Of a stretch of 64,000 bases of DNA, positions 1-64,000 are shown piece by piece. How positions within the stretch are numbered: position 1 is the stretch's first letter; the number at the start of each line of letters is the position of its first letter. A model generated the notes under the pieces. It did not search any database. It worked only from the letters and a program-made list of their open reading frames with translations, and was not told the origin of the DNA. Origin of the DNA: an uncultured Bacteroidia bacterium (GTDB taxonomy: Bacteria; Bacteroidota; Bacteroidia; Bacteroidales; Prolixibacteraceae); NCBI GenBank assembly GCA_903918045.1, contig CAIXCY010000014.1, positions 1 through 64,000 of the forward strand, given 5' to 3'. Both the position numbers and the translations under genes were made by a program.

Positions 1-1459
1 CATCACCCTCTGCAATAAGTCTGGCAAATTCAGCATCCTGTTTCGCCTTTTCAATGGCAGCCGCCAGTAACTTTTCAGCTTCGGCAAGTTTGGCAACTGC
101 GCCCGGATCGTTAGCCCTTATTTTGAGTGCATCCTTAAAGTTCGTAATTGCCTCGGGATATTTGACAGCCTTTACATTGGCATCACCAGCAACGATAAGT
201 CTGGCAAACTCTGCATCCTGCTTTGCCTTTTCAATTGCAGCCGCCAGTAATTTTTCGGCTTCAGCCATGCGGGCAAGGGTGGATGAATCACCTGGACGGA
301 TTAAAAGGGCCGATTTATAGTTTGCAATCCCCTCCGCATATTTTATTTGCTTTACATTCGCATCACCCTCTGTTATAAGTCTTGCAAATTCGGTATCTTT
401 CTTTGCCTTTTCAATAGCCTGAGCCAATAACTTCTCAGCATCTGCAATCCGCGTCAAAGTTGGAGTATCGCCTTGTCGAATTACCAGGGCTGCTTTAAAA
501 TTAATGATCCCCTCAGCATATTTAGTTTGCTTCACATTGGCGTCACCTTCCGTAATTAGCCTGTTAAATTCGCCATCCTTCTTTGCTTTCTCCAGAGAAA
601 GAGATAAAAGTTTTTCCGCATTAGCAAGCTTTGACACGGCCATCGGCTCGTTTGGAATAAGTTTGAGGGCTCCCTTAAAACTTTGCACAGCTTCTGCAAA
701 TAAAAGGTTTGTAACACTCGCATCGCCTGCAGCGATAAGCCTGTCAAATTCTCCCTTTGCCTTCATATCTGCCGCCAGCTCCTTCATTTTATCAATGACA
801 AATTTATCATTGGGCTTAATTTTTAAAGCCTCACCATAAACTCTGAACGCATTTGGCAAATCGTGTTTTTTCTCATATTCGAGGGCTTCGGCTAGTTTTG
901 CATTGAATTTTGACTCCACCAAACTTTTTACAGCATTACTAATTTCGTTTTGAATAGCCTGGTCATCAATGAAAACGTTAGAATCAAAATTATCCAGTTT
1001 ACCATTTGGAGAATAATAAATTTTACCAACTACGGCACCTTCAAAGCTAAGTTTGACCCCTTCTACTTTTTTATACAGTGATACAATAATTGAAAACGGT
1101 GGAAATACACTATCTTTTTCCCAAACATTACGGGGTATAACAGTTGAGATGTCGATATCTTTTGGGTAATAGCCATCTTTTTTAAGTGTTATTCGATATT
1201 CTTTAAAAAAATCTAGATCCAGGTCAAATTTACCAGAGGGAGGCACAGTTATGGTTTTCTCAGTTTGTTTGGAATCCATATTAATCAGCGTAATAACCGT
1301 TCCATCCGGATCTCCGCTATCCATTTTTACTTTTCCAGGCACCTGGAAATATTTATATTTTGCCAATCCGGCGGGCACACGTTTACGTTGTCCATGAACC
1401 TGAATTGAACAAATAAATATGCAAACTATAAGAGAAATATGGAGTAGACGACTATTCAT
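1..1459 (-). CDS. Secreted protein with about 60-aa tandem TPR-like/coiled-coil repeats (C-terminus beyond the window)
   Basis: Minus-strand ATG at 1459 opens MNSRLLHISLIVCIFICSIQVHGQRKRVPAG (signal peptide). The same frame is open at the left edge (..AEGD). Units such as DANVKAVKYPEAITNFKDALKIRANDPGAVAKLAEAEKLLAAAIEKAKQDAEFARLI recur. Not in the ORF track because it has no stop inside the window. Confidence 0.85.
   Translation of the reverse strand, partial: MNSRLLHISLIVCIFICSIQVHGQRKRVPAGLAKYKYFQVPGKVKMDSGDPDGTVITLINMDSKQTEKTITVPPSGKFDLDLDFFKEYRITLKKDGYYPKDIDISTVIPRNVWEKDSVFPPFSIIVSLYKKVEGVKLSFEGAVVGKIYYSPNGKLDNFDSNVFIDDQAIQNEISNAVKSLVESKFNAKLAEALEYEKKHDLPNAFRVYGEALKIKPNDKFVIDKMKELAADMKAKGEFDRLIAAGDASVTNLLFAEAVQSFKGALKLIPNEPMAVSKLANAEKLLSLSLEKAKKDGEFNRLITEGDANVKQTKYAEGIINFKAALVIRQGDTPTLTRIADAEKLLAQAIEKAKKDTEFARLITEGDANVKQIKYAEGIANYKSALLIRPGDSSTLARMAEAEKLLAAAIEKAKQDAEFARLIVAGDANVKAVKYPEAITNFKDALKIRANDPGAVAKLAEAEKLLAAAIEKAKQDAEFARLIAEGD
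17..780 (-). repeat. Coding tandem repeat, about 180 bp (60 aa) period, at least four units in view
   Basis: Anchor 'ataagtctggcaaattc.gcatcctg.ttgcc' recurs at about 17, 197, 377, 557 and (diverged) 737. Confidence 0.85.
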
Positions 1460-1528
1460 GATTTATTGGATTGATCAAATAATTTACACCCTTGATTAGT
1501 TAAATATAATGAAAGCAAATATACAATT

Positions 1529-3343
1529 TTACTCAGATAATTTTGGATCAAACGCCTCATTCGAAGCGATGTTTTGATTCAATTTACTATTGTGAGAACC
1601 ATAGGTGAAGTATAGAATTAGGCCAATAACCAGCCATATTCCAAAACGCATCCAGTTCGTAGTTCCCAATTCGCACATCAGGTACAGATTTGTCAAAAGG
1701 CCAAGGACAGGAATTAATGACCATCTAAGCCAAAACGCATAACCTGAAATTATTATCGAAACTATCATAAAAAACAAATACGGGATTAAATAATCTGAGT
1801 TAAGAAATTCCATAAGCAGACTATTTCCTCCATCATTCCGGTGATCTCCAAAGCCTGACAGGAAAGCAATAAAAAATACCGTTAACCAGGTTGGCAATAA
1901 ATAAATTCGGCTGTTTAAATATGGAACTTTAAACCCTTTTTCATTATCAACCCTTTTACCTAATGGATTAAGAATCAGAATTCCACCTGATACCAGGATA
2001 AATGCAAAAAGTGTACCGATACTTGTTAAATCGGTAACTTCAGTAAGGTTCATAAAAAGAGCAGGAACGGCCACAAGTAAACCTGTAATTATGGTTGAAA
2101 ATGCTGGAGTGCGATATTTGAGATGAATTTTCCCAAATATCTTTGGAAGCAGACCGTCTCTGCTCATACTCATCCATATACGTGGTTGACCTAACTGAAA
2201 AACCAGCATCACACTAGCCATCGCAATCACAGCACTCAAGGCAATAACTCCAGAAAGCTGGTGAAGGTTTAACCGTTCAAATACAAAAGCAAGCGGATCG
2301 GCAACACCCAGCTCTGAAGAATGGACCATTCCAGTTAGAATCAAACTTACAGCAACATATAAGATTGTTGTTATTATAAGCGCCAGGAACATTGATATTG
2401 GAATATCGCGGCGCGGATCTTTGCACTCTTCTGCAGTAGTGGATATTGCGTCGAATCCGATATAGGCAAAAAACACCCCTGAAACACCTTTTAGGACACC
2501 CCGGATACCTTCGGGAGCAAACGGGTGCCAATTTTTAGGATCAACATAAAAAGCGCCAACACCTATGACAAGCAATAAGATCCCAATTTTAAGCAGCACC
2601 ATGATATTATTTGCAACTTTTGACTCCCTGATACCGATGTAGCAAATCCAGGTTATTAAAGCAACAATACCTAAGGCAGGAATGTCGGCGATGATTCGAA
2701 AGTGGCCTAACATTGGAGCTGACAGCCATGCATTGTACCCTTCCTGAGCAGAGATGCTCATTTCCGTTATTTGAGAGCCCTGGGTGATCGCCCTGGAGAC
2801 AATATCATAGCCCCTAAATGCTGTAAGATAATCAGTTGTGAGATATCCGGGAATATGAATTCCCAGCCCTTGCAGAAGACCGTTAAAATATCCGGACCAT
2901 GAAATAGCCACAGCAATATTTCCAATGGCATATTCCATTATTAAATCCCATCCGATAATCCATGCGATTAATTCTCCAAAACTTGCATACGCATAGGTGT
3001 ATGCACTACCACTTATCGGAATGGAGGATGCAAATTCAGCATAGCACATTGCTGAGAGTCCGCATGCGATTGCCGTAAAAACAAAAAGCAATGACACAGC
3101 CGGTCCACCACTGGCAGCTGCATTGCCGATAGTACTAAATATTCCGGCACCTACAATAGCAGCCACTCCCAATGCCGTTAAATCAACTACACTGAGATTT
3201 CGCCTCATCCGATTTCCATTGGCAGATAAGAGGTCAGCCTCCCGAAGGATATGTGCTACCGATTTTTTACGGAATAAATTGGAAAACTTCAATAAAATAC
3301 CAATTTGAAATTTGACGGTTATTTTATGGCGGCATAAAAGCAC
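1529..3343 (-). CDS. APC-superfamily amino acid permease (cationic amino acid transporter-like)
   Basis: NLSVVDLTALGVAAIVGAGIFSTIG...; many TM segments; APC signature. The N-terminus as called overlaps the upstream small ORF; a TTG at 3292 (MKFSNLFRKKSV) is a plausible true start. Confidence 0.85.
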   Translation of the reverse strand: MLLCRHKITVKFQIGILLKFSNLFRKKSVAHILREADLLSANGNRMRRNLSVVDLTALGVAAIVGAGIFSTIGNAAASGGPAVSLLFVFTAIACGLSAMCYAEFASSIPISGSAYTYAYASFGELIAWIIGWDLIMEYAIGNIAVAISWSGYFNGLLQGLGIHIPGYLTTDYLTAFRGYDIVSRAITQGSQITEMSISAQEGYNAWLSAPMLGHFRIIADIPALGIVALITWICYIGIRESKVANNIMVLLKIGILLLVIGVGAFYVDPKNWHPFAPEGIRGVLKGVSGVFFAYIGFDAISTTAEECKDPRRDIPISMFLALIITTILYVAVSLILTGMVHSSELGVADPLAFVFERLNLHQLSGVIALSAVIAMASVMLVFQLGQPRIWMSMSRDGLLPKIFGKIHLKYRTPAFSTIITGLLVAVPALFMNLTEVTDLTSIGTLFAFILVSGGILILNPLGKRVDNEKGFKVPYLNSRIYLLPTWLTVFFIAFLSGFGDHRNDGGNSLLMEFLNSDYLIPYLFFMIVSIIISGYAFWLRWSLIPVLGLLTNLYLMCELGTTNWMRFGIWLVIGLILYFTYGSHNSKLNQNIASNEAFDPKLSE

Positions 3344-3498
3344 CTTACCGGTGAACTGATTCGCCCCTCAGTGGTAAGTTTTTTAATTGCTTTATCAATT
3401 TCTTTCTTATCGATTCCTGTGATTTCTGCAATCTCGCCACCTTTGAGCGGCTTATCAGAATTTTCCAAAGCTTGAAATACAACTTCCTTAGTTTCCAT
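3319..3498 (-). CDS. Small winged-helix-like DNA-binding protein (59 aa)
   Basis: METKEVVFQALENSDKPLKGGEIAEITGIDKKEIDKAIKKLTTEGRISSPVRCFYAAIK*; HTH pattern; 60 codons exactly fill 3319-3498. Below the ORF-track length cutoff. Confidence 0.75.
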   Translation of the reverse strand: METKEVVFQALENSDKPLKGGEIAEITGIDKKEIDKAIKKLTTEGRISSPVRCFYAAIK

Positions 3499-3589
3499 AA
3501 TAATTGATTTGACGGTTTAGCAAATAATAGTATTTGGATTCGGTGCTGTCAACCTGCAAAATCGCTTGATTGGAGCATTCAATAAAAAT

Positions 3590-4663
3590 TTATAATTTTG
3601 ATAATCTGCTTAACAAGAAGTGATCAGCAAGGATTATTGCTGCCATTGCTTCAACTATTGGAACGGCTCTGGGTAAAACACATGGATCATGACGTCCTTT
3701 AGGATTGATAGTCGTCTCATTTTCATCTTTATCAATGGTTTTCTGCTCCCTGAGTAACGTTGCGATAGGCTTAAAGGCAACCCTCCAATAGATATCCTGT
3801 CCATTGGAAATTCCACCCTGAATTCCACCCGAATGGTTTGTTAAAGTTATAACCTTATCACCTGATTTTATAAAGAGATCATTATGAACTGACCCTGAAA
3901 GTGCAGTACCAGCAAACCCGGATCCATATTCGAAACCTTTAACGGCATTTATACCCAGCATAGCATGTCCCAGATCGGCATGAAGTTTATTAAAAACCGG
4001 TTCTCCCCATCCGGATGGTACCCCTGTGATTACTCCGCTTACGACACCTCCAACGGTATCATGATTCCTTCCGGCTTCTTCGATCCGAGTAATCATTCTG
4101 GCTGCTATCTCCGGATCAGGACATCTTACAATATTCGATTCAATCAGGTTAAGATCCAATTCATGATACGGTTTATCAATCGAAATATCGCCTACCTGCG
4201 ATACAAAAGCATTTATTTTTATCCCCAGGCCAGATAATAATTGTTTGGCAATGGCCCCTGCCACCACTCGGGCAATTGTTTCACGCGCAGATGAACGGCC
4301 GCCACCCCGATGATCGCGCATACCATATTTCTGATCATAGGTATAGTCAGCATGCGAAGGACGATAGACATCTTTTAGATCGTTGTAGTCAGAGGAGTGA
4401 TGATCCTGATTTTTAATTATAAACCCAATCGGTGTTCCCGTAGTTTGTCCTTCAAATATACCTGACAAAATTTCAACTCTGTCATTTTCAGATCGTTGAG
4501 TAGTAATATGTGATTGCCCCGGCTTACGCCGATCAAGCTCATTCTGAATAAATTCGAGATTAATCTGTAATCCCGCAGGGCAACCATCAATTACACCTCC
4601 AATTGCGGCGCCATGCGATTCACCAAATGAAGTGAGTCTGAAAATCCTTCCTATTGTGTTCAT
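3590..4663 (-). CDS. aroC: Chorismate synthase
   Basis: [31 protein letters not shown]..., [29 protein letters not shown]. Confidence 0.97.
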
Positions 4664-4678
4664 ATTTTTAAAATTAAC

Positions 4679-4704
4679 AAACCCGAAGGTTGCGCTTCGG
4701 GTTT
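4679..4704 (-). terminator. Intrinsic terminator-like hairpin after the FKBP gene
   Basis: aaacccgaag-gttgcg-cttcgggttt inverted repeat. Confidence 0.6.
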
Positions 4705-4753
4705 ATAAAAGTAAGATATTTTATTTAATCTGAATAAGTTCAGAACACAATTA

Positions 4754-5395
4754 TTAGTTACAGCCGCAGCTTCCGCCTTTACCATCACTACAACTACCGG
4801 TTTCGCAGCTTTCCAGATTGTCTTCTGTATCTGAACAACCACAGCCACTTCCGCATCCGCCGCCTTGTTTCTCGCCACTTCCGCATCCGCCACTTCCGCA
4901 ACCGCAACCTCCACCGCTAAACATTACGCTTAGCTCCTCAGGAGTAGCATCACGAACCTCAAGTACCTCACCGGTAAAGTGAAGGTCCTCGCCTGCTAAG
5001 GGATGATTAAAGTCCATTTGAACCGTGTTTTCATCAACTGAAACAACAAGCCCTTCCATTCGCTGTCCACTTGTAGACATCATGGGTACACTATTCCCCG
5101 GAGCGATTAATTCTTCATCAATCTTACCGTCAACCATGAAAATATTTTTAGGGAGATCCACGATTGCCTCTTCATTAACTTCGCCATAGGCATCTACCGC
5201 AGGTATTGAAATTTCGAATGTATCATTTGCCTTCTTATTCAGAAGTGCATTTTCAAATGCCGGGAGCATCATGCCTGATCCGTAAAGAAATACAAGCGGA
5301 CTATCTTTCCCTGCTTTTTCAAAAACTTCACCCTCTTTACCGTCCAACTTTAATTCATAAGTGACGGAAACCATTTTATCTTTAGAAATTGTCAT
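4754..5395 (-). CDS. FKBP-type peptidyl-prolyl isomerase (SlyD-like) with Cys/Gly-rich C-terminal tail
   Basis: VTYELKLDGKEGEVFEKAGKDSPLVFLYGSGMMLPAFENALLNKKANDTFEISIP...; tail GGGCGCGSGGCGSGEKQGGGCGSGCGC... Confidence 0.9.
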   Translation of the reverse strand: MTISKDKMVSVTYELKLDGKEGEVFEKAGKDSPLVFLYGSGMMLPAFENALLNKKANDTFEISIPAVDAYGEVNEEAIVDLPKNIFMVDGKIDEELIAPGNSVPMMSTSGQRMEGLVVSVDENTVQMDFNHPLAGEDLHFTGEVLEVRDATPEELSVMFSGGGCGCGSGGCGSGEKQGGGCGSGCGCSDTEDNLESCETGSCSDGKGGSCGCN

Positions 5396-5557
5396 AATCG
5401 TTTATTTAATAAAAATTTAAGACCACAAAGAAAACACGTTATTCTGTAATATACAATTCTGAATAACGAAATAAAGTGAAAAATGTTCTAAAATTATCAA
5501 ATATTAATATTGTCTGAAAGATTCTCGCTATAAACAAATTGCAGAATACGCCCCCAA

Positions 5558-6319
5558 TTATTTAAGATTCGAAATGAAAGTCTCATACTGGAGGTCATCC
5601 AAACAGACATAGGCAGGGGTATTCATTCCGTAATCTCCATTATCGGATGAACTAAACCGAAAGGTCAATTTGTTGACTTTGCCTAATGCAGTAAGGTCGA
5701 CTACAGTCCATTTATCGACAATATAATCTTTAGAATTATCCGCAAAGCGGTAATCTGCAAGAAAAAAATCGAGTGATTTTACCGAATCTCCAGCCGCATT
5801 ATAACCAATTATTGTCATTTTAAACCAGTCTGGATCATTTCCTGTCAGGCCACCAAATTTCTTCGCAAAACTGGGATCTCCTTTTTTTATCGTTAAGGCA
5901 GTATAAGTAGAATTACAAACTTTTAAGCTTTTCACTAAATAAACAGAGTCATTAATAAATTTGGCAAATTCGTCTGCTCCAAAGGGTGGATAATATACTG
6001 CAAATTTATTATTTCCGTTGGAACTGTCAAAAACGCTGTATTGATTTGTATAATCAGAAGCTATAATATCATTTTTTTGGGAATAAGCGAAGCCATCCCA
6101 TGAACCGTAAGAGGAATTAAAATTATTCTGAAAGGTCATATCAGCCGATTGAAAGTTTCCTGATCTGTCTGAGCCATTCCAAAACAAGGCAGGTCCAATG
6201 GTCAGGTTTTCAAAATTTACTGTTTTAATTTGTGTGTAATTAATCTTTTCCTTTTTGCAAGCAGAAAATAGAATCAGGAGGAATAGGATTGCGAGACCAG
6301 AATTTTTAATTTTTTTCAT
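5558..6319 (-). CDS. DUF4465-like lipoprotein
   Basis: Lipobox LLILFSACKKEK; NFENLTIGPALFWNGSDRSGNFQSADMTFQNNFN..SWDGFAYSQKND pattern; lies downstream of the cobalamin riboswitch. Confidence 0.75.
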   Translation of the reverse strand: MKKIKNSGLAILFLLILFSACKKEKINYTQIKTVNFENLTIGPALFWNGSDRSGNFQSADMTFQNNFNSSYGSWDGFAYSQKNDIIASDYTNQYSVFDSSNGNNKFAVYYPPFGADEFAKFINDSVYLVKSLKVCNSTYTALTIKKGDPSFAKKFGGLTGNDPDWFKMTIIGYNAAGDSVKSLDFFLADYRFADNSKDYIVDKWTVVDLTALGKVNKLTFRFSSSDNGDYGMNTPAYVCLDDLQYETFISNLK

Positions 6320-6521
6320 TTTCTAAATTAATTGGATGTTCATTATTAAAAAAGGTTTTACGAAAACCTGTGATGCAATTGGCACACAGGCAATCTGAGA
6401 ATCTCTCCGCAAGGAAAGATCTAAAACAGGAGTCCATCGGTTCATTCAGACACCAACACTCAAGTATCCGATCGTTTCGACAGACAAACGACATTTTACA
6501 GCACGGACAAACTTTTTCCAT
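6306..6521 (-). CDS. Cysteine-rich CWC family protein
   Basis: MEKVCPCCKMSFVCRNDRILECWCLNEPM...DCLCANCITGF: CPxC...CWC...CxCxxC arrangement; 14-nt overlap with the DUF4465-like gene. Confidence 0.75.
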   Translation of the reverse strand: MEKVCPCCKMSFVCRNDRILECWCLNEPMDSCFRSFLAERFSDCLCANCITGFRKTFFNNEHPINLENEKN

Positions 6522-6639
6522 AATGGAATATTCCTGTTTTAATTTGCCGGCTTTCTTTAAATAGAGAAAATGAATAACAATGAATTGCAGTTCACTTTTG
6601 CTATTAGACCCGAAAGCAAAAAATAATATAGTGAATCTC

Positions 6640-6825
6640 GGCAGGTATTCTGGCTCGCCCTCCTTTTGATTGCCTTCCCATCCCTCCTACGAGGAACAGT
6701 GGCGTGTGGTTCAAAAAGTTTTTTAATAAGGCATACAGCTGCGGGTACAGCTCCGGTATTTAACCGGATTCCCTTTTCATTGGCCATCCCCGATAAAGGA
6801 CAGGCAATACCGAAAAACAGGTCAA
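6640..6825 (-). promoter_or_regulatory. Cobalamin (B12) riboswitch
   Basis: Minus strand reads AAAAGGGAATCCGGTTAAATACCGGAGCTGTACCCGCAGCTGT ... ACGCCACTGTTCC ... GGGAAGGC ... GAGCCAGAATACCTGCC, matching the conserved cobalamin riboswitch core and the 3' CCTGCC end. Confidence 0.93.
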
Positions 6826-7002
6826 AGGTAACTTATCTTAATTGGAAAATCCTAATATTTTTGGAAAATAAATCTTGCAAAATGACCAAATAAAATGATT
6901 AATTATTCGCTCAAAATATCACTTTATAATTTGTTAAATATGCAAATAGAACTATCGTGATTCTTAAATTGTAGAATTTTTCCTACTTTTAGTCCACAAT
7001 AA

Positions 7003-9018
<2,016 letters not shown>

Positions 9019-9088
9019 AAGTAAACAATCTTTAACTATTTTTGCAAAATCATCTAAATTCTAAACGATTTTGTAATTTTGACCCGAT

Positions 9089-9631
9089 ATGTTTAAGAAT
9101 ATTATAAAGCATTACGCCGATAAGCGGATGCTCACCTTCTTTCAGAACCAAAAACGGATTGTCAGTATTAATACGCTGAAAAATTCGAAAAATGTCGGAA
9201 TTCTTTGGAATCCTGCTGACGAGAGAAGTATTGAAGCATACGAAACACTTCGAAAGGTGTTACAATCAAAAGGGATTAAAGCGAAAGGTGTCGCTCATGT
9301 TCACTCGAGCCGTGAACTGGAGATGCTGACAACAATAACGAATTCGGGGTTTCTACACAAACGAAATGTCCGTTGGTTTGGCCGCCCCAAATCAAATTCA
9401 ATCATTGCTTTCATTCATGAGCCTTTCGATATCCTGATTGATCTGACTATTTCAAAAACAATCGCCTTACGATATCTGCTGGTTCACTCTAATGCAACAT
9501 TTAAGGTTGGTTATCAGGGTATCGAACCTAATTATTACGATTTAAACATCGACGTATCGGAGAGGCCGCAGTGTCCGTATTTGCTTGAGCAAATTATCTA
9601 TTATCTGGAAAATATTAATGAAAAGGGTTAA
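9089..9631 (+). CDS. Conserved Bacteroidota protein (DUF6913-like)
   Basis: ORF between ligA and dapA; KNVGILWNPADERSIEAYETLRKVLQSKG.. Confidence 0.6.
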   Translation: MFKNIIKHYADKRMLTFFQNQKRIVSINTLKNSKNVGILWNPADERSIEAYETLRKVLQSKGIKAKGVAHVHSSRELEMLTTITNSGFLHKRNVRWFGRPKSNSIIAFIHEPFDILIDLTISKTIALRYLLVHSNATFKVGYQGIEPNYYDLNIDVSERPQCPYLLEQIIYYLENINEKG

Positions 9632-9639
9632 ATTAACTT

Positions 9640-10518
9640 ATGAGTAAAAGTTTCCGTGGAGCCGGGGTGGCACTAATTACCCCATTTAAAGCCGATCTGA
9701 CAGTCGATTTTGAAGCATTAGGAAGGATTGTGGATAGCCAGATTAATAATCAAATCGATTATCTGGTAATATTAGGAACGACGGCTGAAACAGCGACCCT
9801 TAATTCGGTTGAGAAACAGCAAATTGTAGACTATGTCTGCGGACGTGTTGCCGGCAGAATTCCAATAGTTGTTGGAATTGGCAGTAATAATACCCAAACA
9901 GTCATCGAAAGTATGACGAGCATGAATCTTTCGAAAGCAGATGCTATTCTTTCGGTTGTACCCTATTACAGTAAACCAACTCAAGAAGGTATATTCCAGC
10001 ATTATATGGCTATTGCAAAAGCGAGCCCACTTCCGGTTATTCTTTATAATGTACCTGGAAGAACTGCTGTAAGTATGAGTGCAGAAACTACAATACGTCT
10101 GGCCCGCGCTTCAGATAAAATAATTGGAACCAAAGAGGCATCAGGTAATTTAAATGAAATAACCAAAATTCTGCGTGACAAACCGAATGGTTTCAGTGTT
10201 ATTTCAGGTGATGACAGCCTCCTTTTACCGATGATTTCAATTGGCGGAGTAGGTGTTATATCTGTTGCCGCCAATGCAATTCCCAAAGCCATTGCCGATC
10301 TAACACACTTTGCCCTGGCAGGTGATTTTAAAAGTGCGGCAGAGCTTCACATTCGTTTACAGAGCATATCTGATGCCCTCTTTGTCGATGGTAATCCTGC
10401 AGGAGCCAAAGCAGCACTACATTCCATTGGATTAATCGAGAATGTACTCCGTTTGCCTTTAGTTCCGGTAAATGAATCGACCTATATTATTCTTGCAAAG
10501 GAGATGGGCAATTTTTAA
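9640..10518 (+). CDS. dapA: 4-hydroxy-tetrahydrodipicolinate synthase
   Basis: FRGAGVALITPFKADLTVDF, GTTAETATL, YYSKPTQEGIFQHY, YNVPGRT, GTKEASGN. Confidence 0.96.
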   Translation: MSKSFRGAGVALITPFKADLTVDFEALGRIVDSQINNQIDYLVILGTTAETATLNSVEKQQIVDYVCGRVAGRIPIVVGIGSNNTQTVIESMTSMNLSKADAILSVVPYYSKPTQEGIFQHYMAIAKASPLPVILYNVPGRTAVSMSAETTIRLARASDKIIGTKEASGNLNEITKILRDKPNGFSVISGDDSLLLPMISIGGVGVISVAANAIPKAIADLTHFALAGDFKSAAELHIRLQSISDALFVDGNPAGAKAALHSIGLIENVLRLPLVPVNESTYIILAKEMGNF

Positions 10519-10545
10519 ACACCCTTCCTTTCCTACAAAAGTCTG

Positions 10546-10590
10546 AAATAAAAGAGCGGTAAAGTTTTTCACATTACCGCTCTTTTATTT
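10546..10590. terminator. Bidirectional terminator between convergent dapA and M48 peptidase gene
   Basis: Perfect 17-nt inverted repeat aaataaaagagcggtaa / ttaccgctcttttattt. Confidence 0.9.
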
Positions 10591-10641
10591 CAATTAGAAT
10601 TTGAAGAGTTTCAACATTTCGCCTCACTCATAAACCTGAAA

Positions 10642-11463
10642 TTATTTATTTTTTTTATAATAAGTCAGAGCATCCGGCATCTTCTCCTTTAGCCGGGCAA
10701 TCCGATTGGCATCGACCGGATGTGTACTAAGAAATTCCGGTGGTTTTTGTCCCCCTTGTTTTGACATGCGCTCCCAGAATGGAATACTTTCATTCGGATC
10801 ATATCCTGCCATAGCCATAAAAATCAGCCCCATGTAATCAGCTTCATATTCATTGTCGCGCGAAAAAGGGAGCACAACCCCAACCTGAGATCCAATACCA
10901 AAAGCAGTCATTACAATATTTCTGGTTTCAGCAGGTTTTGAAGCCATTGCAGTGGAAAGTGCAGTACTCCCCATCTGAAGAAGCATCTGATTACTCATCC
11001 GTTCACTTCCATGACGCGCAACAGCATGTGATATTTCGTGGCCTAATACCGTAGCGAGCCCACTCTCAGTTAAGGTGAGAGGTAATAATCCGGTATAAAC
11101 CACAACTTTGCCACCTGACATACACCAGGCATTTACAGTTTGATCTTCAACAAGATTAAATTCCCATTTATAACCATCCAGGTTTTGACTCAGTCCAGCA
11201 TTTGTCATATAGGCTTCTACCGCCTTAGAAATCCGTTCACCAACCCGTTTAACCAGTGCCATCTTATTTTTATCGGTTGACAACTTATTGGATTTGATAA
11301 ACTTATCATATTCAGTAAGGCTTAAAGAGATTACCTCTGACTCTGGAACCAGGCTTAACTGTCTCCGACCGGTTAATGGAACTGTTGCACAACTCATTAC
11401 AATAAACAACACTATGACAGGGAATATCCGGCAAAGCCAATAATTTAACGATTGTTTTTTCAT
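10642..11463 (-). CDS. M48 family metallopeptidase, lipoprotein
   Basis: FIVMSCATVPLTGRRQLSLVPESEV; zinc motif GHEISHAVARHG. Confidence 0.9.
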   Translation of the reverse strand: MKKQSLNYWLCRIFPVIVLFIVMSCATVPLTGRRQLSLVPESEVISLSLTEYDKFIKSNKLSTDKNKMALVKRVGERISKAVEAYMTNAGLSQNLDGYKWEFNLVEDQTVNAWCMSGGKVVVYTGLLPLTLTESGLATVLGHEISHAVARHGSERMSNQMLLQMGSTALSTAMASKPAETRNIVMTAFGIGSQVGVVLPFSRDNEYEADYMGLIFMAMAGYDPNESIPFWERMSKQGGQKPPEFLSTHPVDANRIARLKEKMPDALTYYKKNK

Positions 11464-11555
11464 ATTCAGTTTAATTTTCTAAATAACAACTTCTTTTGTA
11501 AAAATAACACTCCAATTTTACAATTGTTTTATACAATCATGTCTTAGGAAAAAAA

Positions 11556-11594
11556 AATAAATAAAAAAGCCGTCAAAAGACAGCTTTTTTATTA
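11556..11594 (-). terminator. Intrinsic terminator-like hairpin
   Basis: ataaaaaagccgtc-aaaa-gacagcttttttat. Confidence 0.6.
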
Positions 11595-11612
11595 TAAAGG
11601 AAAGATTATCAA

Positions 11613-12488
11613 TTATTTGTAAATCTCATTTTTTGAAGAGAGCAGCGTATTATAAAGTAAAGAGGCAATGGTCATCGGACCGACTCCACCCGGGACTGGA
11701 GTTATGTAAGAACATTTAGGTGCAACTTCATCAAATTTCACATCTCCCAATAATTTCCAGCCCGATTTTGTCTTATCCGATTTAACACGGGTAATCCCTA
11801 CGTCAATCACAACGGCTCCCTCTTTAACCATTTCACCGGTTAAAAACTCGGCCATTCCAAGGGCTGCAATAATTATATCAGCCTCAGCACATATTGCTTT
11901 TAGATTTTTGGTTCTGCTATGACAGAGAGTAACGGTACAATCAATCCCTTTTTGAGAGAGCAAAATACTCATTGGCCTTCCAACAATATTACTGCGCCCA
12001 ATTACGACACAATTTTTCCCGGATGTGGCAATATTGTATCGTTTTATCAATTCCATGATTCCAAAAGGGGTGGCAGAGATAAAGGCAGGCAAGCCGGCAA
12101 CCATCCGTCCAACGTTTACAGGATGAAAGCCATCTACATCTTTATGCGGGTTGATAGCTGCCACGATTTTCTCTTCCGAAATATGTTTGGGCAAGGGAAG
12201 CTGAACGATGAATCCGTCCAGATCGGCATCACTATTTAATTGTCCGATGCAGTTTAAGAGCTCCTCCTCGGTTACATTATCCTCAAATCGGATCAATGTT
12301 GATTTAAAACCTACCCGGTCGCAGGCTTTGACCTTGGCCGCAACATACGTTTCACTTCCGCCATCGTGACCAACTAAGACTGCAGCAAGATGCGGAGTCT
12401 TCCCTCCCCTGCTTTTGATAAGCAAAACCTCTTCGGCAATCTCTGCCTGTAAGATTTCTGATGTTTTTTTACCGTCAATAAGGATCAT
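11613..12488 (-). CDS. folD: Bifunctional methylenetetrahydrofolate dehydrogenase/cyclohydrolase
   Basis: [45 protein letters not shown]. Confidence 0.97.
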
Positions 12489-12553
12489 TTTATCAGAATT
12501 AAATCAATGGATATATTTTAAAAATTCGAAAAATCAATATAACCAGTTTAGAA

Positions 12554-13885
12554 CTAGCGTCTTCCCTTGGCCTGGGTTAAGGCGTTGCGCATATTCCCAC
12601 CCTGCGAAACCATCTTCATCATTTTACGGGTATCGGCAAATTGCTTTAAAAGTCGGTTCACCTCCTGAATAGAGGTACCGGAACCATTTGAAATTCGTTT
12701 ACGCCTTGATCCATCAATGATGCTGGCATCAGCCCGCTCTTTTTTTGTCATTGAATGGATGATCGCTTCGATATGTTTAAACGCATCGTCTTCGATATCA
12801 ATATCTTTCATTGCCTTACCCATTCCAGGGATCATACTTGCAAGATCCTTCAGGTTTCCCATCTTTTTGATCTGCTGAATCTGTTTCAAAAAATCGTCGA
12901 AGTTAAACTGGTCTTTTGCAAGTCTTTTCTGCAATTTCCTGGCTTCTTCCTCGTCAAATTGTTCGTGTGCCCGTTCAACAAGTGAAACAATATCCCCCAT
13001 ACCAAGGATACGGTCAGCCATTCTATTCGGGTAGAAGGCGTCAATTGCATCCATTTTCTCACCTGTACCAACAAACTTAATCGGTTTGGTAACCACTGAA
13101 CGAATAGACAAAGCGGCCCCCCCCCGGGTATCCCCATCAAGTTTAGTGAGGACAACACCGTCAAAATTCAGCCGGTCATTAAATTCCTTGGCGGTATTAA
13201 CGGCATCCTGGCCAGTCATGGAATCAACAACGAAAAGCGTTTCACCGGGATTGACAGCCGATTTGATCGCTTCAATCTCTTTCATCATCTGCTCGTCGAT
13301 TGCCAAACGACCAGCAGTATCGATAATAACTACATCATTACCATGTAATTTGGCAAATTTTATCGCCTCTTTTGCAATACGTACAGGATCTTTACTTCCT
13401 TCCTCTGTATAAACGGATACTTCAATTGCAGCTGCGACAATCTTTAATTGTTCAATCGCAGCAGGACGATATACATCACATGCTACAAGCAACGGACGCT
13501 TCCCAAATTTAGTTTTTAAGCGGTTAGCCAGTTTTCCTGAAAAGGTTGTCTTTCCCGATCCCTGAAGACCAGCCATTAAGATAATAGCAGGACTTCCCTT
13601 AAGATTAACGTCGATTGTCTGACCACCCATGAGTTCGATCAACTCGTCATGAACAATCTTAACCATCACCTGACCAGGGTTTAGCGCCTTTAAAACCTCC
13701 TGGCCGAGCGCTTTCTCTTTCACCTTAGCCGTGAAATCTTTGGCGATTTTATAATTAACATCCGCATCAAGCAACGCTCTGCGAACCTCTTTTAACGTTT
13801 CGGCAACATTAATTTCGGTAATCTTACCTTGACCTTTAAGCAGCTTAAACGATTTCTCAAGCTTATCCGTTAGATTTTCAAACAT
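12554..13885 (-). CDS. ffh: Signal recognition particle protein Ffh (start at MFENLTDKLEKSF rather than 13939)
   Basis: GLQGSGKTTFSGKLA, DTAGRLAIDEQMM, TKLDGDTRGGAALS, Met-rich M domain. Confidence 0.96.
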   Translation of the reverse strand: MFENLTDKLEKSFKLLKGQGKITEINVAETLKEVRRALLDADVNYKIAKDFTAKVKEKALGQEVLKALNPGQVMVKIVHDELIELMGGQTIDVNLKGSPAIILMAGLQGSGKTTFSGKLANRLKTKFGKRPLLVACDVYRPAAIEQLKIVAAAIEVSVYTEEGSKDPVRIAKEAIKFAKLHGNDVVIIDTAGRLAIDEQMMKEIEAIKSAVNPGETLFVVDSMTGQDAVNTAKEFNDRLNFDGVVLTKLDGDTRGGAALSIRSVVTKPIKFVGTGEKMDAIDAFYPNRMADRILGMGDIVSLVERAHEQFDEEEARKLQKRLAKDQFNFDDFLKQIQQIKKMGNLKDLASMIPGMGKAMKDIDIEDDAFKHIEAIIHSMTKKERADASIIDGSRRKRISNGSGTSIQEVNRLLKQFADTRKMMKMVSQGGNMRNALTQAKGRR

Positions 13886-14197
13886 TTCTCTCTCAATTTT
13901 AAAGATCACAAACTTACATGAAAAAAACTTTTGCTCCAAGACGAAAATTCAATACAATTAAAGTGGTCAAAATGTTCCCCAATACGCATTAATCTGACTT
14001 TCAATTTACTGAATAATTGACTAACCGGGAAGAGATCTCTGATGAAAAAGGTTAAAGTGGGACTTAAAGTCCTAATTAATTATTTGATTATCTGTTATTT
14101 AAAATTATTCTAAAATAAACTTAAGATTTGTTTTTTGCAACTAATAATCACTATTTTTACAAAGGATTATTTACCATTAATTTTAGTTACTGTAATT

Positions 14198-14677
14198 ATG
14201 AACATTTTCGTAGGAAGCCTGCCATTTAGCTTAGAAGAGGCAGAATTAAAAGGATTTTTTGAAGAGTACGGCGAAGTAGCTTCAGCAAGAATCATCACAG
14301 ACAAATTTTCCGGAAGGAGCAAAGGATTCGGTTTTATTGAAATGCCGAATGACGAAGAGGCCAAAAAGGCTATTGAAGAACTTAATGGTGCTGAAGTTGA
14401 TGGTCGCACGATCGTTGTGAACGAATCAATCGAAAAACCTAAAGATGGTACAAGACGTCCAGGCGGCGGCGGTGGCGGTTTTAACCGTGGCGGCAGCGGC
14501 GGCGGCGGCGGATTTAATCGTGGTGCAGGCGGCGGTGGCGGTGGCTACAATCGTGGTGGTGGCGCAGGCGGTGGTGATCGTGGTGGTGACCGTGGTGGTG
14601 ACCGTGGCGGTTTCAATCGTGGTGGCAGTAGTGCCGGCGGTGGTGACAGAGGCGGAAGCCGCAGGGCAAGTTATTAA
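14198..14677 (+). CDS. RRM-domain RNA-binding protein with Gly-rich RGG-like tail
   Basis: MNIFVGSLPFSLEEAELKGFFEEYGEV..SKGFGFIEM (RNP1/RNP2), then GGGGGFNRGG/DRGGDRGG repeats; start at 14198 rather than 14135. Confidence 0.93.
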   Translation: MNIFVGSLPFSLEEAELKGFFEEYGEVASARIITDKFSGRSKGFGFIEMPNDEEAKKAIEELNGAEVDGRTIVVNESIEKPKDGTRRPGGGGGGFNRGGSGGGGGFNRGAGGGGGGYNRGGGAGGGDRGGDRGGDRGGFNRGGSSAGGGDRGGSRRASY

Positions 14678-14801
14678 GCCGGTTGAACGCAGATTTGCTG
14701 CTTGATGATCACGCAGTTGCCGTTTGAACTATTTTCGTGTCATTTTCACTTAGATAATCCGAACTAAAATATACGTTCTTAAAACTTAATAAACTTCATA
14801 G

Positions 14802-14832
14802 GCATTGCAGATTTTCTGCAATGCTTTTTTTT
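14802..14832 (+). terminator. Intrinsic terminator
   Basis: gcattgcaga-ttt-tctgcaatgc followed by T8. Confidence 0.88.
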
Positions 14833-14897
14833 ATCCAAATACGATTCGCAACCCGTAACAACGGACTTCCTACTGACCAAAATAGGACTGTCGTCTG

Positions 14898-15809
14898 TTA
14901 ACGGTTACCTCTGGCGATTCGCATCACCCGGCTTATATTATCATCTACATGATCCTTGTTATCCATACCCAATGTCATACAATGGACATTCCCGCTTTTA
15001 ATCGCATATGTGAGTGAATTCTCGCGCTCGTCTTCCTTGACAAGATCACCACATCCAAAGATCTTCATTCCAATAACCCCTTTCCCGTTTTTACGCGCAG
15101 TTTCGAGGACCTGCATCACGTTTTCCGGGGTGCCATCCATGCGGATACTGTTCGGATTTATCCGTGCCAAAAGCACATCCACCCATGGGTTTGATGCTGC
15201 TTCGACCATTGCTTCAAAACTATGACATGAAACGCCTAACGCTTTTACCAAACCTTGTTGTTTGGCTTTTGACATCGCCTCCATATACGGTTTGTTAGCT
15301 TCGGGCCATTGTCCGTTCTCCATGCAATGCATTAAAAAAATATCGACATAGTCAGTATTCAGCTCTTTTCGGAACCGGTCAAAACATTTATCAAACGGCT
15401 CAGCCTCGTACCACCCTTCGCGGGTATAGGTCATAATCTTTGTCAAAACAGTAACCTTCTCACGTGGAAGCACTTTGAGTGCCTCACCTACATAAGTGTG
15501 TGAACCATACATGTCGGCAGCATCAAAAAACCGAATCCCTCTGTCAAAACAATATTGAGATAATTCAACAAATTTTTTCATGCCAATCCGGGTCTGATCC
15601 GATTCCCGCTTCCATCCCCGGGTACCGGTTCCAAGGGCAATCCTCGGAACTTTCAGACCAGTTGCACCAAGTGAAACAGTATCGACAGTTTCAAACTTTG
15701 TTGCGCCCAGTGCAGGTTGTGGAAATAATGAAGGGATAGCTGAGGCGATAGCAATTCCTGCTGCCCCTTTAACGAGAAAATCGCGACGGTTTAATTTCGA
15801 AAATGGCAT
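14898..15809 (-). CDS. Aldo/keto reductase with Tat-type signal
   Basis: LNRRDFLVKGAAGIAIASAIPSLFPQPALG; DAADMYGSHTYVGEAL; AKR fold motifs. Confidence 0.85.
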   Translation of the reverse strand: MPFSKLNRRDFLVKGAAGIAIASAIPSLFPQPALGATKFETVDTVSLGATGLKVPRIALGTGTRGWKRESDQTRIGMKKFVELSQYCFDRGIRFFDAADMYGSHTYVGEALKVLPREKVTVLTKIMTYTREGWYEAEPFDKCFDRFRKELNTDYVDIFLMHCMENGQWPEANKPYMEAMSKAKQQGLVKALGVSCHSFEAMVEAASNPWVDVLLARINPNSIRMDGTPENVMQVLETARKNGKGVIGMKIFGCGDLVKEDERENSLTYAIKSGNVHCMTLGMDNKDHVDDNISRVMRIARGNR

Positions 15810-15863
15810 ATATCTTTAATTATCAATATTCTACAAATACGCAAGACGGGATTAAACCCATCT

Positions 15864-16757
15864 CTACGATTTTACGATTCGCATCACACGATCAACAGCA
15901 TCATCTACCTGAGCAATACTTTCCATTCCTAATGTCATCGCATGAATACTGGTTTTCTTAACCGCAAAGGTAATCGACTCCTCGCGCTCATTCTCCTTGA
16001 TCTTATCCCCGTTTCCAAATATCTTCATTCCCACTATCCCCTTTCCATTAGCCCTTGCACGATCCAAAAGTGCATTGATCTGTTCCGGTGTGCCATCCAT
16101 ATGGGATTGAAATGGATTGATGCGGGCCAAAATAACATCAACCCATGGATCATCTGCAGCCATTTTCAATGCTTCAAAATTATGGCATGATAAACCCACT
16201 GCCTTTATGATTCCATTTTGCTTTGCTTCGGAAAAATAATCTACATACCGCTTTTTCTCTTCTTTCCAGCTTCCGTTAGTCATACAATGAAGTAGCATAA
16301 TATCAAAGTAATCAGACCCTGTTTCCATTCTAAAGCGATCAAGCGCTTTAGCTACGGGTTCACTGGTTGCTGCATCGTTATAGGTCCACATTTTACCAAG
16401 AAGGGTAACCTTCTCCCGTGGGACTTCCTTAAAGACTTCTTTAATAAATGGATAGGAACCATAAGTATCAGCAGTATCGAAGAAATGAATACCGCGATCA
16501 TAGGCATGGTGTGCCATTTTAACAAAATTGGAAAGCCCCAGAAGGGTTTGGTTTGAATGGTGATTTCCACCGATCGAACCTGTTCCCATGGCTACCCTGG
16601 AAACTGTCAGGCCGGTATTTCCCAGCTTAACCTTATCAACAGTAGAATTAGCCGGAGTAAATCCCAAACCTGTCATTCCGGTGACTCCTAGGGCAGCAAA
16701 ACCAGTTAGTCCAGCGGCACCTGCAGCAATAAACTTTCGACGGTTAATTTTTTCCAT
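15864..16757 (-). CDS. Aldo/keto reductase with Tat-type signal, paralogue of the neighbour
   Basis: INRRKFIAAGAAGLTGFAALG; FFDTADTYGSYPFIKEVF; collinear with 14898..15809. Confidence 0.85.
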   Translation of the reverse strand: MEKINRRKFIAAGAAGLTGFAALGVTGMTGLGFTPANSTVDKVKLGNTGLTVSRVAMGTGSIGGNHHSNQTLLGLSNFVKMAHHAYDRGIHFFDTADTYGSYPFIKEVFKEVPREKVTLLGKMWTYNDAATSEPVAKALDRFRMETGSDYFDIMLLHCMTNGSWKEEKKRYVDYFSEAKQNGIIKAVGLSCHNFEALKMAADDPWVDVILARINPFQSHMDGTPEQINALLDRARANGKGIVGMKIFGNGDKIKENEREESITFAVKKTSIHAMTLGMESIAQVDDAVDRVMRIVKS

Positions 16758-16838
16758 AGTTTAGCAGTTTAATTCTAACAATTAAACGTTTAATGGAATC
16801 TAAAAGTTCCAAGGCGGAATAATTTTTTGTTCATGCAA

Positions 16839-18137
16839 TTAAAAATCAAGGAAATTCCATTTACCCCGATAAGCGCGGGTAAGCATCATATTAGCAAAGT
16901 CATCTCCGATGAATTGCTCTTTAACGGGATCCCATTTCAAAGGACGCTGAAGTTGATAAGCAATATTTGCAAGGTTACAAAGTGATGAGGTTCTGTGCCC
17001 GGTTTCGACATCCGAAATTGGTTTTGTCCTTTTCTTAATTGCATCAATCCAATCCTGATAATGGTTATCACTCTTATAAAGATGTTTATCTGAAGGTTTA
17101 ATTTCTGTTTCCACAATTTGGGCAGGATCAGACCTCAGATAATCACGGCTCACTTCAATTTCACCTTTAGTTCCAACAAACTGAACGCCTTCACATTGAG
17201 CGCCCCAGTTAGCATGATTCAGGATCACTCCATTTTTATATTTCATTTGTAATCCAATCACGGCATGCTGCGCAGGTGGATTAAATTCAATCGGACCAGA
17301 TTCATCCATTTCTAATGCCCATTGAGCAATATCAAACATATGAGCTCCCCAGTCAGTGATCATTCCCCCACCAAACTCCCGATAACTGCGCCAGTTCGGG
17401 AAATTCAGATCTTCGACAGGGGGGGCCAGAACCGGACTGTAATCACGGTAAAGTGAAGGACCCACCCACATATCCCAATCAATAGTGTCGGGAGCAGCCA
17501 CTGAAGGGAGATCCAATGCCTTAACGGGCGGACCAACGCAAACATTAACTACCTTAATTTCACCAATATAACCATTTAAAACCAATTCACAGGAATGACG
17601 GAAGTTACGCCATGAACGCTGCATATTCCCGGTCTGAAAAACACGCTTATATTTCCTTGTTGCATTGACCATTGCCCGACCTTCTGAAACGGTAAGTGCC
17701 ATAGGCTTTTCACAATAAATATCTTTTCCAGCTTTTGCAGCATCAACAGCTATCTGCGCGTGCCAATGATCAGGAGTAGCAATTACAACAGCATCAATAT
17801 CGTCCCGCTTCAGGAGTTCCCTATAATTGTTATATCCGATAACCTCCTGTTTTTCATTCGTCCATTTCGTGTCATTTAATTGCTGAGCTTCACCTCTAAA
17901 CTTGTCAACCTTTGTTGTGACCACATCACAACAGGCCATAATAATAGTTTCAGGACATTTATTCAGATTCTTCAATAAACCGTGGCTTTGAATTCCCACA
18001 CCGATATAGCCCAATCGGACTTTTGATGTTCCGCCACCTGCAGCTATCGTGATTGATGGGACGACTGATAAAGCAGCGACTCCGGCGGAAGTTGCAGCTA
18101 CAAAGTTTCTTCTGGAAATTCCATTTTTGTATTCCAT
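16839..18137 (-). CDS. Gfo/Idh/MocA family oxidoreductase with Tat-type signal
   Basis: ISRRNFVAATSAGVAALSVVPS; VRLGYIGVGIQSHG; CEKPMALTVSEGRAMV. Confidence 0.9.
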   Translation of the reverse strand: MEYKNGISRRNFVAATSAGVAALSVVPSITIAAGGGTSKVRLGYIGVGIQSHGLLKNLNKCPETIIMACCDVVTTKVDKFRGEAQQLNDTKWTNEKQEVIGYNNYRELLKRDDIDAVVIATPDHWHAQIAVDAAKAGKDIYCEKPMALTVSEGRAMVNATRKYKRVFQTGNMQRSWRNFRHSCELVLNGYIGEIKVVNVCVGPPVKALDLPSVAAPDTIDWDMWVGPSLYRDYSPVLAPPVEDLNFPNWRSYREFGGGMITDWGAHMFDIAQWALEMDESGPIEFNPPAQHAVIGLQMKYKNGVILNHANWGAQCEGVQFVGTKGEIEVSRDYLRSDPAQIVETEIKPSDKHLYKSDNHYQDWIDAIKKRTKPISDVETGHRTSSLCNLANIAYQLQRPLKWDPVKEQFIGDDFANMMLTRAYRGKWNFLDF

Positions 18138-18266
18138 AAAAATGTTAGTTTAATTTGTGTAATTTACAAATACTTTAAAATACAAATTCTAAGAATATAA
18201 AAATAATAAAAATCTTTTAAGTAATTGGAAAGATATAATGTACTAAAATAAATATCATATTTAGCA

Positions 18267-18370
18267 TTTTTGACCCCTCTAAATCTCCCTGAAGGGGAAA
18301 CCTTTTGTATTCGTTATGAAATACTTATTCCTAAAGCCTCTCCCTCGGAGGGGTTGGGGGAGGTCAAAAG
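18267..18370. repeat. REP-like intergenic inverted-repeat element
   Basis: ttttgacccctctaaatctccctgaaggggaaacctttt ... aaagcctctccctcggaggggttgggggaggtcaaaa; ends inverted (TTTTGACC/GGTCAAAA). Confidence 0.6.
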
Positions 18371-18541
18371 ACGAACAAAAATATAGCACATTATATTGCT
18401 CATATTACTTATGCCGATCGGAATAAAAAAATAAAAGGCTATAATTCCATATGTGCTGATTGATTTTTTTTTAATCACGACTGTCAGGGATAAAATTGGA
18501 TATTTTTCGCTGCACTACTAATGATTTACTTGTTAAAACCT

Positions 18542-18723
18542 GCCAGCCAGAGGAGATTGCTTTGTCACCCCTTCGTCCCCGATACGCCTTGCTGTCGGGG
18601 TAGGCTGTTCGTTACAATGACAGCGTCATGGGTTGTAGTAAAAATTCCTAAAATGTCATTGCAAGGCACTCCAAAATGCTCTGGCAGTTTAATATTTATC
18701 CCTTGAATGCTGAAGCAATCTAC
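18542..18723. repeat. Degenerate dispersed inverted repeat ('agattgctt...acaatgaca / tgtcattgcaaggcactcc...gaagcaatct' type)
   Basis: aggagattgctttgtcacccc...ttacaatgaca and tgtcattgcaaggcactcc...tgaagcaatct in inverted arrangement. Confidence 0.6.
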
Positions 18724-18876
18724 CCTAATTTATGGTGTATCCATAGATGTAAATCTGAGCGAAACGAAATGTAGCGAAGAATCTTTTTAGGTGGATTTTC
18801 TTATTACCGGGTGACAATGATTTTTAATTGCTTATAAGAGAATGTTGATTGATCACGAATAGATTATCTTTGTCCC

Positions 18877-20199
18877 ATGAAGCGAAAAGAAGAAATTACC
18901 AGCCAAACCATAGTGAATTTGAAATTTGAATCCTTAAACGAGATTCAACAGGCCATGATAAGCAATGATCTAAAAGCAGATAATATTGTACTGTTAGCCC
19001 CTACAGGTTCCGGGAAAACTCTGGCTTTCCTCCTCCCCTTGCTTCATCATCTGGACATCAAGGCTGCAGGTGTACAATCCCTTATACTTGCACCATCACG
19101 TGAATTAGCAATTCAGATTGAGCAGGTTTTTAAGCAGATGGGCAGTGGTTTCAAGGTCAATTGTTGCTATGGGGGACATCCATTTAGGACCGAACGCAAT
19201 TACTTTTCAGAACCTCCTGTTGTTTTAATCGGAACACCGGGAAGAATAGCTGATCATATCCGCAGGGAAAGCTTTGATCCGGCGAATATCCAATTACTTG
19301 TCCTGGATGAATTTGACAAGTCACTTGAAATGGGTTTCAGCGACGATATGAGGTTTATAATTAATAGGTTACCTCAGATTAAAAAGCGCATCCTTACTTC
19401 GGCAACCAAATCCATTGAAATTCCGGAATTTTCAGGCATTAAAGATCCGGTTACGCTGAATTTTCTTTCAGAGGAAAACCGCCCGAATATCATCCTGAAA
19501 GCGGTGAAAGCCAAGGAGAAAGATAAACTGGATACCCTTATTCGGTTAATTTGCACCCTTGGAAATGAACCAACCCTGGTATTTTGCAATCACAGAGAAG
19601 CTGTTGATCGGATTGATGAATTATTATCAGCTGACGGTGTTGCCCATGACACTTTCCATGGGGGGCTCGAACAGGTTGAAAGAGAACGTGCCTTATTAAA
19701 ATTCAGAAATGGCAGTCACCAGCTTCTTGTAACTACAGACCTGGCCTCCAGAGGGCTTGATATTCCTGAAATAAAAAACATTATTCATTATCAGGCGGCC
19801 AATTCAGAAGAGGTATTTATCCATCGGAACGGCAGAACTGCAAGGATGAACGCAGCAGGAACAGCCTGGCTGGTACTGGCAGACAAAGAGAATACACCAC
19901 AATTCATAAACGATACTCCGGAATTCGTTGTGTTGCCGGATGTGGTTAAATTACCGGAACCACCTTTCTGGATTACCTTGTACATTGGGGCAGGGAAAAA
20001 AGACAAAATCAGCAAAACCGATATTGTTGGATTTCTGATCCAAAAAGGTAATCTGGAGAAAGCAGATATTGGCCTAATTACAATCCTGGACAACACCTCT
20101 TTTGTAGCGATCAACCGGACAAAGGCACGTGAGACGGTGGCCTCTATCAGGGAAGAAAAGGTAAAGAATAAAAAAGTCAGGATAGCCATATCAAATTAG
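18877..20199 (+). CDS. DEAD-box RNA helicase with DbpA-type RNA-binding C-terminal domain
   Basis: APTGSGKTLAFLLP, VLDEFDKSLEMGF, TSATK, HRNGRTARM; C-terminal ITLYIGAGKKDKISKTDIVGFLIQKG. Confidence 0.9.
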   Translation: MKRKEEITSQTIVNLKFESLNEIQQAMISNDLKADNIVLLAPTGSGKTLAFLLPLLHHLDIKAAGVQSLILAPSRELAIQIEQVFKQMGSGFKVNCCYGGHPFRTERNYFSEPPVVLIGTPGRIADHIRRESFDPANIQLLVLDEFDKSLEMGFSDDMRFIINRLPQIKKRILTSATKSIEIPEFSGIKDPVTLNFLSEENRPNIILKAVKAKEKDKLDTLIRLICTLGNEPTLVFCNHREAVDRIDELLSADGVAHDTFHGGLEQVERERALLKFRNGSHQLLVTTDLASRGLDIPEIKNIIHYQAANSEEVFIHRNGRTARMNAAGTAWLVLADKENTPQFINDTPEFVVLPDVVKLPEPPFWITLYIGAGKKDKISKTDIVGFLIQKGNLEKADIGLITILDNTSFVAINRTKARETVASIREEKVKNKKVRIAISN

Positions 20200-20380
20200 A
20201 ATTTCTTATTCCCCTTAATTTTGTAATTGCTAAACTTAGTTTCTTTCGGCCCGACAAACCCAATACACCATTCAGCCCCCTGATATTGCAGCTCCGCAGG
20301 TTTAATTTGCTGGCCACTTATCTGACATCTATTTTTGAATTGAATTTTAAACCAATAATTATCAATTTAAAACAGAAGTC

Positions 20381-21229
20381 ATGAAAACAACAAATTTTAA
20401 AACTTTGATTCTGGTGGCCTCGATCGTCTTTTCTGTAATTTCAACCGATGGCCAACATTTAACGGGAATTACCAAAAATGTTTTTAACCAGATTCCGGCA
20501 AACCTTAAACTTCCGGCAACTCCACAGAGGTATTTAATTACCACCGATTATTTTAATCATACGTTACAAGGTGCCTTTATTGATAAGATCCGGGTATCAG
20601 GAACGTTCACGACAAATCTGCCACAAAATAAGGAGGTCTGGAATAAGGTTAGCGTGACTAAATCCAATCAGTTAAATGGATCCTTTGATGCCGGAGAGCC
20701 ACAGAATTACATGGAGAACTTCACGTTTGAACCCTCCGAAAAAATCCTTCAGCCCGGTTTCTTTAAAGATTTTCCGTTTGAGGCTGTTCAGGTGAAAAAT
20801 CTGGTCTGGGATATGGCAAGGATTGAAGCCTTTGCCTGGGGTCATCTTGATTCACTTAAATTGAATAAACTTTATGAAGTTAAAAAAATGAATGGAACTG
20901 TCCCGCTGGCTGGCCTGGGAACATTTACAAACAACAGCATCCAGCTGATCTGGAAGGGGGTATCGTTATTGAATAATGAACTTTGTGCACTTATCGATTT
21001 TCGGGCGATGGATAATCCACTGGAATGTAATATTAAAATGGGAGAAAAAGATTTCAGCCTCAAAGGAACCAGTCACTACTGGGGAACCGACTATCTTTCA
21101 CTCAGTGAAAAACGATTTGAATATGTCGAATTGCTTGAAAATGTAATGATGGAGATGAAATGGTCAGACCAGCCCACTTCGCAATATGTCTATACAACGC
21201 GGTTTATGAAAGTAAAAAAAATTGAGTAA
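20381..21229 (+). CDS. Hypothetical secreted protein
   Basis: Signal peptide MKTTNFKTLILVASIVFSVISTDGQ; no family recognised. Confidence 0.6.
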   Translation: MKTTNFKTLILVASIVFSVISTDGQHLTGITKNVFNQIPANLKLPATPQRYLITTDYFNHTLQGAFIDKIRVSGTFTTNLPQNKEVWNKVSVTKSNQLNGSFDAGEPQNYMENFTFEPSEKILQPGFFKDFPFEAVQVKNLVWDMARIEAFAWGHLDSLKLNKLYEVKKMNGTVPLAGLGTFTNNSIQLIWKGVSLLNNELCALIDFRAMDNPLECNIKMGEKDFSLKGTSHYWGTDYLSLSEKRFEYVELLENVMMEMKWSDQPTSQYVYTTRFMKVKKIE

Positions 21230-21253
21230 TTTCATTTATCTAAAATTTCCAAA

Positions 21254-22299
21254 ATGAAACAAGCAAATGATCCCGGAACAGATCGTATTTTAACAACACG
21301 TTTTCATCTGTATGCCTTAATTGGATGTCTGATTTATACTGCTGCATTTGGATTATTAACACGTGGAAGAATTTTTAGTGATGTTTTTATCCTGACCTTC
21401 ATTTTAATGATAACTCAGGTTGAACTTTTTGCATGGATTGGCAGTAAGGCTTTTAAGAATCTGATATACAATACAGTTCAGGAATTTATTCAGAAAGTAT
21501 TTCTACGGCTAATCATATTTTACCTGTTTGTTGTTATCATAGCAGGAGTACTTTTTGTTGGAATGACTGCAGTCTGGAGCTACAGCAATGGTGTTGAACT
21601 TGGTCTGTTTTTTAAACAATTACCTGAAAAAGAGTTACGTGGATTTATTATCGGCTCCTCTTTTGGTCTTTTGATCGGTACGGTTATCTATTTTTTCCTT
21701 GAACTGCTTGAAGTTATCAAGCGAATCGAGAAAACAACTGAAGAGAAGATCCGCTATCAGTATGAGACTTTGAAGAATCAACTAAATCCTCACTTCCTGT
21801 TCAATAGTCTGAATACCTTATCTACAATTATTTACAAAGACATACAGATCATTACATTGTCAAGTTATCATCCATCTATAGGTATATCCTCGATCAAAAT
21901 GAGAATAAACTGATTAATCTCGAAAACGAGCTTGCGTTTGTAAAAGATTTCTTCGCTCTTCAGCAGATGAGGGATGAAGATAGAATTCAACTGGAGATTA
22001 ATATTTCACAACCGGAAAAATATCAAATCCTGCCGGTTTCACTTCAACTTCTGGTTGAAAATGCACTTAAACATAATTCTGCTACAACGTCTAAACCTTT
22101 ATTAATTAGGATATGCGGTGTAATAAACGGATACATCGAAGTTGAGAACAACCGGCAGCCAAAACAACTATTAAGCGACTCCTTTCAAATTGGGCTAAAA
22201 AATCTGGCAGAACGGGTGAGGATTATTACTGTTAAGGAGCTTCAAATCGATCAAAATCGTGAGTATTTTCGTGTGAAAATTCCAATTGTAACACTATGA
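21254..22299 (+). pseudogene. LytS-like (His_kinase) sensor kinase, frameshifted
   Basis: Frame 1: ..YQYETLKNQLNPHFLFNSLNTLSTIIYKD (21254-21913). Continuation in another frame: TDHYIVKLSSIYRYILDQNENKLINLENELAFVKDFFALQQMRDED...ENALKHNSATT..IPIVTL. Shift near 21838-21845. Confidence 0.8.
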
Positions 22300-22699
22300 T
22301 AAATATCGTAATCATTGAGGATGAGAATCCGGCAGTAGAGAAATTAAAACATCTTCTTGCAAAAACCGGTTCCTTATAAAAACAGGAGAACATTTCAGAT
22401 CTGTGGCCGTATCTGATATTGAGTCCTTTTTTATTCAGGAGCGGTCCACTTTTTTCGTGACAAAAGAGTCAAAAATACTCGACATCGACTATTCGCTTGA
22501 TCAGCTTGAAAAAATTGTTAATCCGGATATTTTTTTTCGCGCCAATCGCAACTACCTGATTAATATTCAGTATATCAAAGACATGATTGGCTATTCAGGA
22601 AGCCGCATTAAGTTAAAGATGTTGTATGGCACCTACCCTGAACCGGTAATCATAAGCCGCGACAGAGTAAATGCATTCAAACAAAGGATGGACAGTTAA
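22296..22699 (+). pseudogene. LytTR response regulator remnant lacking most of its receiver domain
   Basis: MINIVIIEDENPAVEKLKHLLAKTGSL* (22296-22379) abuts, out of frame, FLIKTGEHFRSVAVSDIESFFIQERSTFFVTK..FRANRNYLINIQYIKDMI (LytTR domain). Confidence 0.82.
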
Positions 22700-22741
22700 A
22701 CTTTGATCCCATTTTATTGTTATTTAAGAAAAAAAAAGATC

Positions 22742-23764
22742 ATGAAATATAATCAATTAGGAAAGACAGGGGTTTTGGTATCAGAACTTTGTTTAGGAAC
22801 GATGACCTTTGGAGGTAAGGGATTTTGGGTACCGATCGGTGAAGTCACTCAGGATGGAGCAAATGAAATAGTTAAATCCTCAGTGGATGCCGGCATTAAC
22901 TTTATTGATACTGCAAATGTGTATTCTGAAGGGTTATCAGAAATCATTCTCGGTAAAGCCATTAAAGATTTAGGACTATCGCGTCAGTCATTGGTTATTG
23001 CCACCAAAGTACGTGGCAGAGTTGGTCCTCATGCCAATCAGGTTGGGTTATCCAGACTCCATATTACCGATTCCGTTAATGACAGCCTCGAACGGCTCGG
23101 AATGTCTCATATTGATCTATTGTATATTCATGGAGTGGATCCGATAACACCGTTGGAGGAGACCATGAGAGGTCTGGAAGATGTTGTGCGTTCAGGAAAA
23201 GTACGATATATCGGGGTTAGTAATCATTCGGCCTGGCAGATGATGAAAGCAAATGGCTTTGCTGATAAAATGGGCTATGAAAAATTTGTTGCCACACAGA
23301 ATTATTATTCAATTGCTGGTCGGGATATGGAACGTGAAATAGTACCGATGGCGATGAGTGAAGGAATTTCAATAATGCCCTGGAGTCCTTTGGCTGGTGG
23401 GTTCTTGTCGGGTAAGTACACCCGGACAAATGAAATTGCGGGTGACAGCAGGAGGGACTCATTCGACTTCCCTCCTATTAATAAGGAGAAGGCTTATGAC
23501 ATCATTGATCTGTTAATTACAATAGGTAAAAAGCATAATGTAACGGCCGCTCAGGTCGCATTAGCCTGGGTTTTAAAACAACCCGGAATTACAAGTGTAA
23601 TTATAGGTGCCAAAACAAAATTACAGTTAACTGACAATATTCAGGCAACAGGTTTAGCCCTCACCACTGACGAACTTTCACAATTAAATCAGATCAGTGA
23701 ACTCCCTTCTGAATATCCGGAGTGGATGTTTAAACGTCAAATCCAGGGGAGGTTTCCCGATTGA
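22742..23764 (+). CDS. Aldo/keto reductase
   Basis: MKYNQLGKTGVLVSELCLGTMTFGG; INFIDTANVYSEGLSE; start at 22742. Confidence 0.92.
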   Translation: MKYNQLGKTGVLVSELCLGTMTFGGKGFWVPIGEVTQDGANEIVKSSVDAGINFIDTANVYSEGLSEIILGKAIKDLGLSRQSLVIATKVRGRVGPHANQVGLSRLHITDSVNDSLERLGMSHIDLLYIHGVDPITPLEETMRGLEDVVRSGKVRYIGVSNHSAWQMMKANGFADKMGYEKFVATQNYYSIAGRDMEREIVPMAMSEGISIMPWSPLAGGFLSGKYTRTNEIAGDSRRDSFDFPPINKEKAYDIIDLLITIGKKHNVTAAQVALAWVLKQPGITSVIIGAKTKLQLTDNIQATGLALTTDELSQLNQISELPSEYPEWMFKRQIQGRFPD

Positions 23765-23847
23765 TTATGTTGTAATTTATTTCTTGTTGACAGTACATTT
23801 CGCCTCTATATTTCGTAACTTGCAGTTGATATCAAAACTAATCAGCC

Positions 23848-24537
23848 ATGGATAATCTTCTGTTAAAGTACATGAATGAGCGCATCTTGCATGCGACAAG
23901 AAAGGTTTCTGAACCGGGGCCCGTGATAACAATTTCAAGAGAGTGTGGTTGTTGTGCCAGTCAATTAGCAGACAAACTGACACTGAGGATCAATCAAAAA
24001 ATCAACATTCCGGAATTAAACTGGAAATGGGTAAATAAGGAGATCCTTAAACTAGCCTCGGATGAGTTAAAAATCAATCAGGACAGTGTTAAAAAAATTG
24101 CAGACGGAGCAGAGAAAAATTTTCTCGACGAAATTGTGCATTCTTTTACAGACAAGTATTATGTTCCAAATGCCAAGGCAAAAAAAATAATTGAAGAAGT
24201 AGTCCGCAACCTTGCAATACGTGGAAAGGTTGTTATTGTTGGCAGGGGAAGCGAAATCCTTTCTCACGGTATTTCACGTGCACTGCATATCCGCCTTTTT
24301 GCACCCATGGATTGGAAAATCAAAGAAATGTGTCAGCGGAGCGGAATAACTGTCGAAGAGGCTAAAAAACTGGTCATCGATGTAGACAAACAGCGTGCAA
24401 ATTTCCGGGATTCCTATCTTGAAAAAAATCAACCTCCGTTTTGCTACGACATTCAATTTAATTGCTCCAGATTAAGCCAGGACGAGATAATAGAAATTGT
24501 GATGGATCTTGTTGAACGAAGATCAATTCTGACTTAA
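23848..24537 (+). CDS. Cytidylate kinase-like family protein
   Basis: VITISRECGCCASQLADKL; GKVVIVGRGSEILSHGISRALHIRLFAP. Confidence 0.75.
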   Translation: MDNLLLKYMNERILHATRKVSEPGPVITISRECGCCASQLADKLTLRINQKINIPELNWKWVNKEILKLASDELKINQDSVKKIADGAEKNFLDEIVHSFTDKYYVPNAKAKKIIEEVVRNLAIRGKVVIVGRGSEILSHGISRALHIRLFAPMDWKIKEMCQRSGITVEEAKKLVIDVDKQRANFRDSYLEKNQPPFCYDIQFNCSRLSQDEIIEIVMDLVERRSILT

Positions 24538-24575
24538 ATTCATCGTCAAATAGAAACAAACCAGATCCCTAATTT

Positions 24576-24638
24576 AGGAAACGAATATTTCCTGAATGCT
24601 TAATTAGAAACATTCTGTTAAGCGTTTAGGAAATGTTC
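24576..24638 (+). promoter_or_regulatory. Long RNA hairpin with competing alternative hairpin upstream of the F-ATPase operon
   Basis: gaatatttcctgaatgctta (24583-24602) pairs with taagcgtttaggaaatgttc (24619-24638) at all 20 positions when G.U is allowed. aggaaa (24576-24581) can instead pair with tttcct (24588-24593). Confidence 0.55.
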
Positions 24639-24756
24639 ACAAATTAAATGGGTACCTTCGCCACGTATTACAAAAATCATTGATTGCTGTAGAAATAGTA
24701 CTGGAAAAATTTAAGGTATATTTGTATTTACAAAAACACATTAAATATTGCCGGAA

Positions 24757-24978
24757 ATGGATGATGATGATCACGGAAATACGAATTTTCTGAAAGATTA
24801 TGCAAAGTATTCCAGTCTGGTTATTCAAATGATATTGCTGGCTGCAGTGGGAGTTCTTGGAGGAATTCAATTGGATAAGTGGTTAAAAATGAAAAGTCCT
24901 GTTTTCACAATTCTTTTAACTGTGATCATGACATTTGTAGCAATATTTCACCTTTTCCGAACATTACTGAAAAAATAG
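24757..24978 (+). CDS. AtpI/AtpQ-like small membrane protein
   Basis: MDDDDHGNTNFLKDYAKYSSLVIQMILLAAVGVLGGIQLDKWLKMKSPVFTILLTVI; two TM; first gene of the ATPase operon. Confidence 0.75.
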   Translation: MDDDDHGNTNFLKDYAKYSSLVIQMILLAAVGVLGGIQLDKWLKMKSPVFTILLTVIMTFVAIFHLFRTLLKK

Positions 24979-25026
24979 TTGAAAACAAGATAACTAAACC
25001 GATAAAAACTTTCAAAGGAATCAATT

Positions 25027-25407
25027 ATGGGTGCTTCAACCGCAAAATTTATTATTAAAATAGGGCTATTGACATTAATAATATTTGTTATTGCAATGGT
25101 TTTATTTTCTACGGTTTTAAAACCATTTTATTTGGCGGTTTTCCCGGTCCAGTTATTACTAATTGCGCTGGTCACTACTGCAGGTCATTTATGGATCATA
25201 AAGTCATCCAAAGAAAATACACTGAAATTCACGACTGCCTTTATGGGCTCTGCGACATTAAAATTGATGATTTACCTATTTTTTATTTTGATATATTTGT
25301 GGACTGACCGTTCACAAGTTATTCCTTTTACATTGACTTTCATGATTTTATATATCCTTTACACCATCTTTGAGGTAGTCGAGGTACTTAGCTTTATCAA
25401 AAAATAA
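25027..25407 (+). CDS. Small ATP-synthase-associated membrane protein
   Basis: Four hydrophobic segments; position between the atpI-like gene and atpB. Confidence 0.6.
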   Translation: MGASTAKFIIKIGLLTLIIFVIAMVLFSTVLKPFYLAVFPVQLLLIALVTTAGHLWIIKSSKENTLKFTTAFMGSATLKLMIYLFFILIYLWTDRSQVIPFTLTFMILYILYTIFEVVEVLSFIKK

Positions 25408-25419
25408 TCAAAAAATATT

Positions 25420-25450
25420 TTTGAGAAACTGACAATTTAACCTACTTTTG
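25420..25450 (+). promoter_or_regulatory. Bacteroidota-type promoter upstream of atpB
   Basis: TTTG (25420-25423), 19-nt spacer, TACTTTTG (25443-25450): fits the -33 TTTG / -7 TAnnTTTG consensus. Confidence 0.65.
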
Positions 25451-25467
25451 TGCCACAAATTAACGCA

Positions 25468-26565
25468 ATGATAAGAGTTTTAACATCATTTTTCCTGGTT
25501 TTATTTGCACTCACAGCTACCCCTAACTTACTTAAAGCTAGCGAGGAACACGCAGTTACCGATACAATTTCTCCAAAAAAATTCAATACCGGAGATCTTA
25601 TTTTCAATCACATCAAGGATAGCTATGAATGGCATATTGCCTCAATAGGAGAAACCCATATTGCAATTCCGCTTCCTGTAATGCTTTACAGCAAGCAAAC
25701 CGGATTTCATTTTTTCATGGCCGGAAAACTCCACCACGGAACTGAATCCTATGAAGGTTTTCACATTGCAACAGAGGGAAAATATCAACGTAAAATCGTT
25801 GAGACAATGACTGATGGATCAGAAGTGAGACCCTGGGACTTTTCCATAAGCAAAAACGTTACCTCATTGTTCATAAGCATCGCCCTTATTTTAGTTATCT
25901 TTTTATCTGTTGCGAAAAAATACCAGGCCAATTTTGCAAAAGCGCCGAAAGGTCTTCAAAGCTGGCTTGAACCTATTATTTTGTTTATTTGTGATGATAT
26001 TGCAAAACCCTCAATTGGTAAAGAAAAGTATCAGCGGTATTTACCCTTTTTACTAACAGTATTCTTTTTCATCTTCATCAATAATCTGATGGGACTTGTT
26101 CCTATCTTTCCAGGTGGAGCCAACCTTACAGGAGATATCTCAGTAACCCTTGTACTGGCATTGTTTACCTTCGTGATAACCAGTTTGAGTGGGTCACGCG
26201 ATTACTGGGTTCATTTAGTCAATGCCCCTGGAATTCCCATATGGCTTAAATTACCGCTCCCTTTGATGCCTATTGTTGAGATCATGGGGGTATTCATCAA
26301 GCCATTTGTGCTCACCATTCGTCTTTTTGCGAACATCACAGCCGGACATATTGTAGCTTTGGGTTTTTATAGCTTGATCTTTATATTTGCAGAGAAGAGC
26401 ATTATTGCAGGTTACGGAATATCGGTACTTTCAATTGCATTTACAGTGTTTATGGGAATTCTGGAATTGCTTGTAGCCTTTATACAAGCGTATGTATTTA
26501 CCTTATTATCGGCACTTTATATTGGGTTGGCCTTGGAAAGACATTCACATCCAAAACATGCCTGA
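25468..26565 (+). CDS. atpB: F-type ATP synthase subunit a, with long N-terminal extracytoplasmic extension
   Basis: Signal peptide MIRVLTSFFLVLFALTATPNLLKA; IKPFVLTIRLFANITAGHIV; start at 25468 rather than GTG 25450. Confidence 0.95.
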   Translation: MIRVLTSFFLVLFALTATPNLLKASEEHAVTDTISPKKFNTGDLIFNHIKDSYEWHIASIGETHIAIPLPVMLYSKQTGFHFFMAGKLHHGTESYEGFHIATEGKYQRKIVETMTDGSEVRPWDFSISKNVTSLFISIALILVIFLSVAKKYQANFAKAPKGLQSWLEPIILFICDDIAKPSIGKEKYQRYLPFLLTVFFFIFINNLMGLVPIFPGGANLTGDISVTLVLALFTFVITSLSGSRDYWVHLVNAPGIPIWLKLPLPLMPIVEIMGVFIKPFVLTIRLFANITAGHIVALGFYSLIFIFAEKSIIAGYGISVLSIAFTVFMGILELLVAFIQAYVFTLLSALYIGLALERHSHPKHA

Positions 26566-26633
26566 ACAAACCAAAGAAATTTCGTTGAGATTATTTTATA
26601 CATTGATAATAGAAGAACAATTTAATTTTTTAA

Positions 26634-26903
<270 letters not shown>

Positions 26904-26970
26904 TTTACTATTGGCTTTTAAAATAAAGTCAATAGTAAAACTAATTATTGATCAATAAAAAAAATTTACT

Positions 26971-27465
26971 ATGGGATTAGTAATGCCGGAATTTGGGCTT
27001 TTCTTTTGGATGCTCATATCCTTTTCGATTTTGCTTATCATTCTTAAAAGGTTTGCCTGGGGACCAATTCTCCAGATGCTTTCTGAGAGGGAAAAGTTTA
27101 TTGAGGATGCTTTAAAGTCTGCCGAAAATGCCAAGGAAGAGATGGTAAATTTGCAAACCGGAAACGAAAAGATTTTAAAGAAAGCAATTTTGGAGCGCGA
27201 AATGATCATCAAAGAGGCGCGCGAACTCAAAACTTCGATTGTCAATGAGGCTCGTCATGAAGCTTCAGTCGAGGCTAATAAGGTAATGGAACATGCCAAG
27301 GCTGCCATTGAACGTGAACGTGCCGCTGCTATTGAAGAAATCAAAAATATGATTGCTAATTTTTCGGTTGATATTGCTGAGAAAATTCTGAAGGAGAAAC
27401 TGGCAGACGATAGCCGGCAAAAAGAGCTGATCCAAAATTACATTGATCAGATCAATCTCAATTAA
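26971..27465 (+). CDS. atpF: ATP synthase subunit b
   Basis: MGLVMPEFGLFFWMLISFSILLIILKRFAWGPILQML. Confidence 0.95.
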   Translation: MGLVMPEFGLFFWMLISFSILLIILKRFAWGPILQMLSEREKFIEDALKSAENAKEEMVNLQTGNEKILKKAILEREMIIKEARELKTSIVNEARHEASVEANKVMEHAKAAIERERAAAIEEIKNMIANFSVDIAEKILKEKLADDSRQKELIQNYIDQINLN

Positions 27466-27475
27466 TACAGGTTAA

Positions 27476-28021
27476 ATGGACGAAGGGAAAATTGCCGTTA
27501 GATATGCGAAAGCATTACTGGGTCTGGCCAAAGAGAAAGCGATTACAGAATTGGTGAGAACCGATATGGAAATGATTCAACATTTTTTTGATTTCGATCC
27601 CAGATTCAATAATGTACTTATAAGTCCGGTGATCAAAACGAAGGCCAAATTGCTATTTATTGAGGAGGTTTTTGTGAACCATACAAATCCGTTGACCTTC
27701 TCCTTCCTGAAGCTTTTGCATATAAATCACAGGGAAGCTTATTTAAAGAGCATTACCCGGATTTTTCTCGAGTCATACCGGAGAGAGGCCGGCTTTAAGA
27801 AGGCTAAACTAACAAGCGCTGTAGAAATTGATTCGTCAACAATCGATCAGTTCAAAACCTTCATCCGAAAACATTTTAAGTCAGAGGTTGACTTAACCAG
27901 TTCCGTGGATAAAAATCTTATTGGAGGATTCGTATTACAAGTTGAAGATCAGCAGATTGATGCCAGCGTATCGGCGAAATTGAAAAAGCTCAAAAGAGAA
28001 CTCCTGGAAAGCCAGGGATAA
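27476..28021 (+). CDS. atpH: ATP synthase subunit delta
   Basis: IAVRYAKALLGLAKEK...DKNLIGGFVLQVEDQQIDASVSAKLKKLKREL. Confidence 0.95.
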   Translation: MDEGKIAVRYAKALLGLAKEKAITELVRTDMEMIQHFFDFDPRFNNVLISPVIKTKAKLLFIEEVFVNHTNPLTFSFLKLLHINHREAYLKSITRIFLESYRREAGFKKAKLTSAVEIDSSTIDQFKTFIRKHFKSEVDLTSSVDKNLIGGFVLQVEDQQIDASVSAKLKKLKRELLESQG

Positions 28022-28056
28022 AAATATATAGAACAAAATAATTAAACGTAGATATT

Positions 28057-29637
28057 ATGGCTGGAATAAAACCTGCTGAAGTTTCCGAAATACTGAAAAA
28101 GCAGTTGGATGGTTTCAAAAGTGAAGCCGAATATGCCGAAATTGGAACCGTATTGCAAGTTGGTGATGGTATTGCCCGCGTGTACGGTTTATCAAATATT
28201 CAGTCAAACGAAATGGTTGAATTCAGCTCCGGGGTAATGGGAATCGTTCTTAACCTTGAGGAGGATAATGTTGGTTGCGTTCTGCTCGGTTCTTCAGAAC
28301 GAATTAAAGAGGGTGATGCAGTTAAGAGAACCAATAAAATTGCCTCTATCAACGTTGGAGAAGGACTTCTTGGACGTGTTATCAATACTTTGGGAGAACC
28401 CCTTGACGGCCGTGGTCCGATTACAGGAGAACTCTTTGAACTGCCACTTGAACGTAAGGCACCGGGCGTTATTTACCGTCAACCGGTAAAGGAACCCCTT
28501 CAAACCGGAATCAAGGCCATTGATGCGATGATCCCAATTGGTCGCGGGCAGCGGGAATTAATCATTGGCGACCGTCAGACTGGTAAGACCGCCATTGCCA
28601 TTGATACGATCATCAATCAGAAGGAATTTTACGAAAAAGGTGAACCTGTTTATTGCATCTATGTGGCAATCGGACAAAAAGGTTCTACTGTAGCCAATAT
28701 AGCTAAAACACTCGAGGAACATGGTGCAATGCCATACACTGTAATTGTGATGTCGACATCGTCGGATCCTGCAGCACTTCAGTTTTATGCACCATTTGCC
28801 GGTGCCGCAATTGGTGAATTCTTCAGAGATACGGGTCGCTCAGCATTAATCGTTTACGATGATTTATCGAAACAAGCTGTTGCATACCGTGAAGTTTCAT
28901 TGCTTTTGCGTCGCCCGCCTGGACGTGAAGCTTATCCGGGGGACGTTTTCTACCTTCACTCCCGTCTACTGGAACGTGCGGCAAAAATCAATACAAGTGA
29001 AGCCGTTGCCTCACAGATGAATGATGTACCTGATTCAATCCGTCATCTGTTAAAGGGTGGTGGATCGCTCACCGCACTTCCAATCATCGAAACACAGGAC
29101 GGCGACGTTTCTGCCTATATTCCTACTAACGTAATTTCGATCACTGACGGTCAGATCTTCCTTGAATCGAACCTTTTCAATTCGGGAATCAGGCCTGCTA
29201 TCAACGTAGGTATTTCAGTGTCGCGCGTTGGGGGAAATGCCCAAATCAAGACAATGAAAAAAGTTGCCGGTACACTGAAAATTGCTCAGGCCGAATTTCG
29301 TGAACTTGAAGCTTTCTCTAAATTTAGCTCAGATCTTGATCCTGCAACCAAGGCAGTGCTTGAAAAGGGAACCCGTAACCTTGAGATCCTGAAACAAAAA
29401 CAGTTTTCACCGGTCAAGGTTGAGAATCAAATCGCAATCCTTTATTGTGGGGTACATGGTTTACTTTCTGCGGTTCCAAAGCATTTGGTACAGGATTTTG
29501 AACTTGAATTCCTCGAGGTGCTTGAAGCACAACATAAGGAAACCCTTGCATCATTGCGCGGCGGTTCAATTTGCCACCTCGAAACAGATGTTCTTGAAAA
29601 AGTAGCCAAAGAAGTTTCAACAAAATATTCGGTTTAA
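28057..29637 (+). CDS. atpA: ATP synthase subunit alpha
   Basis: [68 protein letters not shown]. Confidence 0.98.
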
Positions 29638-29679
29638 ATAACTGATTTCAATCAATTAAGAGACAGATAAAACCAGATA

Positions 29680-30570
29680 ATGGCAAATTTAAAAGACATA
29701 CGGACCAGAATAGCCTCAGTGAAATCGACACAGCAGGTAACCAGCGCCATGAAGATGGTATCTGCTGCCAAGTTGCGCAAAGCACAGGATGCTATTATAC
29801 AAATGCGCCCCTATGCCGAAAAACTGAACGAAATTCTGACCAGTGTCAGCAGTAACCTCAGCTCTGATGTTGAGAATAAATATGCCGGGCGAAAAACGGA
29901 AGGACGTATCCTCATCATTGCGATTACATCAAACAGAGGTCTTTGCGGAGGCTTTAATTCTAATGTAGTTAAGAGAGTCTCCGAATTGGTTTCAACCACC
30001 TTCAGAGAACAGGCAGGACGGAAAAAAGTTGATGTTATTGCGGTCGGGAAAAAAGCTGTTGACGGACTTAAATCCAAAGGGATCATCGTTACAAACAGTT
30101 ACCTCGATATTTACGAGAAGCTAAGTTTCTTAACTGCTGGTGAAATTGCTCAATCGCTGATGGAAAGTTATTCAGCAGGTGATTATGACCGGGTTGAATT
30201 GGTTTATAATCAATTTAAAAATGCTGCCGTACAAAACCTCGTAAATGAACAGTTCTTGCCGGTTAGTGTCTCTATCAAGGATACAAAAGCCACAAAAAAA
30301 GCTTCGAATATATCCTATTTGTTTGAACCTTCAATGCAGGAAATAGTGGTTACAATTATTCCACAGTCACTGAAGATTCAGTTCTACAAAGCATTACTTG
30401 ATTCTGTGGCTGCAGAGCATGGAGCACGGATGACAGCAATGCACAAAGCAACAGACAATGCATTTGACCTGATAAAAGAGTTGAAGCTCAATTATAACAA
30501 GGCACGCCAGGCATCAATTACAAATGAAATCCTTGAAATTGTAAGTGGGGCCAATGCCATGAAGAGTTAA
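29680..30570 (+). CDS. atpG: ATP synthase subunit gamma
   Basis: MANLKDIRTRIASVKSTQQVTSAMKMVSAAKLRKAQ; ITSNRGLCGGFNSNV. Confidence 0.97.
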   Translation: MANLKDIRTRIASVKSTQQVTSAMKMVSAAKLRKAQDAIIQMRPYAEKLNEILTSVSSNLSSDVENKYAGRKTEGRILIIAITSNRGLCGGFNSNVVKRVSELVSTTFREQAGRKKVDVIAVGKKAVDGLKSKGIIVTNSYLDIYEKLSFLTAGEIAQSLMESYSAGDYDRVELVYNQFKNAAVQNLVNEQFLPVSVSIKDTKATKKASNISYLFEPSMQEIVVTIIPQSLKIQFYKALLDSVAAEHGARMTAMHKATDNAFDLIKELKLNYNKARQASITNEILEIVSGANAMKS

Positions 30571-30617
30571 AAAACACAACCAATTCGACAAATTACGAAA
30601 TAAAATATTTGCAATAA

Positions 30618-32147
<1,530 letters not shown>

Positions 32148-32180
32148 TTCAAAATAACGATCAGATAATTTACGTATTAT

Positions 32181-32426
32181 ATGTTGAAGCTTGAGATTAT
32201 CACTTCGGAAAAATTGCTGTTCGCCGGCGAGATAAAAATCGTCAAACTACCAGGAGTCTCCGGATCATTCGAAATTATGGAAAACCACGCACCTATTATT
32301 TCTACGCTGATGCAGGGGAAAATTAAGGTGAAAGAGATTAACGACATGGTTTCCTATTTTGAAATCAAGGGAGGCCTGGTCGAATTATCAAATAATGACG
32401 TTAAGGTTCTTGTCGAAGAACAGTAA
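32181..32426 (+). CDS. atpC: ATP synthase subunit epsilon (short)
   Basis: LKLEIITSEKLLFAGEIKIVKLPGVSGSFEIMENHAPIIS. Confidence 0.93.
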   Translation: MLKLEIITSEKLLFAGEIKIVKLPGVSGSFEIMENHAPIISTLMQGKIKVKEINDMVSYFEIKGGLVELSNNDVKVLVEEQ

Positions 32427-32455
32427 AAACGATAGAGAATAAATTGATTAGATAC

Positions 32456-32490
32456 AAAAAATGGGATAGCCAAAAGCTGTTCCATTTTTT
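32456..32490 (+). terminator. Terminator of F-ATPase operon
   Basis: aaaaaatgggatagc-caaaa-gctgttccatttttt (paired with two G.U). Confidence 0.75.
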
Positions 32491-32787
32491 CATGAATGAC
32501 TACCCCGATAATTCTTGAACTTTCCAAGATTCCAACCTGGCTATATTGTGGATTTAACCCATACCGACACGATAGCTTTCAAATTGTAAGGAACAGGTCC
32601 CTTGATTTAACTCTTTGACAATAAAAAATCAAAATAAATTTCAATTTTTTTGATTTAAACCAGTTAATTTATCTTCCTTTTTTTAATTTTGACAATCAGG
32701 AATCAACCAGATGGATTCATCCGGCCACCATCAAAGGAAGAAGCAGAAATGAGCTTAAAATATTTTACACATCAATAATATAAACAG

Positions 32788-33990
32788 ATGACTACGAACT
32801 ATTTTAAAAATTACCCGAACAAAGATGGATTTTATGAGGAGTATGGCGGAAGTTTTATACCCCCGCAACTTCAAACTGAAATGGAAAAGATTACTGATGC
32901 TTATTTTTCTATCAGCAAGTCTCATAATTTTATCTCTGAATTACGCAGTATTCGCAAACACTACCAGGGAAGACCAACTCCAACCTACTTTTGCAACAGG
33001 CTATCAACGAAATACGGTGGTCGGATTTATTTAAAACGTGAAGATCTTAACCATACCGGGGCTCACAAGCTTAACCATTGTATGGGTGAGGCATTGCTGG
33101 CTAAATATCTCGGAAAAAAGAAACTGATTGCCGAAACCGGAGCCGGACAGCATGGGGTAGCCCTTGCAACAGCAGCTGCTTATTTTGGATTGGAGTGTGA
33201 AATTCACATGGGTGAAGTGGATATCATCAAAGAACATCCCAATGTGGTAAGAATGAAGATCCTGGGTGCTAAAGTTGTCCCGGTTTCCTTCGGACTAAAA
33301 ACATTAAAGGAGGCTGTCGATTCGGCTTTCGGCGCATACATGCAGGATTTCGAAAATAGTATCTACTGCATTGGATCGGTTGTCGGTCCTCACCCATTCC
33401 CAATGATGGTGCGCGATTTTCAGCGAGTAGTTGGTATCGAGGCCAAAGAGCAGTTTCTGGAAATGACAGGGGAACTTCCTGACAACGTGGTTGCCTGTGT
33501 AGGCGGTGGAAGTAACGCAATGGGGATATTTTCAGCTTTTCTCGGGGAAGAGGAGTGCAAACTCTTTGGTGTTGAACCTGCCGGCCGTTCGCTGGAATTA
33601 GGTGAACATGCTGCTACAATGACACTTGGAACACCAGGAATCATCCATGGATTTAAGTGCTATTTACTTCAGGATGAAAAAGGGGAGCCATCACCGGTAT
33701 ATTCTGTAGCCAGTGGTTTGGATTATCCCGGAGTTGGTCCGGAGCACAGCATGCTAAAAGATTTGAAAAAAGTAACCTATGTAACTGCAAACGACAAAGA
33801 GACGATAGACGCATTTTACGAGTTAAGCCGTTTGGAAGGGATTATTCCCGCTCTGGAAAGTGCACATGCAGTAGCCCATGCCCTTAAACTTGCAAAAGAA
33901 AATCCAAGACAATCAATACTTGTGAACCTAAGCGGTCGCGGTGATAAAGACGTCGATTATGTTATGGATACTTATGGTTTGCCTGAATAA
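32788..33990 (+). CDS. trpB: Tryptophan synthase beta chain-like protein, stand-alone
   Basis: [78 protein letters not shown]. Confidence 0.9.
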
Positions 33991-34082
33991 ACTCTTTAAT
34001 CTATTAGACTTTTAGGCATCTTGGCCTGAATTTTTAAACCACTTTTAAAATAAATTATTTGATAAAATTGAAAATCATATTC

Positions 34083-34125
34083 AACCCCGGAATCAACTTC
34101 ATTGGTTTCGGGGTTGTTGTCTTTA
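34083..34125 (+). terminator. Hairpin downstream of trpB
   Basis: caaccccggaatcaacttcattggtttcggggttgttgtcttt. Confidence 0.55.
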
Positions 34126-34262
34126 CATAAAACCATATTCCTATTTTCTCATCATGGAAAACTTAATGATTTTATTTTTCGAAACTGCGCTATAAATTGT
34201 ATTAAAATCCTTGAAATTGATCAAAATATTGCGTATATTTCACATAACCATTAATTTGATAG

Positions 34263-35663
<1,401 letters not shown>

Positions 35664-35686
35664 ATCAAACATTATAAGAATCAGCA

Positions 35687-36091
35687 ATGGAAACAAAGCT
35701 TATGAATCTGAAAATCCTACTGCCGTATCAGATATTTGCCGATCTGAAAGGGATTACGCGTATTGTAGCTGAAACATTGCAGGGATCCTTTGGATTACTG
35801 CCGCACCGTCTGGATTGCACTGCAGCCCTGGCACCCGGGATTTTAACTTATGAAACTGAAGAGGGAAAAGTAGTTTATATAGCCACCGACGAGGGAATTC
35901 TGGTTAAGGCTGGTGCAAATGTCCTCGTATCGGTCCGAAATGCCGTTGGAGGTGTGGACCTGGGCGATTTACACAAAACAGTCATTCAGGATTTCGAAAA
36001 TATGGATGAGCATGAAAAAAAAGTGCGTACCGTAATGGCCAAACTCGAACTGGGATTCATTCGCAGATTTGAGGAATTCCGTAAAAAATAA
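35687..36091 (+). CDS. atpC: N-ATPase subunit epsilon
   Basis: MNLKILLPYQIFADLKGITRIVAETLQGSFGLLPHRLDCTAALAPGILTYE. Confidence 0.9.
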   Translation: METKLMNLKILLPYQIFADLKGITRIVAETLQGSFGLLPHRLDCTAALAPGILTYETEEGKVVYIATDEGILVKAGANVLVSVRNAVGGVDLGDLHKTVIQDFENMDEHEKKVRTVMAKLELGFIRRFEEFRKK

Positions 36092-36099
36092 TCCTCAAA

Positions 36100-36420
36100 A
36101 TGAAACACGACGAAATCCAAAAGAATTTCAGACAAATTATCGGATCAAAAGAGAAACAAAAACTCATGGAGAAGCAAAAATCCAAACGTGGATTATTATT
36201 TGGCTTAGGAATGTTTGGACTCGTGGGTTGGTCGGTTACAGTCCCTACACTTCTTGGAGCTTTTCTGGGTATTTGGTTAGACAAGCAGTTTCCCGGCAAA
36301 CAATCGTGGACGCTTACATTTTTACTGATAGGATTAATAGTCGGATGCGTGAGTGCCTGGCATTGGCTGGCCAGCGAGGATAAGGATATCCATAAAAATA
36401 AGGAAGACAAAAATGAATGA
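36100..36420 (+). CDS. atpQ: N-ATPase AtpQ (AtpI-like) subunit
   Basis: LFGLGMFGLVGWSVTVPTLLGAFLGIWLDKQFPGKQSWTLTFLLIGLIVGCVSAWHWL. Confidence 0.88.
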   Translation: MKHDEIQKNFRQIIGSKEKQKLMEKQKSKRGLLFGLGMFGLVGWSVTVPTLLGAFLGIWLDKQFPGKQSWTLTFLLIGLIVGCVSAWHWLASEDKDIHKNKEDKNE

Positions 36421-36703
36421 GACGATGACAATTATTGGAGTATTAATCATAGGATTACTTCTGGGGATATTCTTTTTCGGCGGATTATGGTGGACAACCC
36501 AAAAAGGGATCCAGTCCAAATCGCCAGCTTTATGGTTTCTTGGAAGCCTAATTATACGGATGGCAATCACGATAACCGCATTTTATTATATTTCGCGTGA
36601 TCACTGGGACAGAGCACTGATCTGTCTGATAGGTTTTATTATCGCCCGAGGGATCATTATGCGATCGACAAAGGTTAAAGAAATTAATGAAACACAGCAA
36701 TAA
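36413..36703 (+). CDS. atpR: N-ATPase AtpR subunit
   Basis: MNETMTIIGVLIIGLLLGIFFFGGLWWTTQKGIQSKSPALWFLGSLIIRMAITITAFYYIS; 8-nt overlap with atpQ; start at 36413. Confidence 0.88.
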   Translation: MNETMTIIGVLIIGLLLGIFFFGGLWWTTQKGIQSKSPALWFLGSLIIRMAITITAFYYISRDHWDRALICLIGFIIARGIIMRSTKVKEINETQQ

Positions 36704-36715
36704 AGAATCAAGAAA

Positions 36716-37399
36716 ATGAGAATTAGTCCCGATGAAATGGTATTTTTTGAGTATGGTTTTGTAAAAATCAACTTTACAATTGTCACTACTTGGGCCATAA
36801 TGTTATTCATGGTGATTGGTTCGATCTTGGTCACCCGAAAACTGGTTATCAAAACTAAGATTTCCAGGTGGCAGAGTATTCTTGAAATGGTTGTAACCGG
36901 CATAAAAGAGCAGATTGAAGAGGTAGGATTGCACAAATCAAAGACCTATATCGGATTTTTGGGAACCCTGTTTTTGTTCCTTTTTACCTCTAACCTGCTT
37001 ACCATTCTGCCGGTCTATGAACCGCCCACAAGTTCACTCTCTACAACTGCAGCCCTGGCGGTATCTGTATTCTTTGCTGTTCCAGTTTTCAATATTATGG
37101 AACATGGAATATTAGACTACCTCAGGTCGTACGTAAAGCCATTGCCAATAATGCTTCCATTTCATATAATCAGTGAATTCTCACGTACCCTGGCTCTGGC
37201 AGTTCGTTTGTTCGGGAACATGATGAGCGGTGTAATAATTCTTGGTATCCTGATTACCATTACACCCCTGGTATTCCCGATCGTAATGACCGCCTTTGGC
37301 TTACTTACAGGTTCGGTTCAGTCCTATATATTTACAATCCTTGCAACGGTATTTATTGCCGCAGCGGCCAATGAGACAGAAACAGAGGTAAATACCTAA
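36716..37399 (+). CDS. atpB: N-ATPase subunit a
   Basis: RISPDEMVFFEYGFVKINFTIVTTWAIMLFMV; ISEFSRTLALAVRLFGNMMSG. Confidence 0.93.
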   Translation: MRISPDEMVFFEYGFVKINFTIVTTWAIMLFMVIGSILVTRKLVIKTKISRWQSILEMVVTGIKEQIEEVGLHKSKTYIGFLGTLFLFLFTSNLLTILPVYEPPTSSLSTTAALAVSVFFAVPVFNIMEHGILDYLRSYVKPLPIMLPFHIISEFSRTLALAVRLFGNMMSGVIILGILITITPLVFPIVMTAFGLLTGSVQSYIFTILATVFIAAAANETETEVNT

Positions 37400-37437
37400 A
37401 TATAATTGAATTAATAATTTAAAAGGAGGACAATCTT

Positions 37438-37719
37438 ATGGACAATATCACACTTATTGGAGCAGTTTCCATTCTAACTGCCGGTATTACAATGGCCATT
37501 GGAAGTATTGGCCCCGCTATGGGAGAAGCCAAGGCGGTAGTTGCTGCACTAACTTCCATCGCTCAGCAGCCTGATGCTGCATCAACAATAACTCGTACGC
37601 TATTCGTCGGGCTTGCAATGATCGAGTCGATGGCTATTTATTGTTTCGTTGTCTCAATGATTCTGCTTTTTGCCAATCCGTTTTGGAATTTCGTTATCAC
37701 AAAAGTTACCGGAGGCTGA
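37438..37719 (+). CDS. atpE: N-ATPase subunit c (Na+-type site)
   Basis: GSIGPAMGEAKAVVAALTSIAQQPDA..LFVGLAMIESMAIYCFVVSMILLFANPF. Confidence 0.94.
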   Translation: MDNITLIGAVSILTAGITMAIGSIGPAMGEAKAVVAALTSIAQQPDAASTITRTLFVGLAMIESMAIYCFVVSMILLFANPFWNFVITKVTGG

Positions 37720-37721
37720 AT

Positions 37722-38507
37722 ATGTTATTCGACTGGTTCACATTTGCTGCACAATTAGTTAATTTTCTGATTCTGGCCTGGCTCTTAAAACGTTTTCTGT
37801 TTAAGCCAATCCTGGAGGCTATTGACCAACGGGAGAAGCTAATTGCCAATCAATTACATGAAGCGGAAGAGAGCAAAGCGAATACGGGCCGGGAATTTGA
37901 ACGCTTTCAGCAAAAAAACAGCGAGTTTGATCGGCAACGAGGTGACCTTTTAACAAATGCCATTCTTGAAATTAATGCTGAACGACAAAAACTCATGGAA
38001 CAAACCCGGGTTGAAGTTGAATCCTTACGTTTGCGTTTACAGGAATCGTTGAGAAATGAACAGCTTAATGTGGGTTCTGAAATCATCCGGCGCACCCGTG
38101 AAGAGGTTTTTACTGTTGTACGCAAAACCCTGGATGACCTGGCCTCAGCTAATTTGGAGGAGCAGATGACCACTGTTTTTATAAAACAAATTAATGAATT
38201 AAATTCTGATCAATGGGGGATGCTGAATTCTGCCTTATGTAAACCTGGCGGTGAAATTTATGTGCGAAGTGCATTTGAAATGCCAGTAAGCCAGCAAATT
38301 GCCATTAAAAATGTGATCAATGGTAATTTTAAGCTGTTGGCCGATATTAAATTTGAAACTTCACCTCAATTTATCAGTGGTATTGAACTGATTACCAACG
38401 GATATAAAGTTTCCTGGAATATTGAGGATTATCTTATATCATTGGAAGCCAATATTACTGACCTATTGAATCAGCGGAGTGATTTAATGACTGAAAAGGT
38501 CTCTTAA
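37722..38507 (+). CDS. atpF: N-ATPase subunit b with delta-like C-terminal region
   Basis: [39 protein letters not shown]-terminal [53 protein letters not shown]; start at 37722. Confidence 0.92.
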
Positions 38508-38521
38508 CAGATTCATTTAAT

Positions 38522-40051
38522 ATGGAATCGATAAAATTGCAGAATCTTCTTGATCATACAATTGACGGAATAAGTCAGTCACTGGAGAACTTTAATCCTC
38601 AATTAACGACCAAAGAGGTAGGAATAATTACCTCCTTATCTACAGGAATAGTTAAAGTTTCAGGCGTTCCGGGTGTTGGATTTGAAGAGCTCTTGAAATT
38701 CCCGGGAGATTTGTATGGTATTGCTTTTAATATTGATGAAGAAGAAGTTGGAGTGGTTCTGCTTGGCGATTATTCCCATCTACAGGCAGGGGACGTCGTG
38801 GAGCGAACGGGTCGTGTGATGGATGTACCGGTTGGAGATTCCTTAATCGGCCGGGTAATTAATCCACTTGGAGAGCCACTGGACGAAAAAGGTACGCTTA
38901 TTTTCAGCCACCGACTGCCCATTGAGCGCCCCTCGCCCGCTATTGTTGACCGCGAACCGGTTATCGTACCCTTGCAAACAGGCTTAAAAGTTATAGATGC
39001 CCTTATTCCGGTAGGACGTGGTCAGCGTGAATTAATCATGGGTGACAGGCAAACCGGGAAGACAGCCATTGCGATAGACACCATTATTAATCAGCATGAT
39101 CAGAATGTATTATGCATCTATTGTGCCATTGGACAGCGTGCTGCAAGCGTCGCCAAAGTAGTGGCCGACCTTCGGGAGAAAGGAGCTATGGAATACACCA
39201 TCGTGATCGTGACGGAAGGGAATGATGCCCCGGGGTTAAATTTCATTGCCCCCTATGCTGCAACGAGTATAGGAGAATATTTTATGGAAAAGGGGAGAGA
39301 TGTTCTGATAGTTTATGATGATCTTACCCATCATGCCAGAGCTTACCGCGAAATATCCCTTTTATTACGTCGCCCACCCGGCCGTGAAGCCTTCCCAGGG
39401 GATATTTTCTATATTCACTCCCGGCTTTTGGAGAGGTCAACACATTTGTGCCGGGAGCTTGGAGGAGGTTCATTAACCGCGCTCCCTATTGTTGAAACCG
39501 AGGCTCAAAATATCTCGGCCTATATCCCGACAAACCTGATCTCGATTACCGATGGTCAGATCTACCTATCGCCTACGTTATTCGAACTTGGTGTACTTCC
39601 GGCAGTGGATGTCGGGATGTCGGTTTCAAGGGTAGGCGGGAAAGCGCAAAGACCTGCGTACCGCTCAGTAACAGGCGCTTTAAAACTGGCCTACTCTCAA
39701 TTTGAAGAATTGGAGACCTTTGCCAAATTCGGCACGAGGCTGGATGAGCATACTCGAAAGATAATCGCCCACGGCCGCCGCATAAGAGCTTGTCTGAAGC
39801 AACCGGCTTCGGCACCGATTACGCTGGCTGAACAAATCACAGTCCTGTTGGCGCTTACGAATGGTTATTTCGATGAAGTTCCCCTGGACAGAATGAAGGA
39901 GGCAGAACGCTCCTTACGCATAAAAGCAGCTGAACTTCCTGAAGATACCCGGAAACGATTTAATTCAACATTACCCTTCAGTGACGATGACCGAACGTTA
40001 ATCCTTCAACTGGCACTAAAGGCCCTTGAACCATTCACTGAACAATTATGA
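38522..40051 (+). CDS. atpA: N-ATPase subunit alpha
   Basis: [66 protein letters not shown]. Confidence 0.96.
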
Positions 40052-40932
40052 GCGATACACTTGAAAGCTTAAAACGAAAAATAAACGGTGCAACAGATCT
40101 CGAATCGGTTGTTCGTACCATGAAGGTTCTGGCAGCTTCAAATATCATTCAGTACGAAAAAGCAGTAATCTCATTGGCTGAATATTACAGGACAGTTGAA
40201 TTAGGATTATATGTCTGTTTTCAAAAAGCAGGAGTGATTAATTTTACAGACAAGAAATACTCAGACCACAGAGCCATCGGCGCGATTGTTTTTGGTTCTG
40301 ATCAGGGGCTCGTGGGGCAGTTTAATGATGTTCTTTCAGCCTATGTCTCAAATTTTCTTGCCAATTTACAAGGACCTAAACGAATTTGGGCTGTTGGTGA
40401 ACGGATTCAATCTCTATTGGAAGATGATAAATTATCCATATCTGGACTATTTTCAGTACCAAATTCGGTAAATACAATAACGCCTGTTATCGGTCAGATT
40501 CTGCTTGATTGTGAATCGGAACGGGAAAATGGGGAAATTTCACAACTCTACATTTTTCATAACAAGCCAAAACCAGGAGCTCTTTATGAACCAACAGTTC
40601 AGCGTCTTCTGCCGCTTGATGAAACCTGGTATCAAAGCGTAACTCAAATCAACTGGCCCACAAATTATATCCCGGAACCAATTAATGGTATTGCACCTAC
40701 TCTGCACGGAATTATCAGACAATATCTGTTTATTTCATTGTTCAGGGCATGTGCTGAATCACTCGCCAGTGAGAATGCAAGCAGGTTAGCCGCAATGCAA
40801 CGTGCCGAGAAAAATATTGACGAACTTCTTGAAGATCTGAATCGCTCTTTCCATCGTCTTCGTCAGTCTACAATCGATGAGGAATTGTTTGATGTAATTT
40901 CGGGCTCTGAGGCGTTGTTGGCGAAGAAATAA
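40048..40932 (+). CDS. atpG: N-ATPase subunit gamma
   Basis: [53 protein letters not shown]; 4-nt overlap with atpA. Confidence 0.93.
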
Positions 40933-41067
40933 ATTCTTTAATATAAAATCCACCCCAATTGAATATTTAAAGCCCAATTTTATAATTCTGTATCAAACAT
41001 AGAAAAACCATATTTAAAAATAGAAATTCATAATAAATAACCATTTTTACAGAAACAATCAAAAAAA

Positions 41068-42183
41068 ATGGACAGAAGATCTTTTATAAATAAAGCCGGA
41101 GTTTCCGGTGCTGCAATTGCTGTTGCAGGTCATACAATAGCTCAAAACACGACTATAAACCCCTTGCGTGTGGCAGTAATTGGGCTTGTTCATACTCATG
41201 TTCACGGAATCCTGGGACGCGAAAAGAAAGGTGATATCAGTATTGTGGCCATTGTTGAACCCAATAAAAATCTGGCCCGAAAATACGCCAGGGAGCATGG
41301 CTTTAGTTTAGATATTGTTTTCGACACTGTGGAAGAGATGCTTGAGCATGTAAAACCAGAAGCAGTCAGCACTTTCACAACTACCTACGACCATTTAAGG
41401 GTGGTGGAATTCTTTGCCCCGCGAGGAATTCATGTGATGGTAGAAAAACCTCTGGCCGTAAATATGATTCATGCAAAAAAAATGTTGGAGCTCGCTTTGA
41501 AGCATAAGATACAATTGCTTACCAATTACGAAACAACCTGGTATGGCACTCATCAAAAAGCGTGGCAGTATATGATTGAAGAAAAAAAGGGTGGAGACCT
41601 TCGTAAAATTGTTTTTCATACGGGTCATTCCGGGCCATTCGAGATTGGTTGCAACCCTGAGTTCACCGATTGGCTTACAGATCCTATTTTAAACGGTGGC
41701 GGAGCTCTTACCGATTTTGGGTGTTACGGAGCCAATTTAGCCACCTGGCTCATGAAAGGGGCAAAACCTTTAGCTGTTAGTTGTATGACCCAGCAAATAA
41801 AGCCTGAGATCTACCCAAAGGTGGAAGACGAAGCGACCATCGTGATTACCTATCCAAAATCGCAGGTTATTATTCAGGCCTCATGGAACTGGGCCTTTAA
41901 CAGAAAAGATATGGAAGTTTACGGTCAGCACGGGTATCTGATCTGCGAAGACAGGAATAAATTAAATCACCGCTGGAAAGGCACCGAATTACCCGTTAAA
42001 GAAACAATTCCGGAGAATAACATGCCATTTAACGATCCTTTCTCTTTCCTGACTGCTGTTGTGCGCAAAACGATAACTCTTCAGCCCTTCGACTTATCCT
42101 CCCTTGAGAATAATATGATTGTTATGGAAATTCTTGACGCGGCAAGGGAAAGTGTCAATAGCGGGAAAACAATAAGACTTTAA
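41068..42183 (+). CDS. Gfo/Idh/MocA family oxidoreductase with Tat-like leader
   Basis: MDRRSFINKAGVSGAAIAVAGHTIAQ; LRVAVIGLVHTHVHGILG; MVEKPLAVNMIHAKKML. Confidence 0.88.
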   Translation: MDRRSFINKAGVSGAAIAVAGHTIAQNTTINPLRVAVIGLVHTHVHGILGREKKGDISIVAIVEPNKNLARKYAREHGFSLDIVFDTVEEMLEHVKPEAVSTFTTTYDHLRVVEFFAPRGIHVMVEKPLAVNMIHAKKMLELALKHKIQLLTNYETTWYGTHQKAWQYMIEEKKGGDLRKIVFHTGHSGPFEIGCNPEFTDWLTDPILNGGGALTDFGCYGANLATWLMKGAKPLAVSCMTQQIKPEIYPKVEDEATIVITYPKSQVIIQASWNWAFNRKDMEVYGQHGYLICEDRNKLNHRWKGTELPVKETIPENNMPFNDPFSFLTAVVRKTITLQPFDLSSLENNMIVMEILDAARESVNSGKTIRL

Positions 42184-42255
42184 AAATTATCAGGCAATAG
42201 GGTAATAGGGAAACAGGGTAATAACTTTGTTTAAATAAAAAGTTTAAATAAAAAT

Positions 42256-42293
42256 GGGTTAAGAATACTAATCAGATTCTTAACCCTTTTTTA
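42256..42293. terminator. Bidirectional terminator between convergent genes
   Basis: gggttaagaat-actaatcag-attcttaaccc then T-run. Confidence 0.88.
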
Positions 42294-42307
42294 ATATTGT
42301 TTTTGTT

Positions 42308-43597
42308 CTATCTAGGATTGCGAACTAACCGGTGTCTGTCACCTGAACTTTCAGGTTTCGGACGTGCAAAAGTCGTACGCTGCGGTCTTTGATGTTGCTG
42401 CTTTGGAGCTTTAACAGGATTATGATCAATCAGCGGATAGGCATGATTTTCAATAACAGGAATCTTCTTCCGGATTAATTTTTCGATATCCCTTAAGTAG
42501 GCTTTTTCTTCGGCATCACAGAATGAGAAGGCTGTTCCTTTAGCCCCTGCCCTACCCGTCCGGCCAATACGGTGAACGTAGGTCTCTGAAATATTGGGGA
42601 GCTCGTAATTGATCACAAACTCCATCTCATCTACGTCAATTCCACGTGCAGCAATATCCGTAGCCACTAAAACTCTGGTAGTCTGATCTTTAAAGTTCGC
42701 CAATGCACGTTGTCTTGCATTCTGCGCCTTATTCCCGTGAATTGCTTCAGCTTTAATATTATGACGCAACAGGTCTTTAACTACTTTATCGGCACCATGT
42801 TTAGTGCGGGTAAAGACGAGCGCAGACTTAATATTCTGGTCGCTTAAAACATCCATCAACAGCGAACTTTTATTTCCTTTGTCTACAAAGTATATAAACT
42901 GTTCTATAATATCTACTGTCGGCTGTCCCGGTGTAATCTCAACCTTGCGGGGATTCTTCAAAATAGTATCAGCCAGCTTAACAATTTCAGGTGGCATAGT
43001 AGCTGAGAAAAACAATGACTGACGTTTTTTGGGAAGTGCTGCCAGAACCTTCTTAACGTCGTGGATAAATCCCATATCCAACATACAATCCGCCTCGTCA
43101 AGGACAAATATCTCAATATCCTTCAGTGAAATAAATCCCTGATTCATCAGGTCTAGAAGTCGGCCTGGAGTGGCGACAAGAATATCTACGCCACGTTGCA
43201 AAACCTGTGTTTGCGAAAACTGACTTACACCACCGAATATAACCGTATAGGATAATTTAGTGTACCTGCCGTAATTCTTAAAACTCTCTCCAATCTGAAT
43301 GGCAAGTTCCCGAGTCGGAGTAAGAATCAGACTTCTGATTTTTTTCCGCCGATCAAAGGATTGACTGGTTGATAATAATTGAAGAATCGGGATTGCAAAT
43401 GCTGCTGTCTTACCCGTTCCTGTTTGGGCACAACCCAATAAATCTGTCCCTTCTAACACAATCGGAATTGCCTGGGCCTGAATTGGAGTTGGTGTGGAAT
43501 AACCTTCTTCGAGGAGTGATTGAAGAATTGGTTCAATAATTTCTAAAGACTTAAACGCCAAAATAATGATTTTTAGATGCTGATCATTTCTGCGCAC
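42308..43597 (-). CDS. DEAD-box RNA helicase (RhlE-type)
   Basis: CAQTGTGKTAAFAIPILQ, VLDEADCMLDMGF, FSATMP, HRIGRTGRAG; likely start TTG 43561 (MAFKSLEIIEPILQSL). Confidence 0.94.
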   Translation of the reverse strand: MRRNDQHLKIIILAFKSLEIIEPILQSLLEEGYSTPTPIQAQAIPIVLEGTDLLGCAQTGTGKTAAFAIPILQLLSTSQSFDRRKKIRSLILTPTRELAIQIGESFKNYGRYTKLSYTVIFGGVSQFSQTQVLQRGVDILVATPGRLLDLMNQGFISLKDIEIFVLDEADCMLDMGFIHDVKKVLAALPKKRQSLFFSATMPPEIVKLADTILKNPRKVEITPGQPTVDIIEQFIYFVDKGNKSSLLMDVLSDQNIKSALVFTRTKHGADKVVKDLLRHNIKAEAIHGNKAQNARQRALANFKDQTTRVLVATDIAARGIDVDEMEFVINYELPNISETYVHRIGRTGRAGAKGTAFSFCDAEEKAYLRDIEKLIRKKIPVIENHAYPLIDHNPVKAPKQQHQRPQRTTFARPKPESSGDRHRLVRNPR

Positions 43598-43884
43598 AAA
43601 AAAGTCCAGCTGTAATTAAATAAAGTACAAAGGTACGCATTATTAACGGGTTTACCGGAATTAACAGAATGGAGTGTTTATCGCTATAAAGGTTTGGAAG
43701 AATTCGACAATTTTACAATACGACAATTAGTGAAATTTCAACCACAGACGACTATTGCGAAAATATGGCAGATTACCTTATTATATTAAATGCGAATGGC
43801 TCTATGTTTTTATATATTGTATATTATTCGCTTATATAATTATTTGAATATCATTATAATATATAATGGATTCATTTTGATTTT

Positions 43885-43918
43885 AAAAGCCCTTCAAAAT
43901 TGAATTTGAAGGGCTTTT
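43885..43918 (-). terminator. Terminator downstream of M48 peptidase gene
   Basis: aaaagcccttcaaa-attgaa-tttgaagggctttt. Confidence 0.85.
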
Positions 43919-43977
43919 CAAATATAAATTAAGCTAATTCGAGAACTAATAATTAGCGAAAATTAGTGAAATAGTGA

Positions 43978-45219
43978 TCAGGAATAAATATTGGGGATAA
44001 ACTGTTCCTGGATTGAACTGGCAAAAATCTGGGCAATCTCTTTGCGCTCGAAGCCAAGTTTAACACCAAAGTCGAAGATGAAATTCAATTCACTGTCCGA
44101 AATGGTACTGTCTGAAATAATAATATTGATCATATATTCCAGCATCATGTTCTTCTCTCCGGGATTTATCTCCAACAACTCCTTAATTGAATTCTCAAAA
44201 AACGATTCTATTTTATTCTCATCCGTCATTGCTTTAAGGGTCTGTTTAGGAAAGACAGTAAATGCTGAGAGCTCATCAATAATGGCATTATATTCATCCG
44301 GTTCGATCGCTTTGTCAATCCCTGCCACAATTAATCCTGCTGAAGCAATGAAACAGGTGCGATGATAATTAAGCGGAGAATTGCTGATTACCATTAGACT
44401 TTGAATTAATTCAGAGATCTGATCATCGAGTGCCTTATCATACTCAATTTCATTTCCCGAAAGTAGTTTGCTGTACAATTCAGAATTTTCAAACAGCTCG
44501 ACAGCCTTAATGCGGATAGGATTTATGGGATGAGACAATAAATTTCCGGAACCTGTCTCCTTAAAATATTTCAGAATCTCTTCATTTTCGACGCTGAACG
44601 CTTTTGGATCGAAATTAAGCCGTTCAACGCTCAATCCCGAAGCCATTTTAAAGAAACAAGAAAGTACCTTGTCAAGCTTACCGCAGGCAATAAATCCGAA
44701 CCGGTCGGCAGTCAGCTCTGACAGTTTATCCCAAACCGCAATTTTATGCTGCATCATCAGAGGCGTTTCTGCCTGATCGACAAAGACAAAATCCAATAAT
44801 TGAGCAATATTTGCGTTATTGCTGATTAGATGCCCTATTTCATGCCCAACAATAAATTTCAATTCATCATCATCCACTTTATCGATGAGTCCCGAATTGA
44901 TATTAATAATATGACTCTCATCAGGTTCAAGTCTTGAAACTGCAAAAGCATTTAATTCAGGATTATTGGTTATGAAAAATTCTGTAGACTCTTTGAAATC
45001 GAGTCTTTTCATAACTTCTACAAAACTATCGTAAAGACGCGGAGCCAATTTATCGTTCACCTTAAAACTATGCCCCTGAAGGATATTTTTAAAATAGTTC
45101 TCCGTCTTTTCCACTTTAGCTTCCCTCAAAATAGTCTCGAGAACTTTTCCCTGAATTTGCTGATAAAGTTCCTGCCCGATCTGGATTTCCAATGGAATTC
45201 GTATAGCTTCATGGTTCAT
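43978..45219 (-). CDS. M48-like metallopeptidase with TerB-like C-terminal region
   Basis: Zinc motif VGHEIGHLISNN; SELTADRFGFIA; C-terminal acidic helical region DSTISDSELNFIFDFGVKLGFERKEI. Confidence 0.75.
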   Translation of the reverse strand: MNHEAIRIPLEIQIGQELYQQIQGKVLETILREAKVEKTENYFKNILQGHSFKVNDKLAPRLYDSFVEVMKRLDFKESTEFFITNNPELNAFAVSRLEPDESHIININSGLIDKVDDDELKFIVGHEIGHLISNNANIAQLLDFVFVDQAETPLMMQHKIAVWDKLSELTADRFGFIACGKLDKVLSCFFKMASGLSVERLNFDPKAFSVENEEILKYFKETGSGNLLSHPINPIRIKAVELFENSELYSKLLSGNEIEYDKALDDQISELIQSLMVISNSPLNYHRTCFIASAGLIVAGIDKAIEPDEYNAIIDELSAFTVFPKQTLKAMTDENKIESFFENSIKELLEINPGEKNMMLEYMINIIISDSTISDSELNFIFDFGVKLGFERKEIAQIFASSIQEQFIPNIYS

Positions 45220-45338
45220 GGTGGTAGGATAGTAAATAATTGAAATGGTTCAATCATCAGTTAAAGATAAACAAAACAATTTGTCTTCTTGTTGCTGGCA
45301 GTATATTTTATGTTCAAGGAATAAAAAATAAAAATCAT

Positions 45339-47693
45339 TTAATCCAAAACTTTGAAGGTCCTGCTGCAACTATTTCCCAATTCATCCACAATTAAGAGTT
45401 TATGGTTCCCGGGAGAGGGTGATGCCGAAATTTGATGGATCTCTCTGGTAGAGCCCAGGAACGATTCATCAAGATGCCAAAAAAGGGTAGCGCCACCCCT
45501 TCGGTGAGCTGCCTGAAAGATCACTACACCCTTCTGTTCATGATGTCCCTTTGGCAAGTAAACCATTAACCGATCATCAGGATAAATAAGCTCAAGCATC
45601 TGAATTTCATTGCGCTGATTACTTCCCGGCCACCAGGGGGGAAGTGTACGATAACCGGGATGAGACTTCCGGTAATAATATTCCATCGCAGGCGGAAGGA
45701 TAAACCAATTCTCGCTAACAATCTGATTTTGTGGATAACATGCTGAATTAACTAAATACTGACGATAGGTATCCAGGTGTATTTTTATATGATACGGGCA
45801 GGGTACGCTGTTTAAACAGGTTGAAGGCACCATCACGGTATCGGTCTCATTGCAATTGACAGAGGCCCGGTATCCGCTTTCCCGGCAAACAGCCACAGGC
45901 AACATTCCCTCCAACGGTTTTTCAAACCAATGATCTGAATTCAGTAAAGAGTTAATGTCAAAGAGAATTGGAGCCGCAGTGGTTCCGCCGGTAAGTCCGG
46001 GTCTACCCTCTCCATTCGCATTTCCTATCCAGACACCAATAACATATTCAGGATTAACCCCGATTGCCCAGGCATCGCGAAAACCGAAACTTGTCCCTGT
46101 TTTCCATGCCAGACGACCCGAAGATGCTAATTGTTGCCACCCGACCTCCTCTTCGGGTCGGTTCAATTCGGTTATCGTATTAAATGTTTGCCAGATTGAT
46201 GCTGCACGAAGAACAAATTTACCATCGGGTGAAGTTGGCCTATCCTGATGAGGAATGAAACTAACCGAATTAAAATCACCGGAATCATATACACCTGTAT
46301 GATTATACCGGTTTAAGACACGCGCCATTGAACCATAGGCAGATACAAGCTCCTTGAGTGTCGCCTCTCCGCCGCCCAGAATCAGGGACAATCCGTAAAA
46401 CCCTGCATCCTGATTAAAAGTAGTTAACCCAATTCGTCTTAGAACATCCAGAAAGCGAAAGGGGGTATACTCTTTGAGCATAAATACTGCCGGAATATTC
46501 AGCGAATGAATTAAGGCAGCAGAAGCCGGAACACCCCCTCTGAACTGTAAATCATAATTCTGAGGGGCATAACCTGAAAAATAAAGGGGCAGGTCAGGAA
46601 CAAGTGCATCAGGCATCATCTTGCCAGCATCGAGCATCGAGGCGTACAAAAACGGCTTTAAAATACTTCCCGTACTGCGACGACCCTCGATCATATCGAC
46701 TGCGCCTCCATGGGGATCATTCCAGTCTGCATTTCCGATATAAGCCAAAATCTTACCCGTTTTAATCTCTGCGACAATACATGCAGCATTGTAGATCTGA
46801 TTACCTCTTAGCTTAGGCATATGCTGGTCTATAATGCGCTGGGCTGCTATTTGCAAACTGCGCCGAATGGTTGTCTTCACAATTGCCTTATTTGCCGGCG
46901 CAGCACATTTGGATAGAAGATGGTGAGCCAGATCGGGTAATTGTTCCGGCCTTCCAGGCAATGGTTCTGAAATTGCCAATTGATAGGTGACAAAATCAAT
47001 CGTATGATCATTAAACAAATTCTTTAATAACCTGTCCCTTTTATGTCTAAGCCGATCCATATTTTTACCAGGGAAGACCTGGGAAGGAGAATTGGGCATA
47101 ACGGCCAGCCCGGCCGATTCACCCCATGAAAGTTGATTGGCCGGACAATTAAAATAACGCCATGCAGCAGCCTCGATACCAACAACATTCCCCCCGAAAG
47201 GAGCATGGGATCCATAGAGGGAAAGTATTTTGCTTTTAGAGGTGGCAGATTCTAATCTCAGTGTAAGAACCATTTCGACAAGCTTTTCCCAAAAGGTACG
47301 CCTCTTTCCTGATCGCGAAAGCCTGACAACCTGCATTGATAAAGTGCTCGCGCCACTAATAATACTTCCTGCACGAATATTCTGCCCAATAGCCCGAATA
47401 ACAGATATTGGATTTATCCCCGGATGAAAATAGAAATTACGGTCTTCATATTTAATAATGCATTTCCTGAATTTTTCAGGAAGGGTGTCCGACGGAGGAA
47501 ATCTCCATTGACCGTCAGCTGCAATTTTTGCACCAAGAAGATATCCGTCATTTGCTTCAATTACTACACTGTAAGGAACTTTAAACCGAATAACAGGAAA
47601 AAGGAAAAAGGAAATTACCAGGGTAATAGAAACAACAATTAACTTGTATTTTTTGATAATTAATAAGACTCCACCCCTTGTTATATCAGTCAT
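45339..47693 (-). CDS. pbpC: Penicillin-binding protein 1C
   Basis: Transglycosylase YEDRNFYFHPGINPISVIRA; transpeptidase STGSILKPFLYASM; C-terminal PBP1C domain. Confidence 0.93.
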   Translation of the reverse strand: MTDITRGGVLLIIKKYKLIVVSITLVISFFLFPVIRFKVPYSVVIEANDGYLLGAKIAADGQWRFPPSDTLPEKFRKCIIKYEDRNFYFHPGINPISVIRAIGQNIRAGSIISGASTLSMQVVRLSRSGKRRTFWEKLVEMVLTLRLESATSKSKILSLYGSHAPFGGNVVGIEAAAWRYFNCPANQLSWGESAGLAVMPNSPSQVFPGKNMDRLRHKRDRLLKNLFNDHTIDFVTYQLAISEPLPGRPEQLPDLAHHLLSKCAAPANKAIVKTTIRRSLQIAAQRIIDQHMPKLRGNQIYNAACIVAEIKTGKILAYIGNADWNDPHGGAVDMIEGRRSTGSILKPFLYASMLDAGKMMPDALVPDLPLYFSGYAPQNYDLQFRGGVPASAALIHSLNIPAVFMLKEYTPFRFLDVLRRIGLTTFNQDAGFYGLSLILGGGEATLKELVSAYGSMARVLNRYNHTGVYDSGDFNSVSFIPHQDRPTSPDGKFVLRAASIWQTFNTITELNRPEEEVGWQQLASSGRLAWKTGTSFGFRDAWAIGVNPEYVIGVWIGNANGEGRPGLTGGTTAAPILFDINSLLNSDHWFEKPLEGMLPVAVCRESGYRASVNCNETDTVMVPSTCLNSVPCPYHIKIHLDTYRQYLVNSACYPQNQIVSENWFILPPAMEYYYRKSHPGYRTLPPWWPGSNQRNEIQMLELIYPDDRLMVYLPKGHHEQKGVVIFQAAHRRGGATLFWHLDESFLGSTREIHQISASPSPGNHKLLIVDELGNSCSRTFKVLD

Positions 47694-47715
47694 TGTTTAA
47701 TAATTTTCTGCGCAA

Positions 47716-50700
47716 TTAGTTCCCGACGACAACCTTCATCCCTGAAGTATTCGCAGAAAAACGGTTGTTATACATTGCTTCACATTGAACCGGTGGCAGA
47801 TAATAAGAACCGGAATAGGTTGAATTCAGCTTAACCCTGAACTCTTTCAGTTCATTCATTTTCAGACTGAAATAGGTGAGAACCCGGTCATCCCGGAAAT
47901 CACGATAATCGAAATGTGAACCCGTTTCCACACCAAACAATCTTTCATTGGTGATCTCCCAACCGGACGGGAATATCTGGGTTAGGGCAATATTTTCAAG
48001 AGGAATAAAACCTGTATTTTTAATTCTGACGATTGCCATAAAATCTGTCCCTTTTGACAAATTTGCAACTGTTAAGGGCTTCCCGTCAGAAGAGACAAAG
48101 GTTGATTCAAGTTTTAATCCACTCTGTCTGGCAGGAATATCCACATTCTGAGGAATACCTTTCTGAATCAGCGTTACATAAAGATCAGTTGTTGAGAGGT
48201 TTTCTATTTTAACCGGTAATTTTCCATCAAATGGAGGAAGTACTTTGGCATAAGCTATATGATCCATATTAATATCTTCAGACTTTCCGTTGACTGTAAT
48301 CCTGAATTTATTCTGATTTAAACTCTTGTTCGATGAACCGGCAAACCGCGACAACGCAACCAAACAACATGCAGTAGTTTGAGTGCTCATCCACTCATCA
48401 CTGCAAAGGGAGGCAGAAATTGATTGTGCAACACTAAAAGCCTCCGTTTTTTTCTTCATAAGCGTCAAAGTTTGCAACAGTATCGAACGGTCACGGAGGG
48501 CAGAACCAAAGGTAATTCCCTCATTCTGATATTCCGAAGGTTCCATTTCTGTCATATCGACAAGCTGATCAGCTACTTCCGGTCTCCCGGCCAGAATATA
48601 GGCCGCTGCAAGTTCCCACCTCGCTTCAACAGGTAATCCTGCAGTTTCACGGAGCCTGTTCATCGCACCAATAGCCGGGGCATTAGCCAGGGCAAGAGTA
48701 TAAAGCCGGTAAGCCTGATCAAGAATCATACCCCGGTCGCTAAGCTCCCGATGCCATAAATTGGCTGCAGTTTTTTGGAAGTTCAGCCACCTTTTTTTCA
48801 CCTCCGATGGAATTGAAAAACCGAGATTTTCAGCCTCTACGATAAAATTTCCTGCCCATGATGTTCCCCAAAGCGAGGGATAATTATTCCCGGGCCAATA
48901 GGTAAAGCTTCCATCCGCCAATTGAAATTTCCGAAGTTGGTCAATTCCTGATCTGATATTCGAGACCACCTCTCCCTTTTTCATTTCATCCAAACTAACA
49001 GACTGATTAATTACAAGTTGTGCAAAGGCTGCTGAAACGGTTTGTTCAATACAACCATGAGGATAGGTGATTAAATAATCGAGCCGCTTACCCAGATTCA
49101 TTGGTGGAGTTCCTGAGATCTCAATATTCGCCGACCCTGTTCCGGAAGCTCCTAAAGAATTCAAGGTATAATCCTTACCTTGTCTGCTATTTACAACCCC
49201 TGTTTTACTGGTCACAATCGTTGGATTTGGATTCCGGACATCCACCTCTACATTGTATATTGCATTCTCTTTTCCGGAGTGGGCAGTAACCGTAATGGTT
49301 CCTTTCCCCGTTTTTAGTCCTGTGCGGAGACTAAATCTCACATCTTTTTCACCCGGACCAGAAAACGAAACATTCAATTTATCATTTTCATTCACCGACA
49401 ATAAGGAATTATGAGCCACCGCTAGTTCCACATCCTTAACGGTATTGCCCTGTACAAAGACAGAAACTGGCAATTCGATCGTTTCGTTGATTCCAACAAC
49501 GCGGGGAACCGTTGCCAGTAGCATTAACGGATCACGGACTGGAACCGCCTTTTCAGCAGATCCAAATGCATCATCAGAAGCTCCCACAACCATTAACCGT
49601 ACTGATCCGATATATTGGGGGAGTGTAATACGATGTGATTTCCTGCTGTTTTTGGCAAGTGAGAATGGGCCAAGAAACTTTACAACAGGTTTAAAACGCT
49701 GCGCTTTTTGTTTTGAAGGATCGGGCAACTGATCGCTTCCCCCCACTGCAAAAAGTTTTTCCAGCTTCCCGCCGTAGGCACCCAATACATAATCGTACAA
49801 ATCCCATGTTTTTACTCCTAAAGCTTCACGTGCAAAAAAAGTATTCCAGGGGTCAGGCGTTTTATAACCGGTCAAACCGAGTAACCCCTCATCAACAATT
49901 GCCAGGGTATAATTCATCGCTTTCCCACTCTTCTCACTAATCTCTACCGTAAATGGTTGCTCTGACCTGAGTTCCTCAGGGAGTGTCAACACAGGAACAA
50001 TATGAGTTTCCGGATTTTCAATTATCATAGGAATTACGCCATACATCCGAATCGGACGATCATTTACCGTTTGATCATGAGGTTGCAGATACGTTATTGA
50101 AAGGTAAATGTTTGGTGCCATCTCAGGTTTAGCCTTAAAGCTCACCCTGGTTTGCCCATCTTTGGTATCAATCCAGAATTTATCAAGAATGGCAGATCCA
50201 TTCTCAATAGAAACTAATGCCTTGCCATCTTTTGATCCCGGAAAGCTTACAGCGATCTCCTCTCCGACTTTGTACTTCTCCCTATCAGCTGAAAAGCTCA
50301 GCATTGTAGCGCCGCCCTGCTGATTGGCCGAACTTCCGTATGGCCAATCAAGATAAACCGTTCGTGAAACGACATGTCCATCAGGAAGTTTTGCTATAAA
50401 CAGATATCTTCCCCAGTTTTCATTGGTAACTGTGAAATTCAGGGTAGCCCTTCCTGAGGAGGTGGAAAGTTTTTTACTTAAGAATGGTTTATATTGTTCC
50501 TGCGAAACATAATTGGCAAGATAATCTTCCGAAGCGTCCCACCACCAACGCCAGTCAATCTTATAGGCCGAAATTTCAACCTGCGAATCCGAAAGATTGC
50601 CCGAAGGATCGACGACTACAACCTGCAGTTCATTCATTTTGCCAGAAGAGAGCATCGAGCGGGCCGGGTCTTCATCGGGAAAACGGATTCCAACATATTT

Positions 50701-53217
50701 GTCGAAAGGTGAAACCTCCCTGGTAAATTGTGAAATACTAAAATCTCCGCCAGGCTCAAAAACCCGCGTTGTAATAACTGCCTCAAGTTTTCCGGGAGCT
50801 TTGGACAGAGGACCCGGATTTAACGGGAAAGAGACGTCACCGTTATCATTCAATTTACCATCAAAAATAGTTTGTTCCGCTGATTCAAATTTTTCGATCT
50901 GACTATCAAATGAATAATTCGAAAAATTGGGAAAGGTGGTCTTACCTTTGCGGAGCAACATATCGACTTTAGCCTTTAACAAAGGGGCAGGCGCTCCATG
51001 TAACCATTTAGCGTTTAAAGTTGCAGACTGATTCTTCTTACCTGCCTGCAGTAGTTCCGATGAAGTAGTAAACAGCAATTTAAGCCGGTTTGGCTTTACA
51101 GTTTCTATCCTGATCCGTTTTGTAAATTCTGCCCCCCCAACCTTTGCAACAAGACGCCAGTTACCTGTCGGAGCCTCAGCTTTAGTCGCACTTTTAAAAG
51201 TCGTGATATTTTCATTTAATGGCAGGACAATTTTCTGTTCGAGCTGTTCGGTTGGCGAATATAACTCGAAGATTACAGGATGATCAGGAGCCAGTTTTTT
51301 AATCTTGTCTTCAATAATAAGCGATACAAACAATGAATCTCCGGGACGCCACACCCCTCGTTCGGCGTAGAGGAATCCCTTCAGACCTTTCTGGACTTCG
51401 CTTCCGCCGACATCGAAACGACTAAGCTGTAACGAAGCCTCGTCCGTAATTTTCAGATATCCGATATCACTTCCCCGCTTTGCAACAATAAGAAAAGGGG
51501 CACGGTCCAGTGTCAGACTTATCAGCCCCTGATCATCTGTCTTACCCGAAATAATGAGCTGAGACTGGAAATCAAAAACCGAAATATCGGTACCCGGCTG
51601 TGGCTGAGCCGTTAAAAGATTTGTCGAGACCACCAGTAACTGATTATCCATTCCCCGTTTTGCAAGCAACCCGATATTCGAAGCAATTACATTTTTGGTC
51701 ATATTTCTCCGGTCAATGAAATAAGATATGGAACATGGATTATTCCTGTTCTTCCAGTTATATTGTTCCCCTTCATATTCATTCCAAGCCTCCTCTTCAT
51801 CGGCATTACCAGACAACCATTTATCATCATCATTGGCATGTTCAATACGCTTAACCCGTTTAACGGATGAATCATCAGAACAAGGATAAAGTGAAAACTC
51901 GGGGCGCATACTTAACTGAACCTGATAAATAGCACCGGGCTCAACCTTAACCAAATCATTAAGATTAATGCTGTATGCGCTCCACTTATTCAAAACCCCC
52001 GCATGGATCCCGGATAAGGGAAGTACGCCGCGATAGACTGGCCGCCCCACATTTCGCAACGAATTATACTCATCAAGATTATTGGTCTGAAAAAACTGAT
52101 GATAATTTCCTGAAAATATTTTCACAATCCTGATAGCTACAGCGCTAAGGTTAACCGCTTCAAACGGGATCGTAAGGCCATCAGTTGCAGGGACAATATT
52201 CCCTTTCCCGATGAACCGGATAGCCGGATTTTCAGATTGGAGGGACACCGGAACAACGATATTCTTTCCCAATCGATTTCCATCTGAATTTTTCAACCCT
52301 CCAAAAATCTCCAAATCATGGTTTCCCAATACCTCCTGCCTTGGAATAAGTCTCACCTTATTGTCTTCCACTGACACCTCAAACTCAATACCCTTCATAA
52401 CAAATAATCCTTCGGTCTCCTGATCAGTATTAACCGGATCAGAAAATAACAGTTCAATCGAAGGGGAAGCGCCCGATATTGACTTACTTCCCAATAAAGT
52501 AAATTCATTTATTGGAGGGATGAATACCTCCTGTTCATTCTGCCTTTCCGATTCGATAGGTTTACCACTCCAGCGAATATTTACCCTCCCTTTGTCGGTT
52601 CCCCTCTTTACCTGCTGAATAAAAAACTGATGTTCGGTACGATTTCCCCGATGAACCCATCGCAAAGGCAACCTGGAACCATTCTGATCACTATGAATCA
52701 TTTGTTCCACTTTTTCAGCGCTAAAAATATCACTTGTGGTTATCAATCCGGAGATCTCCGTTTTCAGTGCTGCATTTAATCTGTAACACCGAATGCCATC
52801 TATATCTACCGTAAAATCAGCCGGTGTAGTTCTGACCTGAAATTCAAATTTCCGAAGAGATTCAGGAACAGACTTCAACCGATCAAGATGAAGCGACACC
52901 TGATAAACTTGTCCTGATTTAAGTGATTTTAGCGGGTGAAATGTCAGTATATGTCCTTCGGAAAAGGTCGTTTTCCCTTTGACTTGTGGATCAAGCTCGA
53001 TCAAATCATTGGGGATTGGTTCTCTGCCGGCCTGATCCGGAACTGAACTCAAATTAATCCGGATATCCTCATTGATGCTTATTATACCTGAGGTATAGGC
53101 TGAAATATATTCCGAAAATGCTAAAGAGTCAGAAACAACTCTCTTTTTATTCCTCTGGCAGGAAACTAGAATTAGGATACAATAAAAAGAAAAACAAAAA
53201 ATCAGAGGTCGTTTCAT
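47716..53217 (-). CDS. Alpha-2-macroglobulin family lipoprotein
   Basis: Lipobox ILILVSCQRNK at start 53217; thioester motif YPHGCIEQT; MG-type domains; adjacent pbpC. Confidence 0.94.
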   Translation of the reverse strand: MKRPLIFCFSFYCILILVSCQRNKKRVVSDSLAFSEYISAYTSGIISINEDIRINLSSVPDQAGREPIPNDLIELDPQVKGKTTFSEGHILTFHPLKSLKSGQVYQVSLHLDRLKSVPESLRKFEFQVRTTPADFTVDIDGIRCYRLNAALKTEISGLITTSDIFSAEKVEQMIHSDQNGSRLPLRWVHRGNRTEHQFFIQQVKRGTDKGRVNIRWSGKPIESERQNEQEVFIPPINEFTLLGSKSISGASPSIELLFSDPVNTDQETEGLFVMKGIEFEVSVEDNKVRLIPRQEVLGNHDLEIFGGLKNSDGNRLGKNIVVPVSLQSENPAIRFIGKGNIVPATDGLTIPFEAVNLSAVAIRIVKIFSGNYHQFFQTNNLDEYNSLRNVGRPVYRGVLPLSGIHAGVLNKWSAYSINLNDLVKVEPGAIYQVQLSMRPEFSLYPCSDDSSVKRVKRIEHANDDDKWLSGNADEEEAWNEYEGEQYNWKNRNNPCSISYFIDRRNMTKNVIASNIGLLAKRGMDNQLLVVSTNLLTAQPQPGTDISVFDFQSQLIISGKTDDQGLISLTLDRAPFLIVAKRGSDIGYLKITDEASLQLSRFDVGGSEVQKGLKGFLYAERGVWRPGDSLFVSLIIEDKIKKLAPDHPVIFELYSPTEQLEQKIVLPLNENITTFKSATKAEAPTGNWRLVAKVGGAEFTKRIRIETVKPNRLKLLFTTSSELLQAGKKNQSATLNAKWLHGAPAPLLKAKVDMLLRKGKTTFPNFSNYSFDSQIEKFESAEQTIFDGKLNDNGDVSFPLNPGPLSKAPGKLEAVITTRVFEPGGDFSISQFTREVSPFDKYVGIRFPDEDPARSMLSSGKMNELQVVVVDPSGNLSDSQVEISAYKIDWRWWWDASEDYLANYVSQEQYKPFLSKKLSTSSGRATLNFTVTNENWGRYLFIAKLPDGHVVSRTVYLDWPYGSSANQQGGATMLSFSADREKYKVGEEIAVSFPGSKDGKALVSIENGSAILDKFWIDTKDGQTRVSFKAKPEMAPNIYLSITYLQPHDQTVNDRPIRMYGVIPMIIENPETHIVPVLTLPEELRSEQPFTVEISEKSGKAMNYTLAIVDEGLLGLTGYKTPDPWNTFFAREALGVKTWDLYDYVLGAYGGKLEKLFAVGGSDQLPDPSKQKAQRFKPVVKFLGPFSLAKNSRKSHRITLPQYIGSVRLMVVGASDDAFGSAEKAVPVRDPLMLLATVPRVVGINETIELPVSVFVQGNTVKDVELAVAHNSLLSVNENDKLNVSFSGPGEKDVRFSLRTGLKTGKGTITVTAHSGKENAIYNVEVDVRNPNPTIVTSKTGVVNSRQGKDYTLNSLGASGTGSANIEISGTPPMNLGKRLDYLITYPHGCIEQTVSAAFAQLVINQSVSLDEMKKGEVVSNIRSGIDQLRKFQLADGSFTYWPGNNYPSLWGTSWAGNFIVEAENLGFSIPSEVKKRWLNFQKTAANLWHRELSDRGMILDQAYRLYTLALANAPAIGAMNRLRETAGLPVEARWELAAAYILAGRPEVADQLVDMTEMEPSEYQNEGITFGSALRDRSILLQTLTLMKKKTEAFSVAQSISASLCSDEWMSTQTTACCLVALSRFAGSSNKSLNQNKFRITVNGKSEDINMDHIAYAKVLPPFDGKLPVKIENLSTTDLYVTLIQKGIPQNVDIPARQSGLKLESTFVSSDGKPLTVANLSKGTDFMAIVRIKNTGFIPLENIALTQIFPSGWEITNERLFGVETGSHFDYRDFRDDRVLTYFSLKMNELKEFRVKLNSTYSGSYYLPPVQCEAMYNNRFSANTSGMKVVVGN

Positions 53218-53592
53218 GGTACTAAGGTTGGTAGATAATATTAATATTTTTATAACTCCCTTGTGACTGTAGAAGAAGCGGGACAGATAATCGTGGCTAA
53301 CGGTTATCAAATATAGAAATTTATTCAGTCACCACTTCGCCCTATACTTAATGATTTTACTTGTTCAGCGTAAATTGGAATTAAAAATAAATAAACGTTA
53401 TCTAAACCCTTCGTTTGTAACAAAGGGTAAATGGCTTATCGTTTTTAACGAATTTTACTATACCCATTAATTGAAACGAGGGGTAAATGGATTATTTTTT
53501 TTTAAACGAACCCTTTAATCATGCCGAAAATGAGGTCTTAAAATTCCTTTCGGATAATACAATCCTTAAAAGCAAATCTGAGTTGAATTAAG

Positions 53593-53617
53593 AAAAAAAA
53601 CCGGAGTTAAAAACTCC
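53593..53617 (-). terminator. Terminator downstream of LOG-family gene
   Basis: Minus strand GGAGTTTTTAACTCCGGTTTTTTTT. Confidence 0.8.
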
Positions 53618-53696
53618 AGGCCCTTAACCCCATGTTGCAAACAAAGGGGATAGCCACAAGTATGAAGATTAATAAAGTACAAGAAGATTCGACCCA

Positions 53697-54287
53697 TTAC
53701 ACCCTTGCCGGACCAGGAACGTCAAACCATTTGGTGGTGAGCTCCACATATTTGTAATTTTGAATATAACTTATTGCTTCAATAGAGTTCGCAGCAATAA
53801 AATAGGTCGACTTGTAATCCTCTTTGGAAAAGGATTCACGGTAAGCTCTCTCAAACTGTGCGAAGAGGGAATTAAAAAAACCATCAGTATTGATAAACAC
53901 AATTGGTTTTTGATGATATTGCAATTGTTTGAGCGTTATTACCTCAAGTATTTCTTCAAGTGTACCAAACCCGCCCGGAAGTGCGATAAACGCATCTGAC
54001 CGTTTGCGCATCAGGTATTTTCGGTCACGCATGTTCGGTGTGATGATCAACTCATGATCGCGTTGGGAGGCGAGCAGTTTATTATGAATCGATTCGGGGA
54101 TAATTCCGATTGAAGTGGCGCCTGCCTCTCTGGCGGCTTCAGCAACTGTATGCATTAATCCCACATTTGAACCACCATAAACAATCGCGAATTGGTTATC
54201 GCCGATTAGTTTTCCAAGGTTCCTGGCCTCCTCAAAATAAAGCTCAGGAATGGCATTGCTGGATGAACAGAAAACACAGATATTCAT
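53697..54287 (-). CDS. LOG family protein (TIGR00730-type)
   Basis: VYGGSNVGLMHTVAEAA; PGGFGTLEEILEVITLKQLQ. Confidence 0.93.
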   Translation of the reverse strand: MNICVFCSSSNAIPELYFEEARNLGKLIGDNQFAIVYGGSNVGLMHTVAEAAREAGATSIGIIPESIHNKLLASQRDHELIITPNMRDRKYLMRKRSDAFIALPGGFGTLEEILEVITLKQLQYHQKPIVFINTDGFFNSLFAQFERAYRESFSKEDYKSTYFIAANSIEAISYIQNYKYVELTTKWFDVPGPARV

Positions 54288-54343
54288 GATAAGGTAATTA
54301 GGCTATTCGACAATTAGGCTACTGGGTGATTAATGGTTGAAAA

Positions 54344-54386
54344 GTGAGCGGGTGACTATTCAGAACTTGAAGAGTCACCCGCTCAC
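54344..54386 (-). terminator. GC-rich hairpin downstream of gyrB
   Basis: gtgagcgggtgact / agtcacccgctcac, 14-bp perfect stem; no clear U-tract. Confidence 0.55.
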
Positions 54387-54408
54387 TATCGCGGATAAAA
54401 TGAAATCG

Positions 54409-56427
<2,019 letters not shown>

Positions 56428-56665
56428 TCAGGGATTGCCTGTACCTCCTGAAATGGGAATTTATTCACTAATACTTTCAATTTCGGTGAAAGACTACTCA
56501 ATTTTCAGAGGTTTGCAAATATAATAAAATAAACAATGAAAAACGAAATAAAGGAGCGTGAAAATTTAGTAAATCACAAAAAATAATCGAGTCTTATCTC
56601 GCTATATTTCAACAAGATAAGACTCAACTGGTGGTTTCCGGCCTACAAATACCGGAGTTCAACGG

Positions 56666-58420
56666 TTAGAATGAAACTGACACTCCCCCCATCAATCTTA
56701 ATCCCTGCGAACCATAGCCAAGCCATTGGTCATTCAACCGGTTTAAGAGGTTATCCACACGTCCGAAAAGCTTTAAATTAGTACTTAATTCAAATGTGGC
56801 ACCCAGATTTAAACGGATAACGGGATCAATTGAGAAAGTTTCATCGTGAGAAACAGGTGATGCCAACGGACTAAAATTAAACACCCTGGCTTGTCGCATC
56901 CCAATTACACCAAGATCTGCAAAACCGGTCAATTTATCTATAATTCGGACTCCGGTATAAGCAGAGAGATCAAAATTTGCCTTTTGAGGAGCAAAGGGCA
57001 ATTTATCAAGTTTGTAATTATAATAATTGCCACTAATTATCACCGAAAGGTCATTTCCTGATACATAGGAAAACTCGGCAGAAAAATTGGTTATTTTAGC
57101 ATTATCGTAGACGACTTCAAATGTGTTATCATACACTGGTGCAGGATTTATGGCCGAACTAAAATAACTGTTCTGTGTATAAAAATAGAGGTCTTTTACC
57201 TGACTAAATTTTATCCCGAGGTTATAGGAAATTTCACGCGAAATCTTCCCTTTTAAACCACCCGAAATAGTATAAGTGTAATCGGTATTCCGTACGTTAT
57301 GGCGGGGATCTGACCAGTAATTTTCAAGTGAAATATCACTGTAACGGTTATTCTTCAGATCACCCTTGAATCCCGCATATAAAGTCAGTATTCCTTCGAC
57401 TGGCTTAAAATTAAATTCAAAATCGGGGTATAGACGAGTTGCCTTTTCTCCGGTATTATCTGTGGTTGTAACAAAATTAACACCGCCTCGCAAGTACCAA
57501 TTATCTCCATCCAGTCTTACTGATGGTGCAATGCGGATTACATCCTTATTTTTCGTCCCGGGCATATTGGATTCCAGCATGATACTATCGGTTGTAAAAT
57601 GGTCGTAGGAGAAATCAATGATGCCATGAACCACCTCGAAATTATAATCAAATTTCCCAAAGAGGCCGGCGCTGTTCTCCTTCTGTCCGGTTTTTGAATT
57701 AAAAAATCCAAGTCGTACACCACTATTAAAAATTAAATTATTCTTTGGATTATCGTTGCTTTGCAGGGCCACTTTAAAATCCCCCTTTTCATAGACTTGT
57801 TTAAAGCCATATTTATGAGAGGTCAGGGAGTCAATTTTTGCAGGAATCAAAGCAGGATAACCATAATTTCGCATAGCGTTACGATCGTACGAAAGATCCA
57901 GCTTAAGGACCGAACTTCCAATATTTACAGAACCAAAAATCGCGCCGCCACTCTGACTATAAGGGGCGTCGACCTTATTACCTTCGCGCAATTTAATCTG
58001 ACTTTCAGATGACAAGTGCCGAAGATGGAGGCCGAAAGTAGCCGATTTGGATTCCGGAAGGTTTAAAAAAAATTCTCCGTAGGCAGTGGTTGATGTACCG
58101 GCGCCAAGTTTAAGGTAACCAATTCCTAAATCTTTATAGGAGTGCCTGTTTACATCGGCTGGTTGAATCGAAGAAGCTAAAAACCCAGAATTGATTGGTC
58201 TGCTCTCGATTGAATAGTTAAATTCAGGGGCAAAATGGGTCGTATCTCCGATAACCGGCATTAGGTTAACCTTGTTGGCCTTTGCAAGACTTGGATGATA
58301 AGCTTTCATCACATCCACCGACTGATTTAAGGTCGTAGTGTCTTTTTGGGCCATTGCAACACCGGAAAAAAGGGTAACTTTTAAAATGAGAATTGAAATT
58401 CCACGATATAGTTGTTTCAT
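56666..58420 (-). CDS. Outer-membrane beta-barrel protein, TonB-receptor-barrel-like without an evident plug
   Basis: Signal peptide; alternating beta-strand pattern; C-terminal LKLFGRVDNLLNRLNDQW..GGVSVSF. Confidence 0.7.
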   Translation of the reverse strand: MKQLYRGISILILKVTLFSGVAMAQKDTTTLNQSVDVMKAYHPSLAKANKVNLMPVIGDTTHFAPEFNYSIESRPINSGFLASSIQPADVNRHSYKDLGIGYLKLGAGTSTTAYGEFFLNLPESKSATFGLHLRHLSSESQIKLREGNKVDAPYSQSGGAIFGSVNIGSSVLKLDLSYDRNAMRNYGYPALIPAKIDSLTSHKYGFKQVYEKGDFKVALQSNDNPKNNLIFNSGVRLGFFNSKTGQKENSAGLFGKFDYNFEVVHGIIDFSYDHFTTDSIMLESNMPGTKNKDVIRIAPSVRLDGDNWYLRGGVNFVTTTDNTGEKATRLYPDFEFNFKPVEGILTLYAGFKGDLKNNRYSDISLENYWSDPRHNVRNTDYTYTISGGLKGKISREISYNLGIKFSQVKDLYFYTQNSYFSSAINPAPVYDNTFEVVYDNAKITNFSAEFSYVSGNDLSVIISGNYYNYKLDKLPFAPQKANFDLSAYTGVRIIDKLTGFADLGVIGMRQARVFNFSPLASPVSHDETFSIDPVIRLNLGATFELSTNLKLFGRVDNLLNRLNDQWLGYGSQGLRLMGGVSVSF

Positions 58421-58435
58421 AATACTTTCTGATTT

Positions 58436-61400
58436 TTATTTCTTTTTTGACCCCGAACCTGATGGCTGTGTTTTAACATCCGTTTTACCAGAAGCAGGAG
58501 TCTCTTTACCGTCCAAACTCTGGAGATATTGAGACGCCTCATCAATAATGCCATCATCTTTCTGTTCATAATTCTCAATAATGCTCTTCAGTGTATTGGT
58601 TGCCTGAAAAAGATCGTTCTGTTTTTCATATACATGAGCAAGCAACAGAAAACTTTTTCCTAACCAGTACTGATGAGGGGAACTCTTCTCAATGAAATCA
58701 TTAACCTCGTTTTCTGTCTCCTTCAATTTGTTTTCACCATAATAATATTCGCAAACCCTGTATTTGGCTTCAGCCCCTTCCAGGGATTTGGCATCAGCCG
58801 ATAATTTACGCCAGAGTGGTAAAGCTTTTGACGGGTCGTTTAGTCCGACGTAAGCTTTAGCAGACTTAAAAGTAGCCTCACGATCAAGTTCAGGCGGCAC
58901 TTTCTCCATGCTTCTGAGCCTCCAGCCAATTTTAGAAACTGCATCATACTGTTTCATTTCATAATGGCAACGTAACCTCCCTGCCAAAGAGAGCAACAAA
59001 TTATTATTGTTTCCGGATACAGATTCCAAGCGTTCGTAATAACCTAAAGCTTTTTGAAAATCGCCTGCTTTGTAAGCGATTTCGGATCCATGTAACAGCG
59101 CATTCTCGGTAAAGATATTTTCAGGTTGTACCAGAATAAAATCATAATCTAACAGGGCCTCTTCAGGATTAGCGACAAATTCCAATTCCCCTTTATAAAA
59201 ATGGACATTAAGTGTGAAATTACCGGTGGGGAAATTCTCAAGATATTTACCAAGTTCATCAGCAGCCCGAGGATCTTTAGCCATATAAAGCTTCTCTGCC
59301 GCATAATAGGTGAGTGAATCCTGCTCATTTTGGGAAGGGGTTGCTGAATGTCCAAGTTTCCTGGCATAGGTGATATAATCCCCCACCTTATTATTCTCTA
59401 CATAATTATTCCGTATACCTGCAAGCGCCCCCTTTGCCTCCGGACTATTCGGATAATTTTCAGCTACCTGCTTATAGTATTCAGTCGAAGCATTAAAATC
59501 ATTACTGTTATACGCCAATAAACCCAATTGAACCAATGCCCTGGGCTTGTACGGACTCGTCGGAAACCGGGAAATCAACCCTTCATAACTCTCAACAGCC
59601 TTATTGTGATCCTGCAACCGTTCCCATGATTTTCCGGTTTCAAACATTGCATCATCAATATAGGCGGATTGCTGAAATTCCGATTCCAGCTGCTTTAATT
59701 CACTGATTTTAAGCTCATTATCATTCATTAATCCATGACTGAACGCTTTTTGGAATAAGGCATAATCGGAATCGGATGAGCGTGTCTCGTATGCCTTCTG
59801 ATACCATGAAATCGCCTCATCATATCTGCTGGCAACAAAACTGCAATCTCCAAGCCGATTTAAAGCATCGGAATACAGGGGTAAACTTTTGGTAATATTC
59901 CCTTCGATATACTTTATAAACCACGGAATTGCAAGTTCATACTCCTCCTTATTAAAGAAAACATATCCAAGATTATAATTTGAAATGGCATATTCTGTCA
60001 GCTTTGAGGCTCCCGGTGTACTCTGAAATTTCCTGTAATCGGCAACGGCTTCATCACTCTTCCCCAGCCTGAAATTGGCATCTCCACGCCAATAATAGGA
60101 CAGTCCACGCAATTCATTATTTTGATCTCCGTAAACTAGTGATTTATTAAACAACTGAATAGCATCCTGAAATTTCAGATCTCTGAAAAATTCAATCCCC
60201 CTGTTCAAGGCAACGCGTTGATAAGCTTTTTTGATTGTGGCGCTTTTCACTTTAATTTTGTCCAGTGAGACAAGGGCATCTTTATAATTACGCGTTGTCA
60301 TAAAAACTTTGCCAAGGTAGTCGTAAGCTACTCCATTTTTCTCCGAATTAGGATAGGCTGTAATGTAGCGGTCAAATGCCTTAATAGCCTCATTAAATGG
60401 AGAATAATTCAGTTCATAGGTGATTTTGGCATATTGGAAAAGGGCGTCCTCCTTAATCACGGGATCAAAATCAAGATTGGAAGCATTTTGAAACGCCATC
60501 ATAGCTCGCTGTTTATCTCCTTTTTTGATGTATAAATCAGCCAGTTCATAATAGCTGTTTTGTGCCAGTGCGTCCTTCCCCTTGACCGATTTCTCCAGAT
60601 TGGCAATTGCATTTTCCGTTTCCCCTTCGCTGGCAAAACAAAATCCTGCGACATAATATTGTAAAGGAGTTATATCCTTGCTTTTCAAATAGATTTTCAC
60701 ATATTGCAATGCCTCACTATAATTTTTCAGCAGGTAAAAGGAAACCCCAAGAACTTTAGCCAATTCAATTCGTCGTTCTTCAGAAGCGCCTTTCATTAAG
60801 GGTGGTGCCATTTGAACCACCTCCTCATACTTCTGCTGTGCAAAATAGATTTGTGCCTTGTAAAATGGGATCACTGCTGCAAATTGAGCCGACTTTTCTA
60901 TTTTTTCAAATTCCCGAAGTGCAACATCATATTTACCATCAAGATAGTTAATATGCGCCCAGTAATATTTTGATGCGTCAGAATATACACCTGGTTTATC
61001 TTTTAACTCTGCAAAGAAGACTTTAGCAATATCTTTGTTGCCTGCCTCAAGGTTAGAGAAGCCGGATTTATAGCAAAAATCATCCAGCTCTTTACCCGAT
61101 AAAGCATACCGATCAACATTTTTAAACGATGCGAGTGCCTTTGCATAATATTTCTGGTTAAAATCGGCATTTCCAAGTCTGAAATAGGCGTTGTTGATCC
61201 TTGGCGATTCCGGATTATTTGCCACAAATGATTCTAGTAACATTCGGCCATTAAGATTTCCCATTTCAAGATTACAAACCCGGATAAAGTAATCAGCCTC
61301 ATCCGCATAGGTAGATCCCGGCTGGGAAATCGCACTAAGCTTCTGGAATTCAAAAAGTGCTGCACCATAATTTTCAGCATTGAATAACTCAACTGATGTT

Positions 61401-61510
61401 TTATAAATCTCACTGTAGTTTTCCGGCCCATCCAATGTCTGGGCGTGTAAGGGGAAAACATAAAGTGAGAAAATCACAAAAACCTTAATAAACTGATTTT
61501 TAATTTTCAT
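58436..61510 (-). CDS. Tetratricopeptide-repeat periplasmic protein (1024 aa)
   Basis: Signal peptide; many TPR motifs (YEVALRYFEKI.., YDEAISWYQKAYETR..). Confidence 0.88.
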   Translation of the reverse strand: MKIKNQFIKVFVIFSLYVFPLHAQTLDGPENYSEIYKTSVELFNAENYGAALFEFQKLSAISQPGSTYADEADYFIRVCNLEMGNLNGRMLLESFVANNPESPRINNAYFRLGNADFNQKYYAKALASFKNVDRYALSGKELDDFCYKSGFSNLEAGNKDIAKVFFAELKDKPGVYSDASKYYWAHINYLDGKYDVALREFEKIEKSAQFAAVIPFYKAQIYFAQQKYEEVVQMAPPLMKGASEERRIELAKVLGVSFYLLKNYSEALQYVKIYLKSKDITPLQYYVAGFCFASEGETENAIANLEKSVKGKDALAQNSYYELADLYIKKGDKQRAMMAFQNASNLDFDPVIKEDALFQYAKITYELNYSPFNEAIKAFDRYITAYPNSEKNGVAYDYLGKVFMTTRNYKDALVSLDKIKVKSATIKKAYQRVALNRGIEFFRDLKFQDAIQLFNKSLVYGDQNNELRGLSYYWRGDANFRLGKSDEAVADYRKFQSTPGASKLTEYAISNYNLGYVFFNKEEYELAIPWFIKYIEGNITKSLPLYSDALNRLGDCSFVASRYDEAISWYQKAYETRSSDSDYALFQKAFSHGLMNDNELKISELKQLESEFQQSAYIDDAMFETGKSWERLQDHNKAVESYEGLISRFPTSPYKPRALVQLGLLAYNSNDFNASTEYYKQVAENYPNSPEAKGALAGIRNNYVENNKVGDYITYARKLGHSATPSQNEQDSLTYYAAEKLYMAKDPRAADELGKYLENFPTGNFTLNVHFYKGELEFVANPEEALLDYDFILVQPENIFTENALLHGSEIAYKAGDFQKALGYYERLESVSGNNNNLLLSLAGRLRCHYEMKQYDAVSKIGWRLRSMEKVPPELDREATFKSAKAYVGLNDPSKALPLWRKLSADAKSLEGAEAKYRVCEYYYGENKLKETENEVNDFIEKSSPHQYWLGKSFLLLAHVYEKQNDLFQATNTLKSIIENYEQKDDGIIDEASQYLQSLDGKETPASGKTDVKTQPSGSGSKKK

Positions 61511-61793
61511 TTGTATATTATTTGTTTTTTAGCGGCTAAATGAAATAGCGATAAGGAAATATTCAATTTCATTAATGAATTCTCAGCCAGGGCTATTTCA
61601 TCAGAAAATATGTTGTTTTAAAGAACTTATTAGATTTAATACCAAAATCTAAAATTAAGCCATGCAAATTAGCAAATTTCCGGATAACCGATGATCCGTT
61701 CCTACAACGAATTGATAAAAAAATCGATGAATATCATTAGTTTTGCAAACAGGTGCTTTTTACAAATATAGACTTTTAATAATTATTCGAATC

Positions 61794-62519
61794 GTGGAAC
61801 CAATCATTGAACTAAAAGATGCTGACATTTATCAACGTGAGACGTTGGTTCTGAAAAATATCAATTTGACTATAAATAAAGGGGAATTTCTTTATATAAT
61901 TGGGAAAGTGGGCAGCGGAAAATCGAGCTTGTTGAAAACTTTTTATAATGAACTCCCATTAATCTCCGGTCAGGGTTCCGTATGTGGGTATCATCTGGAA
62001 AAAATCCGGACCAGGGAGGTTCCTTTTCTTCGTCGCAGGCTGGGTATCGTGTTTCAGGACTTCCAGTTGCTGACAGACAGAAGTGTCTATAAAAATTTCG
62101 AATTTGTTTTAAAAGCCACAGAATGGAAGGATGAAAATGCAATAAAAGAACGGATTCAGGAAGTTCTATCAAAAGTCAATATGGAACATTCAGGATCACG
62201 TATGCCTCATCAACTCTCCGGTGGCGAACAACAACGTATTGTAATTGCCCGGGCCTTATTGAATAATCCCGAAATTATACTAGCCGATGAGCCTACAGGA
62301 AATCTTGATCCCGAAACATCGGAGGCCTTATTGAGGCTTTTGACGGAAATTCACCGCGAAGGGAAAACAATTATAATGGCGACGCACGATTATCCAATTA
62401 TACAAAAATTCCCTGCCCGCAAGATTGTCTGTGAGGCAGGATCAATAAGGAAACTTGATGATGAAACCAACATGATTGATTTTGAATCATTACTTGATGA
62501 ACCGCCATTAGACCAGTAA
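61794..62519 (+). CDS. ftsE: FtsE-type cell-division ABC ATPase
   Basis: GKVGSGKSSLLKTFYNELPLISGQ; LSGGEQQRIVIARALLNNPEIILADEPTGNLDPETS; GTG start at 61794 likely. Confidence 0.88.
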   Translation: MEPIIELKDADIYQRETLVLKNINLTINKGEFLYIIGKVGSGKSSLLKTFYNELPLISGQGSVCGYHLEKIRTREVPFLRRRLGIVFQDFQLLTDRSVYKNFEFVLKATEWKDENAIKERIQEVLSKVNMEHSGSRMPHQLSGGEQQRIVIARALLNNPEIILADEPTGNLDPETSEALLRLLTEIHREGKTIIMATHDYPIIQKFPARKIVCEAGSIRKLDDETNMIDFESLLDEPPLDQ

Positions 62520-62581
62520 AATGAGTTCAATCGATAATTTGACAATATCCCGCTTCAGAATCCAGGACAAAAAAATAAAGC

Positions 62582-63604
62582 ATGTTCCAGCTGTCGAATA
62601 ACCAATCACTGAAAGAGAAAAATACTTTCGGAATAACAGCCACTGCAAGGTATTATCTGATTGTAAAATCAGAATCTGAACTTTATGAATTTTTTAAAAA
62701 TAACAGATCAGCTATTCAGCTAAAGAGACTTTTCCTGGGAGCTGGAAGCAACCTTCTATTTCTTGACGATTTTAACGGGCTTGTTATTCATCCTTTGATT
62801 GGTGGAATAAATTTAGTCCGCGAAAATAAATATCAGGTCGAAGTAGAGGCAGGTGCAGGTGTTTCGTGGGATAACTTCGTAGCTTTTTGTGTTGACAAAG
62901 GTTGGCACGGTATTGAAAACCTATCTTTGATTCCAGGTAACACAGGAGCTGTACCGGTCCAAAATATCGGAGCCTATGGCGTCGAGGCAGGATCGGTAAT
63001 TTCAGAGGTCAAAGGGATCGATATTCCTTCTCTTAAGGATTACCACTATAATCATAAAGCCTGTGAATTTAATTATAGAACAAGCTTATTTAAAGAAAAA
63101 CTTAAAGAACAGTTTGTCATAACATCTGTTGTTTTCCGCCTTTCGAAGCAACCGAACTTTAAAATTCAGTACGAAGGATTGGAAGAGAAAATTAATCAGT
63201 ACGGAAAGACAAATCTTCAAAATATTCGTAAGGCAATCATTGCTATACGCCAATCAAAACTCCCCGATCCGGCCGTTTTTGGCAATGCAGGAAGTTTTTT
63301 CAAGAATCCGGTAGTTTCTGAATTGGTTGCCAATTCCTTGAAAAATTTATACCCTGAGCTACCGGTATATTCAATCGGACATGGAGTTGTAAAGTTAGCG
63401 GCAGGCTGGCTTATTGACAAGGCCGGCTGGAAAGGAAAGTCAGTGGGGAATGCTGCGGTTCACGAAAAACAGGCGTTGGTTTTAATTAATAAAGGGGGTG
63501 CTTCAGGAAAAGAGATCTTCAGGTTATCAGAATTGATCGCCGAAGATGTTTTGCAAAAATTCAATATTCATTTGGAACGCGAAGTTCAGGTAATTGGCGA
63601 TTAG
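62582..63604 (+). CDS. murB: UDP-N-acetylmuramate dehydrogenase
   Basis: LKEKNTFGITATARYYL; LGAGSNLLFLDDF; IPGNTGAVPVQNIGAYGVEAG; FGNAGSFFKNPVV. Confidence 0.96.
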   Translation: MFQLSNNQSLKEKNTFGITATARYYLIVKSESELYEFFKNNRSAIQLKRLFLGAGSNLLFLDDFNGLVIHPLIGGINLVRENKYQVEVEAGAGVSWDNFVAFCVDKGWHGIENLSLIPGNTGAVPVQNIGAYGVEAGSVISEVKGIDIPSLKDYHYNHKACEFNYRTSLFKEKLKEQFVITSVVFRLSKQPNFKIQYEGLEEKINQYGKTNLQNIRKAIIAIRQSKLPDPAVFGNAGSFFKNPVVSELVANSLKNLYPELPVYSIGHGVVKLAAGWLIDKAGWKGKSVGNAAVHEKQALVLINKGGASGKEIFRLSELIAEDVLQKFNIHLEREVQVIGD

Positions 63605-63724
63605 GTGCTATTAATCATTCCTTTGCGATCCACTCTAACCTCTCCCTTTCGCCACATCTCCTCTTCGCCCTTTCCCCCGACGTTCGTGCAGTCGTGGCTA
63701 TCTCTCCATCTCTCATTCGCCCTT

Positions 63725-64000
63725 TCACCTCCAAATTTTATTTCTATTCAAGGCATTCTGATATTTCGCCGCATTCCGGTTATGCTCCGCAAGGGATTGC
63801 GCAAAATTGTGATGTCCCGAGAAGTCCTCCTTTGCACAAAAATACATATAGTTATGGTGTTCAGCATTTAGAACGGCATCAACACTTGCAATATCGGGGA
63901 AATTTATCGGACCGGGAGGCAACCCTACGTATTTATAGGTGTTGTATGGTGAATCAACGGAAAGGTATTTTGTCAGGATCCGTTTGATCTGAAAATCGCC
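63725..64000 (-). CDS. mltG: Endolytic transglycosylase MltG, C-terminal part (N-terminus beyond the window)
   Basis: Open frame from the right edge: GDFQIKRILTKYLSVDSPYNTYKYVGLPPGPINFPDIASVDAVLNAEHHNYMYFCAKEDFSGHHNFAQSLAEHNRNAAKY; canonical SPYNTY..GLPPGPI motif. Confidence 0.92.
   Translation of the reverse strand, partial: GDFQIKRILTKYLSVDSPYNTYKYVGLPPGPINFPDIASVDAVLNAEHHNYMYFCAKEDFSGHHNFAQSLAEHNRNAAKYQNALNRNKIWR

Follow-up and report, generated by a model that had tools for sequence, protein, structure and literature searches.

B12 binding by proteins of the DUF4465 family was published in 2025-26 (PMC13398666, PMC12751083), so the function of DUF4465 can no longer be treated as unknown. 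Eight divergent DUF4465 proteins bind B12 (PMC13398666), and two members from B. thetaiotaomicron, BtuJ1 and BtuJ2 (BT_1491 and BT_1957; IPR027828), bind it with high affinity and are encoded in riboswitch-regulated operons (PMC12751083). The Cys-rich CWC family (PF14375) has been met in a B12 setting in the cob operon of Sulfurospirillum, where a CWC gene lies between cbiA and the gene for precorrin-2 dehydrogenase (PMC7755780). Among the open-access papers searched, this was the only report bearing on a link of CWC (PF14375) or DUF5522 with a cobalamin regulon, and it is the one paper on which a CWC-B12 link outside Bacteroidota rests.

The locus analysed here lies in a window of 64 kb, by which we mean the whole stretch of DNA under analysis. 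Its DUF4465 protein has the family domain, a lipoprotein signal, riboswitch control and contact residues in common with BtuJ1 and BtuJ2, but it is encoded with CWC in a stand-alone operon, whereas the genes for BtuJ1 and BtuJ2 are found among btuB, btuG, btuH and btuFCD genes. As in loci 1-3 of B. thetaiotaomicron (btuB, btuG, btuH, btuJ, btuK and btuL), homologues of BtuB, BtuG, BtuH and BtuJ are under riboswitch control in this genome, although here the components come from two separate loci, with a CWC gene in addition. The Sulfurospirillum gene shares the family name and the B12 context with the window gene, but it belongs to a biosynthesis operon, and the gene described here to a riboswitch uptake operon. 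Riboswitch-controlled metE and nrdD isozymes follow the same regulatory logic, and CWC genes occur in such operons of other families; the window operon, in contrast, carries a putative B12 scavenger and no isozyme. The riboswitch and the lipoprotein are of known kinds, and the CWC gene is the new part.

The cobalamin riboswitch that the earlier note had read on the minus strand was confirmed by a covariance-model scan, in which RF00174 matched positions 6829-6623 (-) over its full length (model positions 1-189) with 101.5 bits and an E-value of 3.1e-24, against a gathering score of 31.5 bits; this was the sole Rfam match at gathering within the 64-kb window, and the model starts at 6829, compared with a feature end at 6825 in that note. 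The aptamer (6623-6829) is located about 100 nt 5' of the CWC-DUF4465 pair on the same strand, and a riboswitch was found 5' of the orthologous genes in all the same-genus loci examined. A promoter box of the TAnnTTTG type, the consensus of the Bacteroidetes -7 box, coincides with the riboswitch 5' edge (TACCTTTG, 6823-6830, -); such a box was positioned 0-1 nt from the riboswitch model start in 15/15 related DUF4465 loci examined.

The aptamer is followed by a conserved leader (6545-6622, -) with 43 invariant positions over 12 loci, which is a probable expression platform and includes the segment TGAACTGCAATTCATTGTTATTCATTTT (6594-6567, -). The leader segment CGGCA (6549-6545, -) is complementary to a UGCCG in the 3' end of the aptamer (6643-6639), and the two could pair 20-24 nt 5' of the ATG in most loci; the predicted fold of the window leader, in which the pairing is included, lay 2.3 sd below shuffles. 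Within the local leader hairpin no predicted pair showed changes on both sides, so that a leader structure and a switch mechanism based on UGCCG:CGGCA pairing are only suggested. Cobalamin binding by the riboswitch and repression of expression upon binding are predicted.

Open reading frames and Pfam matches agreed with the gene order previously described, that is, a Cys-rich CWC frame overlapping a DUF4465-like lipoprotein gene by 14 nt, followed by an FKBP gene. The CWC ORF (6521-6306, -) encodes a protein of 71 aa, and the DUF4465 ORF (6319-5558, -) a lipoprotein of 253 aa of the BtuJ family. The next gene downstream, for the FKBP (4754-5395, -), starts 162 nt after DUF4465, and since no TAnnTTTG promoter was seen in the gap, it might be co-transcribed with the operon; a chorismate synthase gene comes after it. 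The window FKBP has a Cys/Gly-rich C-terminal tail and is SlyD-like. Elsewhere in the window, two separate F-type ATPase clusters are found close together on the plus strand (26971-32147 and 34266-40932), the genes of the second being ordered as in an N-type (Na+-translocating-like) ATPase, as judged by eye from translated starts only.

Queries for btuB, btuG, btuF-like genes, cobU, cobT, cobS, cobC, metE, nrdA, nrdD and DUF6580 gave no match among the 57 non-overlapping window ORFs of at least 60 aa, and the DUF4465 query matched solely its own gene. Accordingly, no TonB receptor or ABC transporter genes of a btuB/btuFCD-type operon were found in the window locus. The earlier statement that no B12 transporter accompanies the locus was therefore borne out among the window ORFs, but it did not extend to the whole genome. 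In the assembly (5.36 Mb in 281 contigs, with a completeness of 98.8% and a contamination of 3.99%) a second cobalamin riboswitch was detected on contig C108, with a TAnnTTTG box 2 nt from the model start, ahead of three genes whose products are homologues of BtuH (7BIZ, E 2e-44), BtuB (8BMX, E 2e-122) and BtuG (8P97, E 2e-106). The transporter-free flanks are thus uninformative about the cell, and the reading of the locus as a stand-alone system without a transporter was rejected. The single FecCD permease gene of the genome (contig C11) was near neither cobalamin riboswitch. MetH was found in the genome and CobS was not, which fits an importer of B12.

The window lipoprotein matched PF14717 with 180.2 bits (cut-off 25) over positions 2-176 of 176, and its PDB matches were 9FCT, 9QPM, 9HMU and 9I2L (E 1.7e-23 to 1.5e-11). 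All six of the B12-contact residues checked were conserved (W74, Y90, Y139, N233, T234 and Y237, which correspond to W78, Y97, Y146, N241, T242 and Y245 of BtuJ1 in the PDB match alignment), including the HI-loop NTPxY motif with its contact Tyr, the DE-loop Tyr and the AB-loop Tyr. Binding of B12 by the window lipoprotein is what these features lead us to infer. The N-terminus read directly from the translation, MKKIKNSGLAILFLLILFSAC, contains the lipobox FSAC. An acidic signal after the lipid Cys is known for surface lipoproteins of Bacteroidetes, whereas the residues after the lipobox Cys are KKEK, without an acidic signal, and the window protein differs from BtuJ1 and BtuJ2 in having no clear acidic surface-export motif at this position; a surface location is plausible. 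The proposal that the lipoprotein handles B12 agrees with the family match and the contact residues, and for the family this function is already established by the published B12 binding (PMC13398666, PMC12751083).

The CWC protein matched PF14375 (Cys_rich_CWC) with 31 bits, against a cut-off of 24, and has all eight Cys in the pattern CxxC..C..CxC..CxCxxC. The eight Cys were retained in each intact same-genus CWC copy aligned, and the gene shows purifying selection (pN averaging 0.18 vs 0.58 for pS, with pN < pS in 55/55 pairs). No signal peptide was visible in the sequence, so the protein is probably cytosolic. The AlphaFold2 model (mean pLDDT 82) is a small fold with two short strands and helices, for which Foldseek returned no PDB neighbour (best E 5). 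Searching PDB sequences with a profile brought up no more than weak matches of the zinc-finger type. A Cys4 metal site is likely.

Conservation of the locus was compared among 61 related genomes. A riboswitch followed after about 100 nt by CWC and by an abutting or overlapping DUF4465 gene was present in twelve loci from eleven species of the genus, the window included, and the same order was observed in G023, which belongs to another genus of the same family; in this genome (L113) an FKBP-like gene is likewise situated downstream of DUF4465 on the same strand. Three genomes of the genus had kept the DUF4465 gene in combination with a CWC frame lacking key cysteines (G014), with only a remnant of CWC (G005) or with no CWC (G007), and the more distant relatives inspected had a riboswitch followed by DUF4465 without CWC. 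The co-occurrence of CWC and DUF4465 behind riboswitches, which the earlier note had proposed to survey, held for the twelve loci of the genus and G023, but not for the more distant relatives inspected, nor for G005 and G007.

To place the CWC gene in a wider context, PF14375 was surveyed at the level of the class (289 genomes) and of the phylum (396 genomes), flanks were fetched, and operons were called from strand and spacing. CWC genes were located downstream of a cobalamin riboswitch, on the same strand, in operons of differing content from at least 10 families. Uptake genes preceded CWC in several of them: riboswitch-btuB-btuG-CWC in G258, G452 and G602, riboswitch-TonB receptor-CWC in G284 and, with genes in between, in G267 (where a fluoride riboswitch lies near the B12 locus, L209:13363-13428, +), and riboswitch-TonB receptor-CWC-cobC in G688. 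Other arrangements were riboswitch-DUF6580-btuF-like-CWC-cobU...cobT (G562), riboswitch-metE-CWC (G446, G699 and G480), riboswitch-nrdD-CWC-nrdG (G036), riboswitch-CWC-biotin carboxylase-carboxyltransferase (CWC-pcc; G167), and riboswitch-CWC-secreted protein, alone (G101) or followed by cobT-cobS-cobC (G175). Rfam confirmed ten of the ten riboswitches in the set fetched with ±7 kb. CWC had comparable neighbours, with no riboswitch in the fetched stretch, in G290 (cobT-cobS-CWC), G314 (DUF6580-CWC...cobT-cobS-cobC), G280 (DUF6580-CWC) and G345 (metE upstream of CWC), and in G297 a riboswitch was placed further downstream of CWC-cobU...cobS-cobC.

In 10/40 CWC loci the 6 kb upstream of the gene contained a riboswitch on the same strand, against 0.07 expected (P 2e-19; chance rate from about 150 riboswitch matches in the 61 genomes), a frequency that is biased, as the loci were fetched partly by context and several folB cases were left out. 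The class survey gave at least 6/53 riboswitch-linked CWC loci (P 6e-10), most of the others having been scanned to 1.5 kb only, and this lower bound is still far above chance. The operon orientation, with the riboswitch upstream on the same strand, was found in 14/15 riboswitch-bearing CWC loci outside the locus type of the window (P 4e-8), leaving out G003, which has riboswitches on both sides. These statistics count genes and not independent origins, the genomes being related and several families contributing more than one case.

In a weakly resolved tree of 114 CWC sequences (62 columns), nearly all the B12-linked members fell in one group, and a folB-linked group stood apart from it. An exclusive association of CWC with B12 was rejected on account of this folB-linked subgroup; the other neighbours recorded for CWC were folB (28 sequences), lipA (9) and nrdA (6). 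A frame of 171 aa in G200 (L222:6989-7504, -) contains a FolB and a CWC domain and is likely a fusion, which supports a real folB link of the other CWC subgroup. A CWC paralogue on contig C108 (G000:C108:48533-48664; L043, L103) follows lipA and an oxidoreductase gene, with no riboswitch beside it, and a lipA-linked copy is common to many species of the genus. A further subgroup (L131, L145, L138, L152, L232 and L136) has a second, C-terminal Cys-rich domain, which Pfam scans of L131 and L232 assigned to DUF5522. In L131, L138, L145 and L152 the CWC gene adjoins one for a secreted protein, which ends in a T9SS sorting tail in the cases scanned; these proteins may form another secreted family related to B12. 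Another family met repeatedly next to CWC in B12 operons is DUF6580 (L226:5403-5984, L227:6254-6790, L208:7140-7721 and L216:7166-7735), which consists of membrane proteins and may have a part in transport.

The distribution of CWC bears on its relation to the lipoprotein. A CWC specific to DUF4465 was rejected, because many CWC operons are without DUF4465 and the distant riboswitch-DUF4465 loci are without CWC. For the same kind of reason, the notion that CWC is a physical partner of the lipoprotein was not sustained: it has no visible signal peptide, it occurs in B12 operons that have no DUF4465, and it has been lost in congeners whose DUF4465 is retained. The description of the CWC gene as a B12-responsive candidate, in contrast, gained support from the riboswitch linkage in the other genomes. 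As the family is found in B12-switched operons of many lineages, it probably has an as yet unrecognised place in B12 metabolism. A more specific reading, to which we give about an even chance, is that riboswitch-linked CWC is an unrecognised intracellular component of cobamide uptake and use in Bacteroidota, made at low B12 and handling either the cobamide that enters or a metal that B12-related enzymes need.

That CWC acts directly on intracellular cobamide, for instance as a thiol carrier or as a reductant or upper-ligand-removing helper for newly imported cobalamin or cobinamide salvage, is possible, though rather unlikely. The linkage with cobU, cobT, cobS and cobC in G562, G314, G290, G688, G175 and G297 argues for it, together with the Sulfurospirillum cob operon gene (PMC7755780), the probable cytosolic location and the eight conserved Cys in CxxC, CxC and CxCxxC motifs; on the other side, some B12 operons of the phylum are without CWC, as are the distant riboswitch-DUF4465 loci.

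Two further explanations appear slightly less probable. According to one, which we regard as unlikely, CWC is a translational leader or passenger, a short, generic zinc-binding ORF that stands first by chance, couples translation to the lipoprotein gene and has no role in B12 physiology. Its overlap or abutment with DUF4465 in the genus, its loss from some congeners that keep the lipoprotein, and the CWC genes that adjoin folB, lipA and nrdA are in keeping with this. However, in other families CWC stands last or in the middle of B12 operons as different as btuB-btuG-CWC, metE-CWC and btuF-like-CWC-cobU, positions unlikely for a leader; the gene shows purifying selection, its eight Cys are kept in the intact same-genus copies aligned, and the linkage itself argues against a pure passenger. 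The other explanation, which we consider doubtful, is that CWC serves as a metallochaperone or zinc-economy protein for the B12-independent backup enzymes MetE and NrdD and shares the riboswitch because these enzymes are made at low B12. MetE and class III RNR have zinc sites, and riboswitch-metE-CWC (G446, G699 and G480) and riboswitch-nrdD-CWC-nrdG (G036) are in favour of this, but many CWC genes are found solely with btuB, btuG, cobT, cobS, cobC or cobU, and the window operon has neither metE nor nrdD. Finally, a ligand other than B12 for the window lipoprotein, for which its low identity to the assayed DUF4465 members could be adduced, is highly improbable in view of the riboswitch control, the 180-bit family match and the six contact residues kept.

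Taken together, the account that we favour with good confidence is that of a small B12-repressed operon in a B12-importing Bacteroidota species, whose lipoprotein would feed BtuB-BtuG-BtuH in trans and whose CWC would be a member of the cobalamin regulon. Under cobalamin limitation the riboswitch would permit expression of CWC and the lipoprotein, presumably from one transcript. The lipoprotein, of the DUF4465/BtuJ type, would catch B12 outside the inner membrane and pass it to the BtuB-BtuG-BtuH proteins encoded behind the other cobalamin riboswitch, and the B12 brought in would serve MetH. CWC would itself be a full member of the Bacteroidota cobalamin regulon, most likely as a metal-binding helper (of the Cys4 Zn type) needed in B12-poor cells, and its target may be the cobamide being imported or enzymes related to B12.

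Acquisition of B12 shapes competition among Bacteroidota, and the roles of BtuB, BtuG, BtuH, BtuJ and BtuK at the surface and in the periplasm are being worked out, whereas the cytosolic steps that follow import are not. CWC is a concrete candidate for this cytosolic gap, being small, conserved, riboswitch-controlled and placed beside uptake, salvage and backup genes, and PF14375, a domain of unknown function, thereby gains a functional context across the phylum.
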